Source: Branchiostoma floridae (Eukaryota; Chordata; Leptocardii; Amphioxiformes; Branchiostomatidae). Taken from it: 64,000 nucleotides of DNA. Every line of letters starts with the position of its first letter. The stretch's first letter is position 1. Below are positions 1 to 64,000 of this stretch, one piece after another. The notes beneath the pieces were generated by a model. It searched no databases and had not been told where the DNA came from. It was given only the letters and a program-made list of their open reading frames with translations. The stretch is from positions 15,677,993 through 15,741,992 of the forward strand of contig NC_049980.1 in NCBI RefSeq assembly GCF_000003815.2, written 5' to 3'. Position numbers and translations under genes: made by a program.

Positions 1-356
1 ATGCTTGATATCTCGTTTGACTTAGCAGTCTCCTGCCTATATGTTGCATCGTCCTGCTCTGCAGCGTCCGAGGGCCCAGCATTTGCGTCTAGTTGTCCGT
101 CCAAGCTGTCCTGTGGAAGTTCAGGCCTAACAGCCACAGTGCACGGGGGTCTAGCGGCTGCCGACAATGTCGCCAGGTGCGCTTTCATATTGTCAACGGC
201 GCAGGCATCTTCCCACAAGGCCAGGTGAGACACCTCTGCGGTGCCAGTTGTGATGAAGGGCAAGATTGAGCTCGGGTGACCATTCACGTCCTTCCATCTG
301 TGGCGCCTGCTCACTGTGTTGACCAACGGCGCTGACTGAGCCGACACCTGGCGATT
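1..356 (-). CDS. Possible internal exon of an unrecognised gene, running off the left edge
   Basis: Read on the minus strand, about 118 codons stay open from a good 3' splice site (CTCTTTTTTCAAG, exon beginning at 356) to position 1. The peptide begins NRQVSAQSAPLVNTVSRRHR and contains the stretch HLALWEDACAVDNMKAHLAT. It later becomes rich in D, A and E. I do not recognise a family. No start codon or downstream exon lies in the window, so the gene would continue to the left, transcribed away from AGMO. It could instead be a chance open frame or a piece of a transposon. Confidence 0.33.
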
Positions 357-1737
357 CTTGAAAAAAGAGCAATTTTGGCTGCTCGACGGAATGCTGCTGG
401 AAAGGACTTGGCAGGTCACTAGCGACCGTTTTGAGGCACTAGCAAGGGAAGAACAAAGACGGCCAGCCAGAGATTGTCCTAATGGCAACATTTTTGTCCT
501 CAGATATAAATTATCTATGACCAATTAAGGATGACTCGAGGATACAGTGCGATCAGTCGCTTTTGTTTGTAAGACGTATCTAGGTACCTTGTTCTAGAAT
601 CCTTGGCATTGTTACGTGATGAAGTAAGTAGCCATGGACAAGCTGTTCTAGAGCTGCTAGCTTTGAATACAATAAAATCAGAAGTCTTTATATGCCATCT
701 ACCACCATCTTTATTTGTCTATTCATTTGGATTCGCCACATTTTGTGGAAGCATCAGGTGACTTTCACCTTTCTCGAAATGCCAACACGGAGACCTGACT
801 GTAAGGTTTGATTTTTGTCTACCGAGAAAAGCCCCTTCATGTTCTTTGATGTGCTTCAATCCTACACGGGCCTCAGTCTAATGTTCTATCCCAGGAACTT
901 CACCTGCCGAAGCTACGTACTCATTTTCACCTGATTGACGTAAGGTAATTCGCCTTTCCCACAAATACACGACTATGGATCGAACCCAGGACCCTTGATC
1001 CTGGACTCGAGTTGTTGACTCGGAAACTGAAGAGTTCTGAAATCCCTGATAGGTCCCGATGTTGTTGAAACGTACTTTACACCAATTTCCTACTTTATCC
1101 GACTCTTTTTATTTCAGAACATATTAGACAGTGGATAGTACACTGATGTGTTACGACGTAACTGTACAACTGATATGCAATGCAACAAAACAGTGTTTGT
1201 TCAACATCACGTACGGTGTGAGAGGGACCGGAGTAACCCCGCATATCCTGAAGCAGAGAGATTTTGGCATTTCCGCACGAGTTGAGCTAGTCCCTACCAA
1301 ACTCCCGCATGGCCGAATAGTAATGGGGGCTTTGGCGAAGTTAGGAATAAAAGCCTAGCAGCAGTTGCCTAGGACTGCATTGTCCGGCCGGCGGGAAAGA
1401 CTTAAAGGCTGACCGAAATCCCATGGCAACTTATTTGTCCCTATTTGGCCAAATTCTTCTCTTTTTTCATCCAGCTGACACGTCTGCTTGAAGACTAGAG
1501 TTGTGCACTGTTCTCCAAAACACGCATCAATTTTCAGGGTTCTGATAACCTAGCGGTCGCGACGCTGATCACGACGTGACTTGGAGTCAAGAGGTGTACA
1601 GACATTTGTTTGCTCAGGACAGAAACAGGCACGTTTCGTGTTCACAGAAAACCCGTTCACAGTGGAACGTCAATCAAACAAAGTCGTAAAATCAGAGGCT
1701 TCCTTCCCTTCATATCATAAGAGGTTTGGCCCACAAC
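357..1737. other. Upstream of AGMO, no supported gene
   Basis: I see no convincing exon here. A tRNA-derived SINE-like fragment lies near 970-1025 on the minus strand, recognisable by a box-B-like GGGTTCGATCC. A short plus-strand open frame at 1131-1358 follows an acceptor-like TTTATTTCAG but resembles nothing I know. The AGMO promoter should lie in the last few hundred bases; I cannot place a TATA box with confidence. Confidence 0.4.
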
Positions 1738-4700
1738 ATGGACGGACATCAAGACGTACAGATGCGCCCTTCAACTGCGCCAACTTTCGTCACCGGGTTT
1801 CGACAAATCTTCTACCTCGTTACTCCATCTGAGACTACATTTGAGGCTCTAGAGGAAGTTCCGAACTATGTGAAGCAGGTAACATCTCAGTTATGCTGTC
1901 TTTGCAACTTCATTCAATGTGATCATTTGAGCCCCCTCTAGTTCCACAAGACGGTGATGGCTGAGCGACCATCTACTATCATTATTGAACGACCAAGTTA
2001 GGTTTGTGTGACTCATGATTTGTAATTGAAATATAATGCGTAAAAGTACACACAAAATCTACCAAAAAAAAGATTTAGTTATGAAATTCGCTGAGCGAAC
2101 TGTCAAATGCTTGGTCGCTTGGAGTCGCAGCCTCTAGCCGTGATAAGGAGGTTAAGTGCTTGACATTGACATTGTCGTCGACTGCATACATTTTGCAATG
2201 ACGTATTTCATTGATGTTGATTCAATCAGAACCGGTGAAAGAATTTGTAGTTGTAATGTAGGTAGTCTTCATTTTTCTCTGTGGCAAGTGGCAACTCCTG
2301 TGTCAGTCAACAGTCATTCCAAAGTCTCTTTCTTCAACCGACCATCCCGATATTCACGTGCTCAGTACGTGATCAACCCAGTAGACTTGTCACACATACG
2401 AGTAATCTATGAGTGGTTGCCCTCCACGTGATCATATTGCGTCACGTGAAAAGAAGTGATACTCGGACACAGATAGATACACAGTTGCACACCGCATCCA
2501 GTAATTAGTTTATTCATCACGATCCAAATGTCTTGGTCGTGTTTCCCACTGCCTCATATCTCTGGTACAACGATTTTCTCTCATAAGATCAAGACCTGTA
2601 TCAAGATAAGATTTAACTCATATGGCAGAAAGCATCCAGTTAAGAAAACTAGAAGTTCCCGTATTGCACACACAAAAAATCCGGAAACGACACATATGAA
2701 GAAAAAATATACCGTAAGAGGTAAGATATCTGATTTGTAAAGATATTCTGATAAATTTTATTGTAAATCTCAGAATAACGGATATCCCAACGCGAGTCGA
2801 ATTTCGAAAGCCCATATCGCTATCAGCGACGCCAGCAACCAACTTGCGCCGCTCGGGAGCGAAGATTCGCCGACAAAACATCTTACTAAAACTTAAAGCT
2901 GAATCCGCCACTCCGCACACGAAGCAACTGGACACAGAACGTCCACTAACTTGAAGCCTCTTTCTCCAAACGAGACTGGTACTACATCGGAATTTGGTGT
3001 GCTCCGACCACCCAAGATTCACGTGCTACGCATGTCTGAACGAGATAAGATGTGAAAACTAGAAGTTTCCAGGCTGAGTACGTGAAAATCCATATGTTCA
3101 CGCACCTAATATGCCATGAACTTGTAAGGTGCATGTGGACATATTGAGATTTTAACTTCTCCGTTGCTTTACAATATTGTAGAAAAAAGAAAGATGACAC
3201 GAATCTGTTCCGTGCAAAGTGTTATAGAAGAAAGACTTCCAAAGTATGAACATCATTGCTAAACACGATTCACGTGTAGATCTGACGTGACGTTATTGCT
3301 AAGCGCATTCCCAAGTGTTAAGTTGTACCAAAGAAAACGTGTTGAATGATGCTAAACTGTTTATGAAGTAAATACATGCCGCATAACATTACGATAAGTT
3401 GCTCCCGTGCTTGGGCAAGGTACGTGTACGTGGTTGGTACTGAAACAAAGAACGTGTTGAACAATGCTGAATTGTTTGTTAAGTAAATATATGATATCAT
3501 GGGGCTCTCGTCCTTGGGCAGGGTACAAAGTCTTCGACTTGAGTGACCCTTAAGATAAGTCTACATACTGTATAATACAGGGAAGAAAAATGTTCGGAAT
3601 ATAAACGATCATACATGTACATTAGATGAAACATGTGCTTATCATCCATGCATGTTTGTGCAGGGCTGATACAGCACAAACATACAGTAACGCTAGCAAT
3701 TCAATTAGTCTAAATAAAAGCAACATTAGAGCATTTAAATAGGACAATTCTGCACCCCTTTATATACTGGTGCCGGAAATAAATCAGCAAAGGATCGAGC
3801 TAGTTAATCATAACGGTTTCCCGAATCGACCGATGTGGTTGGAGGTTTTCGAACGTTCTCGGGGAACAAAATTCACCGCAAACTACAGTCACTACACTCA
3901 TTAACGATTCAAGCTTACCACCGAACGTGTCCGATCGAGTTCTATCGAGTATGTTGGATGGACGCAAAGACAGTGGAAAGTGTGCATATTTTAAGACGGT
4001 CTCACGGCACAACTTATGGCGCATTCATACGTTGTGAATATTGTTACGCAGTGTAATAAGATAGATTTAACTTGTGGTATAAAAAGAAATGACCAAAACA
4101 GTGACTTTGTTTTTATGCTTTGATCGCTCTGATTCTACATTGGGTGCCTTTAAAACATTTTTGTTGCAATACCACACGTGAGGTAGATAATCACACTCTT
4201 CCTCTCATTCCAGGCAATGCCCTTTGTAGTTATCTTGTTCCTGGTTGAGACGTTGGTTGCCTGGATACAGAACAGGACCACGCCCAGGTTCAGTAATGTC
4301 GTCGCCTCAGGGGGTGTTGCACTTGTCACACAAACCGTCAGGTCAGTAAAAATACCCAAAAAAAAAACGGGAAAAACAAGGAGGTAGTAGCAGCAGAGCC
4401 TCTTTGCTCTTCCTATAGTTACTGACAGTAAAGTGATGTCATGATATTGTGGGAACAGATTTAACGTTTTGTGCAGTTTGGACCGGTACAGACGGGATGG
4501 ACGAAATTTGGTTTATGTGAACAGGTTGTCAGTCACTATAGATATGATTGTTACTGCATTTGTCAATGGGGAAAATGTCAAAGGGACCACTAAAAAATGT
4601 TCACATTGGCCAGGTGGTTTTCATACGGAGGAAGTCACTTGTACAGGTTTGGCTGTGTTCCTTTTGTACAGGCTCCTGACTGTAGGTGTTGAAATGATGG

Positions 4701-7700
4701 CGTACGTCTGGCTGTATCGTCACATGCGATTGGTAGATATGTTGTGGGACTCATCTTTGACCTGGTGGGCAGCATTCTTTGGGGTGGAATTTGGCTACTA
4801 CTGGAGCCATAGACTGCACCATGGTAAGCGTCATGCATACTCGTAGGTAGAAACAGGTAAAGGTGGTCCCATCGCATTTTTGAGGCCTTAGGGGCAGTGG
4901 GTTGTTAACCACAACAAGGAGGTAAAAATTTTAACCTCCTTGACCACAATATCTAGAGCACATAAAATGAACACCAGCAAGGCTACCATTCGTGTATGTC
5001 TGCATGATGACACGGATAAAGAATCTAATTGAATTGTCATTCCTATTTATTTCTGATTTAACACTACATATCATTATTCAATTACTGCATACTTGTGCGG
5101 ATCTTATCAGAAGAATGGCAAAAGTTCAGTAGAGCGAATGTGTTGCCTTTTGCTGTTTATTCCTCTTTGATTGTGATCTGTTTACTTTAGAGGTGAACAT
5201 ACTATGGGCCGCACATCAGGTCCATCACAGCTCCGATGATTACAACATTCTGTCATCACTACGGACATCAGCATTCCAACGCTGTACCTCTTTTGTAAGT
5301 AATGTTGAAACAACAAGCAAAGCATCAGAATCGCAACATTGGTAAAAACAGCCTCGGTGGTGGAGGTACTATCAGCACCACGGACAGGGGCCGACAGCTA
5401 GCAAAGCCAGTGTATGAAGAAAGCTTTAAACCTCACGTATAGGATATAATTTCAGTTCTAATGGCGTTAACAACGATTGAATTTATCATTGACATTGTAG
5501 ATATGCGATTTTTAGCGTTAGTGGTACACAACACTTCAAGAGATGCACTAGTCTCAAGTTCTAGGTTTATTCCAGGAAAAGGATATTGCTGTTTTTCAAT
5601 GTGTCCTGAAGGAAAACGCCGTACACTCTCTATGTTTCCACAGCTCCTGTACTTACCCCTGGCCTTAGCAGTGCCCCCTGCTGCTTTTCTGGTTCATTAC
5701 CAATTGAATCTTCTATATCAGGCTTGGCTACACACAGAGGTTAGTGGTGAAATTATATATAACATAAACGGTTTATAACATAAACATCATTGCTGATGTG
5801 ACTCATGAGCATTCAATACACTCCCACCATTGGCTGGAATTACAGTAGTTCACAGAATGCTTACTCCAGTGGTTAGCGACCCTGCCTCTGGACGAAGAGG
5901 ATAGGAGTTCAAATTGCATACTACTAGAAAGGGCTAAGGTCCCCAGGACAGGACATCTTATTCTCCAAGCAGAGGTTGGGTCGCGGGGATGGTAATGGCC
6001 GGGAGCACAGAGAGCTGGTAAAATTCTCCGGCACTAGTATACCCGCGATCCAACCTCTGCCTAGATTTCAAAATTTCCTAGTATAATGTACCCGTAGATA
6101 ATGAACATATCGCCTGTCTTCTCTGTCTCAACCAGTGGAAGACCCGCTTGTCCAAATTTGCTTTCGCTCTGGCGCTCTGGTGTTCTTTTGTAAAATGCAG
6201 TAGTTAGTTTTTAGTCTTACCTTCGATGATGCTCATGTGTTGACAGCTGCCCTGAACAGTGCTTCCATCCCTTGTGCAGGTGGTTGGTTCCCTGGGTCCC
6301 CTGGAGTACATCCTGAACACACCGACTCACCACAGGGTTCACCACGGTAAGCTCAGATACAATTATTTCCAATTAGTGGTGCGTACCTAAAGCCCTGACT
6401 TGGTCCGGAGCCAAGTCCGGACTTGCAAAAAGCAATCTGTCACTTATATTCCCTTTTTTTGTTCTAAACCGTCTGAAACCTTCCATAGACATATTTCCAT
6501 AGAAATTTGAACTGGGAAAAGACAAACAAAAAACAGTTCGTGTTTACACTGGCTGTCTATCATTTTCATGTATTTTTCACATTGCATTTCAATTCATGCT
6601 AACATGCAATTTTATATGCACCCCCTACCCCCCCCCCCCCCCACCCCCCACCCCCCCAAAAAAATGCTCATAATATGACTTTACGTCCGGACCTGAACCT
6701 GAACTGCTGGACCTGAATCCGGACCTGAAATTGAGTTTAGGTACTCACCACTATTTCCAATTGTGAAGTTGTTGTGTTTGGATATCACTTATGTATTAAA
6801 ATGAAACGTTACCTGTGATTGTACATCTGCTTGGTATTTTTGATAATCTTTTGCGCTATTTCCGTACACAAAGTGAAGACCAGAAAGATAAGAGAGGACT
6901 GATCAAGAGCCTGTTGGTAAGCTCTTTGGTAAACGTTGTGTATAGAATTAGCATATTAAGTATTCACAATTTCATTTCTATTGTCATGGCTTAGAAGCAC
7001 ACTTGAAAACCAATGCACGCAGTACGAGGGTTAGTGCGAGGGTTAGTATGTTCACAAAGTATTATTATCACTATCTGTTCTATGATGGTTAAACTAACGT
7101 GCCCCCTCCTGATTACACCTGACTGTCCCAACAGGCAGGAATCAGATGGGAAAGAACTTTGGCGGAACACTCATCATTTGGGATCGAATATTTGGTGAGA
7201 AAACTTTGGCATTTTATTTTTCTGCGAGCCTTGTGAATCAGGGGTGGTATTTTGCGAATAGTGTAATCCATTCTATCTGTTTGAAACTAGGATGGGTCAC
7301 TCATGAGGTGGTGGGAGGGTGTCACATGACGAATTCAGGTTGCTATTATTTACCAGTGTCCCTTCAATTGCATCATCAATACTTCCAAATTGTAAAGCTG
7401 GGAGTTCAAAGTTTGAGCAGATGTAAAATGTTACAACTGTGTGATGATGAAACTCCCAAAACGCTTTTCCTACACGCTCTCTGTCAGAAAGTAGTCTGGA
7501 TGCCACGTGGGCCTGTTGCCCTACATACAAGCCTCTGCATTCAAATCTAAACAACATTATAAAACTCGCAAGGGCTTTATAATGAGTTGCATTATTTACC
7601 ACAGGCACTTTTCACCAGCAGAGTGGACCACTGATGTATGGTTTAAGAACTGCTGTCAACACGTGGGACCCAGTCTGGATACAGGTGAAGATACAGATAG

Positions 7701-9221
7701 TAAGATTCCTTGATGTGAATGAACGATTCTGCAGTATATCTGCACGAACATTGAATTTTGTTGTCACAAATCACACTTGTCTGGTTCCTAGGTCCTCCAC
7801 ACAAAAATAGCTCAATACAAAGATACAGGCATGCCATCATAACCCAGCAAAAAAAAACTGAACAAATTTCGAGCTTGAAGAAACTGGGAAATCCTTAATG
7901 TTGATTCCAAACAAATGGGTTGAATAATTATTTTTGCACCATGCAGTTTCATCACTTTGTGTGTATCTGGAATACATTCTGGAAAACCCCTGGGCTGTGG
8001 AACAAGTTGCGTGTGCTGTTTGCCAAGCCGGGCCAGGCAGCCGGCAAACCTCAACTGGGATCTATCCAGGGGCTTCATAAGGTTGGGTCATCACAGCTCA
8101 AATGGCTTCATTTCGTCATCTTGAAAACTGTTTAATGTTAGATCAAAAGATATCCATACTGCATTTTATACAAAAGCACATCATCATTATATTGGGTGAG
8201 TTGCCTGCGCCAAGTCACCCTCTCTGTCCTGCCGTCCCTGTTCCCACCTGAAAAGGAATTCAGTAAACATACAGTGTATATGTGTGACGACTAACGTTAC
8301 CGTAAGTTAGTCATTTGTGTACTGAGGTTTCTTCCACAATAAGTTAAAAGAGACATATTTTTAAAACAGGAGAATCCGTGATGTTTTTCTTTATTCTCTA
8401 GATACAGCAAGCACCAAAATACGACAGTAAGGTATCCACGGGTTGGGTGTTCTACGTACTGATGCACTTTCTACTCGCTTTGCTGACTTCCAGGACAATT
8501 CCCAAGGTAGCTTCATTTTACTTTGGCTTAATTAGATAACTTGATAATCTCCATATCTGCTCCTATGTGATACATGCTGTGCTTAGTCGTACCAGTAACA
8601 CCTTAATCTTGTATCGTACTTGAAACACCCTTACTTGTACCACCAAATCTTACCCTTGTTCCATCATTGCAAACTCTCTCAGTTTCATACATGATCATTA
8701 CAGTTTAATATTTCACTCTCTTTTTCATAGGATATGAGTATTTTGGCAACCGTCGGTAAACTGGCAACTATGATGTGGACACTGTCTTGCATGGCAGCAA
8801 TTCTGGACTGCAGGTAATATAACTACCTGATAAGCTTGGAGGCAAGTTCTATTTTCCTGAAACTGAATACAGTGTACTTAAGGCTGGATGCCATCCTATT
8901 ACAGGGCTCGCCCTAATTTTTTAGAGCGGGCCTGGTAGTAGTCGGATGGCACCCAGGCTAATTTGCAAACAATGTCAGGTAACATTTGCACAAATCTGCA
9001 TTTATTTCCATTTCAGGCCAACTGCTCCGCTCATGGAACTGTCCCGTTGTGTGTCCGTGTTGGGAACAGGTTTCCTACTGTGCCTCTCTGGTGGCCTGCT
9101 GACGTCACAGCCTCTCCTGACAGCTGTCACTCTGGCCTGTCACGCAGGGTCTGCAGTCCTCTGGAGTGTGGATCTGATGGGGACGGGTTTTCTGCGCGTT
9201 AAAAATCTGCGCGCGCGTTAA
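1738..9221 (+). CDS. AGMO: Alkylglycerol monooxygenase (TMEM195/AGMO), 12 exons
   Basis: This is a membrane di-iron, tetrahydrobiopterin-dependent enzyme that cleaves the O-alkyl bond of ether lipids (known for the family). Coding exons: 1738-1878, 4214-4341, 4672-4823, 5191-5294, 5644-5739, 6280-6346, 7135-7194, 7605-7684, 7947-8081, 8402-8506, 8731-8813, 9017-9221. All junctions are GT..AG, and the 1356 nt stay in one frame, giving 451 residues (human about 445). Exon 1 carries TPSETTFEALEEVPNYVKQ, the conserved AGMO N-terminus. The fatty-acid-hydroxylase histidine motifs are present: HRLHH (exon 3), HQVHH (exon 4) and HHRVHH (exon 6). Exon 7 gives FGGTLIIWDRIFG and exon 9 gives FHHFVCIWNTFWKTPG. 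Several hydrophobic segments fit a multipass ER protein. The start is the ATG at 1738, because an in-frame TTG at 1726 is not a likely eukaryotic start. Oddity: the last 11 codons and the stop lie inside a repeat element. Confidence 0.95.
2355..3276. promoter_or_regulatory. Cluster of five CACGTG E-boxes in AGMO intron 1
   Basis: Exact CACGTG occurs at 2355, 2425, 2443, 3020 and 3271. Four of the five are preceded by a pyrimidine, and three share the context ATTCACGTG. CACGTG is bound by bHLH factors of the Myc, USF, TFE and CLOCK types. The shared context could also mean that short repeats were copied, so a regulatory role is only an inference. Confidence 0.3.
3325..3525. repeat. Imperfect tandem duplication of about 100 bp
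   Basis: Two related segments in AGMO intron 1 share ACGTGTTGAA, then TGCTRAAYTGTTT, AAGTAAATA and a CGTSCTTGGGCARGGTAC end. The two copies are noticeably diverged. No coding potential. Confidence 0.5.
4908..4949. mobile_element. Tiny CAAGG hairpin element, copy 1, with 7 bp direct repeats
   Basis: A 28 bp near-palindrome at 4915-4942 opens CAAGGAGGTAAAAA and closes TTTTAACCTCCTTG, so 13 of 14 arm positions pair. It is bounded on both sides by the exact 7 bp repeat ACCACAA (4908-4914 and 4943-4949), which looks like a target-site duplication. It lies in AGMO intron 3. See the copies at 12647, 15244 and 15839. Confidence 0.6.
5866..5945 (+). repeat. tRNA-derived SINE-like fragment
   Basis: The A-box-like TGGTTAGCGACC is followed about 35 bp later by the B-box-like GGAGTTCAAATT. 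This spacing is typical of a tRNA-derived SINE head. It lies in AGMO intron 5. The box B is degenerate, so it is probably an old copy. Confidence 0.4.
5961..6062. mobile_element. Diverged member of the TCTCCAAGCAGAGG foldback family
   Basis: The left end TTCTCCAAGCAGAGGTTGGG and the right end ATCCAACCTCTGCCTAGA are inverted relatives of the ends of the elements at 10321 and 17452. The inner part also folds back (TCGCGGG against CCCGCGA). The interior differs from the other two copies. It lies in AGMO intron 5. Confidence 0.55.
6366..6761. mobile_element. hAT-type miniature element with 8 bp target duplication
   Basis: The element occupies 6374-6753 (380 bp). Its inverted ends are TAGTGGTGCGTACCTAAA and TTTAGGTACTCACCACTA. 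The exact 8 bp repeat TTTCCAAT flanks it at 6366-6373 and 6754-6761. TAGTGGTG ends with an 8 bp duplication are characteristic of hAT transposons. No open frame is present, so it is non-autonomous. The interior holds TCCGGAC motifs near both ends and a C-rich run at about 6618-6657. It lies in AGMO intron 6. Confidence 0.8.
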
Positions 9222-9885
9222 AAATCTGCGCGCGCGTTAAAAATCTGCGCGCGCGTTAAAAATCTGCGCGCGCGTTAAAAATCTGCGCGCGCGTTAAAAA
9301 TCTGCGCGCGCGTTAAAAATCTGCGCGCGCGTTAAAAATCTGCGCGCGCGTTAAAAATCTGCGCGTTAAAAATCAAGTTGTTTTTTTCAGAAAATGCGCA
9401 GGGAGAAATTCTTGAAAATGTGACCCCATTATATGATTTTCAATCCGTTACCTGATTTTTTGGTTTGAAAACTTAAAAATGAAAAGCCCCTGATTTTAGG
9501 TCCCTTGAGAATAGGTTACTTTGCATCTCCTGAATATTTCAAAATCACTTAAATTTGACACAAATACATGGGAAAATTACTAATATGAGGCTTGGTATTG
9601 TAAAATATAACAGCTTGAGGCTTTTCTCCATTCTGCAAGCTTCATTCCATCTTTTCTCAAGCAGATTGTTCGCATGCAAATTGGACTACAGAAGGGGATA
9701 TTGTACTCAAGAATTATACATTATGATACTTAATTTTAACTTGTGTTCACTTTTTTAAGCTTTTAAGTTTAAAGCTGCAAAAAAAGTTTTTAAATCCCCA
9801 GGGAATCAGCTAATTTCCATATTTTAACGCGCAGATTTTTAACGCACAAGTTTTAACGCGTAAATTTTTAACGCGCACAAAACCC
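9185..9885. mobile_element. Miniature element with repeat-array ends, inserted in the last AGMO exon
   Basis: The left end GGGTTTTCTGCGCGTTAAAA and the reverse complement of the right end, GGGTTTTGTGCGCGTTAAAA, are nearly identical. Inside the left end is a tandem array, and the right end carries degenerate inverted copies of the same unit. This symmetry, with no coding capacity between, indicates a non-autonomous DNA transposon of about 700 bp. I see no clear target-site duplication. The AGMO reading frame enters the left end and stops within the second repeat unit (TAA at 9219-9221). Confidence 0.6.
9191..9377. repeat. 19 bp tandem repeat, about nine copies
   Basis: The unit is TCTGCGCGCGCGTTAAAAA. 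Internal copies are identical, while the first and last units lack one GCGC step. Near-perfect copies suggest recent expansion. Alternating CG runs of this kind could adopt Z-DNA (inference). Confidence 0.9.
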
Positions 9886-10312
9886 CAACCTTATAAGATG
9901 AAGTCACCATGTCATGTGTTGGAAAGTCCTACTACACCCTACTAGTCTCACATCTCTGAAATCAGCAGATAGTAATACTGTGTGTTCAGATTACGGTTCT
10001 GAAAAAAATAGGTCGGTTGGTAGTATAGCTATGGATGATGTTTTTTTTTTCTTTATGATTTCAGCCAGTTTAGCAATGTGAAAATAAATGCACCAGAGTG
10101 CTAGTATTTTCAACATCGTATTTTGATAGCATTTGACATCACAGCAAAACTGGACTGGTGAGAGATGTTGGAAAACGTCACTCTACGAGGCTCTCAGATC
10201 GAAACTCCTTGTCAGAGGTCGACCCCCCAAACGGCAGCAGGTTTTTGCCATGGTCAGTCGGGTGACCAGAAACCGACATTTTTCTAGGCCTGATCGTCCT
10301 CACCGTGCAGCA
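9886..10312. other. Downstream of AGMO, nothing recognised
   Basis: This AT-rich sequence may hold the original AGMO 3' UTR displaced by the insertion at 9185-9885. I see no exon, RNA gene or repeat that I can support. Confidence 0.4.
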
Positions 10313-10528
10313 CCAAGAATTGCTCTCCAAGCAGAGGTTAGGCTCCGGCTGTTTTTTGACGTTTTTCTTAGTCGTTTTTACCGGGCTTTCTATTTTGTAT
10401 TGAATCTTGTATGTTATGTTTTGACAATATAAGATACAATACAAAATGCAAAGCCCGATAAAAACGACTAAAGAAAACGTTAAAAAAACAGTTGGAACCT
10501 AACCTCTGCTTGGAGAGTAACCAAGAAT
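10313..10528. mobile_element. Foldback MITE, hAT-like, with 8 bp target duplication
   Basis: The 200 bp element at 10321-10520 is an almost complete inverted repeat. Its ends are CTCTCCAAGCAGAGGTTAGG and the matching GGAACCTAACCTCTGCTTGG. The inner arms AGTCGTTTTTACCGGGCTTT and AAAGCCCGATAAAAACGACT also pair. The exact 8 bp repeat CCAAGAAT flanks it (10313-10320 and 10521-10528), as in hAT elements. Relatives lie at 17452-17672 and 5961-6062. Confidence 0.8.
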
Positions 10529-11168
10529 AGCTGACATCGGTATCGGCTCCATTTACGTAACATGAAATAAAGTTGACATTACTACCGGGCCTACTGTTAA
10601 GCTGCTAGCTCATTTACAACCTTACATAACTCACCTAGTCGACCTTCCTGCTGGTTTGGTACTTTCAATGGCATATTTTTACGTGTTCAATCGTATAGAA
10701 AGGTAATACCCTTTGGAACCCTGTGGAAACCACTTTGCGTGCTGAGCTCATCTGAACATGACGGTAAAGTGATTCAATTCATGGCGACACCAGTAGCCAA
10801 AATACCGAACTAGTAATACTAGGTCTAAAATCGGACACGTCAATCTGTCCATCCTGTGTATATATTACGTCACATACAAAAATATTATAACACTCCAACA
10901 ATATATTGAGATACTTTAATGTGTTTGTTGGGTTTGTCTACAGCAATACTAGGATGCATAGACAGAATTAGTGAGAAAGTTGCAATAACGAATAAAACAA
11001 GAAATTTAAAAAAAAATCTCAAATATGCCACAGAGTCATGAGATCGTTGGTTTCTTGTTGCATTTTTAAAAATCTTTCTTGCTGTTTTTCTTTGAGGAGA
11101 AAGGCCCGGGCTGTGTGTCTGGAACATTACCCACTACGGTTCGATCCGTCTTCCTGTCGTCTACTATA
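10529..11168. other. Intergenic, nothing recognised
   Basis: Sequence between two transposon copies. Open frames are short, none shows a known motif, and no tandem repeats are seen. Confidence 0.4.
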
Positions 11169-11658
11169 TTAAGGTCTCATTGATGTATTACTCCGCGAGT
11201 GGGTAATTAAAGAGATCCGAGCCAAAAATGAACGGCTGCACGGACGCATGTTTTGAGCGGTGAGAAATTTCCTTTTAGCCAGCGGAACTGACGTCAAAAG
11301 TTAGATTGGTGAAAGCTTATTTGTAACTGAAGAAATTAGCAGGTAAAGTTTTGCAGCCGCGCGCTAGGTCGGAGGTACACAGTCGTGGGTTCTGAGTGGT
11401 GCGGTTGTACACTAGCAGCAAAAAAGTGCCTTTTGTGGGGATTGACTAATCGTAGTTTGTAATTGCTATAAAAAAAGTTCCTATGTATAGTTTACGTTGG
11501 CAATTTTTTCCCACGATATAGAGTAAATGTGCTCGACATAGAATGAAAAATCTGCTGAAATTTCACGTAGCTTCATTATAAACGCGCCCATTTTAACCAC
11601 GAATTATAACTATGGAATTAAGTCTATGGGAAGAAGAAACTCATCAATGAGACCTTAA
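11169..11658. mobile_element. Miniature element flanked by TTAA (piggyBac-like target)
   Basis: The inverted ends GGTCTCATTGATG (11173-11185) and CATCAATGAGACC (11642-11654) match exactly over 13 bp. TTAA flanks both sides (11169-11172 and 11655-11658). A TTAA duplication is the hallmark of piggyBac-type (also Kolobok-type) elements. The 482 bp body has no transposase, so it is non-autonomous. Confidence 0.7.
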
Positions 11659-12639
11659 CGTCATCCACCCTTCGCAGCATTACCGGGCAACTGTCTGACC
11701 ACGCGAGCTTGAACGAGTATCCCACATCTGTGCCTCTTTCTATCAGACTCGCTGAGCGACTGCACAACAATCAAATTGAAGTTGTATCTAAAAGGAACGA
11801 AGCGCACAAAACGTATTAAGTTAGTTTTTGTAAATCTTAATCTACGAAACCCGTTGTGCGATCTACCAAACCTTTTCCGCAGCGCCGCGGCCCCAGCCTC
11901 TGGAGAAGTTGGGTTGATTATGTAACTACGCTGGAAGCTGGCTACCATACATATAAGGCACACAACACGTTATGTAAGTAAGTACAGGAAATCGATGATT
12001 TCCCACTGGTCTCTCCAAGATCCAAGATCATAGTCGTGCAGCGTGTGCAGGCCGCGTTCTCCCCGCGACAGAGCCGATCAATGGTTTGCATACTAGTACG
12101 TAAACGCAAGGGCATTTATTCATTTCTGATTATATAATGTCCATTTTGTTTATCTCTGAGTTTTTTCGGCCGAGTGTTTTTTTCTGTCGAGTTGTGGCCC
12201 CGGTTTCTTTCACTCACATCTCCAGAGCAATCTGAATTCAGTGTCCAAGTCTCAGCGCCATACAAGAATATCAACAAGACGGGAGATCAAAAGGAGAATT
12301 TTGGTCGCCATATCATTGTTACAACAGATGTGTTTGAGTTTCGAGGTCGACAATGCAAGAGTAGACTTTGCACTGCTTCCAAAAAAAGAAGTCAAACCCA
12401 ACCTGTTAGAAATAGCCAACACTAGTATTAGAGTAGAATATTGTTCATGACTGTCCATTGTCACTATGTATATACCGTGTAGATTTGTACAGTCTGACTG
12501 CACACACAGACACACACACAAACACACCGACCCTCGTGAAAACATAACCCACATGAAATGGATAAAAACAGAGGCACCTGACTTCAGGATGTTTTTAATT
12601 CCTCTCGAAAGTACGTTCGCTGGACACATGTAATGCTAC
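11659..12639. other. Intergenic, no supported gene
   Basis: Several small open frames on both strands look random. A short CA-rich tract lies near 12500-12525. There is no recognisable domain, RNA gene or transposon end. Confidence 0.4.
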
Positions 12640-12685
12640 GTGCGTGCAAGGACGTTACATCAGGATGTAACGTCCTTGGTGCGTG
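12640..12685. mobile_element. Tiny CAAGG hairpin element, copy 2, with 7 bp direct repeats
   Basis: A perfect palindrome at 12647-12678 has 15 bp arms, CAAGGACGTTACATC and GATGTAACGTCCTTG, separated only by AG. It is bounded on each side by the exact 7 bp repeat GTGCGTG (12640-12646 and 12679-12685). It lies 29 bp outside the large inverted-repeat element that starts at 12714. Confidence 0.7.
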
Positions 12686-15236
12686 TGAGGAATGTTGCAA
12701 CAGATATTGTGATGGGTGTTCGGAATTACCGGTCCGGGCCGGACCGCGGAATTACCGGTCCGGTCTGTTTAGGGGGCGGAAAAACCGGTCCGGTCTGTTC
12801 TGCGTTTATCTACGCCCCCTGGCAGGAAATAGCAGAATTGCAATTGGTATGCTGTGTTCCCGTATATCACAACATGAAGCGCATTGATTGGATGCATGGG
12901 GTCCGCATGCTAATGTCACTGTTTACGTCAGATCGATCGGCGACGGTTAACATAAACATTGCACTGGTGGAAAGTTTGCCATGCCCGATACGCTGAACGG
13001 AACCTACTGCCAACAACACTCAAAGCAGTAAAACCGACACTAGCTTGAGACAAATAATAGGTCGACAATGATCAGAGTATGATCAGAGTGAGATTTTCTT
13101 GTTGGGCCGGCTTTCATTTCATATATGGAATCGTGAAAATAGGATCGTGATCAAAGAACTGAAGTCTGGGAAATCTTCAGACACTTGCAATCGCAATCGT
13201 CATTTTGCATTTCATCATGCAAAAATTCAATATACCTATCAAGAAAAGCCAGCTTGACAAACCATATCACATTCTCTATATAAATGACAGATTTTACCGT
13301 GATCGATATTGATTGTTGTCTTACACTTGTCGCTAAAGACGAATATTTTTGTTTTGAAGACAACAATCCCATGTAATCACCTGCAAAAGCTCGCACGCCG
13401 ATCGGAAAGACGCCCGTGTAGTTTTCAGAGCCGAAACCGTGAGTCGTGGGTTACCCTAATATATTCGAATTAAACCAAGGCAAAGTGCCAAATAGTCATC
13501 TTAATTTGTATGTTGGAAATAGATTTGACAGGAATTGACCAAAGGTGGGCTTTCAATGTTTCGGCAGTCTCGTGTCGGCCAGCTGAACGCGTGGGAAAAA
13601 GTTGAAACAAGAGTGACAGTCCGGGGGTGCCTGGCGTCTTACACGGAGCGCCGCGAGTCTGTGACTGTCGCAGACTCGTGCTGATTTCGTTACACATCGA
13701 GTGCGTAGAATTAGATAATGATAATAATACCACAGAGAACCTAAAATACAGTGGTTTGTTCTTTGGAGCTCTTGGCTTGATTCATTTCCAAAAGTAAACA
13801 ACACTTGTATTTTAATTCAAATCCCACAGACCGACAATGCCACAGCCTGGCTGTTACTATGGTTGTGATTGTGATTGGCAGTCGTGCGGCTTCCTCTGTA
13901 ATGATATCCCTAACCTACTTAGCATATCGGTACCCTTTGATCAGGTCGACAGAAGTCCACAAACTGCCGAACGATAGCTTTTCAGGATCGTGTAGAACTT
14001 CCTACATTACGTTAGAAATCGGAGACAATTTCTAATATTCCCATTACAAATGTCTCACTGAGTATAACCTTTTTTTCTTTGCAAGTGGAAATATAAGGTT
14101 TGCCTGAGTTGGTTATTTACCATATACATGTACAAGGTGAAATTGTAGAACCATATTATGCCCGGTCATAACTTTCTATAGATCATTTCCGGTCATTTCT
14201 ATAGATAAGCTGATGCTCATTTGTTAGGAATTGATTGATATCATAGCTACTTTTCTAGAGGCGGACTTTTCGGATATTTTTTTCTTCTTAGAAAGCCGGA
14301 ATATATTTAATATACATTGTGTAATACAATATACAATTTACAATATACATTGTATAATGTAACCATATGCCCGGATATACTATGTATTTCTAGATAAGCT
14401 GATGGTCCTTGTTTAATTAGTTATTGATATCACAACTACTTTACTAGACGATAACTATGTTTTCATCCGACGACTTTGCTTGAAATAATGCTGCTGGTCG
14501 TCGAGGGTGCCGAGGGGCCCAACAAGACCTACCTGTTCCTGACGGAGCTTCCTGACGGAACATCGCTGACTGCCGCTCCTGATCGTCGCACCGACGAAAT
14601 CAATACAAGGCATTCTTTCAACTTTATGTGCTTTAATGTATTTGTTGATCGTATATGTCTGTTCAATGTTGTGTTGTTTGGCGTAACTAATTAACCGTAT
14701 CTGTTGAAACTTGTGAAGTCGCAACTAATATTACACTTACTTCTATGTATATACTACATACACTACATACAAAATGTACTATTATTAGGTAGCTACATTT
14801 CTAAGTCAGAATAAAGGGATTCGGGGTTCCATCCGTTGCACACTGCTGATCGTCGGGGGTGCAGCTCCACCAAGAAGCCCTAGCCTCTACCAGGCTTCGC
14901 GGATCGGTGGTTTAATTGTAGAAAATGGACAAATAGAGTCAATGGTACGCTAGGGGAGTCAGCCGGCTAGAGGAGTTGTTTTCCTCGCCGACGGCCTGGA
15001 GTACATTCAACCTTGCAGCGATCCTAGATTCTGATGTCCTGGTTTAACAACTGACACTAACATGAGGCAATAACTGTCATGAGCTCTTGATTTCAAAATC
15101 TTGATATAAAAAAATAGCATTATAGAAGTCCATCGTCCATATATTAAAAAAATTGCATTTCCGATTCATACTGCAAGAAATGTCGAGAGGGGGTTGTATG
15201 AATGAGCCCCAAAACAAAAGAACATATAATCTTCTG

Positions 15237-15281
15237 CTTGTACCAAGGACGTTACATCAGATGTAACGTCCTTGCTTGTAC
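15237..15281. mobile_element. Tiny CAAGG hairpin element, copy 3, with 7 bp direct repeats
   Basis: The palindrome at 15244-15274 has the same 15 bp arms as copy 2 (CAAGGACGTTACATC and GATGTAACGTCCTTG), with one A between them. It is flanked by a different exact 7 bp repeat, CTTGTAC (15237-15243 and 15275-15281). It lies inside the 12714-17186 element. Confidence 0.7.
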
Positions 15282-15831
15282 AAAAATATCGCTGTTAACA
15301 GTGGTGACGATGTACCCCCATTTTAAACCTTGTTTATTGATTCTATAATCTACAACTACAGTGTAGCTGCTGAAAATTATAGGTGAGAAACTGTTCCAGC
15401 TCCTTTAATTTGGAGAATACACATGTACACATCATAAAACGTTTAAAACCTGGAAGGTAAGTTCATACGAGAGCTTTCCATCATCATTGTGCAGCTACCA
15501 GATCGACCATCATCTATTCCAAATGTGGAAATACGGTAGGTACATCGCTAAATGTAAGATGAACTTCCATGCCTTTGTCATCTTAAGTCGCGGTGGCACC
15601 ATATATCAGTATAAATCACAACTGAATCTGTCTAACAATTTGTGCACGCCTGTTGAACTTTACGATGTGGGTTTACGATACATGCTATTCCAAAATACCT
15701 AAAATATATTAATCGGTACTAAATATCGCTATGAAATAAAGTAAACCAAGAAACATAATCAAACACTGTGGAAAAACAAGCCCCGTGCTGATAGTTGTAT
15801 ATAGCACAGGCCCATTCTTTGAAAACATGCC

Positions 15832-15865
15832 GTCAAACCAATGCGATTAACCTCCTTGGTCAAAC
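15832..15865. mobile_element. Tiny CAAGG element, copy 4, left arm lost, 7 bp repeats kept
   Basis: The 20 bp segment CAATGCGATTAACCTCCTTG (15839-15858) keeps the right arm of copy 1 (TTAACCTCCTTG) but has a divergent left arm. It is flanked by exact GTCAAAC repeats (15832-15838 and 15859-15865). It was probably a full hairpin that lost bases. Confidence 0.5.
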
Positions 15866-16710
15866 TCAAAGAAGCCGCGCCCCGCCCGCATATGTGTCAA
15901 TCAAATTGAGCGGCGCGGCAAGAGGGCCCGGGTCAGACCCATTTTTGCTACAATGCTACCGGTATCTGAACATCTATTAAACACATTCACCCGCAGAAAA
16001 CATCTATTGGTTTCTATTTCAATAATGTAGGTCCCATACATCCGCTCAAAACCACAAAGTTTGACAACATTCCTCACTTTCTGAACCCCACACAAAACCA
16101 CGCCGACTGCGTGTGTCATACCAAGGAGAAAAGTGCCTTTAAACTCTATAGTGTATATAACATCTTTGGTCATATCTAATAGAAAGCGAGTAAGTAGTAG
16201 CTCTAAAATACATAGTTGCACCATTCCAGATATGTATTTGCTGTGCACAGATATTCCTATCAAAATTCAAAGGTGGCTTTCAAACTGCGCACTGGTGCAT
16301 GTTCCCGATCTTGATCACGCCCGGCGGCAATATCAAAGTTGCCGGTGACTTGTGTTGTCCGGTTATGTTTGGTTTTCTGGGAACATGTACAGGCGCTTTA
16401 TATTGACGTTGCAATGGTTGCATTTATCTCAGCATTGTTTGAATACACATATTTTTGAATGAAGAATTATTTCAAAGAAAATATGGTTATGAGAATTGTT
16501 CTTTCGTGTTAGGAAAATAGCAAAAGTTTAAGATCGGCTAGCCATTTTACTTAAACACAGTCTAATTACGTTGCATACGCGGTAGAACCCCGCCCTTCCG
16601 ACCAGACGCTGTTAAATTTCTGCCGTAAATCAGGCTGTTTGATTAATAATAATGCTCATGAATATTCCGTGTACACGGTATTCAATGAATATTCTGAATA
16701 CAACCGACCG

Positions 16711-16731
16711 GTGAGGTGAGGTGAGGTGAGA
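16711..16731. repeat. GGTGA pentamer microsatellite
   Basis: Four tandem GGTGA units sit just inside the right half of the 4.5 kb element. Confidence 0.7.
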
Positions 16732-17451
16732 ATCGACCGCTCTTCACGTGATACCGTCCCGTAAATACGGCCGTATTACGATCGGATTTACGGCGTGTAC
16801 ACGATTATGCTAATCGTAATCGCCCCATCGTAATCTACGATAACGTTAGTGTTCAAAAGTGACTGTTTTACTACAGTGAGTGTTGTTGGCAGTAGGTTCC
16901 GTTCAGTGCTTCGGTCATGGCAAACTTTCCACCAGTGCAATGTATATGTTAACCGTCGCCGATCGATCTGACGTAAACAGTGACATTAGCATGCAGACCC
17001 CCATACATCCAATCAGTGCGCTCCATGTTGTGATATACAGGAACACACCATACAACATGCAATTCTGTTCAATTCTGCCAGGGGGCGTAGCTACACGCAG
17101 AACAGGTCGGACCGGTTTTTCCGCCCCCAAACCAGACCGGACCGGTAATTCCGCGGTCCGGACCGGACCGGTAATTCCGAACACCCGTTTGACTGATTTA
17201 TGTTACAATTTTTAAGACCATATATCCGAAATAAAGCGCTTTAATACCAACAAGCTTTCGATCAGTCCTCTGATCCTTCTCAAGTTGAAATGACCCAGAG
17301 CCTTTGATCATGTATGATCTTGAGGTCAACAAGCCCGCACGCGACTTCATCATGTGTCCGACAATCTGTGTCAAAGGTCAACATACGCTCTTACGTTCGA
17401 GCGTACGACGGCCTGTGTGATGTGTGTAATAGTGCAAGGAGGTTTATAAAA

Positions 17452-17672
17452 CTACTCTCCAAGCAGAGGTTAGGCTCTGGCTGTTTTTTAAAACGTTTTT
17501 TTAGTCGTTTTTATCGGGCTATCTATTTTGTAATTTTTCTTGAAGTATGCCAGCCAAACTTGAGTCAAACTTCAGTTAGGTTTTGACACAGCAAGATAAA
17601 ATACAAAATAGAAAGCCCGATGAAAACGACTAAAAAAACAGAGCCAGAGCCTAACCTCTGCTTGGAGAGTAG
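17452..17672. mobile_element. Foldback MITE, second full copy
   Basis: The ends CTACTCTCCAAGCAGAGGTT and AACCTCTGCTTGGAGAGTAG are inverted. The inner arms (AGTCGTTTTTATCGGGCT and AGCCCGATGAAAACGACT) match those of the element at 10321. The middle carries extra sequence compared with that copy. No clear target duplication is seen. Confidence 0.75.
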
Positions 17673-18305
17673 TTAAAGCTTCAACGGTAAGTGCAAGTAA
17701 CGTTACGTACTAAACGTTAGCATCTTCCAGTAGATGTGTTGTCACGCAACAGTCGGTTTCCTGGCCACAAGGAAAAGATGGATGACGATGTGATATCTTG
17801 ATGAAGCTAGAGGGACGTAAAACGGAGGTCCCGTGCTCGAGGAGGTGCCTCGACCACGTTAATCAGCCCCATTACTCATAATTTGGGTAACGTTACCTTA
17901 GTACTGGCTGGCAAAATACACCTGGTGATTACGATTATTATTATAACCACTCGCGTATACTGTGTCCAGCGAGTGTGTCAAAGGTCAACGAACGTTCGAG
18001 CGTAAAAACAGCCTCGAGTCATGTGTCTGTTTCACTGAAGGCGAGCTCAATAAAAACATATCGCCCTGACTGATGACAGATTCTGATCATAATATTTGCT
18101 GAACGGACTACAAAACTCACACATGGCATATGTACTGTATAGAGCTCCCACATGCGTATTATGTCAGGGATTGCCTTCATATCATAGTAGTATAAAATGT
18201 TCAGAATCAGATATCTTAAAAATCTCATTGATATTTAACACTAGTAGACAGTACAACATGAGGACTATTGGTATATCCTATTTTTATATTTCAGCCATAC
18301 ATAGT
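17673..18305. other. Intergenic, short local duplication
   Basis: The segment GTGTCAAAGGTCAACRWACG plus nearby TTCGAGCGTA occurs at about 17367-17410 and again at 17967-18005, so this area includes an old local duplication. No gene is supported. Confidence 0.35.
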
Positions 18306-19870
18306 ATGGTGAAATATATTGTATTCGTAATGTTTCTTTCTTTCTTTCTTTCTCCTGTCAAATTTTCAAAGTGATTCATCTCCGTCGTTCGTAAACCGAA
18401 TGACCTGAAATTTGGCACAATGGTAGAGTGGGCTAATACCCTCGGGTGTTTTTTCCAATTTTTTCATATCTGTCTCTTAAGAGGTTTTATTAAGGTTTTT
18501 TGGTCAATTTTAGACCAAAACTGTATATTTTGGCCCCTGTACCCTGGTATTACAACCAAATGAGTTGAAATTCGACACAGATGTGCCTTGATAATGCCCC
18601 CATATAAATTCAATAACACTTTTGGTGTACAGTACAACAGAATGCTTATTTTTGCGATTTTTTGGCCAATTTTTGACCAAAAAAGGACACTTTTGGCTCC
18701 TGTACCTTGGTATTACAACCGAATGAGCTGAAATTTGACACAGATGTGCCTTGATAATCCCCCCATATAAAGTCAATAACACTTTTGGTGTACAGTACAA
18801 CAAAATGCTATTTTTTGGTCATTTTTTTACCAAAAAAGGACACTTTTGGCTCCTGTACCTTGGTATTACAACTGAATGAGCTGAAATTTGACACAGATGT
18901 GCCTTGATAATCCCCCCATATAAATTCAATAACACTTTTGGTGTACAGTACAACAAAATGCTATTTTTTGGTCATTTTTTGACCAAAAAAGGACACCTTT
19001 GACTCCTGTACCTTGGTATTACAACCGAATGAGCTGAAATTTGACACAGATGTGCCTTGATAATCCCCCCATATAAATTCAATAACACTTTTGGTGTACA
19101 GTGCAACAAAATGCTTATTTTTTCGATTTTTTGTTCATTTTTTGACCAAAAAAGGACACTTTTGGCTCCTGTACCCTGGTTTTAAAACCAAATGATCTGA
19201 AATTTAGTATAGGAGTGTTATACACATATGCGCACATGGATGCATCAACACTTTAGGCATACAGTACAACAAAATGCTTTATTTTGCGACTATTTGGCCA
19301 TTTTATTACCAAAAACGTACACCTTTGGCTCCTGTACCCTGGTTTTAAAACCAAATGACCTAAATTTGGGTAAAAGGGTGCACTAGATACTTATTCAAAT
19401 GACGGATGTATAATTTTTGGCATAAACCTCTTCAAAATGATATATTTGGGGATTTTTTGTCATTCTCCAATTTACTTGACTTGTTTTGGCCATTCTCGGC
19501 GTTCAGTGTGTTCCATATATGGCAAACAAAGCAATAACCCCCGCCCTGGGCGACAGGTGGCAGGTGTCGGTCTGCTAATTAATTGAATTGCGCCGCCAGC
19601 CAATCAGCGAAGAGGAAGGAACAATTGGTATTAAAACAAAGCGCGAATTTCCAAAACTGAAGCTGATTGGCTAACATTGTCACGTGTGTATGTAGACGCA
19701 ACCATGCATATTTGGGAGGATTTTGAAATTTATGTTACTCAATAAAAGGTACTGCAAAGAATATGGGAAGATAATATGTGCATTATTTATATGTTAGCAA
19801 TACTTTGCATGATGAAATATATTGTGTTCGTAATGTATCTTCTTTCTCCTGTCAAATTTTCAAAGTGATG
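18306..19870. repeat. Tandem array (about 153-163 bp unit) bracketed by direct repeats
   Basis: Six or more copies of a unit lie at about 18480-19400; the phrase GGCTCCTGTACCYTGG recurs at 18532, 18695, 18848, 19001, 19164 and 19327. Each unit holds a hairpin (TTTTTGGTC and GACCAAAAA) and the phrase CAATAACACTTTTGGTGTAC. The array is bracketed by a direct repeat of about 60 bp, GAAATATATTGTRTTCGTAA followed by CTCCTGTCAAATTTTCAAAG, at 18310-18373 and 19813-19868. No coding capacity. Confidence 0.85.
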
Positions 19871-20941
19871 TGTCACCCTGTGCCCGGTTTAAAATTGTAG
19901 TTTGCGAGGATTTGGAGTTCAGACAGGGTCATTTGAGCGGTAGCGGACGGTACGCGTGCATTGAACGTTAGAATACAAGTCTTTGTTATTGAATTTACCA
20001 ACACTCCGCATGGCAATTGAATATGAATCATCAGAAAATGTTATTTGGCGGAAAACGCGGGGAAATTGGCCACTTTGCGTTTAGTTTTGATACGTAAGTT
20101 TGACAGTGGCGAGTATAACTTACTGTTAAAATGTTCCATTTTTGCGCAGGGGTGACTTAGAACAGTCCAATGTTGCGTGGGAATGGGTATGGCTGAAATA
20201 TGCTGTATTTGCACCCAAGCAAATGTCGGCCTTTCTAGTTTTATACATTGCATTCTTACATAAGGCATAGCTTCGTTACATAACCGAATTTATAAGACGC
20301 CATCGCAAATGTAATGTGCTTTGTCGGCCATATTCAGACATCCCAGAGGGAACAGAAGTATCCGCCTAACAGTGAATACAATTAGAAGTGCCCTGTTACC
20401 TAAGATTCAAGCAGATGTATGATTGCTTGGCTGAATTTCTAGTGTTTTCGGTCAACTTGTACATTTTTGGGGTAGCTTTGGTTTTCCATGGGGATCTTAC
20501 TAAAGTCATTAACGTGCTTACAATGTGTTACCTAAGATAAGGCCATATCACTACGAAACGAGCAAAGAGACATAGACAACAACCAAACATCGCACATCTG
20601 TTTGAATCTAGGCCTTACATAACAGAAAAATCGTCATGTGTCACAGGAGGTCAGGAAACGTGACAACAGCGGCTTGATCACGAGTTGTCTTTATGTGGGA
20701 CCGCCCTGTTCGACTGTTTACCATTCTGTGACACAATGACGACGAATCAGCTGACAGGAGTACCCATACTGAACATAATTTATTTAAGCCCCGCCCTATA
20801 ACCCAGATAAACAGGGATCCTCACATGTATCGCCATCTTACTTGAGTTCAGACCGGCGGAGTTCTGCAACGGGAAGGTACTATCGCGCCCGACTGAGGTG
20901 TATAGAGTATTTTCTGTAGTTAAAACACTACGAACTACAAA
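19871..20941 (+). promoter_or_regulatory. 5' flank and likely promoter of the PAR-bZIP gene, with three D-box matches
   Basis: TTACATAA, a match to the PAR-bZIP D-box core TTAYRTAA, occurs at 20256-20263, 20276-20283 and 20615-20622. A TATTTAAG with GCCCCGCCC follows at about 20780-20797. CCAAT-type motifs and a CACGTG lie slightly upstream (19598-19686). Known biology: PAR-bZIP proteins bind D-boxes, and circadian control acts through them. Autoregulation here is an inference. The 8-mer is AT-rich and occurs elsewhere in the window. Confidence 0.4.
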
Positions 20942-23900
20942 ATGTCTCACAGTACGGAGAACACAGACAAGCAGAGCACCCTACAGGCGCTGCTACAGAA
21001 TGCGATGTTGGCTCCTCCAGAGCCAGGCAAAACCGGTAAGTAAACGTGATGCGTGAGCCGAGCTCGCGAGCGGGCGTGGGGAACTGGGTGTTTTTAGGGG
21101 GGCAGAGCGGTTTTAGTCTTGTAGACGCGATAGTGGGTCCCCTATACTACTAGCTTTGTAGTCTTCTTGACCTGCCCTGGGTGTATTTCCCTGGTGTTGA
21201 CCAGGCCCCAACAATGTACATAAGTCATAGACGTCGCACAAACGAGTGGGATATAAGCTAGTTTGTAGACGAAATTATGTTTTTACCGGGATAATGTCAA
21301 TTTGCCACGGGGCCTCGAAGGATGACCCGTTCCCTTGGTGTCCCATGCTGCCAAGACTTGAGCTCTCGACCGAAGACCGAACGTCCCCCAAGCCTTCCCA
21401 GCACTTCCCAGCTAGTTAGTCGATAAAATTGTTTAGGCGATTATCGCTGACCAGGTCGCGCCACCGCCGGTTTACACTGACAAAAGGCGGCTGGCCCTGA
21501 CATTTTCCTACGATCTATTTTTACCTTTGCCAGAATGGCTAAGGTTATGTTTTCGGTTTGGTGGTGTGGCTCTCCCCGTTTGTGAGCAGCATAACTCGAG
21601 AGGACTTCGATGGATGCAGCTGATATTTGGTGGGTGGGTAGGGGTGTGGAAGACGAAGGTCGAGTTCGATAATGGGCCTCCTAGCGGCTTGCTAAGGTAC
21701 TGCAGCAGGACCTGCATGCTTGATATCTCGCGTTCCGGACATGCTGCGGTCGTGATTTTTGAGCGTTAGGGAGCCCTTAAAGCAGGGAGTGATTGCTGCG
21801 AGTTTGGGCCCCCTAGTGGCTTTCATGGAAGCGCAGGCGCCGGTTTAATTGCAAACTTTTGTCTGCGGACAGCATAACTCGAGAAGACTTCGACGGATGC
21901 AGCTGGTATTTGGTGGGTGGGTAGGGGTCTGGGAAACGAAGGGGGAGTTCGATAATGGGCCCCCTAGCGGCTTCCCTTGGTACTGCAGCGCAACTTCCGG
22001 GTGTGTTTTTCCATCTTCTGAACATGGTATGGCCACGAGTTTTGGGTGTTAGATAGCTGTTGTGCTCAGGAGTTAGTGACATAAGTTTGGGCCCCCTAGC
22101 GGCTAGTGTAGGGATAGCAGGGGCATTCTTGTCGAAAACTTCTGAAGCAGTACAACCCCACTCCACCTTAGCAGCTGTCAGCACAGTTGAGGGGTTCCTG
22201 GTCCATGACTATGATCAGTCAGTACTGTGAGCAACCTGATATTTCAGAGGTGTAAAGGTCAGACCTTGCAAATGTGTTAGTTGACCCTTAGGCCACATGA
22301 TCAACTTGGCAAGCCAGAATGATGGGCTTATGTACATAACAACGGTCTTAGTCTGTATTCTTCTCCTTCCTTTGAGTTTGAGAGGTAGGTACACTGTCAT
22401 CTCTCTTTTCACTACATGGTCTCAATTTGAGCTGTCCTTGCAGTAGTCTTTTAAAAGCCATTTTCAGTCTCAAAGCCTTCATGCATTCAAGTCTGTCTCC
22501 AAAGAGTCAGCTTGAACTATGTAGAACATGTATCTTACCTTTTATATCATATGGTTGTGAGATTTGGGGCAGAGCTAATTCAGAAGACAATTGCCCAGCA
22601 GAAATTACACGGAGGTGATTTTGTGGAAAATCTTTTGGGTGTACATAGAGATACAAGGAACATGAGGTAGTAGAGCAGAGCTTGGGACATTGTTCCCAAT
22701 TGACTTACATATATTTAATGTACAGTCAAGTTGTGGCTACACTTCAAACATTCGGACTTTTTAACACATCCCCTATTGTGAGTAGGCGTGTTATCACTCT
22801 GTCATCAAATTGAATATGAACTGATGAACAGCTGTAAGGAATTCAGGTTACAAGGCGTAAGGGAAATTTGAAACGATATCGGTTACTTTTTTGTATGGAT
22901 GTCTGAATTCACAGTTAGACAATAAGTACATAATGTACATTGTTAAAAATGTGGTTGAAAGATATATATATCCAGACATGTTTTCATTGACTGTCTACAA
23001 AAAAGTAAAGAAGGGATTCTCCAGGGAATATTATATAAAATTTTCTAGATAAATATGTGGTATGGTGGGCTTTGTGCAAATTTAGAAGTAGTGCCTACCC
23101 CCTTGCAATTGTGACAGGGTGGTGGAAATGGTACTTGTTTCTCGATGCTTTAAGCTTGAGGGTGACTTCTGAACAGTTTCATACAACTAAAATGCACATT
23201 TGTGGAGTTATGGTTTTGGAGCTGAGGGGTTGCCGCACAAACCTGGACAATAGACTAAAACCACTGCGACAATTTTACCTTTGCCAGAATGGCTAAGGTT
23301 AGGTTTTGGATGTGTTTGTGTGTCTGTGTGTGTGTTAACAGCATAACTCGAGAAACCTGGGATGGATCCTGATGATATTTGGTAGGTGGGTAGGGATCGG
23401 GAAATGAAGGTCAAGTTTGATAATGGACCCCCTAGCGGCTTGCTAAGGTACTGCAGCAGAAACTCAACTTTGGACGAAATAACTCTACAACATGTTGACG
23501 GATCGTCATGATTTTTCTATGTAGATAGAATGAGTGATGACTTACATAATGAGATACTAATTATGCACATCAACAGCTCATTTGCATAATTAATTAGGAA
23601 AATTTATAAATCCACAGCATTCCATGATAGGACTTTCAAACTTGTCACATATGTAGCTGGGAAGGAGAGAAATGGCTATAGATATCAATTATGCAAATGA
23701 TGACCTCAGTTGCATTATTAATGAGAAAATATGAACATGTTGACGGATCATCATGTTTTTTGGTATTTAGGTAGCGTAAGTGAAGACCTACATAATGAGA
23801 TACCAATTATGCAAATCAACAGCTAATTTGCATAATCAATTAGGAAAAGTACAAAAACCCACTGCATTTCATTATAGTACTTTCATCAAAGTTGTCACAT

Positions 23901-26474
23901 ATGTAACTGAGAAAGAGGGAAGAGAGTAAGGGGTGTATTTTATTAAAGACTGAAAGAGAATAAGTCAAGAATGGATCAAAGGATCATCATGATTTTTGGT
24001 ATGCTGATAGCTTAAGTAATACTTGATACAATTTGATATCGATGAATGGTAACCTGGGATCTAATTTGCATAATCAATGTTGAAATTTTATAAACCAACT
24101 CCAAGCATATGATTATAAAGAAAATGAAATGAGTAACACATTTGTCTACAGACATCATTCTACATATTAACAAACCTTGTTATTTGGCAAAGGTATGTGT
24201 TCGTGGAACTCTAGTTGTTTATCCCCTGTGGCTGTCGCCAAGTTAGAGTGATAAACGGTGTAAATAACGTTCTTGATGTTTGGGTGGCTAACAGCTTTTG
24301 ACTAGCCTGCATTGATGAGGTTCTGTTGTATCTGACTTAACTTGTAGACAATGGCGACAAGAAGAAGCTTGAGGATGCTGATGAGATGGACCCCAATGTC
24401 ATGGCATCTGCCTTCTTGGGACCCAACTTATGGGATAATGTGGATGACTTCAAGGTAAGTTCAGTCTTTGATGTGTGTGTCTCAGTGGAGGGTTGACATG
24501 TATTTAATATCAATGAACAGTGGGACTGCAGCACGCTTGACTCAGGTCCAGAAGGTCCTCAGTTCGAACCCCGCCTGTCACCGATCTTGTGCCCTTAGGA
24601 AAGGCACTTAGTCCACAGCAAGTAAATTTTATGGATGACATCCACGCGCTCATTAATTTTCGCCTGATTTCAGAAAAAAGCAAGATTTTTTTTCTTCTTC
24701 AGGGAAGGCCGGATAGACGAAAATGGGTAACGGTTGTGTTGTAACCTAATCATTGAATGTAGAATTGACACTGGAGACTCTGTAGCATTGACTGACATTG
24801 CAGAGGTGCAACTTGATAGATAGTTGTAAAAGTGGCACAACTATGAAGCTATGAGTGTAGTTGCCAACATGGTGAGTGATACCAGTCTACCACACTAGTG
24901 TCACTTTAACTACACTGGTGCACTTCTTAAATACAGGAATGAATGCCTTGTTGGCTGTGATGCCAAATTTTGTCTCTTCAAGTCTTGTTACAACGTCTAT
25001 TTTGAAAATTTGCCATCTTGTTTTTTTTTACCCATCTTGTTTTTTTTTTGCCCTATCTCATTATTTTTGCAGTCTGCAGAGGATGTCATCCATAAAATTT
25101 ACTTGCTGTTGGTAGCCTCAAAACGAAAGAAGAACTGATCTGATTCCTACAAGTACCTCAATGGAGGAAATTAAAAAGAGTAGCTCAAGATTTCCTTGCA
25201 TTTTGAGCTTGTATACTGACCATGTTGTCTGTCCTTTTCCAATCTATCAGAAAAGTGCCTTTTTCAACTTAAACGTTCAGCTGAGCATAATGCAGCATTT
25301 TCGAGCAGTAAATAACTTGCCACAAAGAAACACAATAGAGTTGATATCACAAAGGTAGCACAAGTATATTGTAAAAGATGTGACGCTAAGGTCTCTTTTC
25401 ATTCTCAGGACTTCAAGCTGGAGGCTATCGACCTGGATGACTTCTTCGCAGAAGCTGGGATCCTTGTTCCACAGGACGTCCCGGTGGGCGACCCCAGTAC
25501 TGCAGGGTTACCGCAGATCCCTGACCCTAAATCTCCAGAACCTGCAGCTTCAACATCATTCTCCCCGTCTCCACTGGAGGCTACAACAAGTACATGTAAG
25601 TGTTGATCATTTTATTTTACATTTCTGTTGGAGAGATTGTCAGAAAGCAAGTACTGCTTATTTAATGCCCTCTCCTCTTACAAACTTGGGACAGTAAAAT
25701 AATTTCAGCGAAATCCACAAATTAACTTGTCAAACTTTGATTCTGATCTGAACAAATAATAGATTTACCAGCTACAGGTACAGCTTAAGAAAGCAAATAT
25801 CCCTGTACAAGAAGAGAACCATGTCAAAAATGAAATAGTTGACAGCATTCTAGAATCTAGAGGGTTACTTTGCAACTCTTTTGTAATTTCTCAATTGATA
25901 AACTTGTTGTTATACTATATGTAGTTTGGAAGTCAAAGTTTTCATTTGTCTGTAAGTAAACTGTTTTAGAAGATGGTGATGGTTGTGAATTGTCAACAAT
26001 CACATTATTATATTCCTATCTTCTGCAGCCATCAGCAGCCCCGAGCCAGTATTGTCTCCGGGTGTCTCCCCTCCCCACATCAGTATGGAGGAGGTGATTC
26101 CAGAGGTGGAGTACGACGTCTCGCCAACTGATGTGGCCCTTGCCTCCATCCCAGGAAAGGAAGAGTTCAATCCTCGCAAACGAGCCTTCAGTGAGGAGGA
26201 ACTCAGGCCACAGCCCATGATCAAAAAGTCACGCAAGATATTTGTTCCTGAGGACTTGAAGGACGACAAGTACTGGGAGCGCCGCAAGAAGAACAACGTG
26301 GCGGCCAAGAGATCACGGGATGCAAGGCGGATCAAGGAGAACCAAGTGGCACTGCGAGCATCTTTCCTGGAGAAAGAGAATGCTACCTTGAAGGAGGAGT
26401 TGCTGAAGGCTAAGGAGGAAAATGTGATCCTGTCCAAGAAACTTTTGAAGTATGAACAACAGAACAGAGTCTGA
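20942..26474 (+). CDS. PAR-bZIP transcription factor (HLF/TEF/DBP family), 4 exons
   Basis: This is a nuclear DNA-binding activator of the proline- and acid-rich bZIP family. Exons: 20942-21035, 24348-24454, 25409-25595, 26029-26474, giving 834 nt and 277 residues in one frame (human HLF is 295). Exon 2 carries [10 protein letters not shown] and exon 3 [11 protein letters not shown], both signature PAR-family activation segments. Exon 4 carries DPRKR-like [20 protein letters not shown], then [20 protein letters not shown] (basic region with the invariant NNxAAKRSRD), and a leucine zipper starting [16 protein letters not shown]. The single gene probably represents the ancestor of vertebrate HLF, TEF and DBP, so I give no single symbol. 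The start is the first ATG after an in-frame leader, in context ACAAAATGT. The first intron (3.3 kb) is full of interspersed repeats. Confidence 0.95.
21529..22110. repeat. Two adjacent copies of an interspersed repeat
   Basis: The first copy (about 21529-21775) opens TTGCCAGAATGGCTAAGG. The second (about 21849-22110) repeats AGCATAACTCGAGARGACTT, TGGTGGGTGGGTAGGGGT and GATAATGGGCC. Further copies lie at 23271-23470 and, inverted, at 28608-28765. Non-coding, family unknown to me. Confidence 0.75.
23271..24110. repeat. Third repeat copy plus about 240 bp tandem units
   Basis: Starting with TTGCCAGAATGGCTAAGG, this copy reproduces the family seen at 21529. It is followed by two to three diverged tandem units of about 240 bp, marked by GTTGACGGATCRTCATG at 23494 and 23740 and a weaker match near 23975. 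Each unit contains the phrase CATAATGAGATACYAATTATG. All of this lies in intron 1 of the bZIP gene. Confidence 0.65.
24521..24625 (+). repeat. tRNA-derived SINE-like element
   Basis: The A-box-like GGACTGCAGCACGC and an exact box-B-like AGTTCGAACCCC (24561-24572) are followed by TGCCCTTAGGAAAGGCACTT. The last phrase recurs in diverged form at 53425. It lies in intron 2 of the bZIP gene. Confidence 0.55.
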
Positions 26475-27957
26475 GAAACATGATGATGATGGTGGAGCCA
26501 GGGAAATCAAACAGCTTAGCAAAGTAACTGTACTGTACATACTGTGTTTTTGTTTGCAGGCAATTAAATTCAGTTATCTGTTTTAGGTTTGTTATTGTTT
26601 GCAATTGTTATTTGCTCAAAAGTCGATGGGAGATGGTTAAGAGTAGTATCAAAACCCACTAGCACTGCTTACATCCTGTATTGTTTTTCTTCGTCCTCTT
26701 TTTAATGTAGACCATACCTTTTAACTCCACGTGGCTATTTTTGGTCAGGGATGTCAAAAACGCACAAACTCAACTGATACAGAGTTACAAAGAGTTGATT
26801 AGGGTGAGACTTGAGAGAATCTATATATGGTACATTCTTGTTTAAAGTTGGTCCTGCCATGAAGTATTGTGGCTCAGGTGTAGATAAGGAGATCTAGTGA
26901 AGTTAAAATTGAATGGGTGCACATTTTTAGTAGGATACATCAGATAGTACTCAGCACCTAGAAATTTATTAAAATGATAAGTTACCTAGAAAAGGCTAGA
27001 GGTAGATGACATGAGTTTGGGGTTTCTATGCATGGAATACTAGTGTGGAAAAATAGTGTGATCATATGCAAATTAGATTATTGCAAGGTATCTTCTGATG
27101 TTCTGATCTATCGTGGCTGGTGTGTGTGTGAAAACTTGTACATTACATTTGTTATTACTCCGTCAAGTTTTCTTGTTACAGGTTTAAAGAAAAAGTTGTA
27201 ACCGTTAGCCACATTAGCAGAAAAGATGCTTTGCTCTCTCCCCTTCAACCTTTTATAGGTAAAAATTGGTACATTTTGTAATTTCACATTTATTTCTATC
27301 AAATTGAACTTCATCAGGTATTGTTAAGAAATCGATACTTCAGCATCTATGTTGGTTGTTGCTGTATGTTTTCACATTCATCTTTTTAAAGTACACTGTA
27401 CACCCCATTCCAGATGTTATATGTAACGTTATAGGGTGGTCTACTGCAACAAAAGTAATGTTAGGCATTTAGGTTATGTTTAAGTTTCCACTATTTTACT
27501 TTTTCTAGTTTTAGACATTTACTTTATAGGATAGCTTTCAATTTTGTGTATTCAATTGTTTGTAAAAGTGGGTGTGAATTCCTCTGGTGGTATTGGAAAG
27601 GGTTGGTCTGAGAGTTGGTATAGTTCCATGACCACTATTATCCCCGTTTATTTCCTTCTCCATCACATGTCATAATCAAGCTTCATACTGTCCCTTTAAT
27701 GTCTATGTGACTAGAGAAATGTCACTTCTGTTTTATTAAATGCCCTTAGCAAGCACACTCATGTAATTAATGGCAAAGGGTACGCTGTAGCTAAAATGTT
27801 CTGTAAAAGATGGTCATGATGTTAGAGGGCTATCCATAATTTAGGATACGGAATTCACCCAGTCACCAGTTATTTACAGCGCTCGTGTTGTACAACTGCT
27901 GGTGTTATATTGCGTCATCCTTCTGTGGAGGATATGGATCAAATGAAGTCCTCTTTT
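26475..27957. other. 3' UTR and downstream flank of the bZIP gene
   Basis: Non-coding AT-rich sequence after the stop at 26474, without a recognisable exon. Much of it may be transcribed 3' UTR. The poly(A) site cannot be placed reliably. Confidence 0.45.
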
Positions 27958-28057
27958 NNNNNNNNNNNNNNNNNNNNNNNNNNNNNNNNNNNNNNNNNNN
28001 NNNNNNNNNNNNNNNNNNNNNNNNNNNNNNNNNNNNNNNNNNNNNNNNNNNNNNNNN
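27958..28057. other. Assembly gap, 100 N
   Basis: Exactly 100 N, the usual placeholder for a gap of unknown length. Open frames crossing it are meaningless. Confidence 1.
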
Positions 28058-28607
28058 GATGCCAAGAGAGCTATCCTGACTTGAGGATATATATAAGGTG
28101 TTTTCCACCCGGATGCCCTGTTATCAGTTGTTCAGTGTGCTCTTCATATAATAGGGCCATCCTCTATGTCATGGATATGGTGATATTCCACCCTAAGTTT
28201 CTCTGCCTTCCGCTGTCTTACAATGTTGTGTTGTATTACTGGTGGACAATGCTTGGAAGATCATTTTTATGTATGATGAACATGACCTTAGAAAACTGGA
28301 CATTCAGCAAGTTGTTGTCTTCTCTGTGTACAAATAGCAAATATGAAAATCTATCCAGTTATGCTGTTGACCTACATCTACACCCACACCACAGATGCTC
28401 CATCATGGCACAGCTGAAAACCTTGGCAAAGGCAATAATTTACCAGAGAGCCAATCCCCCAAACTTAAAATTTCATCTTATTTTGGCCAATTCCCCTGGC
28501 AAGTATTCTCCCCTTACCCAGTAGTCTACCTCAGTGATGAAGTGTTGGGACAGGTGCGAGAAATTACTAACTCCCAAAAATCGTGACCATAGCTTGTTCA
28601 GAACATG
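28058..28607. other. Intergenic, nothing recognised
   Basis: One open frame spans this stretch out of the gap, but it shows no motif and no splice structure that I can support. Confidence 0.35.
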
Positions 28608-28765
28608 ATAGCAAATCCGGAAGTTACTCTGCAGTACCAAGGGAAGCCACGAGGGGAATCAAAATCTAATCATTTCCAGCTTTCAACACACCCTACCAAC
28701 GCACCAAGTATGAAACCAATCCACCCAGCCGTTCTGGAGTTATCTTGTTCCCACTGGCACACACA
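28608..28765 (-). repeat. Inverted copy of the 21529 interspersed repeat
   Basis: Its reverse complement contains AACTCCAGAACGGCTGGGTG, a TGGTGCGTTGGTAGGGTGTG-like segment and TGGTACTGCAGAGTAACTTC, parallel to the copies in the bZIP intron. It is diverged. Confidence 0.55.
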
Positions 28766-29054
28766 CCAATGCTACTGGCTCGTTCTCATTTAAATGTCGA
28801 AATGCTGTCGCAAATTATAGACAACATCACTGGTTCCTTCCTTTTTCCACAACCCCTGTAATGTTTTACAAAAAATGTGCAACAACATTCGTATCGGTAG
28901 CCAACTATAGTAGCCAAAAATGTAACAATACAGTTCCCAGAATGATTGTTCGGCAGGTAAAACCTGCTACCCAGGCCCTTTGCCGATCACGACAGATCGC
29001 TACTGTCACTGATCTTGAAGGCTGTGAGGTGGTTTATGCCTGTCGCCAGATTCT

Positions 29055-29425
29055 GTAACAAACGTTACCACCACGAGGACGATGGTTGCCATGGTTATAT
29101 CATCCACGCATAAGACTAGAAATGACCGTTTTTGTGACGCTGTAGTTTTTCTGGCTTTCTAAAGGAACAATAAATGTTTGTCGACTCATTTATATCCCAT
29201 CTTGCTTAACAAAATGTTGTACAGAAATGACTGTAACAAACGTTACCATTGTTCGATGCTCTCTAAGCTTTCTACTTAACCTGGTGTAAAAAAGCTGCCC
29301 ACTTTTCAAATGCCCCTAGGGATGTCCACTTATACCTAAATGATGTCGTCAATAAGGTGCTTCCTTTCGAAGAAAACAGGGTAAAGTCTACTGTTGTAAC
29401 AAACGTTACCGGTAACGTTTGTTAC
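29055..29425. repeat. Four copies of GTAACAAACGTTACC, two forming a 30 bp palindrome
   Basis: Exact 15-mers lie at 29055-29069, 29233-29247 and 29396-29410, and in inverted orientation at 29411-29425. The last two abut head to head, making a perfect 30 bp palindrome with no loop. There is no surrounding coding capacity. This could be a protein-binding motif cluster or remnants of small transposon ends. Confidence 0.7.
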
Positions 29426-31851
29426 CTGCCCTGTAATGCATTACCAATAGGACCGAAAATAATAAGTTGCCATTTTCTGGCTATGGTTAAAAGAGGATTT
29501 TTCCTAAGCAACCACGTAGTTTTCACTAAAAATAAAGCCAATTTATTTTTCGACCAAAAAAAATGCCATTTTCGACATTTCAATGAGAACGAGTGTACTG
29601 AAAGTCTAATACCACATAGACCTTGTACGTGCCTAATGCACTGCTTGTGCTCTCACGAGAGAATATTTGGCAATGACAGTTTGAAAAGGGTCTACTGACT
29701 GAAGCATTGAATGATATAAGATCAAGTGGTTCAAATTACACTAAATTTGCAATATAAAACTCAACAAATTAACCATGGACTAGTATCCACCTGAATACTT
29801 TAATCCCATCTGAATTATATGTGTGTATAAACTGAAGCACCACCTCACATGCACAAATGTGTCATGTGATCATCCTATCACCTTACAGCTTTCTTCCTTT
29901 CCACTGAAAGAATTCCATGACAAAAAGGAGCAGCTTTTGAACTGTAGCTAGCATTTCTACTGGATGTACAGGATGAGGTGCACAATCACTACTTACTACA
30001 GTACGTTTCAAAGGTACTACATAAGACACTACCTGAACCAACATTGCAAGTTATATTGAAGAGATTCTTGGCCTGATATGACCTACACAGTCACAACACA
30101 CTGTTAGTTGTAAATGTACTTCTGTTAAAGAAACAGTTCAACACAGTATACATCCCCCACACTAGGTAAACTACTGCAGGATCAGCAAACAGCGATGTGA
30201 CATTGATTGACTGAAAACTACAAGCTACGTACTTTCTTATCACATGTACTGATACAAACAACCCTAGTTTACAATATGTCATTTCTGTAGCCAATCATCA
30301 AGACTAGATTAGGCCACATTGATGTGATTATATGGATGATAACTCCCCTGGGAATCCCAATACTGAAGTGTGTGAATTAAAAAAAAGTTCGGCCCCAAAA
30401 AATTATGAAATTGAAGTATTCATGTCCGTTGAACAAATGCCCAAACACACAGAATATGGAATATCAAAAAGAGTAATTTTTGTTTTTTTACATCTTATTT
30501 GAACTTGGAATTGACATTTTCATCATATGGCATATATTTGCTTCTTTGGAAGCTGCTTTGTATGATTTACCGATTTAGAGCATGGTTGAAAACGTTTTGG
30601 AAATGGCCGAAACTTGATGTGTTCGTGGATGTCATCTATATAGTCAAATCAACATGGCCGTACTACATTGACAAAGGGTATATTTACTATACATTGTTAC
30701 ATGCCTGTTGGTGTTGGTTGTAAGTGGAACTGCATACAAATATCTGATGTCAAATTTTGCAAGTAAATGAGAACATACAGTTAAATATCATGGTTAAACA
30801 TTTGCCTTTACAAATTGCATCTAGTAAGCACATGTACATATAAAGATTATATACACATCTGAAGTCCCAGGGCACCATAGAACTATCATACAACAGAAAC
30901 ATTTGTTCAGTCACATTTTCACTGTCAAAAGACACGCAAACAACACATCTCACACAACAGGTAGATACAATACGATGAGAATATTTTTCTACAAGCTTCG
31001 GTCTGAGCCAGTGAATACAACACTATATCCTAAAACATTTTGTTTCTCAGTATGCTCATTAACCTATGAACATCTTTCAGTAGCATGTGGAGTAAAATAC
31101 AGTGTAGTCCTGCACTTTGACATACATGTCACCATTGAAAGCTTCCGTGTCTGCTGGAGGCAAGAATGTGCCACTTAAATTTTCTGCAGCAGAGCCACCT
31201 CTTGCAAATGGCTGAATCAACCTTCACACCAATATGTGGAACATTTTACAACATCACATTCCTGTGCCTCCTAGAGGAAGGGCACAAGATGTATATTTGC
31301 ATTCAACTTGAAGATTGTGGTTCTGTTTCATCAAAATACACATGTTGAAAAGCAAGGACCAGCAAATGTACCTTATTTCTCAGAATTTTACACGAACACA
31401 AAAATATATAGCAATGGGGTGAAAACATAAAAACTTATCTTAAAACACCTCTTTTGGGGAAATGACTGTACCCTGTGGTCAAACTGTTCTGTAGGTTACT
31501 TACAGTACTGGCCTTGTTTTGCAGTTAAATTTCTAGGACCCTATTGCCCTTTTCATCCACTCCCATGCATATCCAGGTGTACATTTCTCTCTAGCCAAAA
31601 TTTGGAATGAGGGGAAATCACTAAAATGTTTGATTTGTGTGGCCTAAAATCTACAAAAAAAAAACTTTCATCGCTTCAAAATTCATTACTTGACCTGTAA
31701 GCGTCTTATTGCTCATCAAGAAGACCAATTTTAGCAAAAAGAAAGTCTAAAAAAATCAGCTTGGAACTTTAATGTTCGACTGCCACATAATTCTAGCAAC
31801 ATTGTTGAGGACCTTATTCCACCCACTACTAAGGAGTGCAAAGAGAGCCCA
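29426..31851. other. Intergenic and probable 3' UTR of the basigin-type gene
   Basis: Low-GC sequence without a supported gene. The part nearest 31851 should contain the 3' UTR of the minus-strand gene. Confidence 0.4.
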
Positions 31852-34800
31852 CTATGCATTAACGTTACGTAGTCGCACATCACTCTCATCCTTCTCCACG
31901 CCCTTCTCATTGGTAGCACTGTTGGACTTCTTCTTACTGTAAGGAAGAAAAAACTGTGAGTCTCATCTGATTAAATCATTTAAAACATCTACATAGAAAC
32001 TTGATGCAAATTATAACTGGAAAAACATACAACATCCTCACTCATAACCATCATATTGTTTCAGCTATTGTAGGTCCAAGTCTTGAGCTATACTTCCTTC
32101 AGTTAAACACTGCTCTCTTTCTGGAATACCTTGTACCCATGAAAGACAAGGCAAATGAGATTTTTCAAGGTTGAATAAAGGTTGGAAAAAAATTATTGAT
32201 GTTTTCCTCAATATTGAACATAGTCCTTCATATCAAGTGTGTGCAAATGAAAGAAACAAACATGAGATGTACTTACACAGGAGCATCATCATCATCATCT
32301 GTAAATGAAAAAGACAAATAGAAAATCAGGATTGCTCAATGCTGCATTTGTCTCTATAGCAACCAACAGTACATTTAAACCGTGGCATGCATCACTAATT
32401 TGAAAATACATTAGAAAACTACTAGTATGTTAAAAATCATCAGTTTCATTTCAACTATGTACATCAACATCTGCAGCACACATTATCTACTAGGCTACTG
32501 ATGTGTACCTCATAACATGTATGTACATTACATTCAAATCATACACATGCAATTCATAAGTCTGTTCATACAAATGTAGGTAGTGAGAATAGACAGAAGC
32601 CGACAACTAGAAATGCATACAGAAGATGAACATGAACAGTGGATGGTTTTTGCTGTTGCTTGCACAGAAAAACATCAATAGTGGATCAGTTGAAGAAGAT
32701 ATAAGTACCAAGCTACCTTTGTGCCTCTTTCCTACCAGTCTATGGTGATATCAAAAACCTTGTACTTTTTTTCCCTACCAGTCTATGGTAAAATCAAAAA
32801 GAATTGTACTTCTTTCCTACCAGTGTATGGTAACATAAAAAAACTGACTTCTGGCTGTATTGGTAAGTGTTAAAGCAAACCAGTAATATGTCATATTTCC
32901 TTAGTCAAATAGTCAATACACAACTTAGGCAGCAGAACATTAGTAAAACTGCTTAATCAACTAGTATTTGAGAGCAATTACTATTCAAAATTTAAGTAAA
33001 CTTAAAACAATGCAAAGAAAAGTGGAGCCAGTTTACAGATTAGGACATTTAGGGAATGTATATGCTATTCTAATAAGAGATGGTGTATGTATGTATGAGA
33101 ACTGCAATCAGTCCATCTCCAGCAGGCAGAAATGTGTATGTGACAGCATGCTGAAAGAAGACATCACCTTGACCAAGGAAAACGAGATGTGAGACCAGTG
33201 CTTTCCTTATTTTCTGGTCTATCTCTACTACTGCGGGACGCAGGGGCACCCAGGGGAGCTGACCATGTAGAAAACGATAATAGAACAGAATAGTTGTATA
33301 TGAAATGTTCCAAGTCAAAGCAAACCCCACGGTAGACAGTACAAATATAGACTCAAACTTTTTAACATCCCAAAGCCACAATGTTTTGGCACATTTAACA
33401 TATGCACATATGCCAGGTGTTTGTATCATGTCACCTTGTGCCATATATCCTTCTGTACTCCCTGTCACCTTTGGGGTTCACTTGGAGAAGCATAACAATA
33501 AATAAGGAAAAAGACAAAGAAACACTACTGTACACAAAAGAAACAAGAGAAAAGAACATGATATATGACAAGAGAGGCAGTATCTTTAAGCCAAGAAAGT
33601 AATTGTGGAGGAGTAAAGAACAAGAATCTTATGTAAATAGTATCTAGGTCTTATAAACCAAGTCTTCTCCTTACCATCGTCAGCTGTGTCATCTGAGTCA
33701 GACTTCCTTTTCTCGAAGTAGAAGATAATGGCCACCAGGATGACAACCTCAGCCAGAATGCCTAGGAAGGGCCACAAAGCTGCCAGGCGGTCTGTAACAC
33801 AAACACAAAATGCTACATTTGACTTCAGTCAAATTCCCCACACTTTCAACATACACAATCTGGCAATAAAGCAGTTTGCCACTATATGCTACAAAATACA
33901 CAATACAAAAGGAATAAGAGTGATTGACATACCTTTTACCCTCAGCAGAACATCCAAGGTAGTAGCACCAATGCTGTTTTCAGCACTGCAAGTGTAGGTT
34001 GCCCTGTCCCCCATCTCTAAGTTGGTGATTACAAGGTTTGCTGCACCATCATCATCCATGAAATAGCTCATTCTGCAGGCATGATGAACAAAGATGTACA
34101 TTGTAAAATGATAACATAATGAAGACTAAGCAGCTGTGTATTGAATAGATGAATGACGGGACTTTGGGTAGAATCTCAGGGCAACTGCACTCGACACCAC
34201 ATGCATCTTCAACCAAGCACACTTGGTCATCACAACACAGTCTTTATGATAAGTATACATGTAATGGGTTTGTTACTTTGTTTAACCTCCTCATGGTATA
34301 CAACACCAGCTTTGTGTAAACCTGATACAGCTTTGAATAAGAATGGAGGGTTCTTTAACATGCTTCTTGTGTGGCTCTCCTCCAACATGGGACCTCCATT
34401 TACAGCCCTTAGCCAAAGCTAGGTGCTAGGTACTAGGCCTTTCCCAAGCTAGGGTTTAACATCAAGACCTACCAGGGATTCAAACTCAGCACCTCCCTGT
34501 TCTGAGACAACAACCCTAACCACAGTGCCACCGTGACCCCATTGGGACACTACAATTATAACTGCAGCACACATGTACAGCACATCATCATCATCATCAT
34601 CATTGTGCATGCATATTGGCCTGAATGACATATCTAAAACATCAAGTTGTCACGTACAGGTTTTTGAGTAACATTGTCTTGGAACATTTTGATTCACTAG
34701 GAAGACAGCAATGGATTATGCTGCATAGCTTTACTGTTCCTGGACCCCTTTCCAATGAGTATGCACTAAGACCAGGAGCATGGTCAATAAACACTTGACC

Positions 34801-37563
34801 ATGCACATAGAGCAAGTACCGGGACAAACTACATGATTTTTATGCCTCCCATGAGACCTAACCTGGAGCTCATGTTGGCCAGTTCTTCGTCATCCTTGAT
34901 CCACTTGACAGTTGGAGTGGGGTAGCCTTCAGCAGTGCACTTCAGAGTCACTGTTTCACCTTCCTGGTACTTCACGGACTTCCTGAAATGGGAGGTGATC
35001 CTTGGGGCCGCTATGGACACAGGAAGAGTTATATTAGCATAGGGACATCACATTTCACCAGGAGTTTCGCAACCCCAGACCCTACTGAAGACATGGAAAC
35101 ACCAAATCATGAAAGAATGAAAGAAAAAAGACAGTAGCAAAGCCTGAGGCTCTGGACTGTGCATGGAAGAATCTAACACAGAGGAGAAGGGACCAGCTGC
35201 TGGCCTAGGCACTGAAGCAAGTATGCAGGAAAAGTTATAGTCAAGTATAGCCTATGTACAGTCTGGCTTCTGGTAAGCTGAGATAGTGCACTCAACTCAG
35301 AAAACCATGATCACTAACCCTGTTTTTTTATACTCAAGCAAATCATTACCACCTCAGCAAGGAGGGGCTTCATGCAATCACTCAACATGGTTGTAACATC
35401 AGTAACATCAGTTACAATGGACATAAATGTGCTTTGAATTCATGATTGTCTACAATCAGCATTTTCAGAGATGCATGCATTCATTTTTTTCATTGAATCC
35501 ATTTTTCCACATGGGTGAAGAGAGTCATACATGTAAGACACGCTTGGGAATAAAGGAATTGGTTTGGGCCACACGGTGTCAATAGCTTACCATACACGGT
35601 GATGTCTCTGCTGTCGGTGACAGTGGCTCCGGTACTGGTCACAGTGAAGGTCACAGTGCAGGTGTACACTCCACCATCGGTCCCACTCGCTAACCTGATC
35701 TTGAGATAGTAGTTGGGCTGTGCAGTGCCTATGAAGGCAAAACAAAAGAAATTTACCACTGTCACAGAGACATACATACATTATCTAACAGTTTAATCTC
35801 ATTGGACATTCTGGTGACATCTGTCACTTTTCTTCAGAGTCACTGGAATGAACTGGAAGAAGCAGTGAACATCATGTAAAAGTTAAACGTAATTGCTGTA
35901 TATAAATGTCACTATGTCAATCATGTTTAATACATGCAGTATTATCACAAACACCGACACATCTTCTGAACCAATTTTATAGGACACAAATTGTCTATTA
36001 CAGCAGTTACACACATCTTATGTTTGAGATATAGTCATTGTTCTTTTCTGCTATATCTTTGTGACACCATAAATTATTCAAACATTTTCACAGCACAGCT
36101 GCAACCACCTCAGACTCAGTGACTGGTGTGAATATCAACATGTCATCTTCAGGTAAATGCATAACGTTGGGTAAAGACCTCCAGGTATGATGCTGTTGTG
36201 TCATGCCATGGGGCGGTTATACCACCAAATACAAATACAGATTCATAACTCTTGGACATCTTATCAGAACCACTTACTGCCATCATCCTTCACAGCAACT
36301 CCATTCCTTGTCCAAGCAACGCTGGTCACTGTCAAGTCGCTCCCGGGGTTGCTGACCTCACAGCCCAGCTCCAGGGGTCCTATCTTTGTCAGGTTTGTAT
36401 CAGCTGTCTGGTTGATGAGGACCTCTGGGGAAGCAGATGAAGTAATGCATGAAGCTGTCTATACCAAAAAAGTACATTAACTAACACTTCATGGGCCTTG
36501 ATGATAGTGTTTGATACAGGTGATTTTGACCGATTCACAACTGGGAGAGACATCTCAAGAAAAATGAAGGTAATCGTGCTTGTGAAGACTTACTTGCCAG
36601 GATATTGAGATTTGCTTGTGCTGAAATCCATTTTGTAGGCTCTGTCGTTGGGTTACTGCCACGGGTGGGGTCATTTGATGCATAACACTTGTACTGGCCA
36701 GTGTCACCAACCACCAAGTCATCAATGCTGCAGGAGAGGATGGACATGTCATGAATACCAATATGATATATATCTTTCACTTCAGGTGTTAAATTTTGCA
36801 TTTGGCAAAACAAACCAGTATAAGTTTAACACCATCTTTAGGCGCAGTTGGAATTACAAATTATCTAACATAACAACTATAAGAGGTTGCAGTTATAAGC
36901 CTAGCTTTAAACAAAAACTTGCAGCCAGTATATCTCCACGACCCATCTCTCTGTCCCGGGACAGAAATGTGCTTGTTGGGTGGACAAAAATTTCTGTCTG
37001 AAAAATTTGAACTCCATGACATGAAATTGATGAAAATGTATTTTTGCAAGCATAACATGATAGATTTAACAACAAAAAGTAACAACATGGAATCCCAAAC
37101 AATGAGTGGGACTGAAAGAATTTAAAGCTCGACACAGCCGTGGATGTACATAGATACAAATCGAATTAACAGACTTACCTGAAATTACTTTTTGCAGCCC
37201 CAGTAGTGGTGACAGTTGCAAAAGTGAAGCGGCTGTCAGACCCGTCATTTATAGGCCCCACAGATCCGCCTGATGACCTCACCCACACAATCTCCACGTC
37301 GTCATCACCACCAGTTTTCTGGGCCTCACAGGAAAACTGCACACTGCCATCCTCAAATGAAGTGGTACCCTGTGGCTCCATGGTGAACTCAACTGGAAAA
37401 AAAATAATGGGAGAAAAGGACAATTAGAGAAAGCACACTTCAGCCCTCTACCTATATTACTTTGCAGCATTACTAGTCCCACAGACAACAATATCAGCCC
37501 GAAGAATGTACTCTTATGTCAATTTTGCAATGAGAATAGGTACTTCCTGAAGCATATACACAT

Positions 37564-37614
<51 letters not shown>

Positions 37615-40600
37615 TACAAATGTACATACCCTACACACACAGACAAGCCAAAAGCAGTAAAAAGATTATAAGAACTATGGTCAACTGTCCAATTATGATG
37701 ATGAATAAAAAAAAGGCGTTCATTTCAGATATTTCATCACTGCTGGGTGTTATGGTTCAATGATGTGGAAACAGTAACACATATACTATGCACTTATTTA
37801 AGTAACAGTTTTCTGATAATCTACCATGGTATACTGCCTATCACTTTATTGTGGAGCTGCCATATAAGTGTAACTGGGAGTCCGGGACTATGTTTAGTAA
37901 AACAAATCTGCCCTTTCCTTATTGTGCCAGACACAGGTTCACAAATAGATAATGGCATACTGTCCCAGCCCAAGGACATGCAAAGAGACAACATCAATTA
38001 TCCCTAAAGATATCCCTTCACAAGTGTACATGAGTACCTAGCTTTGGTTAGGGACCTCCCTCGGATAGGACGTTTAAAAAAATGGAGGTTCTGAACTAAG
38101 TGTCTGTGTTTGAACTTGAACTTGAAGAGAGCCACATCACAAGCAAGTTGAAAAACCAACCATACTAGTCAGACAGAGTTGGGTGCTTCCCAGTGTCAAT
38201 GGTTCATATCCTACCGCAGTCCAATATTTCTGCTGTTTTGAGGTCACTGGGTTCTTAGTATAAAGAGCCATTCTATTAAACTGGCATAAAAAACGGAGGC
38301 GGCGGCAGGAAATTTCGTCTGGGGGGGCGAACTTTTACTGACAGAATTTTGTGGCACACGCTTAAGTAGCGCCGAAGGCGCTACCCATCGCGCCGGAGGC
38401 GCGACCACCCTAGGGGTGTCCGGGGGCATGCTCCCCCGGGAAAATTTGAAATCTAGACCCTCTAAAACAGCATTTCCTGCGTTTTGACGGGTAAATTTTG
38501 CTGCCAGACTAAGCTAAGTTTCATGGCAATTCTGTTAGAAAGACACATGGTTTTAGCGAGGGCGATGCCCCCAAAATATTTTCACAATTTCGAGTGCCGA
38601 AGGTGCGAGCTGTCCCAAGGTTGGTCTTGGGAAATTTTTAAATCTGCACCCTCTGAAACGAAATTTTCTGTATTTTGAGGGACAAATTTTGCTTGCAGAC
38701 TATGCTAAATCTTATGCCATTTTTGTCAAAGAAAAAGATGTTTGAGGGCGATGACCTAAGCTACCACGCACAAATTTTCACCATGCCGTTGTGAGCGCCC
38801 GAGGCGCAAGTCATCGCTAGGGAGGTCCGGAGAAAATTTTTAAAATCTTGACCGTCTGAAACGTCATTTCCGAACTGCACTTCAGTGGCACATTCTGCTT
38901 GTAAACTAAGCTAAGTACGATAGTACAATTTCTATTGGTTTAAAAGATTTTTCAGAGCAACGCTCCCGCAACATATTGTCCTGCGCCGAAGACGCAGCCG
39001 TCACAAGGGAGGTCTTGCGAAATTTTGAAATCGGGACTCTCTGAAACGCCATTTCTTGCATTTTCAGGGGTAAATTTTGCTGTTAGACTAGCTTGATTTT
39101 ATGAAATTTCCATCATCAAAAAAATACACAAGGTTTCAGTTTGATTTTGTGGGGGGGCGACGCCCCCCCAACATATTTTCCGGGGGGGCAGCCGCCCCCC
39201 CTGCCCCCGCCGGTGCCGCCGCCACTGAAAAATGAAAGGAGCCACACCTTCATAAATTTTTCCTCATTAACCTGGGATTTTATTAAACATATTACAATAT
39301 GTACATGCAGTCATGCAAATATGTGAAAGATTTCTCAAGGGAGATCTCCATTTCAAGATAAACCAGGTCAAGGGACACATATTACTAGTTGCTAAAGGAA
39401 GGTTACCTTGAAGCATACCTCCCATGTTTAGATTCATGTCATGGATCGGTGACCAACTGTGACACTTCAATAAAATCTGACAGCCAAGCAATTACTATAA
39501 TATTAATTCTAAATGTGGGACGTCAACATGATGTACTGTCTTCCACACTTATCATAACAAGGACAGGGGGGCACATAACCTAAAACTGAGGGTCGAGAAA
39601 ACTGGAACCATATCAACACAGGAACTGAAAGCCATCAGCATAAATCCAGGACAGTGAAGAGACCACAAGCTTTGACATCTTGCATTGCTTTGTAAGTGAA
39701 AAGGGTAATTGTGGTGGAGTGACCTAAAGTAAAGGTTAGTTATTCCCAAGAGAAGTACAGATGCTGGCTTTTAATGAGGTGACATGACAACCAAAGTAAT
39801 TGGTATGGAATGTAATCACATGGTGAAGATTCATGCATGTGCCTTATAGGGTAATCCATATTTCCTGGTTATGGTTTGGCTTGTCTCACTGGATCACTTT
39901 ATCTCGCCTGTTTGACAGTGGTCTAAATACTGTGCAAATTTCCTTGTAGTAATGTAGTAATGTTCCCATTGACATAAATAGTATCTAAAACGGAAGCACC
40001 ATGCACAGTTCATGGATTAACTCCCTTATCGCTGGATGTTTAGACTTTACTCAAGAATGTACCCTGCTTACTGCAGAATGAACCACCACAACAAAATCAC
40101 ATTATGGGTTATTTGGTGACATCTAAATGCTGCCTGTTTTTTCCATCTTGACAGGATACAGAGTGACAAAAAGATGAACAGTTTCACTTTCAAAATCTTA
40201 ACAAGGCTGCAACAGCAGAGATACATACTAGTGCCACCTGTGTCCTGTTTTCAATGATCTAAATCTGGACCCTTAACTAAGTAGCTTAACCTTGTCCCTG
40301 ATCTCAATACAGGTACATACACCCTGCAATGGTGTGCATGTACAACTTACAAAGATAACATGGCATCATACGAGAATGATACACCGGACTAAATACCTAT
40401 ATATTTTGAGCTCCAAATTTTTTCACAGAATCTTTAAAACATTGCAGACAAATACCGCTTTGTTTATTGATATTCAATCCCCAAATTCAATGATACACAA
40501 CAATGTCCACATGGATAGGACATAAACATCATTTTAATGAAGAGAACATTGTCTTTAGGGTTCTTATTTCTATCTCCAAAGCGAGTCCCAAAATGGCCTG

Positions 40601-41736
40601 TTGACAGGAGTGGTCAGGGATTGTTACTACGTTAACTGAAGGGACTACCCTAAAGATCAATAAATAAATAAAATAAATAAATTGTGATAAAAATTGACAA
40701 TCACAAATTCACAATAACACCAGTATATATGTACATCCTTTAAAATTTCTTTCACAGTTCGAAACATTTAGCATGAAAAATGAGTGACTATGCAAATCTC
40801 ATTTGAATATCCTGTATCTGACATGTGTACTGGGAGGTTGACCCCAGTATACATCCAGATCCAGAACAGGTTTATAATTTTGAACCTTGATAAATATAGA
40901 ATACAACACAGTGTATTCCATATCACCCGAGGTACCAGCCCGACCGCGGGTCGGATCGCACGATCACCCGGTCCGGAACACCCGTATCAAACGTTTTCGC
41001 ATCACAGGTTATGACATAATGATATGTACTAATACTACTATGTGACCATTGAAATATTATTTTGGCCGATGTTTGTCAAAACGAATGTAAGATTGTCTTA
41101 TTTTGTATTCCTGTACCCTTTCTTTATGATGCAACCAAACATTTCACTCATGATTACGCAATTCCCATATTGATTCGCTACACTGAACGTACAGGTATAG
41201 TAAAATGCATGTACCAGTATCATGGTTCGCATGCCGTTGTAAGAACCATGTCAGCATGACGCATCTGCTGAGATAACGTTGGGTGGGGTGCTTATCACAA
41301 AATTGATAAATGAAAGTTAGATTTCTAATTCATTTTGGAAGGCGGAGAACTGTTTGGTTTCAAGGTTCGAAATAGTAAAATGAGTTATGAAGCATTCGGG
41401 TGACATGTAATTTTGCGGACGTGATGTTCAAGGTTGTATGCCCCTCCCCTTTTCATCAAGTGGGTAGCTGGCGCAATTTCAAACGGCTCCAACTCAAGAT
41501 TCAAAAGATTAAACTGCGTGTACACAAATTAAGTGTGAATATGATCTGATGCATATGATGCTGTCTTACAGGAATTATACACAATTCCCACGCAGGCGGA
41601 ATAACAAATCAACTGTCTCATGGTGCTGGTCACTGTTCTTCCCGATGCCCTCCCCAAAACACTTACCTTGATTCTGGGCTCTGCAAGATGCTACAAAAGC
41701 CACCAATAAAAGGCTGATAAGCAGTTTTGACTTCAT
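31852..41736 (-). CDS. Basigin/neuroplastin-type Ig membrane protein, 10 exons
   Basis: In vertebrates these glycoproteins chaperone monocarboxylate transporters and calcium pumps. Coding exons in transcript order: 41736-41667, 37392-37179, 36727-36594, 36424-36278, 35728-35591, 35010-34863, 34072-33933, 33791-33675, 32298-32277, 31936-31852. Together they make 1215 nt and 404 residues in one frame. Exon 1 is a signal peptide (MKSKLLISLLLVAFVASCRA). There are three Ig domains, each split over two exons: FSCEAQ/YKCYAS, LGCEVS/YTCTVT and LKCTAEG/YTCSAE. Likely N-glycosylation sites are NQT, NLT and NMS. The transmembrane segment WPFLGILAEVVILVAIIF keeps the buried glutamate that typifies basigin and neuroplastin. 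The tail is basic then acidic; a 22 nt microexon supplies DDDD. It ends RLRNVNA, like the vertebrate RQRN ending. The three-Ig layout matches long basigin and Np65. Intron 1 is 4.3 kb. Confidence 0.93.
34432..34545 (-). repeat. tRNA-derived SINE-like element, inverted
   Basis: On the minus strand, GGTGGCACTGTGGTTAGGGT (A-box-like) is followed by GAGTTTGAATCCCTGG (B-box-like). The preceding plus-strand sequence near 34400 (TTAGCCAAAGCTAGGTGC) matches the SINE body seen at 38030 and 53490. It lies in intron 6 of the basigin-type gene. Confidence 0.6.
37566..37610. repeat. (CA)n microsatellite
   Basis: About 22 uninterrupted CA units in intron 1 of the basigin-type gene. Probably length-polymorphic. 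Confidence 0.95.
38015..38230. repeat. SINE body fragment
   Basis: GAGTACCTAGCTTTGGTTAG followed by GGACGTTT, GAGAGCCACATCACAAGC and a tRNA-like GGTTCATATCC end. The first phrase is shared with 53485-53505, and it matches the reverse complement of the area near 34400. Confidence 0.45.
38280..39235. repeat. GC-rich interspersed repeat with four diverged units of about 190 bp
   Basis: The phrase AAATCTRGACCCTCTGAAACG, or a close variant, recurs near 38450, 38640, 38848 and 39027. Each is followed by a TTTTGCTGCCAGACTAAGCT-like segment. Runs such as GCGCCGAAGGCGC and CGCGCCGGAGGCGCG lie between. Both outer ends are GGCGGCGGC or C-tract rich and are roughly inverted. Probably a transposon; it lies in intron 1 of the basigin-type gene. 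Confidence 0.6.
40658..40684. repeat. (AATA)n microsatellite
   Basis: Short A/T tetranucleotide run in intron 1 of the basigin-type gene. Confidence 0.8.
40928..40986. mobile_element. Isolated transposon end related to the 4.5 kb element
   Basis: GC-rich sequence with the inverted core CCGACCGCGGGTCGG, ending CGGTCCGGAACACCCGT. That ending resembles the outer terminus at 17170-17187 (CCGAACACCCGT). No partner end was seen nearby. Confidence 0.35.
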
Positions 41737-41950
41737 TGTACTCCTCTCTATAGTCGCCTTGTCCACAAAATATGTGAATTATGCGCCTGATTTGGTAGAA
41801 AAGGCTCGAATTTCGTGATAAATACGCGAACAAATCGCCAAAATCGAACGACCAGACGAGCCGTAGGTCACGTGACCGTGATGCTGTATAACAGAGGACG
41901 CATGCGCACTTTTCTGATGACGTCATATTCCAAACATACGTTGACTTTTG
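41737..41950 (-). promoter_or_regulatory. Promoter of the basigin-type gene with three classical sites
   Basis: Within 60 bp, some 130-190 bp upstream of the ATG, lie GGTCACGTGACC (41866-41877, a USF/TFE-type palindrome matching the CLEAR core GTCACGTGAC), GCATGCGC (41900-41907, NRF1-like half) and TGACGTCA (41918-41925, consensus CRE). Such a compact group upstream of a first exon is typical of a CpG-type promoter. Function is inferred. Confidence 0.55.
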
Positions 41951-42336
41951 ACCTACTAGTGCTTCTGTTTATTATATTTTTGGCGACGCCTTAAGGGCTA
42001 GCCTAACAGTGTAGTAAATGTCCGATAGCAAAAATTCCTAATGATTCTGCTGTAATTTTTTCGCCCCCGCGTAGTTGTATCACCCCTTTGGATGGAAATA
42101 ACTCGAAAAAGAGTTGACGGGACGTTAACGTTAGATAGCTCTGGAGATACCTTACACAGTGACTGACAAGCAGAACCACCGTAACAGCAGCTGCTTTGGC
42201 CATACCGTTAGAACTGGCGCACAACATGCGAGTCGTCGCCGTCAGACGAAAGGACAGGTGACCTCTCGGGACCTCCGGCGGCTACTACGTCTCCACATCT
42301 ATTCTCAAGTCAGGACCAAACGAGCGGAGGACTTCA

Positions 42337-43265
42337 TGTCAGCCACGCGTCCTCGTTTACCTAGCCATCATGAGACAATAAGAAAATATTTTACAATGAG
42401 ACTTTAAGTAAACGTCCTGATACACTTAAGTCACCAAACAGAATACAGGTGTGTTTATGGTGCGTGGTAGTGCGCGACAAAAAAGTGACGAAGGGCTTCC
42501 GAGGGATATGTAATAGTGTGTTTCTTTACATTTCTCATTATTTACTGCGAAATGACATTAAGCGCTTCAGTTCAGCTCACGGTTGAAAAGCGTAGGGAAT
42601 GGTGTGTTTTGGGCGCAAATTGTGTTTTAGTCAGAGCCTCATTTACGCCTTGAGTGTAAACCGGTTCCGTGACCCAGATTGACCTCTGAGGTGTTGTGTA
42701 AGCGAAGTTACAATGCCTAGCGCAGTGGGTGATTAAAAAACTGTAGGACTAGAATTTTCTTTATAATTGGCTCGATTACTCGCAAGGTTTTTCTCTTTCT
42801 GACAGTATCAGTTCTGTTTGTCGGAAAAATATTTTTGATGGGTTTTATTCAATGTGAAAATGCCCAACTGTGTGCATTATTTTCTGCATCAAAATAATGT
42901 GATTTCTCTCTCATTTTTTCTAAATTAGAGACTGTTAAAGGATTAGAAGTCAGTTGGTCTTGTAGGCGAAGAAATACTCTCTCACCCCATACAGTTATCA
43001 TGCTTCAGGCTAATTCCCTAGAGGAGATGGTCGCTATACTTGAAGGTGTGCAGCCTCCAATTGAAATTCGAAATAAACTGGGGTGTGCCCCCTTTATCGA
43101 ACTACAATGGAGTTACCAAGAGCAAGGGAACGATTATTGGTAATACTGTTCCAAAACGATGTAACGTTAGAAAATCTTGAGATGATTAAGATAGCCTCGT
43201 AAACCCACAAAAAGGTTGTGCTAGTTCTGAATGGATAGAATCTAATCAAGAAACAGTAAGTCAAC
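42337..43265 (-). pseudogene. Broken partial copy of the 5' end of the 45.4 kb gene
   Basis: The segment 42337-42440 matches 45372-45482 (first exon and leader), and 43109-43265 matches 45509-45632 (upstream flank). About 650 bp separates the two blocks here, but only about 30 bp in the other copy. In this copy the reading frame after ATGATGGCT is lost: an extra G and a C-to-T change produce GCTAGGTAA, a stop. The same change also creates a GTAAAC donor-like motif. No copy of the second exon is visible downstream. Confidence 0.5.
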
Positions 43266-43489
43266 ACCAAAAATGTATGTATATTATGCATAGATGAATA
43301 GCGGTCTGTTTAACCACTAATAGATAGATTTAACATGGATGTAACGATTGAACAATACTACCACTAATAAATACATTAGCTATATATTGTGTCCCCGTAT
43401 TTCTTAGTTTGTTGCGCAGGATTTTCAATCACAGCAGATACCTTTACCTGGCCTGTGCCGCTGGTGCTGACCGCTATTAACACACATAT

Positions 43490-43645
43490 AAGCCTGCCCG
43501 TGTTGAACACCATTCACACACATGCAATCCTGTCCCTGGTGCTGAACACTATTCACACATATGCAATCCTGTCCCTGGTGCTGAACACCATTCATACACA
43601 TGCAATCCTGTCCCTGGTGCGGAACACCATCCACACACATACAGA
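43490..43645. repeat. 39 bp minisatellite, about four copies
   Basis: The unit contains CTGTCCCTGGTGCTGAACAC and CATTCACACACATGCAATC. Because 39 is a multiple of three, a plus-strand frame reads it as a 13-residue repeat (NTIHTHAILSLVL), but no exon evidence supports translation. The phrase CCTTGGTGCTGAACA recurs inverted at 46930-46945. Confidence 0.85.
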
Positions 43646-44589
43646 TAAAGCTTTACCGTTATTAGTACACGATACTGATGTCCAATCAACTGACCCATCC
43701 ATCACTATTTGCTAACCAAGTCCATATAGCAACGTAGTGCTAACGAATGTCTGTTGATTTTGTTCTAAACGTTATTTTCCTAAACGCGTTTACATGTATG
43801 TATTATAATTTTTAGCCCATGAAAAGAAATATCATCTCTTCTACAAAAGCAATACATGATCTGTTTTTTTCCTCCGCCTGTTTAACGCCGCGCGAGCATG
43901 CATTTATACAAAGGTCTACATTGAGGAATTGTACTATGGTGACTTATTGTTATTCGCTTGTCAGCATTTCTCTTTACGTGTAACCGGCTTCACGTCAAAG
44001 ACATAGACTAGGCAATTACAACGCTATGGTCACATTTCAAACCTTGTCATGGCCGAACAGTTTGCAGGATCCAAAAGTATGATATAAAAGTCGACAAAAC
44101 ACACATGTGAAGAAAATATTTCTTGATATATACTTATGCTTTATTTTTCGTTCCAGCAACCATGCCTATCGGGCCTTGGCCAGCCCTGCCGGGCCATATC
44201 ACAGATGTCTGCCAATTTGCTATATATCTGTGTCAGGCCGGCAATATCTACGTCGTTGGCAAAACTAACATTCCTTTCAACTAATGGCCCACGTGATCAA
44301 GCAAGCTCCCGTCTACACTGTCTGTGTAACACTTGGATCCCATTGGCCGCGGCCGCGAATATAATTCAAAGTCTCCGTTTCTTATTTGGCTTCTCTTTCT
44401 TGGCCAGCTCTTCCGTCTTGGTCCACTATTGGTAGACCTGTATGACCTGTACGGTGACCTTCCTTTGCTATTCAGTCCCACTCCAAGGAATCTCCTCGTC
44501 CAGATGGCTGCTTGGTCACATGACGATTTCGGTGGACATGCTAAACAGTACTAGTTTGCGAGACATAAGAAGCCAAACTAAGCTTCCAT
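43646..44589. other. Downstream flank of the 45.4 kb gene
   Basis: Two similar segments, 44473-44550 and 44593-44670 (both begin CAGTCCCACTCCA), show a 120 bp tandem duplication across the end of the minus-strand gene. No other gene is supported. Confidence 0.4.
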
Positions 44590-45405
44590 TCAGTCCCACT
44601 CCATTGGTACTTCATGGTCCAGCTGGCTGCCGGGCCACACCATGGTTTCTGTGTAGATGCTATTTTCCCAGTCCATGGGCTCCCCTTCCTCAGAAGGCAG
44701 ATATGGAGGGAAAACGTGAGGCGGTAAGGTTGCGGACTGATTGTGAGAACTTGCAAGCAGATAGGAGTTATTCAGCGTCAGGCCCTGTGTGAACCTCGGG
44801 TCCAAATGATGTAGCCTCGGGTCCGGATGATGTAGCCTCGGGTTCGGATGGTAGGACTGGTGTAGCACTAGGTCTGGATAGTGTGCCGGATGGAGCCATG
44901 AGTCCTCCCTGCTACCCAAACGAAAACACTTCCTTTTGGACTTTTTCCCTACCTGTTTGAACATAAAAAGAAGGCGAAGTGATGTATCTCTCTCTCATCG
45001 TCAATTGGCCCCATGTCTTGTTGTCACCCTAGACCCACAAATAATAACAAAATAATGTTCCCGAAATACAAAAGACACTTATTAGTTCTTACCCGCAGTT
45101 CTTAAGACCTATCATTGACACACGGCTTAAAAAGATAGGCGTCAGAAAGTGTCTTGAATCAAGACATCAGCAGGAAAATAGTCTTCTCAAAACATTTAGT
45201 AACATCTATTTATACCCTGTATAAAGCTAGCGTCCATTATTATTTACACATGGCAAAGACAGGTCGATGTTTACTCTTTAAGTTGCGGAATGACCCACAT
45301 TACCCCTTTTGAAGTAAACAATACTAATTCGACTCGAATTGAAACACATCTACTTACAGCGGCTTGAGTGGTGTCAGCCACGCGTCCTCGTTTGCTAGCC
45401 ATCAT
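44590..45405 (-). CDS. Small unrecognised two-exon gene, predicted 136 residues
   Basis: Exon 1 at 45405-45358 begins MMASKRGRVADTTQAA and ends at GTAAGTA. Exon 2 at 44952-44590 follows TTCAAACAG and joins in the same phase. It reads VGKKSKRKCFRLGSREDSWL, then three diverged HHPDPRL-type repeats encoded by 21 bp tandem units, and a C-terminal part with two similar acidic motifs, EPMDWE and VPMEWD, the second immediately before the stop. The basic cluster KKSKRK could be a nuclear signal. I recognise no family. Support: phase-matched splice sites, a conserved first exon in the nearby duplicate, and an open 363 nt second exon. The model could still be wrong. Confidence 0.45.
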
Positions 45406-45639
45406 GAGATCAATAGTATACTTTCAGTATATTTTACAGTGTGACTTTAAGCAAGCGTCCTCACACACTTAGGTTACCACACAGTTGTGTTGTTCGAACG
45501 ACGAACAGTGAGTTTGCCAAGAGCAAGGGGACGATTGTTGGTAATGCTGTTCCAGAACAAACGAAGACAATCAAAATAGTTTGTCCTAATAGTTCTGAAT
45601 AGATCAAATCTAGTTGGGATAAGTCAATGGATATATAGT

Positions 45640-46321
45640 ATTTTTCGATGTCAGATATGCTTTCATCAAATTAATGTTATAGTAAGGGTTGCAACAGCTG
45701 CTTCAATTCTTCATTTTCAAACTTGAGTAGTTGAAACCTTTCAATCATCTTCAAGAAATTTATTGATTAAATGCTATTTATATCAATCAAGTGAGTAATT
45801 ATTGACGGGTACATTATTTCAATAGTACCGAATTCGAAAATACCAAAGCTCATTGAAAATACTGATTGTCAGGAACATTCTGGAAAAGTTTCAAAATTTT
45901 TGAAATTAGATTAAAAAACAAAAACAGGAACATATTTATTTTGAGGTTTTTTCTTTTCTGTCTATGGCCCAAAATTCTCAAATATTACTGTGTGTCCAGA
46001 CCTTTTTTAAAGATCCCAAACGTTTTAGTAACGATTAATCTAAAAACATCAACCTGACCACATTTCATATATTTTAATTCAAATAATTAATCTAAAGTTT
46101 TTTGTTTGTTTCTATGTTGTTGTATTTTATGCACTCATGTATTGTCCTGTATTGTCTTGTGTATTGTGTGGTGGTGGTGGCATGAATATAGGTTAACGAC
46201 TTGGGTGTGCCGTTACCGAGTCTTGTATAAAAAGTTGCAGAAAAAAACGTCCTCCATCCGTCCGCCTACTCTAATGGACAGTCCCTACTCCCTTGATGAC
46301 ATCACCTCTTGCACTTTCAAG
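45640..46321. other. Upstream of GNB5
   Basis: AT-rich sequence between the upstream flank of the 45.4 kb gene and the GNB5 start. The GNB5 5' UTR and promoter should lie here. An upstream in-frame ATG at 46274 would add 16 residues to GNB5. Confidence 0.4.
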
Positions 46322-49300
46322 ATGGCGGCTGTGGCGGCTGAGGATGCTGAGCTGGATGTTGACGGGCTGCGCAGAGAGGCGGAAACACTCCGGTCTCGCC
46401 TGGAGGAGGAACGCAGGAAATCCAACGACGTTCAACGTAAGAGGATCTGGATATATGTATATAAACTTCATCGTCATAGTTCTTTTTTCTCTGGTTTTCT
46501 ACTCATCAATTGTTGTTGTTATCGCACGGCGCGCGGGAAAACCCGGCAATCAACAGTTTCAGCTTGCCACCCTGTAACACGGCTATGCAAATTCATAATC
46601 AAGAACACAACATGTTTTGATGTAGACAATTGGGAGATATTTTCTTCTACCAGAGAAACAGAACAAGTATACAGTATGGCCGGCAAAATGTTTGTCGAGG
46701 TCGGTTCATGATGTTCTTATCCAGCTGATAGCAGCAGGGGCCACAATGTTGCTTATCAATGCGTTAAATCGGCTCTGGAGAATAATTTAAATCACAACCA
46801 GCTTGGTGTGTCAGACCTCCATTACGTAAAGCTCTTCAGTGAATCTTTAAGCCTATGACTTGTTTTATTTATTCTAACGTTATGTGAAAAAGACAGCTGT
46901 GGTACGTGGGCCCCTGTAATGGAGATGTTGTTCAGCACCAAGGACAGGGAAACACGTTGATGATATCGCAAGTTATTTCTAAAGCTGTAGAATGGACCAA
47001 CATGGTATTTCAAGTGTTGTTGTTTTTTTGTCAATAATGTTGCCATACAGGAATTCATGTATGGTAATCATCGTGGGCTTTGCTTAGTCACATATAGGTT
47101 TTATTTCTGTCCTTCCAAGTGAGAAATGTGGCCAGTTTAGTAAGCTGGAGCAGGTGCCACTCCTACAGCTGAAGGTATTCTTGTGTGCCTATAGATGACG
47201 GTTCTGCTGTGTGTTTCTATGTATACTTTATTCCTGTTCAGTGAGAGATGTGGCCAGTAAGCTGGAGCAGGTGCCACCCCTACAGATGAAGGTCAGACGG
47301 GTGCTAAAGGGACACCAGGGCAAGGTGCTGGACATGGATTGGTCAATTGACAAGAGACGGCTGGTCAGCTCATCACAGGTCAGAGGTCACATGGTCTGGC
47401 ACGCCATGATCATGACAAGAAATGAATCGCTTTACTTTAAACAAAGATCTTGGTATCTTTGTGCTTTTTACCTTTCTTTACTACAATGCCAACTTTTTTG
47501 TGATCACAACGTATAAAACTGCATTAGTAACCCAAGTCTCTGTTCCACAGGATGGGAAAGTTATCGTTTGGGATGCTTTTGCAAACAAGCAGGTAAGGAT
47601 TATCAGAGTAAGTGCTGATTTTACACATGATAGCATTGGTGTAATATTTGTCACTTTTTGATTTACCACTAGGTTAATGGTTTGTTTTGTTTTGTCAGGA
47701 GCGGGTTCTGTCCATGCCTACCACATGGATCATGTCCTGTGCCTTTGCACCTTCCGGTGACATAATAGCCTGTGGGTAAGTTTGTCCATCACTCATAATA
47801 CTCTCCCAGAGTTATGTTGTGTCCAGTGAAAGGTATCAATTATCAGTATTTTAGGAATCCAGACTAACTGATATTGTTGTTGTTTTTTTGCTTACTGTAT
47901 GTCTTGAATCTTTGTAGTGGTTTGGATTTTCACAGTTTTCAATGAACTTGCAAATTCGTGGCAGTGTAACCATATCTCCTTTGTATGACTATTTTACTAC
48001 AGAATTGTTTCATTATACAATTTGAACCTCCGTTTCCTTCTACTATGAAATAAAACGTCCTTAAAAGTAATGTATAGTGCATGTACGTTCAATAGCACCC
48101 AACATCAGCATTGCTGCCCAAGATACCCTCTGTATTACCTTGTGGCAATTTCAATAATAACAAATGAAATGAAATATATGAAATGAATTGAAATCAAATG
48201 GAATTTGCAGTTAACATGATCCATATTAGGCCTTCTTTAGCAAAATTGAACACGCACCATTACACTTAAATTTTTAGTGCGTTACATTGAAGGACAGTTG
48301 TACTTGCAATGCAAAATACAGTTTCATGGTAAGAGTCCAGTAAGCAGTTTGCCAGATGAATTCAGAACTGCTTTGTCAAGTGAAATGTTATGTCCCTAAA
48401 GACTTGCCTAACAGCTGCCACTGTGTCACATGGCAGGGGACTGGACAACAAGTGCACAGTGTTCCCCATTGATAAAGACTTGGAGAACCCAGAGAGAAAG
48501 AAGAGAACCATAGCCATGCACACCAGCTACATGTCCTGCTGCAGGTTTGTCAAGTCTGGCTACCAGGTAGGGGAGGCCGCTGCTAAATCAGCAATGCCAT
48601 ACTACTTTGTTTTTTGTTCACAAAATTTAGCATTCGGGAGGAGATGATAAATGTATTGTTCAGTACCAAGGACAGGGAAAAGGCCCGAAGGTTAATCTGA
48701 CATGGTAAATAACATTATGGAGAAATGAAACTGTTTGGTAACTAAAAAGCTTAATTTTTCAGTCCTCTTCAGCTATCCAACCCACTTGCATTTGACAGGA
48801 GATGTAATGCACGTGTGACAAAAGAGAGAGCAACAAATTGTTACAAAACATCACAAGTAATTTGTATGTGTTACAGTGAGATGGATCAAGAATGTAGTCT
48901 TTCAGAGAAGTTTCCAGACTTCATTGGAGATTTTCTCATCTTCATTGAGAGCTTCCAAGACTGAATCTTTCATATATTCCAGTTCTTTCAACTTTTACCC
49001 AAGTCTCAAGTGGATCTTACTTTTTCAGCCTTCATCTTAGAATTAGGGTCTCCCATATAATGTATTGGCTTCATAACAAAAACTCATCATGAAAAGTTTG
49101 GATTCTTAGATTTGATCGATCTTATCTCCTTTATCACTCAGTTGTCTGGTATCATTGGATCAGTCATGGTGCATAAAAGCATGATATTAGCAATTGATTA
49201 TTGATAAGTAATAACAGAGCAATCAGTTACATTCAAGTTTCTCAGATTTTTGTGTTGAGTGCACAACAAATGGCTGCATTTGTCTGTAGATCTTGACCTG

Positions 49301-52041
49301 TAGCGGAGACTGCACCTGTGCCCTGTGGGATGTGGACAGTTCCCAGCTCATGCAGAGTTTCCATGGACACATCAGTGATGTCCTCTGCCTGGACATCTCT
49401 CCTGTACACTGTCGCACCTTTCTGTCAGGGGTAAGGGAAGAACTGATATGTTTCATTCAATAATCCAATCAGATTCAGATATTTTGTTCCAGCATCTGGT
49501 ACCAGCGTCAGACTACTGACGTATTGAACATAGCAATTTAGGTATAACAAAAAATATTTTCAAAAGCTGTACAAAAAGAGCATCAACACCTGATCTATTT
49601 GGACAGGTGGTTTCCAAGTGAAGGTGACAAATATTATAACATAAATGGATGAAAATGGTCACTGTGATTTGACACCACAAAACTACCAATAGCTTTATTT
49701 ATCATATGCAACTAGTACAGTGCTATATATCTGTTACATGTATTACATAAAATGACATAACAATAAAGTTTTGTTCAAATTTGTTGTAATAAAGATTGTG
49801 GTGCATAATGTAGTAAATGATCAGAACTAAACTCTAGTTGGCTTCACACTTTCAGAGCAGTGACAAGACTGCCAGTCTGTGGGACATAAGAACAGGCCGG
49901 TGTGTGCACAGCTTTGACGGACATGATGGGGACATCAATGGTGTCAAGTACGCATTTCTGTCGTCTGTTGGATGTAGCCAAGTGGTGTTTTTGTTTAAGT
50001 ATTGGAACTGCAAACTGGTGATTATTGACTGATGCATGTAATAATATTTCTAGAGAGGATGGTTTGAAATGTGAGCACTGCAGTGTACTCACTGAATAAT
50101 TCAAAATAAGTGCAATTTCAAACAACAAAATGAATACAGGCAATTACTGGCAAAAAACAACCAAAATTATAACAATGCATGAAGACCAATGTCGTTAAAC
50201 AATGAGCTTTTAAAATCAGTTAGATAGTTTGAATATTATTCTATTGAAACCTGTCTATTTATGATATTTTGAAGATCACCAGGCTTGTTGATGGGTGTTG
50301 TTGAGCATATTTTGTGTGTTTGATTTGAAGCTCACATTCTCTACTTTAGGTTCTTTCCAACAGGAGAATCCTTTGTGACTGCTTCAGATGATGGCACAGT
50401 AAGCGTTTTTAATGAGACTTTCAAGGATTAGTTCATACAGCTAGTTAGTGACAGCCTACATTTGTTTATAACGTTATATGCATGTATTTAAGTCCTTAGA
50501 TAGGACAGGCCCATCTCTGTTTCAATATCCCTTGAGTCTGCTACAGCTGCAGTCATTACAGCAAAGGGCTTGTATATTGTTAAGCAGTACTGGTATGTAC
50601 CATTTTGAAGTCTATGTTATGACTTAGCCAGGTATCAAACTCATAACCTACCACATGCAAGGTGAACACTCTATATTCACTTGGCCATTGTTGTAGTATG
50701 CCACAATGCATCTATAGTAGGCCATCATTGCATAATAATATGAATATGTGTGTTAATTGTTTGTTACTTCAGGAATTAACTATCTTACTCAATTAGATCA
50801 AGCTGTGTAGGAACTGCTAGTGATTAATTGAGTATCATTAGTTCATACATTTCAAATTCATTTTCAGTGTCGACTTTATGACTTGCGTGCAGACAGAGAG
50901 GTTGCCTTGTACACAAAGGACTGTATGATCTTTGCTGCCACTTGTGTGGACATTTCAAAGAGTGGTAAGTTCTCATTCAATGATGAGGATATTGCACTGA
51001 CGATTTAGACATAACCTGTCCATGCATGGTTGACAATGCAAAATCAAGAAAAACATTTTTTTCAGAGTAGCAGCGACTTCTCGTACAATATTACATGTAC
51101 AGACAAAATATTATTGCTATCCTATAAAGATTGCAAAGCTACAATGCAAAATTTAGCTCTTTTATAGCAACAGTTGGTCTAAATGAAAAAGATAGCAAAA
51201 ATGGTCTATGTGTTTAAAAAAAGCACAGCCAACACAATAATGTCAATGACTGTGACAGTCTTAATTGTCAGATACAGTCAAACCTGTCTATAGTGGCCAC
51301 TCAAGGGACCGGACAAATGTGGCCACTATAGACAGGTGGCCTCTGTATAGAGGTGGCAACTTGTAGATAAAATACCCAAGGGACCGACAAAAAGTGGCCA
51401 CTATGGACAGGTGGCCCCTCTGTAGAGGTGGCCCCTAATACAGGTTTGACTGTAACTGTATGTTTCCTCTGTACCTACAACATTGTATGTTTCTCAACTC
51501 TACGTACTTGGAATAAGCCAATTCTATGACCTTACAATTATGACGTTTACTTTTGCAGGTAGACTGATGTTTGCTGGGTACAACGACTACACAGTAAATG
51601 TTTGGGATGTGCTGAAGTGTGTGCGGGTCGGACGGATCTACGCACATGACAACAAGGTCACATGTCTGCAGAGATCTCCTGATGGCACGGCAGTCTGCTC
51701 GGGAAGCTGGGACACAACACTCAAGGTTAACTCCTGTTCTCTCTAGATACAAGCATGCATTCTTTTCTGAAGTATTCAAACAAGGAGGGTCAAATTCAAG
51801 TAACAATTTGTGATAACGTCTTTTTTTAATGATGGAGGTGTTTAGAATGATGTCGCTGCGTAATGCTCCTTGAATGTGAAATTTATTCCTGAACCCCATT
51901 TTTAAATCTAATAGTTTGTTAAAGGTAGATGCAATCATTGAAACAGTGTTATCTATCCCATATTACATCTTTTCTTTAATTTCTTACTATTTTCATAAGT
52001 TCCCTTAATGTGTAATATTTGTCCTGCAGCTGTGGGCATGA
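46322..52041 (+). CDS. GNB5: G protein beta-5 subunit, 11 exons
   Basis: A WD40 propeller protein that pairs with the GGL domain of R7-family RGS proteins instead of a G gamma subunit (known). Exons: 46322-46436, 47242-47378, 47551-47592, 47699-47775, 48437-48566, 49290-49430, 49856-49947, 50350-50398, 50868-50964, 51559-51725, 52030-52041. This gives 1059 nt and 352 residues (human short form 353). The N-terminal helix contains [16 protein letters not shown]. Diagnostic segments are [55 protein letters not shown] and [16 protein letters not shown], which match GNB5 rather than GNB1-4. The last exon codes only LWA and the stop. I chose the ATG at 46322 for its CAAGATGGCGGC context; 46274 is an in-frame alternative. 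Confidence 0.95.
47120..47174 (+). pseudogene. Decayed duplicate of the start of GNB5 exon 2
   Basis: TGAGAAATGTGGCCAG..TAAGCTGGAGCAGGTGCCA repeats the first 55 bp of the real exon at 47242. It carries an extra TTTAG that shifts the frame and a poorer acceptor (CCTTCCAAG). The preceding intron sequence is also similar, so a stretch of about 120 bp was duplicated. Confidence 0.75.
51273..51454. mobile_element. Miniature Tc1/mariner-like element flanked by TA
   Basis: The 178 bp element at 51275-51452 has inverted ends CAGTCAAACCTGT and ACAGGTTTGACTG and is flanked by TA on both sides. Two internal units contain GTGGCCACTATRGACAGGTG. No coding capacity. It lies in GNB5 intron 9. The TA duplication suggests a Tc1/mariner-type origin. 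Confidence 0.7.
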
Positions 52042-52994
52042 AGACAATCTGGAGGTCTTGGCTGTCCATGGAGACTACTTTGGAAGAATTTAAGTTTCTT
52101 CTTACATCATATGAAACAGATTATGTTGGTTGCCTATGATAACAGATAGGAACATTTTATTAGCAGCAATTAATGGAAGAAATATAGAATGATGTTGACA
52201 AGCAGTGACTTTTGGTTCTGCCTGAGTTGTGAGAAGAAAATATTCAGAGCAGCTTGTGCTTTGCAGATTTTTGTGTGCCAATCACATATTGTTGCCAATC
52301 AATTAATCTCATTACATCAACAGACAGATGTCAAAATATGAATGTACCTCAACATTGTTCCTACACCAACAGTTTAAAAGGGATACTTAGCAAAGTTCTC
52401 AGATACTTAATATTAAGTTATTTTTTCTGTAGATTACTTGTTTCTATGGATTTTGAGTATACTACAATTCTTTATCTGCATGGAAATTCCTCTAGAGGTC
52501 TTGTTTCAATGTGATATACTCCTCTGTTTGTCTCATCCTCATGGACCATTTTATAGAATGAAGAAAACCCTCTGGATGTATCATAGTGTATGCAGTCACA
52601 TTGCAAAAAAAATTGTATGATTGTGTAAGTTGCTTAAACAGTTCGGTAACTGTGATTTGTGATTAACTAGGTAAGGCAAACAAATCCAATATGTGCAATA
52701 TCTAACAATATTTATAGTTGGTAATATTGATGTTAAGTTATAGCTTTAAGTTTCATGGTTATTTTAGTAGATGTATAGTAAAACATGCATCTTTCAATTC
52801 CTATGCACATTGTTATTTGTACAGCACCATGATGACTATACAATTACAACATACAGGCTTAGAAACGTTTTTGAGCTACAAAATTGTGTATCCTATTTGT
52901 GTGTTATAGATAGTATATCAATATGTGGATCACTTGACACTCAGTTAGTCCATTTCTCAGCTTTAAACATACATAACTTACAGCACATTGCTGT
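52042..52994. other. Shared 3' region of two convergent genes
   Basis: The 953 bp between the GNB5 stop and the stop of the minus-strand NB-ARC gene has no exon of its own and probably holds both 3' UTRs, which may overlap. Confidence 0.5.
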
Positions 52995-55900
52995 TTAACT
53001 GTACGATGTCAGCTTTAATGTGTTTTCCTCGATCAGCTCTAGTACTTTTTTGAGAAGCGCTTTTGCCTTTTTAATGTCTCTTGTTTTCTCTGGCCAGTTG
53101 GCCTCGTATGCTACCAAAAGCTCGGAAGCAAAAACCTGAGCTTCTGAAAAGTCCCCTTCTTGACCGCGTTGGATCAATCCTTCGATGAGACCAAAGAGGG
53201 CATCTGCCAGAGGATAGTCCACCCTTCCCTTGCCCTTCTCAAGCTGGTAGGCTTTTCTGTACCACTCCAAGGCCTCATCCAGATGTGCTGGGCTGTGGTC
53301 ATCAGCAAGGAAATGACCTACACATAGAGATTATGTGTGAGAATGTTAGAGTATGAACAATTTATGTGATTGATGAGTGCAGTGAAAATCCGGGTCCAAA
53401 TCCTTTGCAGGCCCCAATTATGTGCCCTTGGGAAAGACATTCTTTACCATCACCTCCTACCTAGACTCAGCACGGTAAAAACGAGTACCTAACTTTGGTT
53501 AGGGATGTCCTCTTAGAAGCGTCAGCTCAAACCTTATCAATAAGTGCAGTGGTTCATTTTGGTTTGAGTGGATCAACCTTACAGACAGGTCTTACACAGC
53601 TTGTGTGTCACTTATTGTACAAAACTGGTGTGTTATTCCGACAGGTGGTTTACTGGTTATGGAGAACAAGCAAGAACAAATGAGGCAATGTTACAGATAG
53701 TATTGGGTTAACCCACTGAACCCAATACTACCTGTAATCAAGTCAATGTCACCGTACCTGCAGTGTTGTAGAAGTTGGCCAGTCGCTCCAGTTGGTCTGT
53801 CACCTTCCCATGTTTGTCTTTTCGGATCTCACTCTCGGCATACTGGATCATCTCTCTGATGTAGGATGCATAAAGTGATTAGTGTTGGCATAGAAGCATA
53901 TACAAAGTCAAAGTTGCCCAAGAATGTGGTCATGGTGGTCAGTAAAAACAGGATTCTTAATTCTTGTGTCCATGGGAGAGATTATCTGCGAGACCACCAA
54001 AACATCTCGATGAACATGTTATAGATGGTACAGGCTTGATTCTGTACTTCAAGAATATTCTAACCTGATGGCAGGAAAACAAGAAGAGGTTTGTACCTGC
54101 AGTGTTGTTGTGCCTGTTCGAAGTAGGCAGCCTTCTCGTCCTCTGTGTCGGCAAGCTTGATAAGCTGGTCATAACATCGGACCAACTGACGATGGCATAC
54201 TGTCATGCTGTGGAAAATGGGCAAATACGTTGTATGAGAGGTTGCTCCACAATCAGTATTCAGAGAGCGAACAAGATCAGCTCAAATGAAGTTCATGGAC
54301 AGAAGAGCTAATCTTCCACTGGTCGTGACAGGAAAGACAAAGGCTGTGTGCAGTTAAAGGTTCATTGTACAACAAATACAATGAATAGTGGACTATGGCT
54401 TGATATCCCGTCGTGAAGATTGCGGTCACTCCAGTATTGTGCGTATTGCTTGTACGACACAGCCAGGATTCGGACTCACGACTTCTTGGTTAGAAATCCA
54501 GAGTCAGGATTGCTAACCAATAGACTAGGCACGCTACATTTCTTTCACTGTATATGACTAGCTGTCAATATTACAGATTTAACGAAAGTACGTCTTTTGA
54601 AAGTTTACCTGTATAGCTCTCTTCCCGACTTCTTGAGCATTCCAAATTCGAAGTAATCTTCTTGGTCTTGAAGAAGAACACCGTATCTCTCCTTGGCATA
54701 CAGGGTATCTCTCTTCAGGTGTTTTGTGTCCTGGAAAGAAATTATGTTTGTTCATTGAAGATTCCAGAACATTTTAAAGTAGCAGAATATGGAAAATGTT
54801 CACTGCATGAGAGTACCTTGTCTTGCTCCTCCAGGCGTAAATACAACAGGGCATTACGTTCTGTCAGGTACTGGTGTATTACAGCAATGCCGGTCCTCCT
54901 ATGGATCTCTTTGGCTAGATTGTACGCCAATTCCATACACCTCACTGTTGACAAACACATGACAAAAAGAGAAATCGAGAAACACTATGAGAATAGTGAA
55001 ATCGATAGGAGTAAGCAATGGTCATAAAACATTGATATTGACTTTCGAAAACATTTGACCAATTGCTGAAGTCACGTGTCTGCAACAATTGGGTCAGACA
55101 GTAGAAGACCGAGCAACTGGGTAAGAAATTCCCGTGAGTTTGATATGTGAGGTGGAAAACAGCTTATAAATTTAATAAACAAGAACATACCTAAGTCTCG
55201 TTTCCCTTCTTCATTAGTATTGTATTTTTCTTTTGTGTAGAAATAACAACGACCCAAAGAATAACTAATGGAGACGTGTAGTTCAGGCAGGTAGACTTCC
55301 TTCAGTCGCTCCAAGGGTAGGATCAGCCCGTGCCGCACCAACAGGTCCAGCTGGACGGGGGACAGAGGCTGCTTGTCTCCCAAGCTCTTATCGAGCCCAG
55401 CCCCCGTCTTGCGATGGAACATCTGCAATCAGATGAGCAAATGAAAGATTGATAGCGTTTAGTTTGTTTGAAGGCATATTGATACATTAATTTATCACCA
55501 GTTCGTCTGCTATTCTAGGCAAACAAAACAAAAGAATATCCAATGTTATCCTACATCATAGGCAGTGTTTCAAACGCAACACTATCTATGCAAGGAATAA
55601 AGATTTATCCGTACCTACCTCAATATCTTGATCCACTAAGACTTTATTCAGCAGAATCTCAGAGTACACGTTGTCAGGAAGGCGTTGACCTGCGAGCGTC
55701 AGCTTTTCAAACAACAGCCGGGCCTGCTGGTCTACCTCGACCCCGGCAGTGTCTCCAGGCGTTTGACCCCGCACTGCTTCCCCGGATTCCTTTAACGTCA
55801 CCTCCGCTAGGTCTTCCAGAAGTCTCTGCATTGCAGAAGATTGTTGTGAAGCTTACACTTCATTTTCACTATACGGGGCGACTAGTGAGCAACCAAAGAT

Positions 55901-58900
55901 TTGACAAATCTCTCAACGTTTTGTGCCTTTTGTTTTCTTTTGAATCATACTTTTCCATCGTGTATCATTTTTCAATATCATCAAATCCAGAGTCACACAA
56001 ATCCAATTCTGGTCTTACAACGGTTGCTCTGCGATCACCGTTTAGTAGAAGGGGCCGTATAAGTACATAGTCTTGACCTTGGTGCTGAAGTGAAACCATT
56101 CTGCAGATATGCTTTATGGAAACATCTTACTCATTATCAAGTTCTTTTAAGGGATAGAGTTACAAAATTGGAATTCCAGCACTATTGCCTAACCATTTTC
56201 TAATGTAGCAATATACCTTTGCCATCCTTAGTGGCCCTTCAGCTTTTGCCGCCATGCCTCGCTGTGTGTACAGGAAACCCAGCACCTCGTACAGTCTAGC
56301 CTTGGTCAGGTGGTGGTCATCTCTGCTGATCCGGCTGGCGTGGGACAGGGCCGTCTCTACGTGAAGCATGAGGCTGTAGCTTAACTGTCCTGAACTGAGA
56401 GAGGCAACAAAGCTTCTTAGAAAAACTTCGTAGAGTAACCCGCCGCAAACAAACATCTTCCAATCCACACAAAACGAATTAATTGGTTCTTTAATATACA
56501 GCTGCTCAGGAAAGCAAAGTCGTCAGGAATCTGCTGCTTCACTTCTGATAGGAAGGTGCTTTTGAAAAGACAAGTTTGTGAGCTCTTACCAGGAATACCG
56601 GTTGTCCTTGACGAAGAATTTGAGGAGGATGTTCAGTACCCAATGAAGATGTTCCTTTTCTTCCTCTTCGGTCATGGCCAGCTGCATTGAAGTTTGTGTC
56701 ACCTGAGTTGTGAAGAATCACAAGGCAATGCTGCGTAAGTATGCAGATAACTCCAGTGGTGAGGAATGTATAACGCAAAAGAGACATTGTGGCTAGCCCA
56801 CAAAATGACATACCACTTTGCCAAGACAATGGCTTTGGAGACTGAATGTGGTTCTACAAATGTATATGAATCAGTACATGTACTTGTTTTAAGCAAAATG
56901 CAACCCAGCTTACCCGATGCAGAGAAAGCATTCGGTTTTCTCCAGTTCCTTCTACTGATGCTAGAGACAGACCTTCCGCCTCGCTTTCCAGAGCATCTAC
57001 GTTCTCCAGACGCATGGGCGCTGTGACGGTGGCGGCGTCTCCCGTCAGTACCAACAATGGGATGTTGGTATTGTCCATGAAAGCAGCGAGCTTCAACATG
57101 GAAACAACCTACATGTGGGGAAGACAAGAAAGAGGAGCAAACTGTGAACGATTTAAAAGAGAAAGAAATATAGTTTTATGAGGAATGCAATGTACCAACG
57201 TCATTACCAATGCTATTCTCTTTACCTTTTGTCAACAAGGGAAAGGGAGCAACGTCCGAAATGACTATAGTATTCTTAACATTAAAATGTTAGTTTAGGT
57301 ACATGTTCAAAATGACACGATTTCTCTAGAACAAATTTCAACAAACATAGTTTGGTGTGTTCTTTTGAATGTGCATTTTGTATGTCGATAGAGAATACAC
57401 ATATTGAAATCCATGTAGCAATAAGAAATTACTCTCTGACACGAGAAAACCAATCCTCACTTTTGGACTCAGTTTGTCCACCGCCATCCGGATCGCGGCG
57501 AACAGGTTGAGAAGTTTGATGGCTCCATCCTTCGTGCCCGGCTTTTCGTAATATTTCCCGAGCCACCTGGTGAGTAAGAACGATCAATGATTTGGAGGAC
57601 AACGTCCATACATGTCCACGGAAGAAATTCCTCGAGATGTTGAAAAGTGCAAAGGTATAGATTGCCACAACTGTTTAAGGCTGCAATAATCCCACCGAAT
57701 CTGCTGTATTATTATTATTTTTTCTATACACTTTGATCAAAATGTTCACAAGAACCCCATGTACAAAGAACCCCATTGAAAAACAATTCGACACAGTGGA
57801 ATGGGGATACCCAGCTGTTTGAAAAAAATTCAACAGGAAAAGTATTAAATATAAACCGGGGTCATATATTTTACAAAAATCAAAAGATGATGTCAGTATA
57901 CCTGCTCTCTTCTTCTTCAATCCTGCTGACCGCGGCTTTCTCATTCAGTAACTGTAGGTAGACCCTCGGGCTTATTCGGCACCTCGCCATGTAGGCTCGG
58001 GATGCAGCCAGACCCAAGGGCAGCCCGTCAAACTTGTCAATCAAAGCCAACACATCTTCCCTGTCAAAACCCTGAAGATCGGATCACGAAGCCTGGTTGC
58101 TATGATTCGAGCTGATGATTATGTATCATTGGCCATGTATGATGACTATATAAGAGTAGGGAATCCATGCACAACATACATTCAGCAGGTGTAGGAAGAG
58201 AGTCATGGACATTCGTTGGACAAGCTGGACAAGGTGATGATACCATGTATATGCCATGAAGTTTACATCTACAAATATTGTAGCAACTAATAACAATCAT
58301 TAGCCACACTGCTAATAGCAATCAACCAGCTTGCAAGAACACCAGACGTCAACCAGCGTATCACATAACATGATGACTAGATATAACCTACCTGAGACTC
58401 TTGGTCGAAGAAATTGAAGGCCTCCTCTCTGTTGAACCCATTCACAAGGATGACTTCATGTCCAGCGATGCTCCCCTTAAGTAACTTCCGGTTGTGTGTG
58501 GTGATGACGATGTGACACTGAGGCTGAGACTTTAGTGAAAATTGAGGCAGCCTTTCCGTGTCGTCAAGGTCGTCAATCAGAATGAACGTGGGGATTTGGG
58601 ATTCTCTTAGAGCCTGTCGGTTGGTGATGGGATAAATAGTCTGTTTTAAAGATGAATTCAAACGTCAGGCGCCTATAGCTAGTTATCACAAATCCGTTTT
58701 ATGAATTGGTCTACATTTTGGTATTTTGGTTATAAGTTACCAATAAGTTACCATTCAACATGCTGATTGGGTCATGCAGCAAGTAACGTAATTAGTTGGA
58801 GGAGCATATATGTGATTATCTGTTTTGTATTTATGTTTTGCAGTTTACGAAAGTCCCTGGCATTTTTGTTGCGTCAATACCATTTCCTCTGTGATGATAC

Positions 58901-60822
58901 GATCAGGTTAAAAATTGTTGATCCGTTAACATTGTTCGAAAGCAAAAGAGGAACAGATACTTTGGGTTTCGAAAACAGTTGGCGGTCCAGCGGCTAGTAA
59001 CCTAGTTCTACCAATAGAACCTGTGACATTGTCTCCACGCTGTCGGTATTACTTTTCTTTTCCTTCTTAACAAATTTATGGCTAGACGTCAATAGTATTA
59101 AACAACTTTAAACGGCTTACAAAACAGCCCTCGCACATGAAGACATTTAATAGCCCAAAATACCCAAAATTGTATCTATAAGGCCTGGTCACATACGTAG
59201 CAAGATCGTCTTACGATCGCAAACTGAGGCCATTCTGCTTGAGATGGTCGTGAAAAATGCTACCTAAGTTCCTTGTCGGCGTATCTAGACTAACAGAAGT
59301 GGCGTGGGTTCAGAGATTTACGTGGGAGAAAGCGACGGGCGACGCGTTTTTGTTCACTCCAGGAAAAGAGCGTCGCAGACCTCGCGCCGGGCGGCCGCGA
59401 GCGGTCGTACGTCCTCTCTGAAGCTGACGTTCGATCTGGCCATAAAATATCTGTCGCCGCCGCCGCCGGATCTGTTCACTCGAAGCAAAAAACGCGCCGC
59501 ATGCCGAAGACGGACGACTTTGGCATATGTCATTGTTGTATGATCAGAAATTTTCCTCGTGTGAACTGGTATTTTCACCCAAGTCTATTTCACATTATAA
59601 TTACCTTTTCTATGACCATATCCTCCTCTCCTTCCTTCCCTGTCCGCCCAGTCAGGCAACACAGAAGCCCCACTTTGGTCTTCGCCATGCTGTCCACACT
59701 GTTGGCGTCCAACCTACGGGGTAAATGTTTTATCAGCTTTGTCATAATGTAAAGGTTGAATTTGCCAGCTGATTTCGACGGTACCTATTTATGTCTGTAC
59801 CCAGAGTACCAGAACATAAGGTGGATGCACATGGAGTAATTTACGGTCAAGAGCATAGTGCTTTTCAAGCAGTGTTATTTTACAGAATGATAAAATACAA
59901 ATTCAAGCGGTAGTCTTGATGCAAAAAAATGTTATGTTGTCACTTGCTCTAACGTTAGCAACTGACAAACATGCTGCAATAGATGNNNNNNNNNNNNNNN
60001 NNNNNNNNNNNNNNNNNNNNNNNNNNNNNNNNNNNNNNNNNNNNNNNNNNNNNNNNNNNNNNNNNNNNNNNNNNNNNNNNNNNNNNNNNNNNNNNNNNNN
60101 NNNNNNNNNNNNNNNNNNNNNNNNNNNNNNNNNNNNNNNNNNNNNNNNNNNNNNNNNNNNNNNNNNNNNNNNNNNNNNNNNNNNNNNNNNNNNNNNNNNN
60201 NNNNNNNNNNNNNNNNNNNNNNNNNNNNNNNNNNNNNNNNNNNNNNNNNNNNNNNNNNNNNNNNNNNNNNNNNNNNNNNNNNNNNNNNNNNNNNNNNNNN
60301 NNNNNNNNNNNNNNNNNNNNNNNNNNNNNNNNNNNNNNNNNNNNNNNNNNNNNNNNNNNNNNNNNNNNNNNNNNNNNNNNNNNNNNNNNNNNNNNNNNNN
60401 NNNNNNNNNNNNNNNNNNNNNNNNNNNNNNNNNNNNNNNNNNNNNNNNNNNNNNNNNNNNNNNNNNNNNNNNNNNNNNNNNNNNNNNNNNNNNNNNNNNN
60501 NNNNNNNNNNNNNNNNNNNNNNNNNNNNNNNNNNNNNNNNNNNNNNNNNNNNNNNNNNNNNNNNNNNNNNNNNNNNNNNNNNNNNNNNNNNNNNNNNNNN
60601 NNNNNNNNNNNNNCCCGGTGTTGTAGTTTGAACTCCGCCCGCGAGCCAGAGCGCCAACTGCGTCTTTCCCGAACCGCAGATTCCCAGCAGAATCGTGAGC
60701 GAGGATTCCCGGCCAAGTTTTTCCTTCAACCGCTCGCAGATACCGGTGTGTAAAAAGTGCGGAGTGGGCTCACCCATGTTTGTCGACCGGGAAACATTTT
60801 CAGGCTGAGTGCTCGTCGCCAT
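52995..60822 (-). CDS. NB-ARC ATPase with C-terminal TPR-like repeats (STAND protein), interrupted by a gap
   Basis: A likely ATP-driven signalling switch of the STAND class (APAF1 and plant NLR relatives). Visible exons in transcript order: 60822-60614 (cut by the gap), 59713-59605, 58640-58392, 58071-57902, 57566-57461, 57108-56914, 56702-56590, 56394-56217, 55825-55619, 55422-55191, 54944-54817, 54730-54609, 54207-54097, 53855-53758, 53317-52995. All visible junctions keep frame, giving about 850 residues plus the missing part. The P-loop GICGSGKTQLALWL starts at residue 47. Exon 3 has Walker B FILIDDLDD and a sensor-like HIVITTHNR. Exon 4 has DGLPLGLAASRAYM, the NB-ARC GLPL motif. Later exons are helical with TPR-like pairs (LYEVLGFLYTQRGMAAKAEG, LDEALEWYRKAYQLEKG). 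No death-fold domain precedes the ATPase if the ATG at 60822 (TTCAAAATGG context) is correct. A 3' splice site at about 60871 suggests an upstream untranslated exon. Confidence 0.85.
53376..53510 (+). repeat. SINE body fragment
   Basis: TGTGCCCTTGGGAAAGACATT and GAGTACCTAACTTTGGTTAG match parts of the elements at 24595 and 38030. It lies in an intron of the NB-ARC gene. Confidence 0.45.
53693..53735. repeat. Imperfect 43 bp palindrome
   Basis: The arms ACAGATAGTATTGGGTT and AACCCAATACTACCTGT pair with one mismatch around a short loop. It lies in the intron before the last NB-ARC exon. No flanking direct repeat was found. Confidence 0.6.
54425..54540 (-). repeat. tRNA-derived SINE-like element, inverted
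   Basis: On the minus strand, ATTGGTTAGCAATCCTGA (A-box-like) is followed by GTGAGTCCGAATCCTGG (B-box-like). It lies in an intron of the NB-ARC gene. Confidence 0.5.
59986..60613. other. Assembly gap, 628 N
   Basis: The gap removes the end of the first coding exon of the NB-ARC gene and perhaps whole exons after it. Its length is not a round placeholder value, so it may be an estimated size. Confidence 1.
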
Positions 60823-61880
60823 TTTGAACTGAATGCGAATAAATGTGTTCTCGCTATGACCTAACGGATACCTGAAAACGGACATAAGCATCAGCATTGG
60901 CGAAAAAAATCTTTTGAAGGGATATCGATTGCAAGAACCAACGACATACATATAACGTTATGTCCTACTCAATTCCGTTTGATGTTCAAATCTTTTCATT
61001 AAAGACGTGCTACATTCTGCCACTCCGGCGGCTACTAGCCGTTAGGCACAACTTTATATAACAGTGGTGTATATATCATATTCATAGCGTGCAGAAATCC
61101 ATGCACCTATGATTTGATTTCAAAGACATCGTGAAAGGCCATGTTAGCGGTAAGAAGGGGATTCACATGAACACAACAACTTAGATATCGACTGATGAAT
61201 CCATCAATGTGTTTTAAAACGCAAATCACAGAAAAGGTGGTTTATTTTGCCATCCTGATTTGAATGGTTAATTTTAGATCAAGCTCGAACATTCATTGAT
61301 TGTGTTTGCAAGTAACGTATATAAAGTATGCTGTATATAAAGTTTCAGATTTTGCAAACCTAAAGAACAGTTCTGGGTGATTAAAGAGACGTATACGCAC
61401 AAGCCTATCGCATGGAAATAAAATCAAGATAGGATGCCATTGGTGCAAAGATTCTTGCAGACTTGTAGAAATGTACATTGCTGATAAGTGTTCTAAGCCT
61501 GTCTTTAATTCAATCGACAATCAACTTATTCCTGTGTAGAGTTGTCTGAGGAAAGTTTATATTTTAAGATATGTGTAAACGGTTCCCTTAACTTTAACAT
61601 TTCTAATATGCGCTTGCATTGCTTCACAAGATAGCAAGCGAGCTCTGCCGTAAAATTAAAAAAAGTCATACTTAATGCACATCGTCTCAATCATATATTA
61701 TTTATGAAATATGTTTTATTTCTAACTATGTGAAGAATATCTTATTCAGAAGCTGAGGTCTAAAGACCTGTCATTATAGACATGCAGTCAACAAAGTGTG
61801 CATGCGATATCATACTGCAGCTGCTACTGAGTGTTTCTCAAATGCCCAAAACGTGAAACGAAATGATAAATGTTTGAAGA
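60823..61880. other. 5' flank of the NB-ARC gene
   Basis: The sequence just upstream of the ATG stays open to a good minus-strand acceptor (CCGTTTTCAG at about 60871), so a 5' UTR intron is likely. The rest is AT-rich with no supported gene. Confidence 0.4.
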
Positions 61881-61883
61881 ACC

Positions 61884-62478
61884 ATATCTAACAGGTTTGG
61901 AAATATCTATATCTAACAGTTTTGGAAATATCTATATCTAACAGGTTTGGAAATATCTGTATCTAACAGGTTTGGAAATATCTATATCTAACAGGTTTGG
62001 AAATATCTGTATCTAACAGGTTTTGAAATATCTATATATAACAGGTTTGGAAATATCTATATCTAACAGGTTTGGAAATATCTATATCTAACAGGTTTGG
62101 AAATATCTATATCTAACAGGTTTGGAAATATCTATATCTAACAGGTTTTGAAATATCTATATCTAACAGGTTTTGAAATATCTATATCTAACAGGTTTGG
62201 AAATATCTATATCTAACAGGTTTGGAAATATCTATATCTAACAGGTTTGGAAATATCTATATCTAACAGGTTTTGAAATATCTATATCTAACAGGTTTGG
62301 AAATATCTGTATCTAACAGGTTTGGAAATATCTATATCTAACAGGTTTGGAAATATCTGTATTTAACAGGTTTTGAAATATCTATATATAACAAGTTTGG
62401 AAATATCTATATCTAACAGATTTAGAAATATCTATATCTAACAGGTTTGGAAATATCTATATATAACAGATTTGGAAA
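61884..62478. repeat. 25 bp minisatellite, about 24 copies
   Basis: The unit contains AACAGGTTTGGAAATATCTA followed by TATCT. Common variants are GTTTTG for GTTTGG, and CTGTATCT for CTATATCT. Variants recur in blocks, as expected from unequal exchange. It lies about 1.1 kb upstream of the NB-ARC start. Confidence 0.95.
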
Positions 62479-64000
62479 GCACCAAGAACTTTCTATAGAT
62501 TGTATGTATGCTTCTCCACCATTGTATTACTGCATAAAACGTAAAATTGTACAATACCACCTCGTTTTACCATATTATCTATGATGAGACAAGTCTAGCT
62601 AAGACTTTTAAAAACAGCTACAAAATGCATTTCTTTAACGCAAACTAAAAAAAGTGAATGACCAAGCACAGTAAAAATAGAAAATAGCACATTAATGTTG
62701 CAAGTGTTTTAACATCTGTACGTACCCGGAGTAAGTCGTCTGAGCTGCGTGCGTGCTGTTTGGTGCCTCGTACAGGTCCTTGCCTCGACTTTTGCAGTCT
62801 CATTTATGGCAAAATCATATGCCCCACCATGCAACAGTTTGCAATGAGTGTGCGAGTCTCCGGAAACTAGTTTTGTCATCATACGTTCAAGGTGTTTGTT
62901 TCCAACATACCGCATCTTCTAGAAAAAATGGACAAGCCCCCTTAGAAAAAGCACCACATACGGGTCATAAGGTTAAGCAGCTCGGTTTCCATCGGACGGT
63001 TTGTTTTGTGACGTAGTGTCGATACAGGTACTCTCTGCGCAGGCTCAAACATGTATCGGTGTCGGTGGGCGTGGTCTAGAATAGCCCACACACGCACAAA
63101 ATACGTAGTTTCTGTTGCTATTATTCAGGGGGCCAAAGAATGTATTTCAGGGTATTACAAGCTATTGCTATATCAAGGAGTGGGGCTTTTTAGAGCAGGT
63201 TGTCATGCTGCAAGATCTTGCCCATCAATCACTGCAGCCGTTGGAGCCTGTATACTGCCGGGCAGTGACCCACTAAGAAGTTAGGAAGGTCTGAGAGCAC
63301 ACATGGACTAACGGACCACGCTGGATGAAAAACCCGCGTCAAGACTAATTCTTAGGACACATGCAAATAGTTTGCTGTACCCTTAGTAAGTATAGTATCA
63401 TTATTCAGCTAGGCAGCTGCAGCAAAGGTTTCCCTGAGCTAAAAACCGACGTTTATATATAATAAACCTGAGTGTTTTGCTGTGGAATAAACAACGGCAA
63501 TCTACCGTTCAGATACTATGCCTTACAGATTTCACCACACGCACCGATAAATGTAATGTTCACAGCTTACTTGCCTGATTAGGTGCTTGTTATACTGTAA
63601 CGTCAGGCATACGTACGTTGGATAACGAGATAGTTGAGATAGTTACTATGTTCGTCGTCGAGATTGACAGACGACGAACCTGGGTTCCCCAACACATCTT
63701 TTCCAAAGTGCAACGCGGGTTTAATCCGCGACATGGAATAATCATAGAGCTTCTCTATTCGCATATTGACATCTAAGCTGTAGAATGTTTAACTGTACCT
63801 TAATTTTAGACATTTCACCCAGGCTCCTATAAGAGATGAAATAAATTTGGCAACCAGGGGGAAACAATTTTTCAGAGGAGTTAATTAGACATAGCTTGTA
63901 AAGAACACCTGCTAAATAATTTAGTTGTATCAATGTACGTTTCAAGAGAATTCACACGAACATGTTACAAGCTGTCGATTACTGTAGTTTTAAGGCAATA
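62479..64000. other. Right flank, no supported gene
   Basis: Several short open frames on both strands lack motifs. A minus-strand frame at 62709-62915 ends at a donor-like GTACGT but does not join the NB-ARC exon in frame. An upstream exon or promoter of that gene may lie here; I cannot place it. Confidence 0.35.

Follow-up and report, generated by a model that had tools for sequence, protein, structure and literature searches.

Within a 64,000-nucleotide stretch of the Branchiostoma floridae genome (the window; NC_049980.1, positions 15,677,993 to 15,741,992) lie four short elements that begin with CAA, end with TTG and are each flanked by their own exact 7-bp repeat, and the question that they raise is what left them there. 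A sequence-only reading of the window had proposed that an almost interior-free hairpin was itself the transposing unit. We find all four elements and their flanks in place, with one correction: the second and third are perfect hairpins, whereas the first and fourth join unequal pieces of two ends. We are nearly certain that these hairpins are excision footprints (“scars”) of P-superfamily DNA transposons; most likely, the mobile unit was not the hairpin.

4915..4942, no strand assigned: scar 1, CAAGGAGGTAAAAATTTTAACCTCCTTG; 9 nt of one end, a 5-nt joint and 14 nt of the other end (against the end consensus)
4908..4914 (left) and 4943-4949 (right), no strand assigned: target-site duplication of scar 1, ACCACAA, 7 bp
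12647..12678, no strand assigned: scar 2, 32 bp, from a CAAGGACGTTACATC-ended relative
12640..12646 (left) and 12679-12685 (right), no strand assigned: target-site duplication of scar 2, GTGCGTG, 7 bp
15244..15274, no strand assigned: scar 3, 31 bp, same subfamily as scar 2, joint one G shorter
15237..15243 (left) and 15275-15281 (right), no strand assigned: target-site duplication of scar 3, CTTGTAC, 7 bp
15839..15858, no strand assigned: scar 4, CAATGCGATTAACCTCCTTG; 3 nt of one end, a 5-nt joint and 12 nt of the other end (against the end consensus)
15832..15838 (left) and 15859-15865 (right), no strand assigned: target-site duplication of scar 4, GTCAAAC, 7 bp

When the window was scanned for palindromes with arms of at least 8 nt and exact flanking repeats of 6-10 bp, the scan returned scars 1 to 3 and, unrelated to them, two CGG palindromes flanked by 9-bp repeats; under the same settings, two mononucleotide shuffles of the window gave no match. 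The fourth scar was missed because only about 3 nt of one of its ends is kept. It has the same 7-bp structure as the other three. A count free of the arm requirement took in every CAA...TTG interval of 18-40 bp that the window contains (707 in total). Abutting exact repeats of 0, 1, 2, 3, 4, 5, 6 and 7 bp occur 473, 164, 43, 16, 4, 2, 1 and 4 times, respectively: the numbers fall off cleanly and then jump at a length of exactly 7, and this jump consists of the four elements. No parent element for the CAAGGACGTTACATC-type scars (2 and 3) was found.

The pattern extends across the 513-Mb genome. The end motif CAAGGAGGTTAA occurs 3,393 times versus 41 for a reversed-pattern control (~80-fold). 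Around it there is a strong excess of 7-bp repeats, as the sequence-only reading had suggested testing: with at most one mismatch and within 13-60 bp, they accompany 64 of 99 contexts, against a mean of 8.4 and a maximum of 19 in 200 shuffled pairings, and exact repeats accompany 42 of the 99 (shuffled mean 0.85, maximum 4). Nearly all of the 99 contexts lie in the first 12.7 Mb of a single contig. Copies of the 7-mer flank the end motif and behave as real target-site duplications; they carry a target palindrome, GTNWNAC, with the fuller form T..GTNWNAC..A, and 22 of the 64 contain a mismatch. We suspect that the 35 contexts with no 7-bp repeat within 60 bp lost one side to deletion, have decayed or sit as copies within other repeats. 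By extrapolation, the genome probably holds well over a thousand scars.

The sequence-only reading had also suggested looking for longer, transposase-encoding elements with the same ends. Such elements exist, and two are complete:

C19 element: 8,442 bp, 31-bp perfect inverted repeat, CTCTAAC on both sides
C11 element: 8,684 bp, 38-bp perfect inverted repeat, ATGACTT on both sides

Their terminal inverted repeats start with CAAGGAG, in keeping with the CA...TG ends of the P superfamily, and their exact 7-bp target duplications, equal in length to those of the footprints, agree with the 7 or 8 bp of that superfamily. Judged from sequence, both are predicted to encode P-type transposases. PF21787, the N-terminal half of the TNP-like RNase H domain, matches at E 8.6e-22 and 6.5e-21 in the two elements, and PF21789, its C-terminal piece, at 3e-8 and 3.3e-7, all above cut-off; between the two halves, in the right order and spread over two exons in each element, lies the GTP-binding insertion PF21788, with one of its four pieces above cut-off (E 1.9e-5) and three below it (0.00037-0.00064). 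Sequence searches of the PDB gave no transposase match, and the AlphaFold model of P0001, the C19 protein, has a mean pLDDT of 31.9, too poor for a comparison of catalytic residues. These are two-gene elements, carrying a second gene.

How much of an element a scar retains can be measured most clearly at one end type, RA (CAAGGAGGTTAAAGAATCAC), for which we read the first 23 of 88 sites. Eight continue into the same longer element (98-100% identical over ~100 bp), each behind a different upstream flank; 14 are footprints and one is a duplicate locus. The 21st base of the longer element, A, is present in none of the 14 footprints; the kept inverted repeat thus has a sharp maximum, of the kind that a long staggered cut would set, for the RA end type only. 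The arms of a scar come from two distinguishable element ends: all eight typable arms of at least 17 nt opposite an RA arm are of a second type, LA, known from scars alone, and none is RA. The link from RA to the transposase rests on a 5' alignment, in which the RA-ended copy L156 aligns with C19 and C11, starting at CAAGGAG and continuing across the stretch upstream of the transposase; no transposase was seen in the RA-ended copies themselves, L155 being partly masked and L156 read for 0.5 kb. At another end type, LB, no longer element was recognised among the 46 of 73 places read, 21 of which lie in one dispersed repeat and the other 25 of which share nothing beyond a run of T.

The interiors of the scars also bear on the idea that the hairpins were miniature transposons (MITEs), 20-40 bp long and cut and pasted themselves. 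Exact 7-bp duplications would fit such elements, as would the recurrence of some interiors (for example, one of 39 bp at 5 different loci and one of 37 bp at 3), but the 44 independent two-ended sites comprise 40 different sequences, four of them seen twice, rather than an interior shared by descent. Moreover, several scars retain just 2-5 nt of one end, which a transposase of elements with 31-38 bp repeats would hardly recognise; every long arm found opposite RA belongs to the other type; and the same kind of end sits on multi-kb P-type elements. We therefore regard self-mobile hairpins as very improbable. The interiors are instead read as remnants of both ends of an element, brought together in the manner of end joining. 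Across a broader set of 57 intervals, the retained parts of the ends span 2-21 nt, and at 51 joints they either overlap or are separated by no more than 10 added nucleotides; more than 10 unexplained nucleotides occur in the remaining six, two of which are window scars 2 and 3, of another end type.

Under excision, a P-type element with CAAGGAG ends would insert at the palindromic target T..GTNWNAC..A and duplicate 7 bp. On departure, its transposase would cut with a long stagger, placing the break on one strand ~20 nt inward of each end, so that each chromosome end would keep the 7-bp duplication and a single-stranded tail of up to ~20 nt of terminal inverted repeat. End joining would then trim the tails, pair them at a few bases or add a few, fill in and ligate; two full tails would yield a near-perfect hairpin of ~39 bp, and trimmed tails mostly products of 20-30 bp. 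The recurring 39-bp form would be expected if two 20-nt tails paired by their last C and G. This scheme builds on observed ends, 7-bp duplications, two-ended mosaics, complete elements with a P-type transposase and, at one end type, an upper bound on arm length; from these we infer the strand and order of cutting and the repair pathway, and we assume like behaviour in every subfamily, the one behind window scars 2 and 3 among them. The cut position, as it appears from the scars, is ~20 nt inside the ends. Since the kept ends stop at ~20 nt and P transposase is described as cutting with a 17-nt stagger inside the ends, followed by end-joining repair (PMC7776569, PMC10983969), the hairpins are best read as P-superfamily excision footprints.

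One could also imagine that a host-recruited P-type transposase excises the elements at a developmental stage and that the assembly records somatic joints. Although nothing in the sample of 99 contexts was recognised as the end of an element, against 44 two-ended scars, and the transposase-domain matches found were few (at least three), programmed excision strikes us as scarcely credible: the mismatches in 22 of 64 duplications suggest old inherited joints, some scars lie within a dispersed repeat and are identical in two copies of it, both large transposase genes sit inside complete elements with exact duplications, and 8 of the 23 RA sites are still element ends. Local hairpin-driven duplication or replication slippage without a transposon can be set aside as having a negligible chance of being correct, for although palindromes can nucleate slippage, the duplications are fixed at 7 bp, the target is palindromic, the ends are common to sites genome-wide and complete elements have duplications of equal length.

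Three candidates for the source were also rejected. A 213-bp direct repeat in L027 matched two places in a DNA search, both in L027, and is a local duplication; the “taataacac” sequences have a constant upstream flank and belong to a dispersed repeat, 2 kb or more in length, in which an end or scar is embedded; and KolobokP, reported from lancelets, is excluded by the 3-5 bp duplications described for it (PMC9587614).

The N-terminal region of the C19 protein matches RAG1_imp_bd (E 7.1e-8; scan of P0001), and THAP, usual in the P superfamily and not counted as defining, gave no match in P0001 at E 0.01. We tentatively propose, at somewhat less than even confidence, a recently active P-superfamily lineage with a RAG1-like N-terminal domain replacing THAP, a second convergent gene, a 20-nt stagger and a legacy of well over a thousand scars. 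Should the RAG1_imp_bd match reflect true homology, a P-type transposase and the N-terminal half of RAG1, the immune recombinase, would share ancestry.

Excision scars may pass for tiny transposons, as here, or be overlooked. Each is an independently repaired break whose starting sequence is largely known, and the ~3,400 end motifs therefore provide, for an animal, a large natural collection of inherited end-joining outcomes. The scars also suggest that exit wounds can come to outnumber the element family that left them, in which case counts of intact copies understate past activity. Judging by the 20-nt limit, lineages may differ in the unusually long stagger of their P transposases.

A literature search over titles and abstract openings brought up no report of such scars or of a P-type element with these ends, which leaves absence from print unproven; the features we regard as new are the abundance of scars, the apparent 20-nt cut, the two-gene elements and the RAG1-like N-terminal domain. 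Drosophila P element footprints keep the target duplication and join parts of both inverted repeats. The scars described here do the same by end joining, but with an apparent limit of ~20 nt rather than 17, a 7-bp rather than 8-bp duplication and, by extrapolation, probably well over a thousand instances in one genome. Galileo, a Drosophila member of the P superfamily, is described with a 7-bp duplication and a similar palindromic target, GTANTAC / GTATTAC (PMC4168063), and shares the P-type catalytic core; it differs in its long foldback-like repeats and THAP domain, whereas the elements here have 31-38 bp repeats, a RAG1-like N-terminal region with no THAP detected in the C19 protein, and a second gene. 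Zebrafish THAP9 / Pdre2 likewise combines a P-type transposase with CA...TG ends, as described in PMC10983969, but Pdre2 has an 8-bp duplication and 13-bp repeats. Finally, N-RAG-TP of Aplysia, likened here by its description only (PMC8355894), also carries RAG1 N-terminal-like sequence in a transposon.

The four CAA...TTG hairpins of the window (4915-4942, 12647-12678, 15244-15274 and 15839-15858; scars 1-4) are present with exact 7-bp flanks as the sequence-only reading had described them, and we read them as scars, or footprints, left between 7-bp target duplications by the excision of P-superfamily transposons. When the window's 707 CAA...TTG intervals 18-40 bp long are taken together, counts of abutting exact repeats decay with repeat length and then rise to four at exactly 7 bp, the four cases being these same sites. 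A hairpin scan of the window and twenty 9.9-kb stretches picked around matches to the end motif CAAGGAGGTTAA, with exact flanks of 6-12 bp required, returned 37 rows; 7-bp flanks occur in 12, of which 11 are the CAAGG-ended family, and the remaining rows are mostly tandem repeats with flanks of 6 or 11 bp. When perfect 7-nt arms were required and two transposase loci were added, 14/24 rows had 7-bp flanks, the family accounting for 11/14.

Across the genome (513 Mb, 431 contigs), CAAGGAGGTTAA occurs 1,688 + 1,705 times, versus only 21 + 20 for the reversed pattern. The excess of 7-bp repeats that the same reading had expected around such ends is also found. We kept 99 unique contexts, from the window and further loci nearly all within the first 12.7 Mb of contig C1, after removing matches too close to locus ends. 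The upstream 7-mer recurs 13-60 bp downstream with at most one mismatch in 64/99 (a tally that includes some scars twice, one count per arm), compared with a mean of 8.4 and a maximum of 19 in 200 shuffled pairings; the repeat is exact in 42, against a shuffled mean of 0.85 and maximum of 4. In 35/99 contexts, no 7-bp repeat was found at that distance and mismatch limit. When each scar is counted once and a TG end is required, 44 independent sites remain; they comprise 40 distinct sequences, of which four occur twice. At the rate of 44 in 99 contexts, the 3,393 matches to the 12-mer CAAGGAGGTTAA would represent ~1,500 two-ended scars genome-wide, a figure that presumes that our sample, mainly one contig, is typical.

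Other repeats were noted in passing. The window contains CGG palindromes (CGGTCCGGxCCGGACCG at 12730-12746 and 17154-17170, with exact 9-bp flanking repeats CGGAATTAC / GTAATTCCG), which are a different repeat from the CAAGG-ended family, and a tandem array of the 19-bp unit CGCGCGCGTTAAAAATCTG (9210-9350). At L022:7549-7581, a TGGTTCA...TGAACCA hairpin between exact 7-bp GGGTCCC flanks is possibly a scar from another family.

From our reading of contexts and intervals, four end types recur:

LA end: CAAGGAGGTTAAAGAAAGAG, known here from scar arms
RA end: CAAGGAGGTTAAAGAATCAC
LB end: CAAGGAGGTTAAAAAAGACC(T)
RB end: CAAGGAGGTTAAAAATCACTT

The RA end has 88 genome matches and its reversed control 0. 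Of the first 23 of these 88, 14 are footprints, one is a duplicate locus and eight run into one common sequence (98-100% identity over ~100 bp); the upstream flanks of the eight all differ (8/8), so they are ends of a longer element. The 21st base of that element is absent from the RA footprints (0/14). Where the arm facing RA is at least 17 nt long, it is LA in 8/8, and in a further footprint (L151) the opposite arm is also LA if one extra flanking base is discounted. Two products recur, one of 39 bp at five different loci and one of 37 bp at three; 39 bp would correspond to 20 + 20 - 1, since 20-nt tails ending in C and G could pair by one base.

The LB end has 73 genome matches (reversed control 0), of which we read 46; 21 of these belong to a single dispersed repeat, and the other 25 lie outside it. 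A 7-bp repeat with at most one mismatch is present at 17/25 of the latter. Among the 46/73 places read, no LB parent element was found, and the 25 outside the dispersed repeat have no common continuation past a T run. The dispersed repeat is at least 2 kb long (L076, L077 and 19 more LB 20-mer places; the two copies that we read over a longer stretch are 99.5% identical), with the 20-nt LB end inside an open frame (NNTKEVKKDL). Both long copies have the same double scar and third CAAGG end, and the scars were therefore amplified along with the repeat.

The P-transposase RNase H domain has at least three genome matches, and one P-type transposase used as query gave 39, some of them decayed pieces and some apparently low-complexity. 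Two RA-ended copies (L156 and L155) have 226 bp in common at 99.6% identity and diverge beyond. L156 also aligns with the sequence that precedes each of the two large transposase genes, the alignment of the L156, C19 and C11 sequences beginning at their first bases, CAAGGAG. Longer transposase-encoding elements with the same ends, which the sequence-only reading had suggested looking for, exist; two are complete and have exact 7-bp duplications:

C19:10308832-10317273, complete element, 8,442 bp, 31-bp perfect repeats, CTCTAAC at each side
C11:17071456-17080139, complete element, 8,684 bp, 38-bp perfect repeats, ATGACTT at each side
L032:8677-9762, minus strand, second convergent gene
L033:43-1095, plus strand, second convergent gene
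L032:3692-5992, C19 transposase P0001, RAG1_imp_bd match at residues 29-115 (E 7.1e-8, above cut-off)

Both transposases carry PF21787, PF21788 (split across two exons) and PF21789, in that order; transposases of the P type are characterised by a GTP-binding insertion. The second gene common to the two elements (~350 residues or more, opposite strand, convergent) has no match to any Pfam family.

A wider interval set, which also takes in sites selected by the LB 20-mer and in which a few entries are nested or duplicate, comprises 57 two-ended intervals of 15-48 bp, with exact repeats in 37. All 57 have an element-end piece of 2-21 nt on each side. At 51/57 joints the pieces overlap or no more than 10 nt are added; the six with > 10 nt include window scars 2 and 3, whose end type differs (CAAGGACGTTACATC, known here from scars alone). 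The target is a palindrome, T..GTNWNAC..A, extending partly beyond the duplicated 7 bp (the profile is symmetrised by construction), which we take as the transposase's target preference.

Excerpts of PMC7776569 and PMC10983969 describe a 17-nt staggered cut by P transposase inside the element ends and repair of the donor break via end joining or homologous recombination. With such a stagger, the chromosome can retain the target duplication and each end up to the stagger length; after excision, the duplicated target and no more than that length of both ends would stay behind. Retained ends of this kind predict two-ended hairpins, capped arms, variable joints and duplications of the element's length, all as seen. 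The arm limit suggests that in this lineage the stagger is ~20 nt; which strand is cut, and by which pathway the break is repaired, we infer.

Some scars are arranged differently. L046:61-106 and L066 have a tandem pair with one common duplication (CTAAAAG...CTAAAAG...CTAAGAG), the pattern that a second insertion into the same target would give. A perfect inverted repeat with 32-nt arms at L027:3077-3141 is made up of two 19-bp scars that are oppositely oriented and separated by 15 bp. The one-ended CAAGGAGGTTTATAAAAC at window 17435-17455 is possibly a one-sided scar.

THAP was not found in P0001; where it would stand, the N-terminus has a RAG1 importin-binding-like region, which recalls N-RAG-TP, from which the N-terminus of RAG1 has been proposed to derive. 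The target site also has a counterpart within the P superfamily: an excerpt of PMC4168063 gives 7-bp duplications at GTANTAC for Galileo, a target close to that of the amphioxus scars, whose duplications are likewise 7 bp long.
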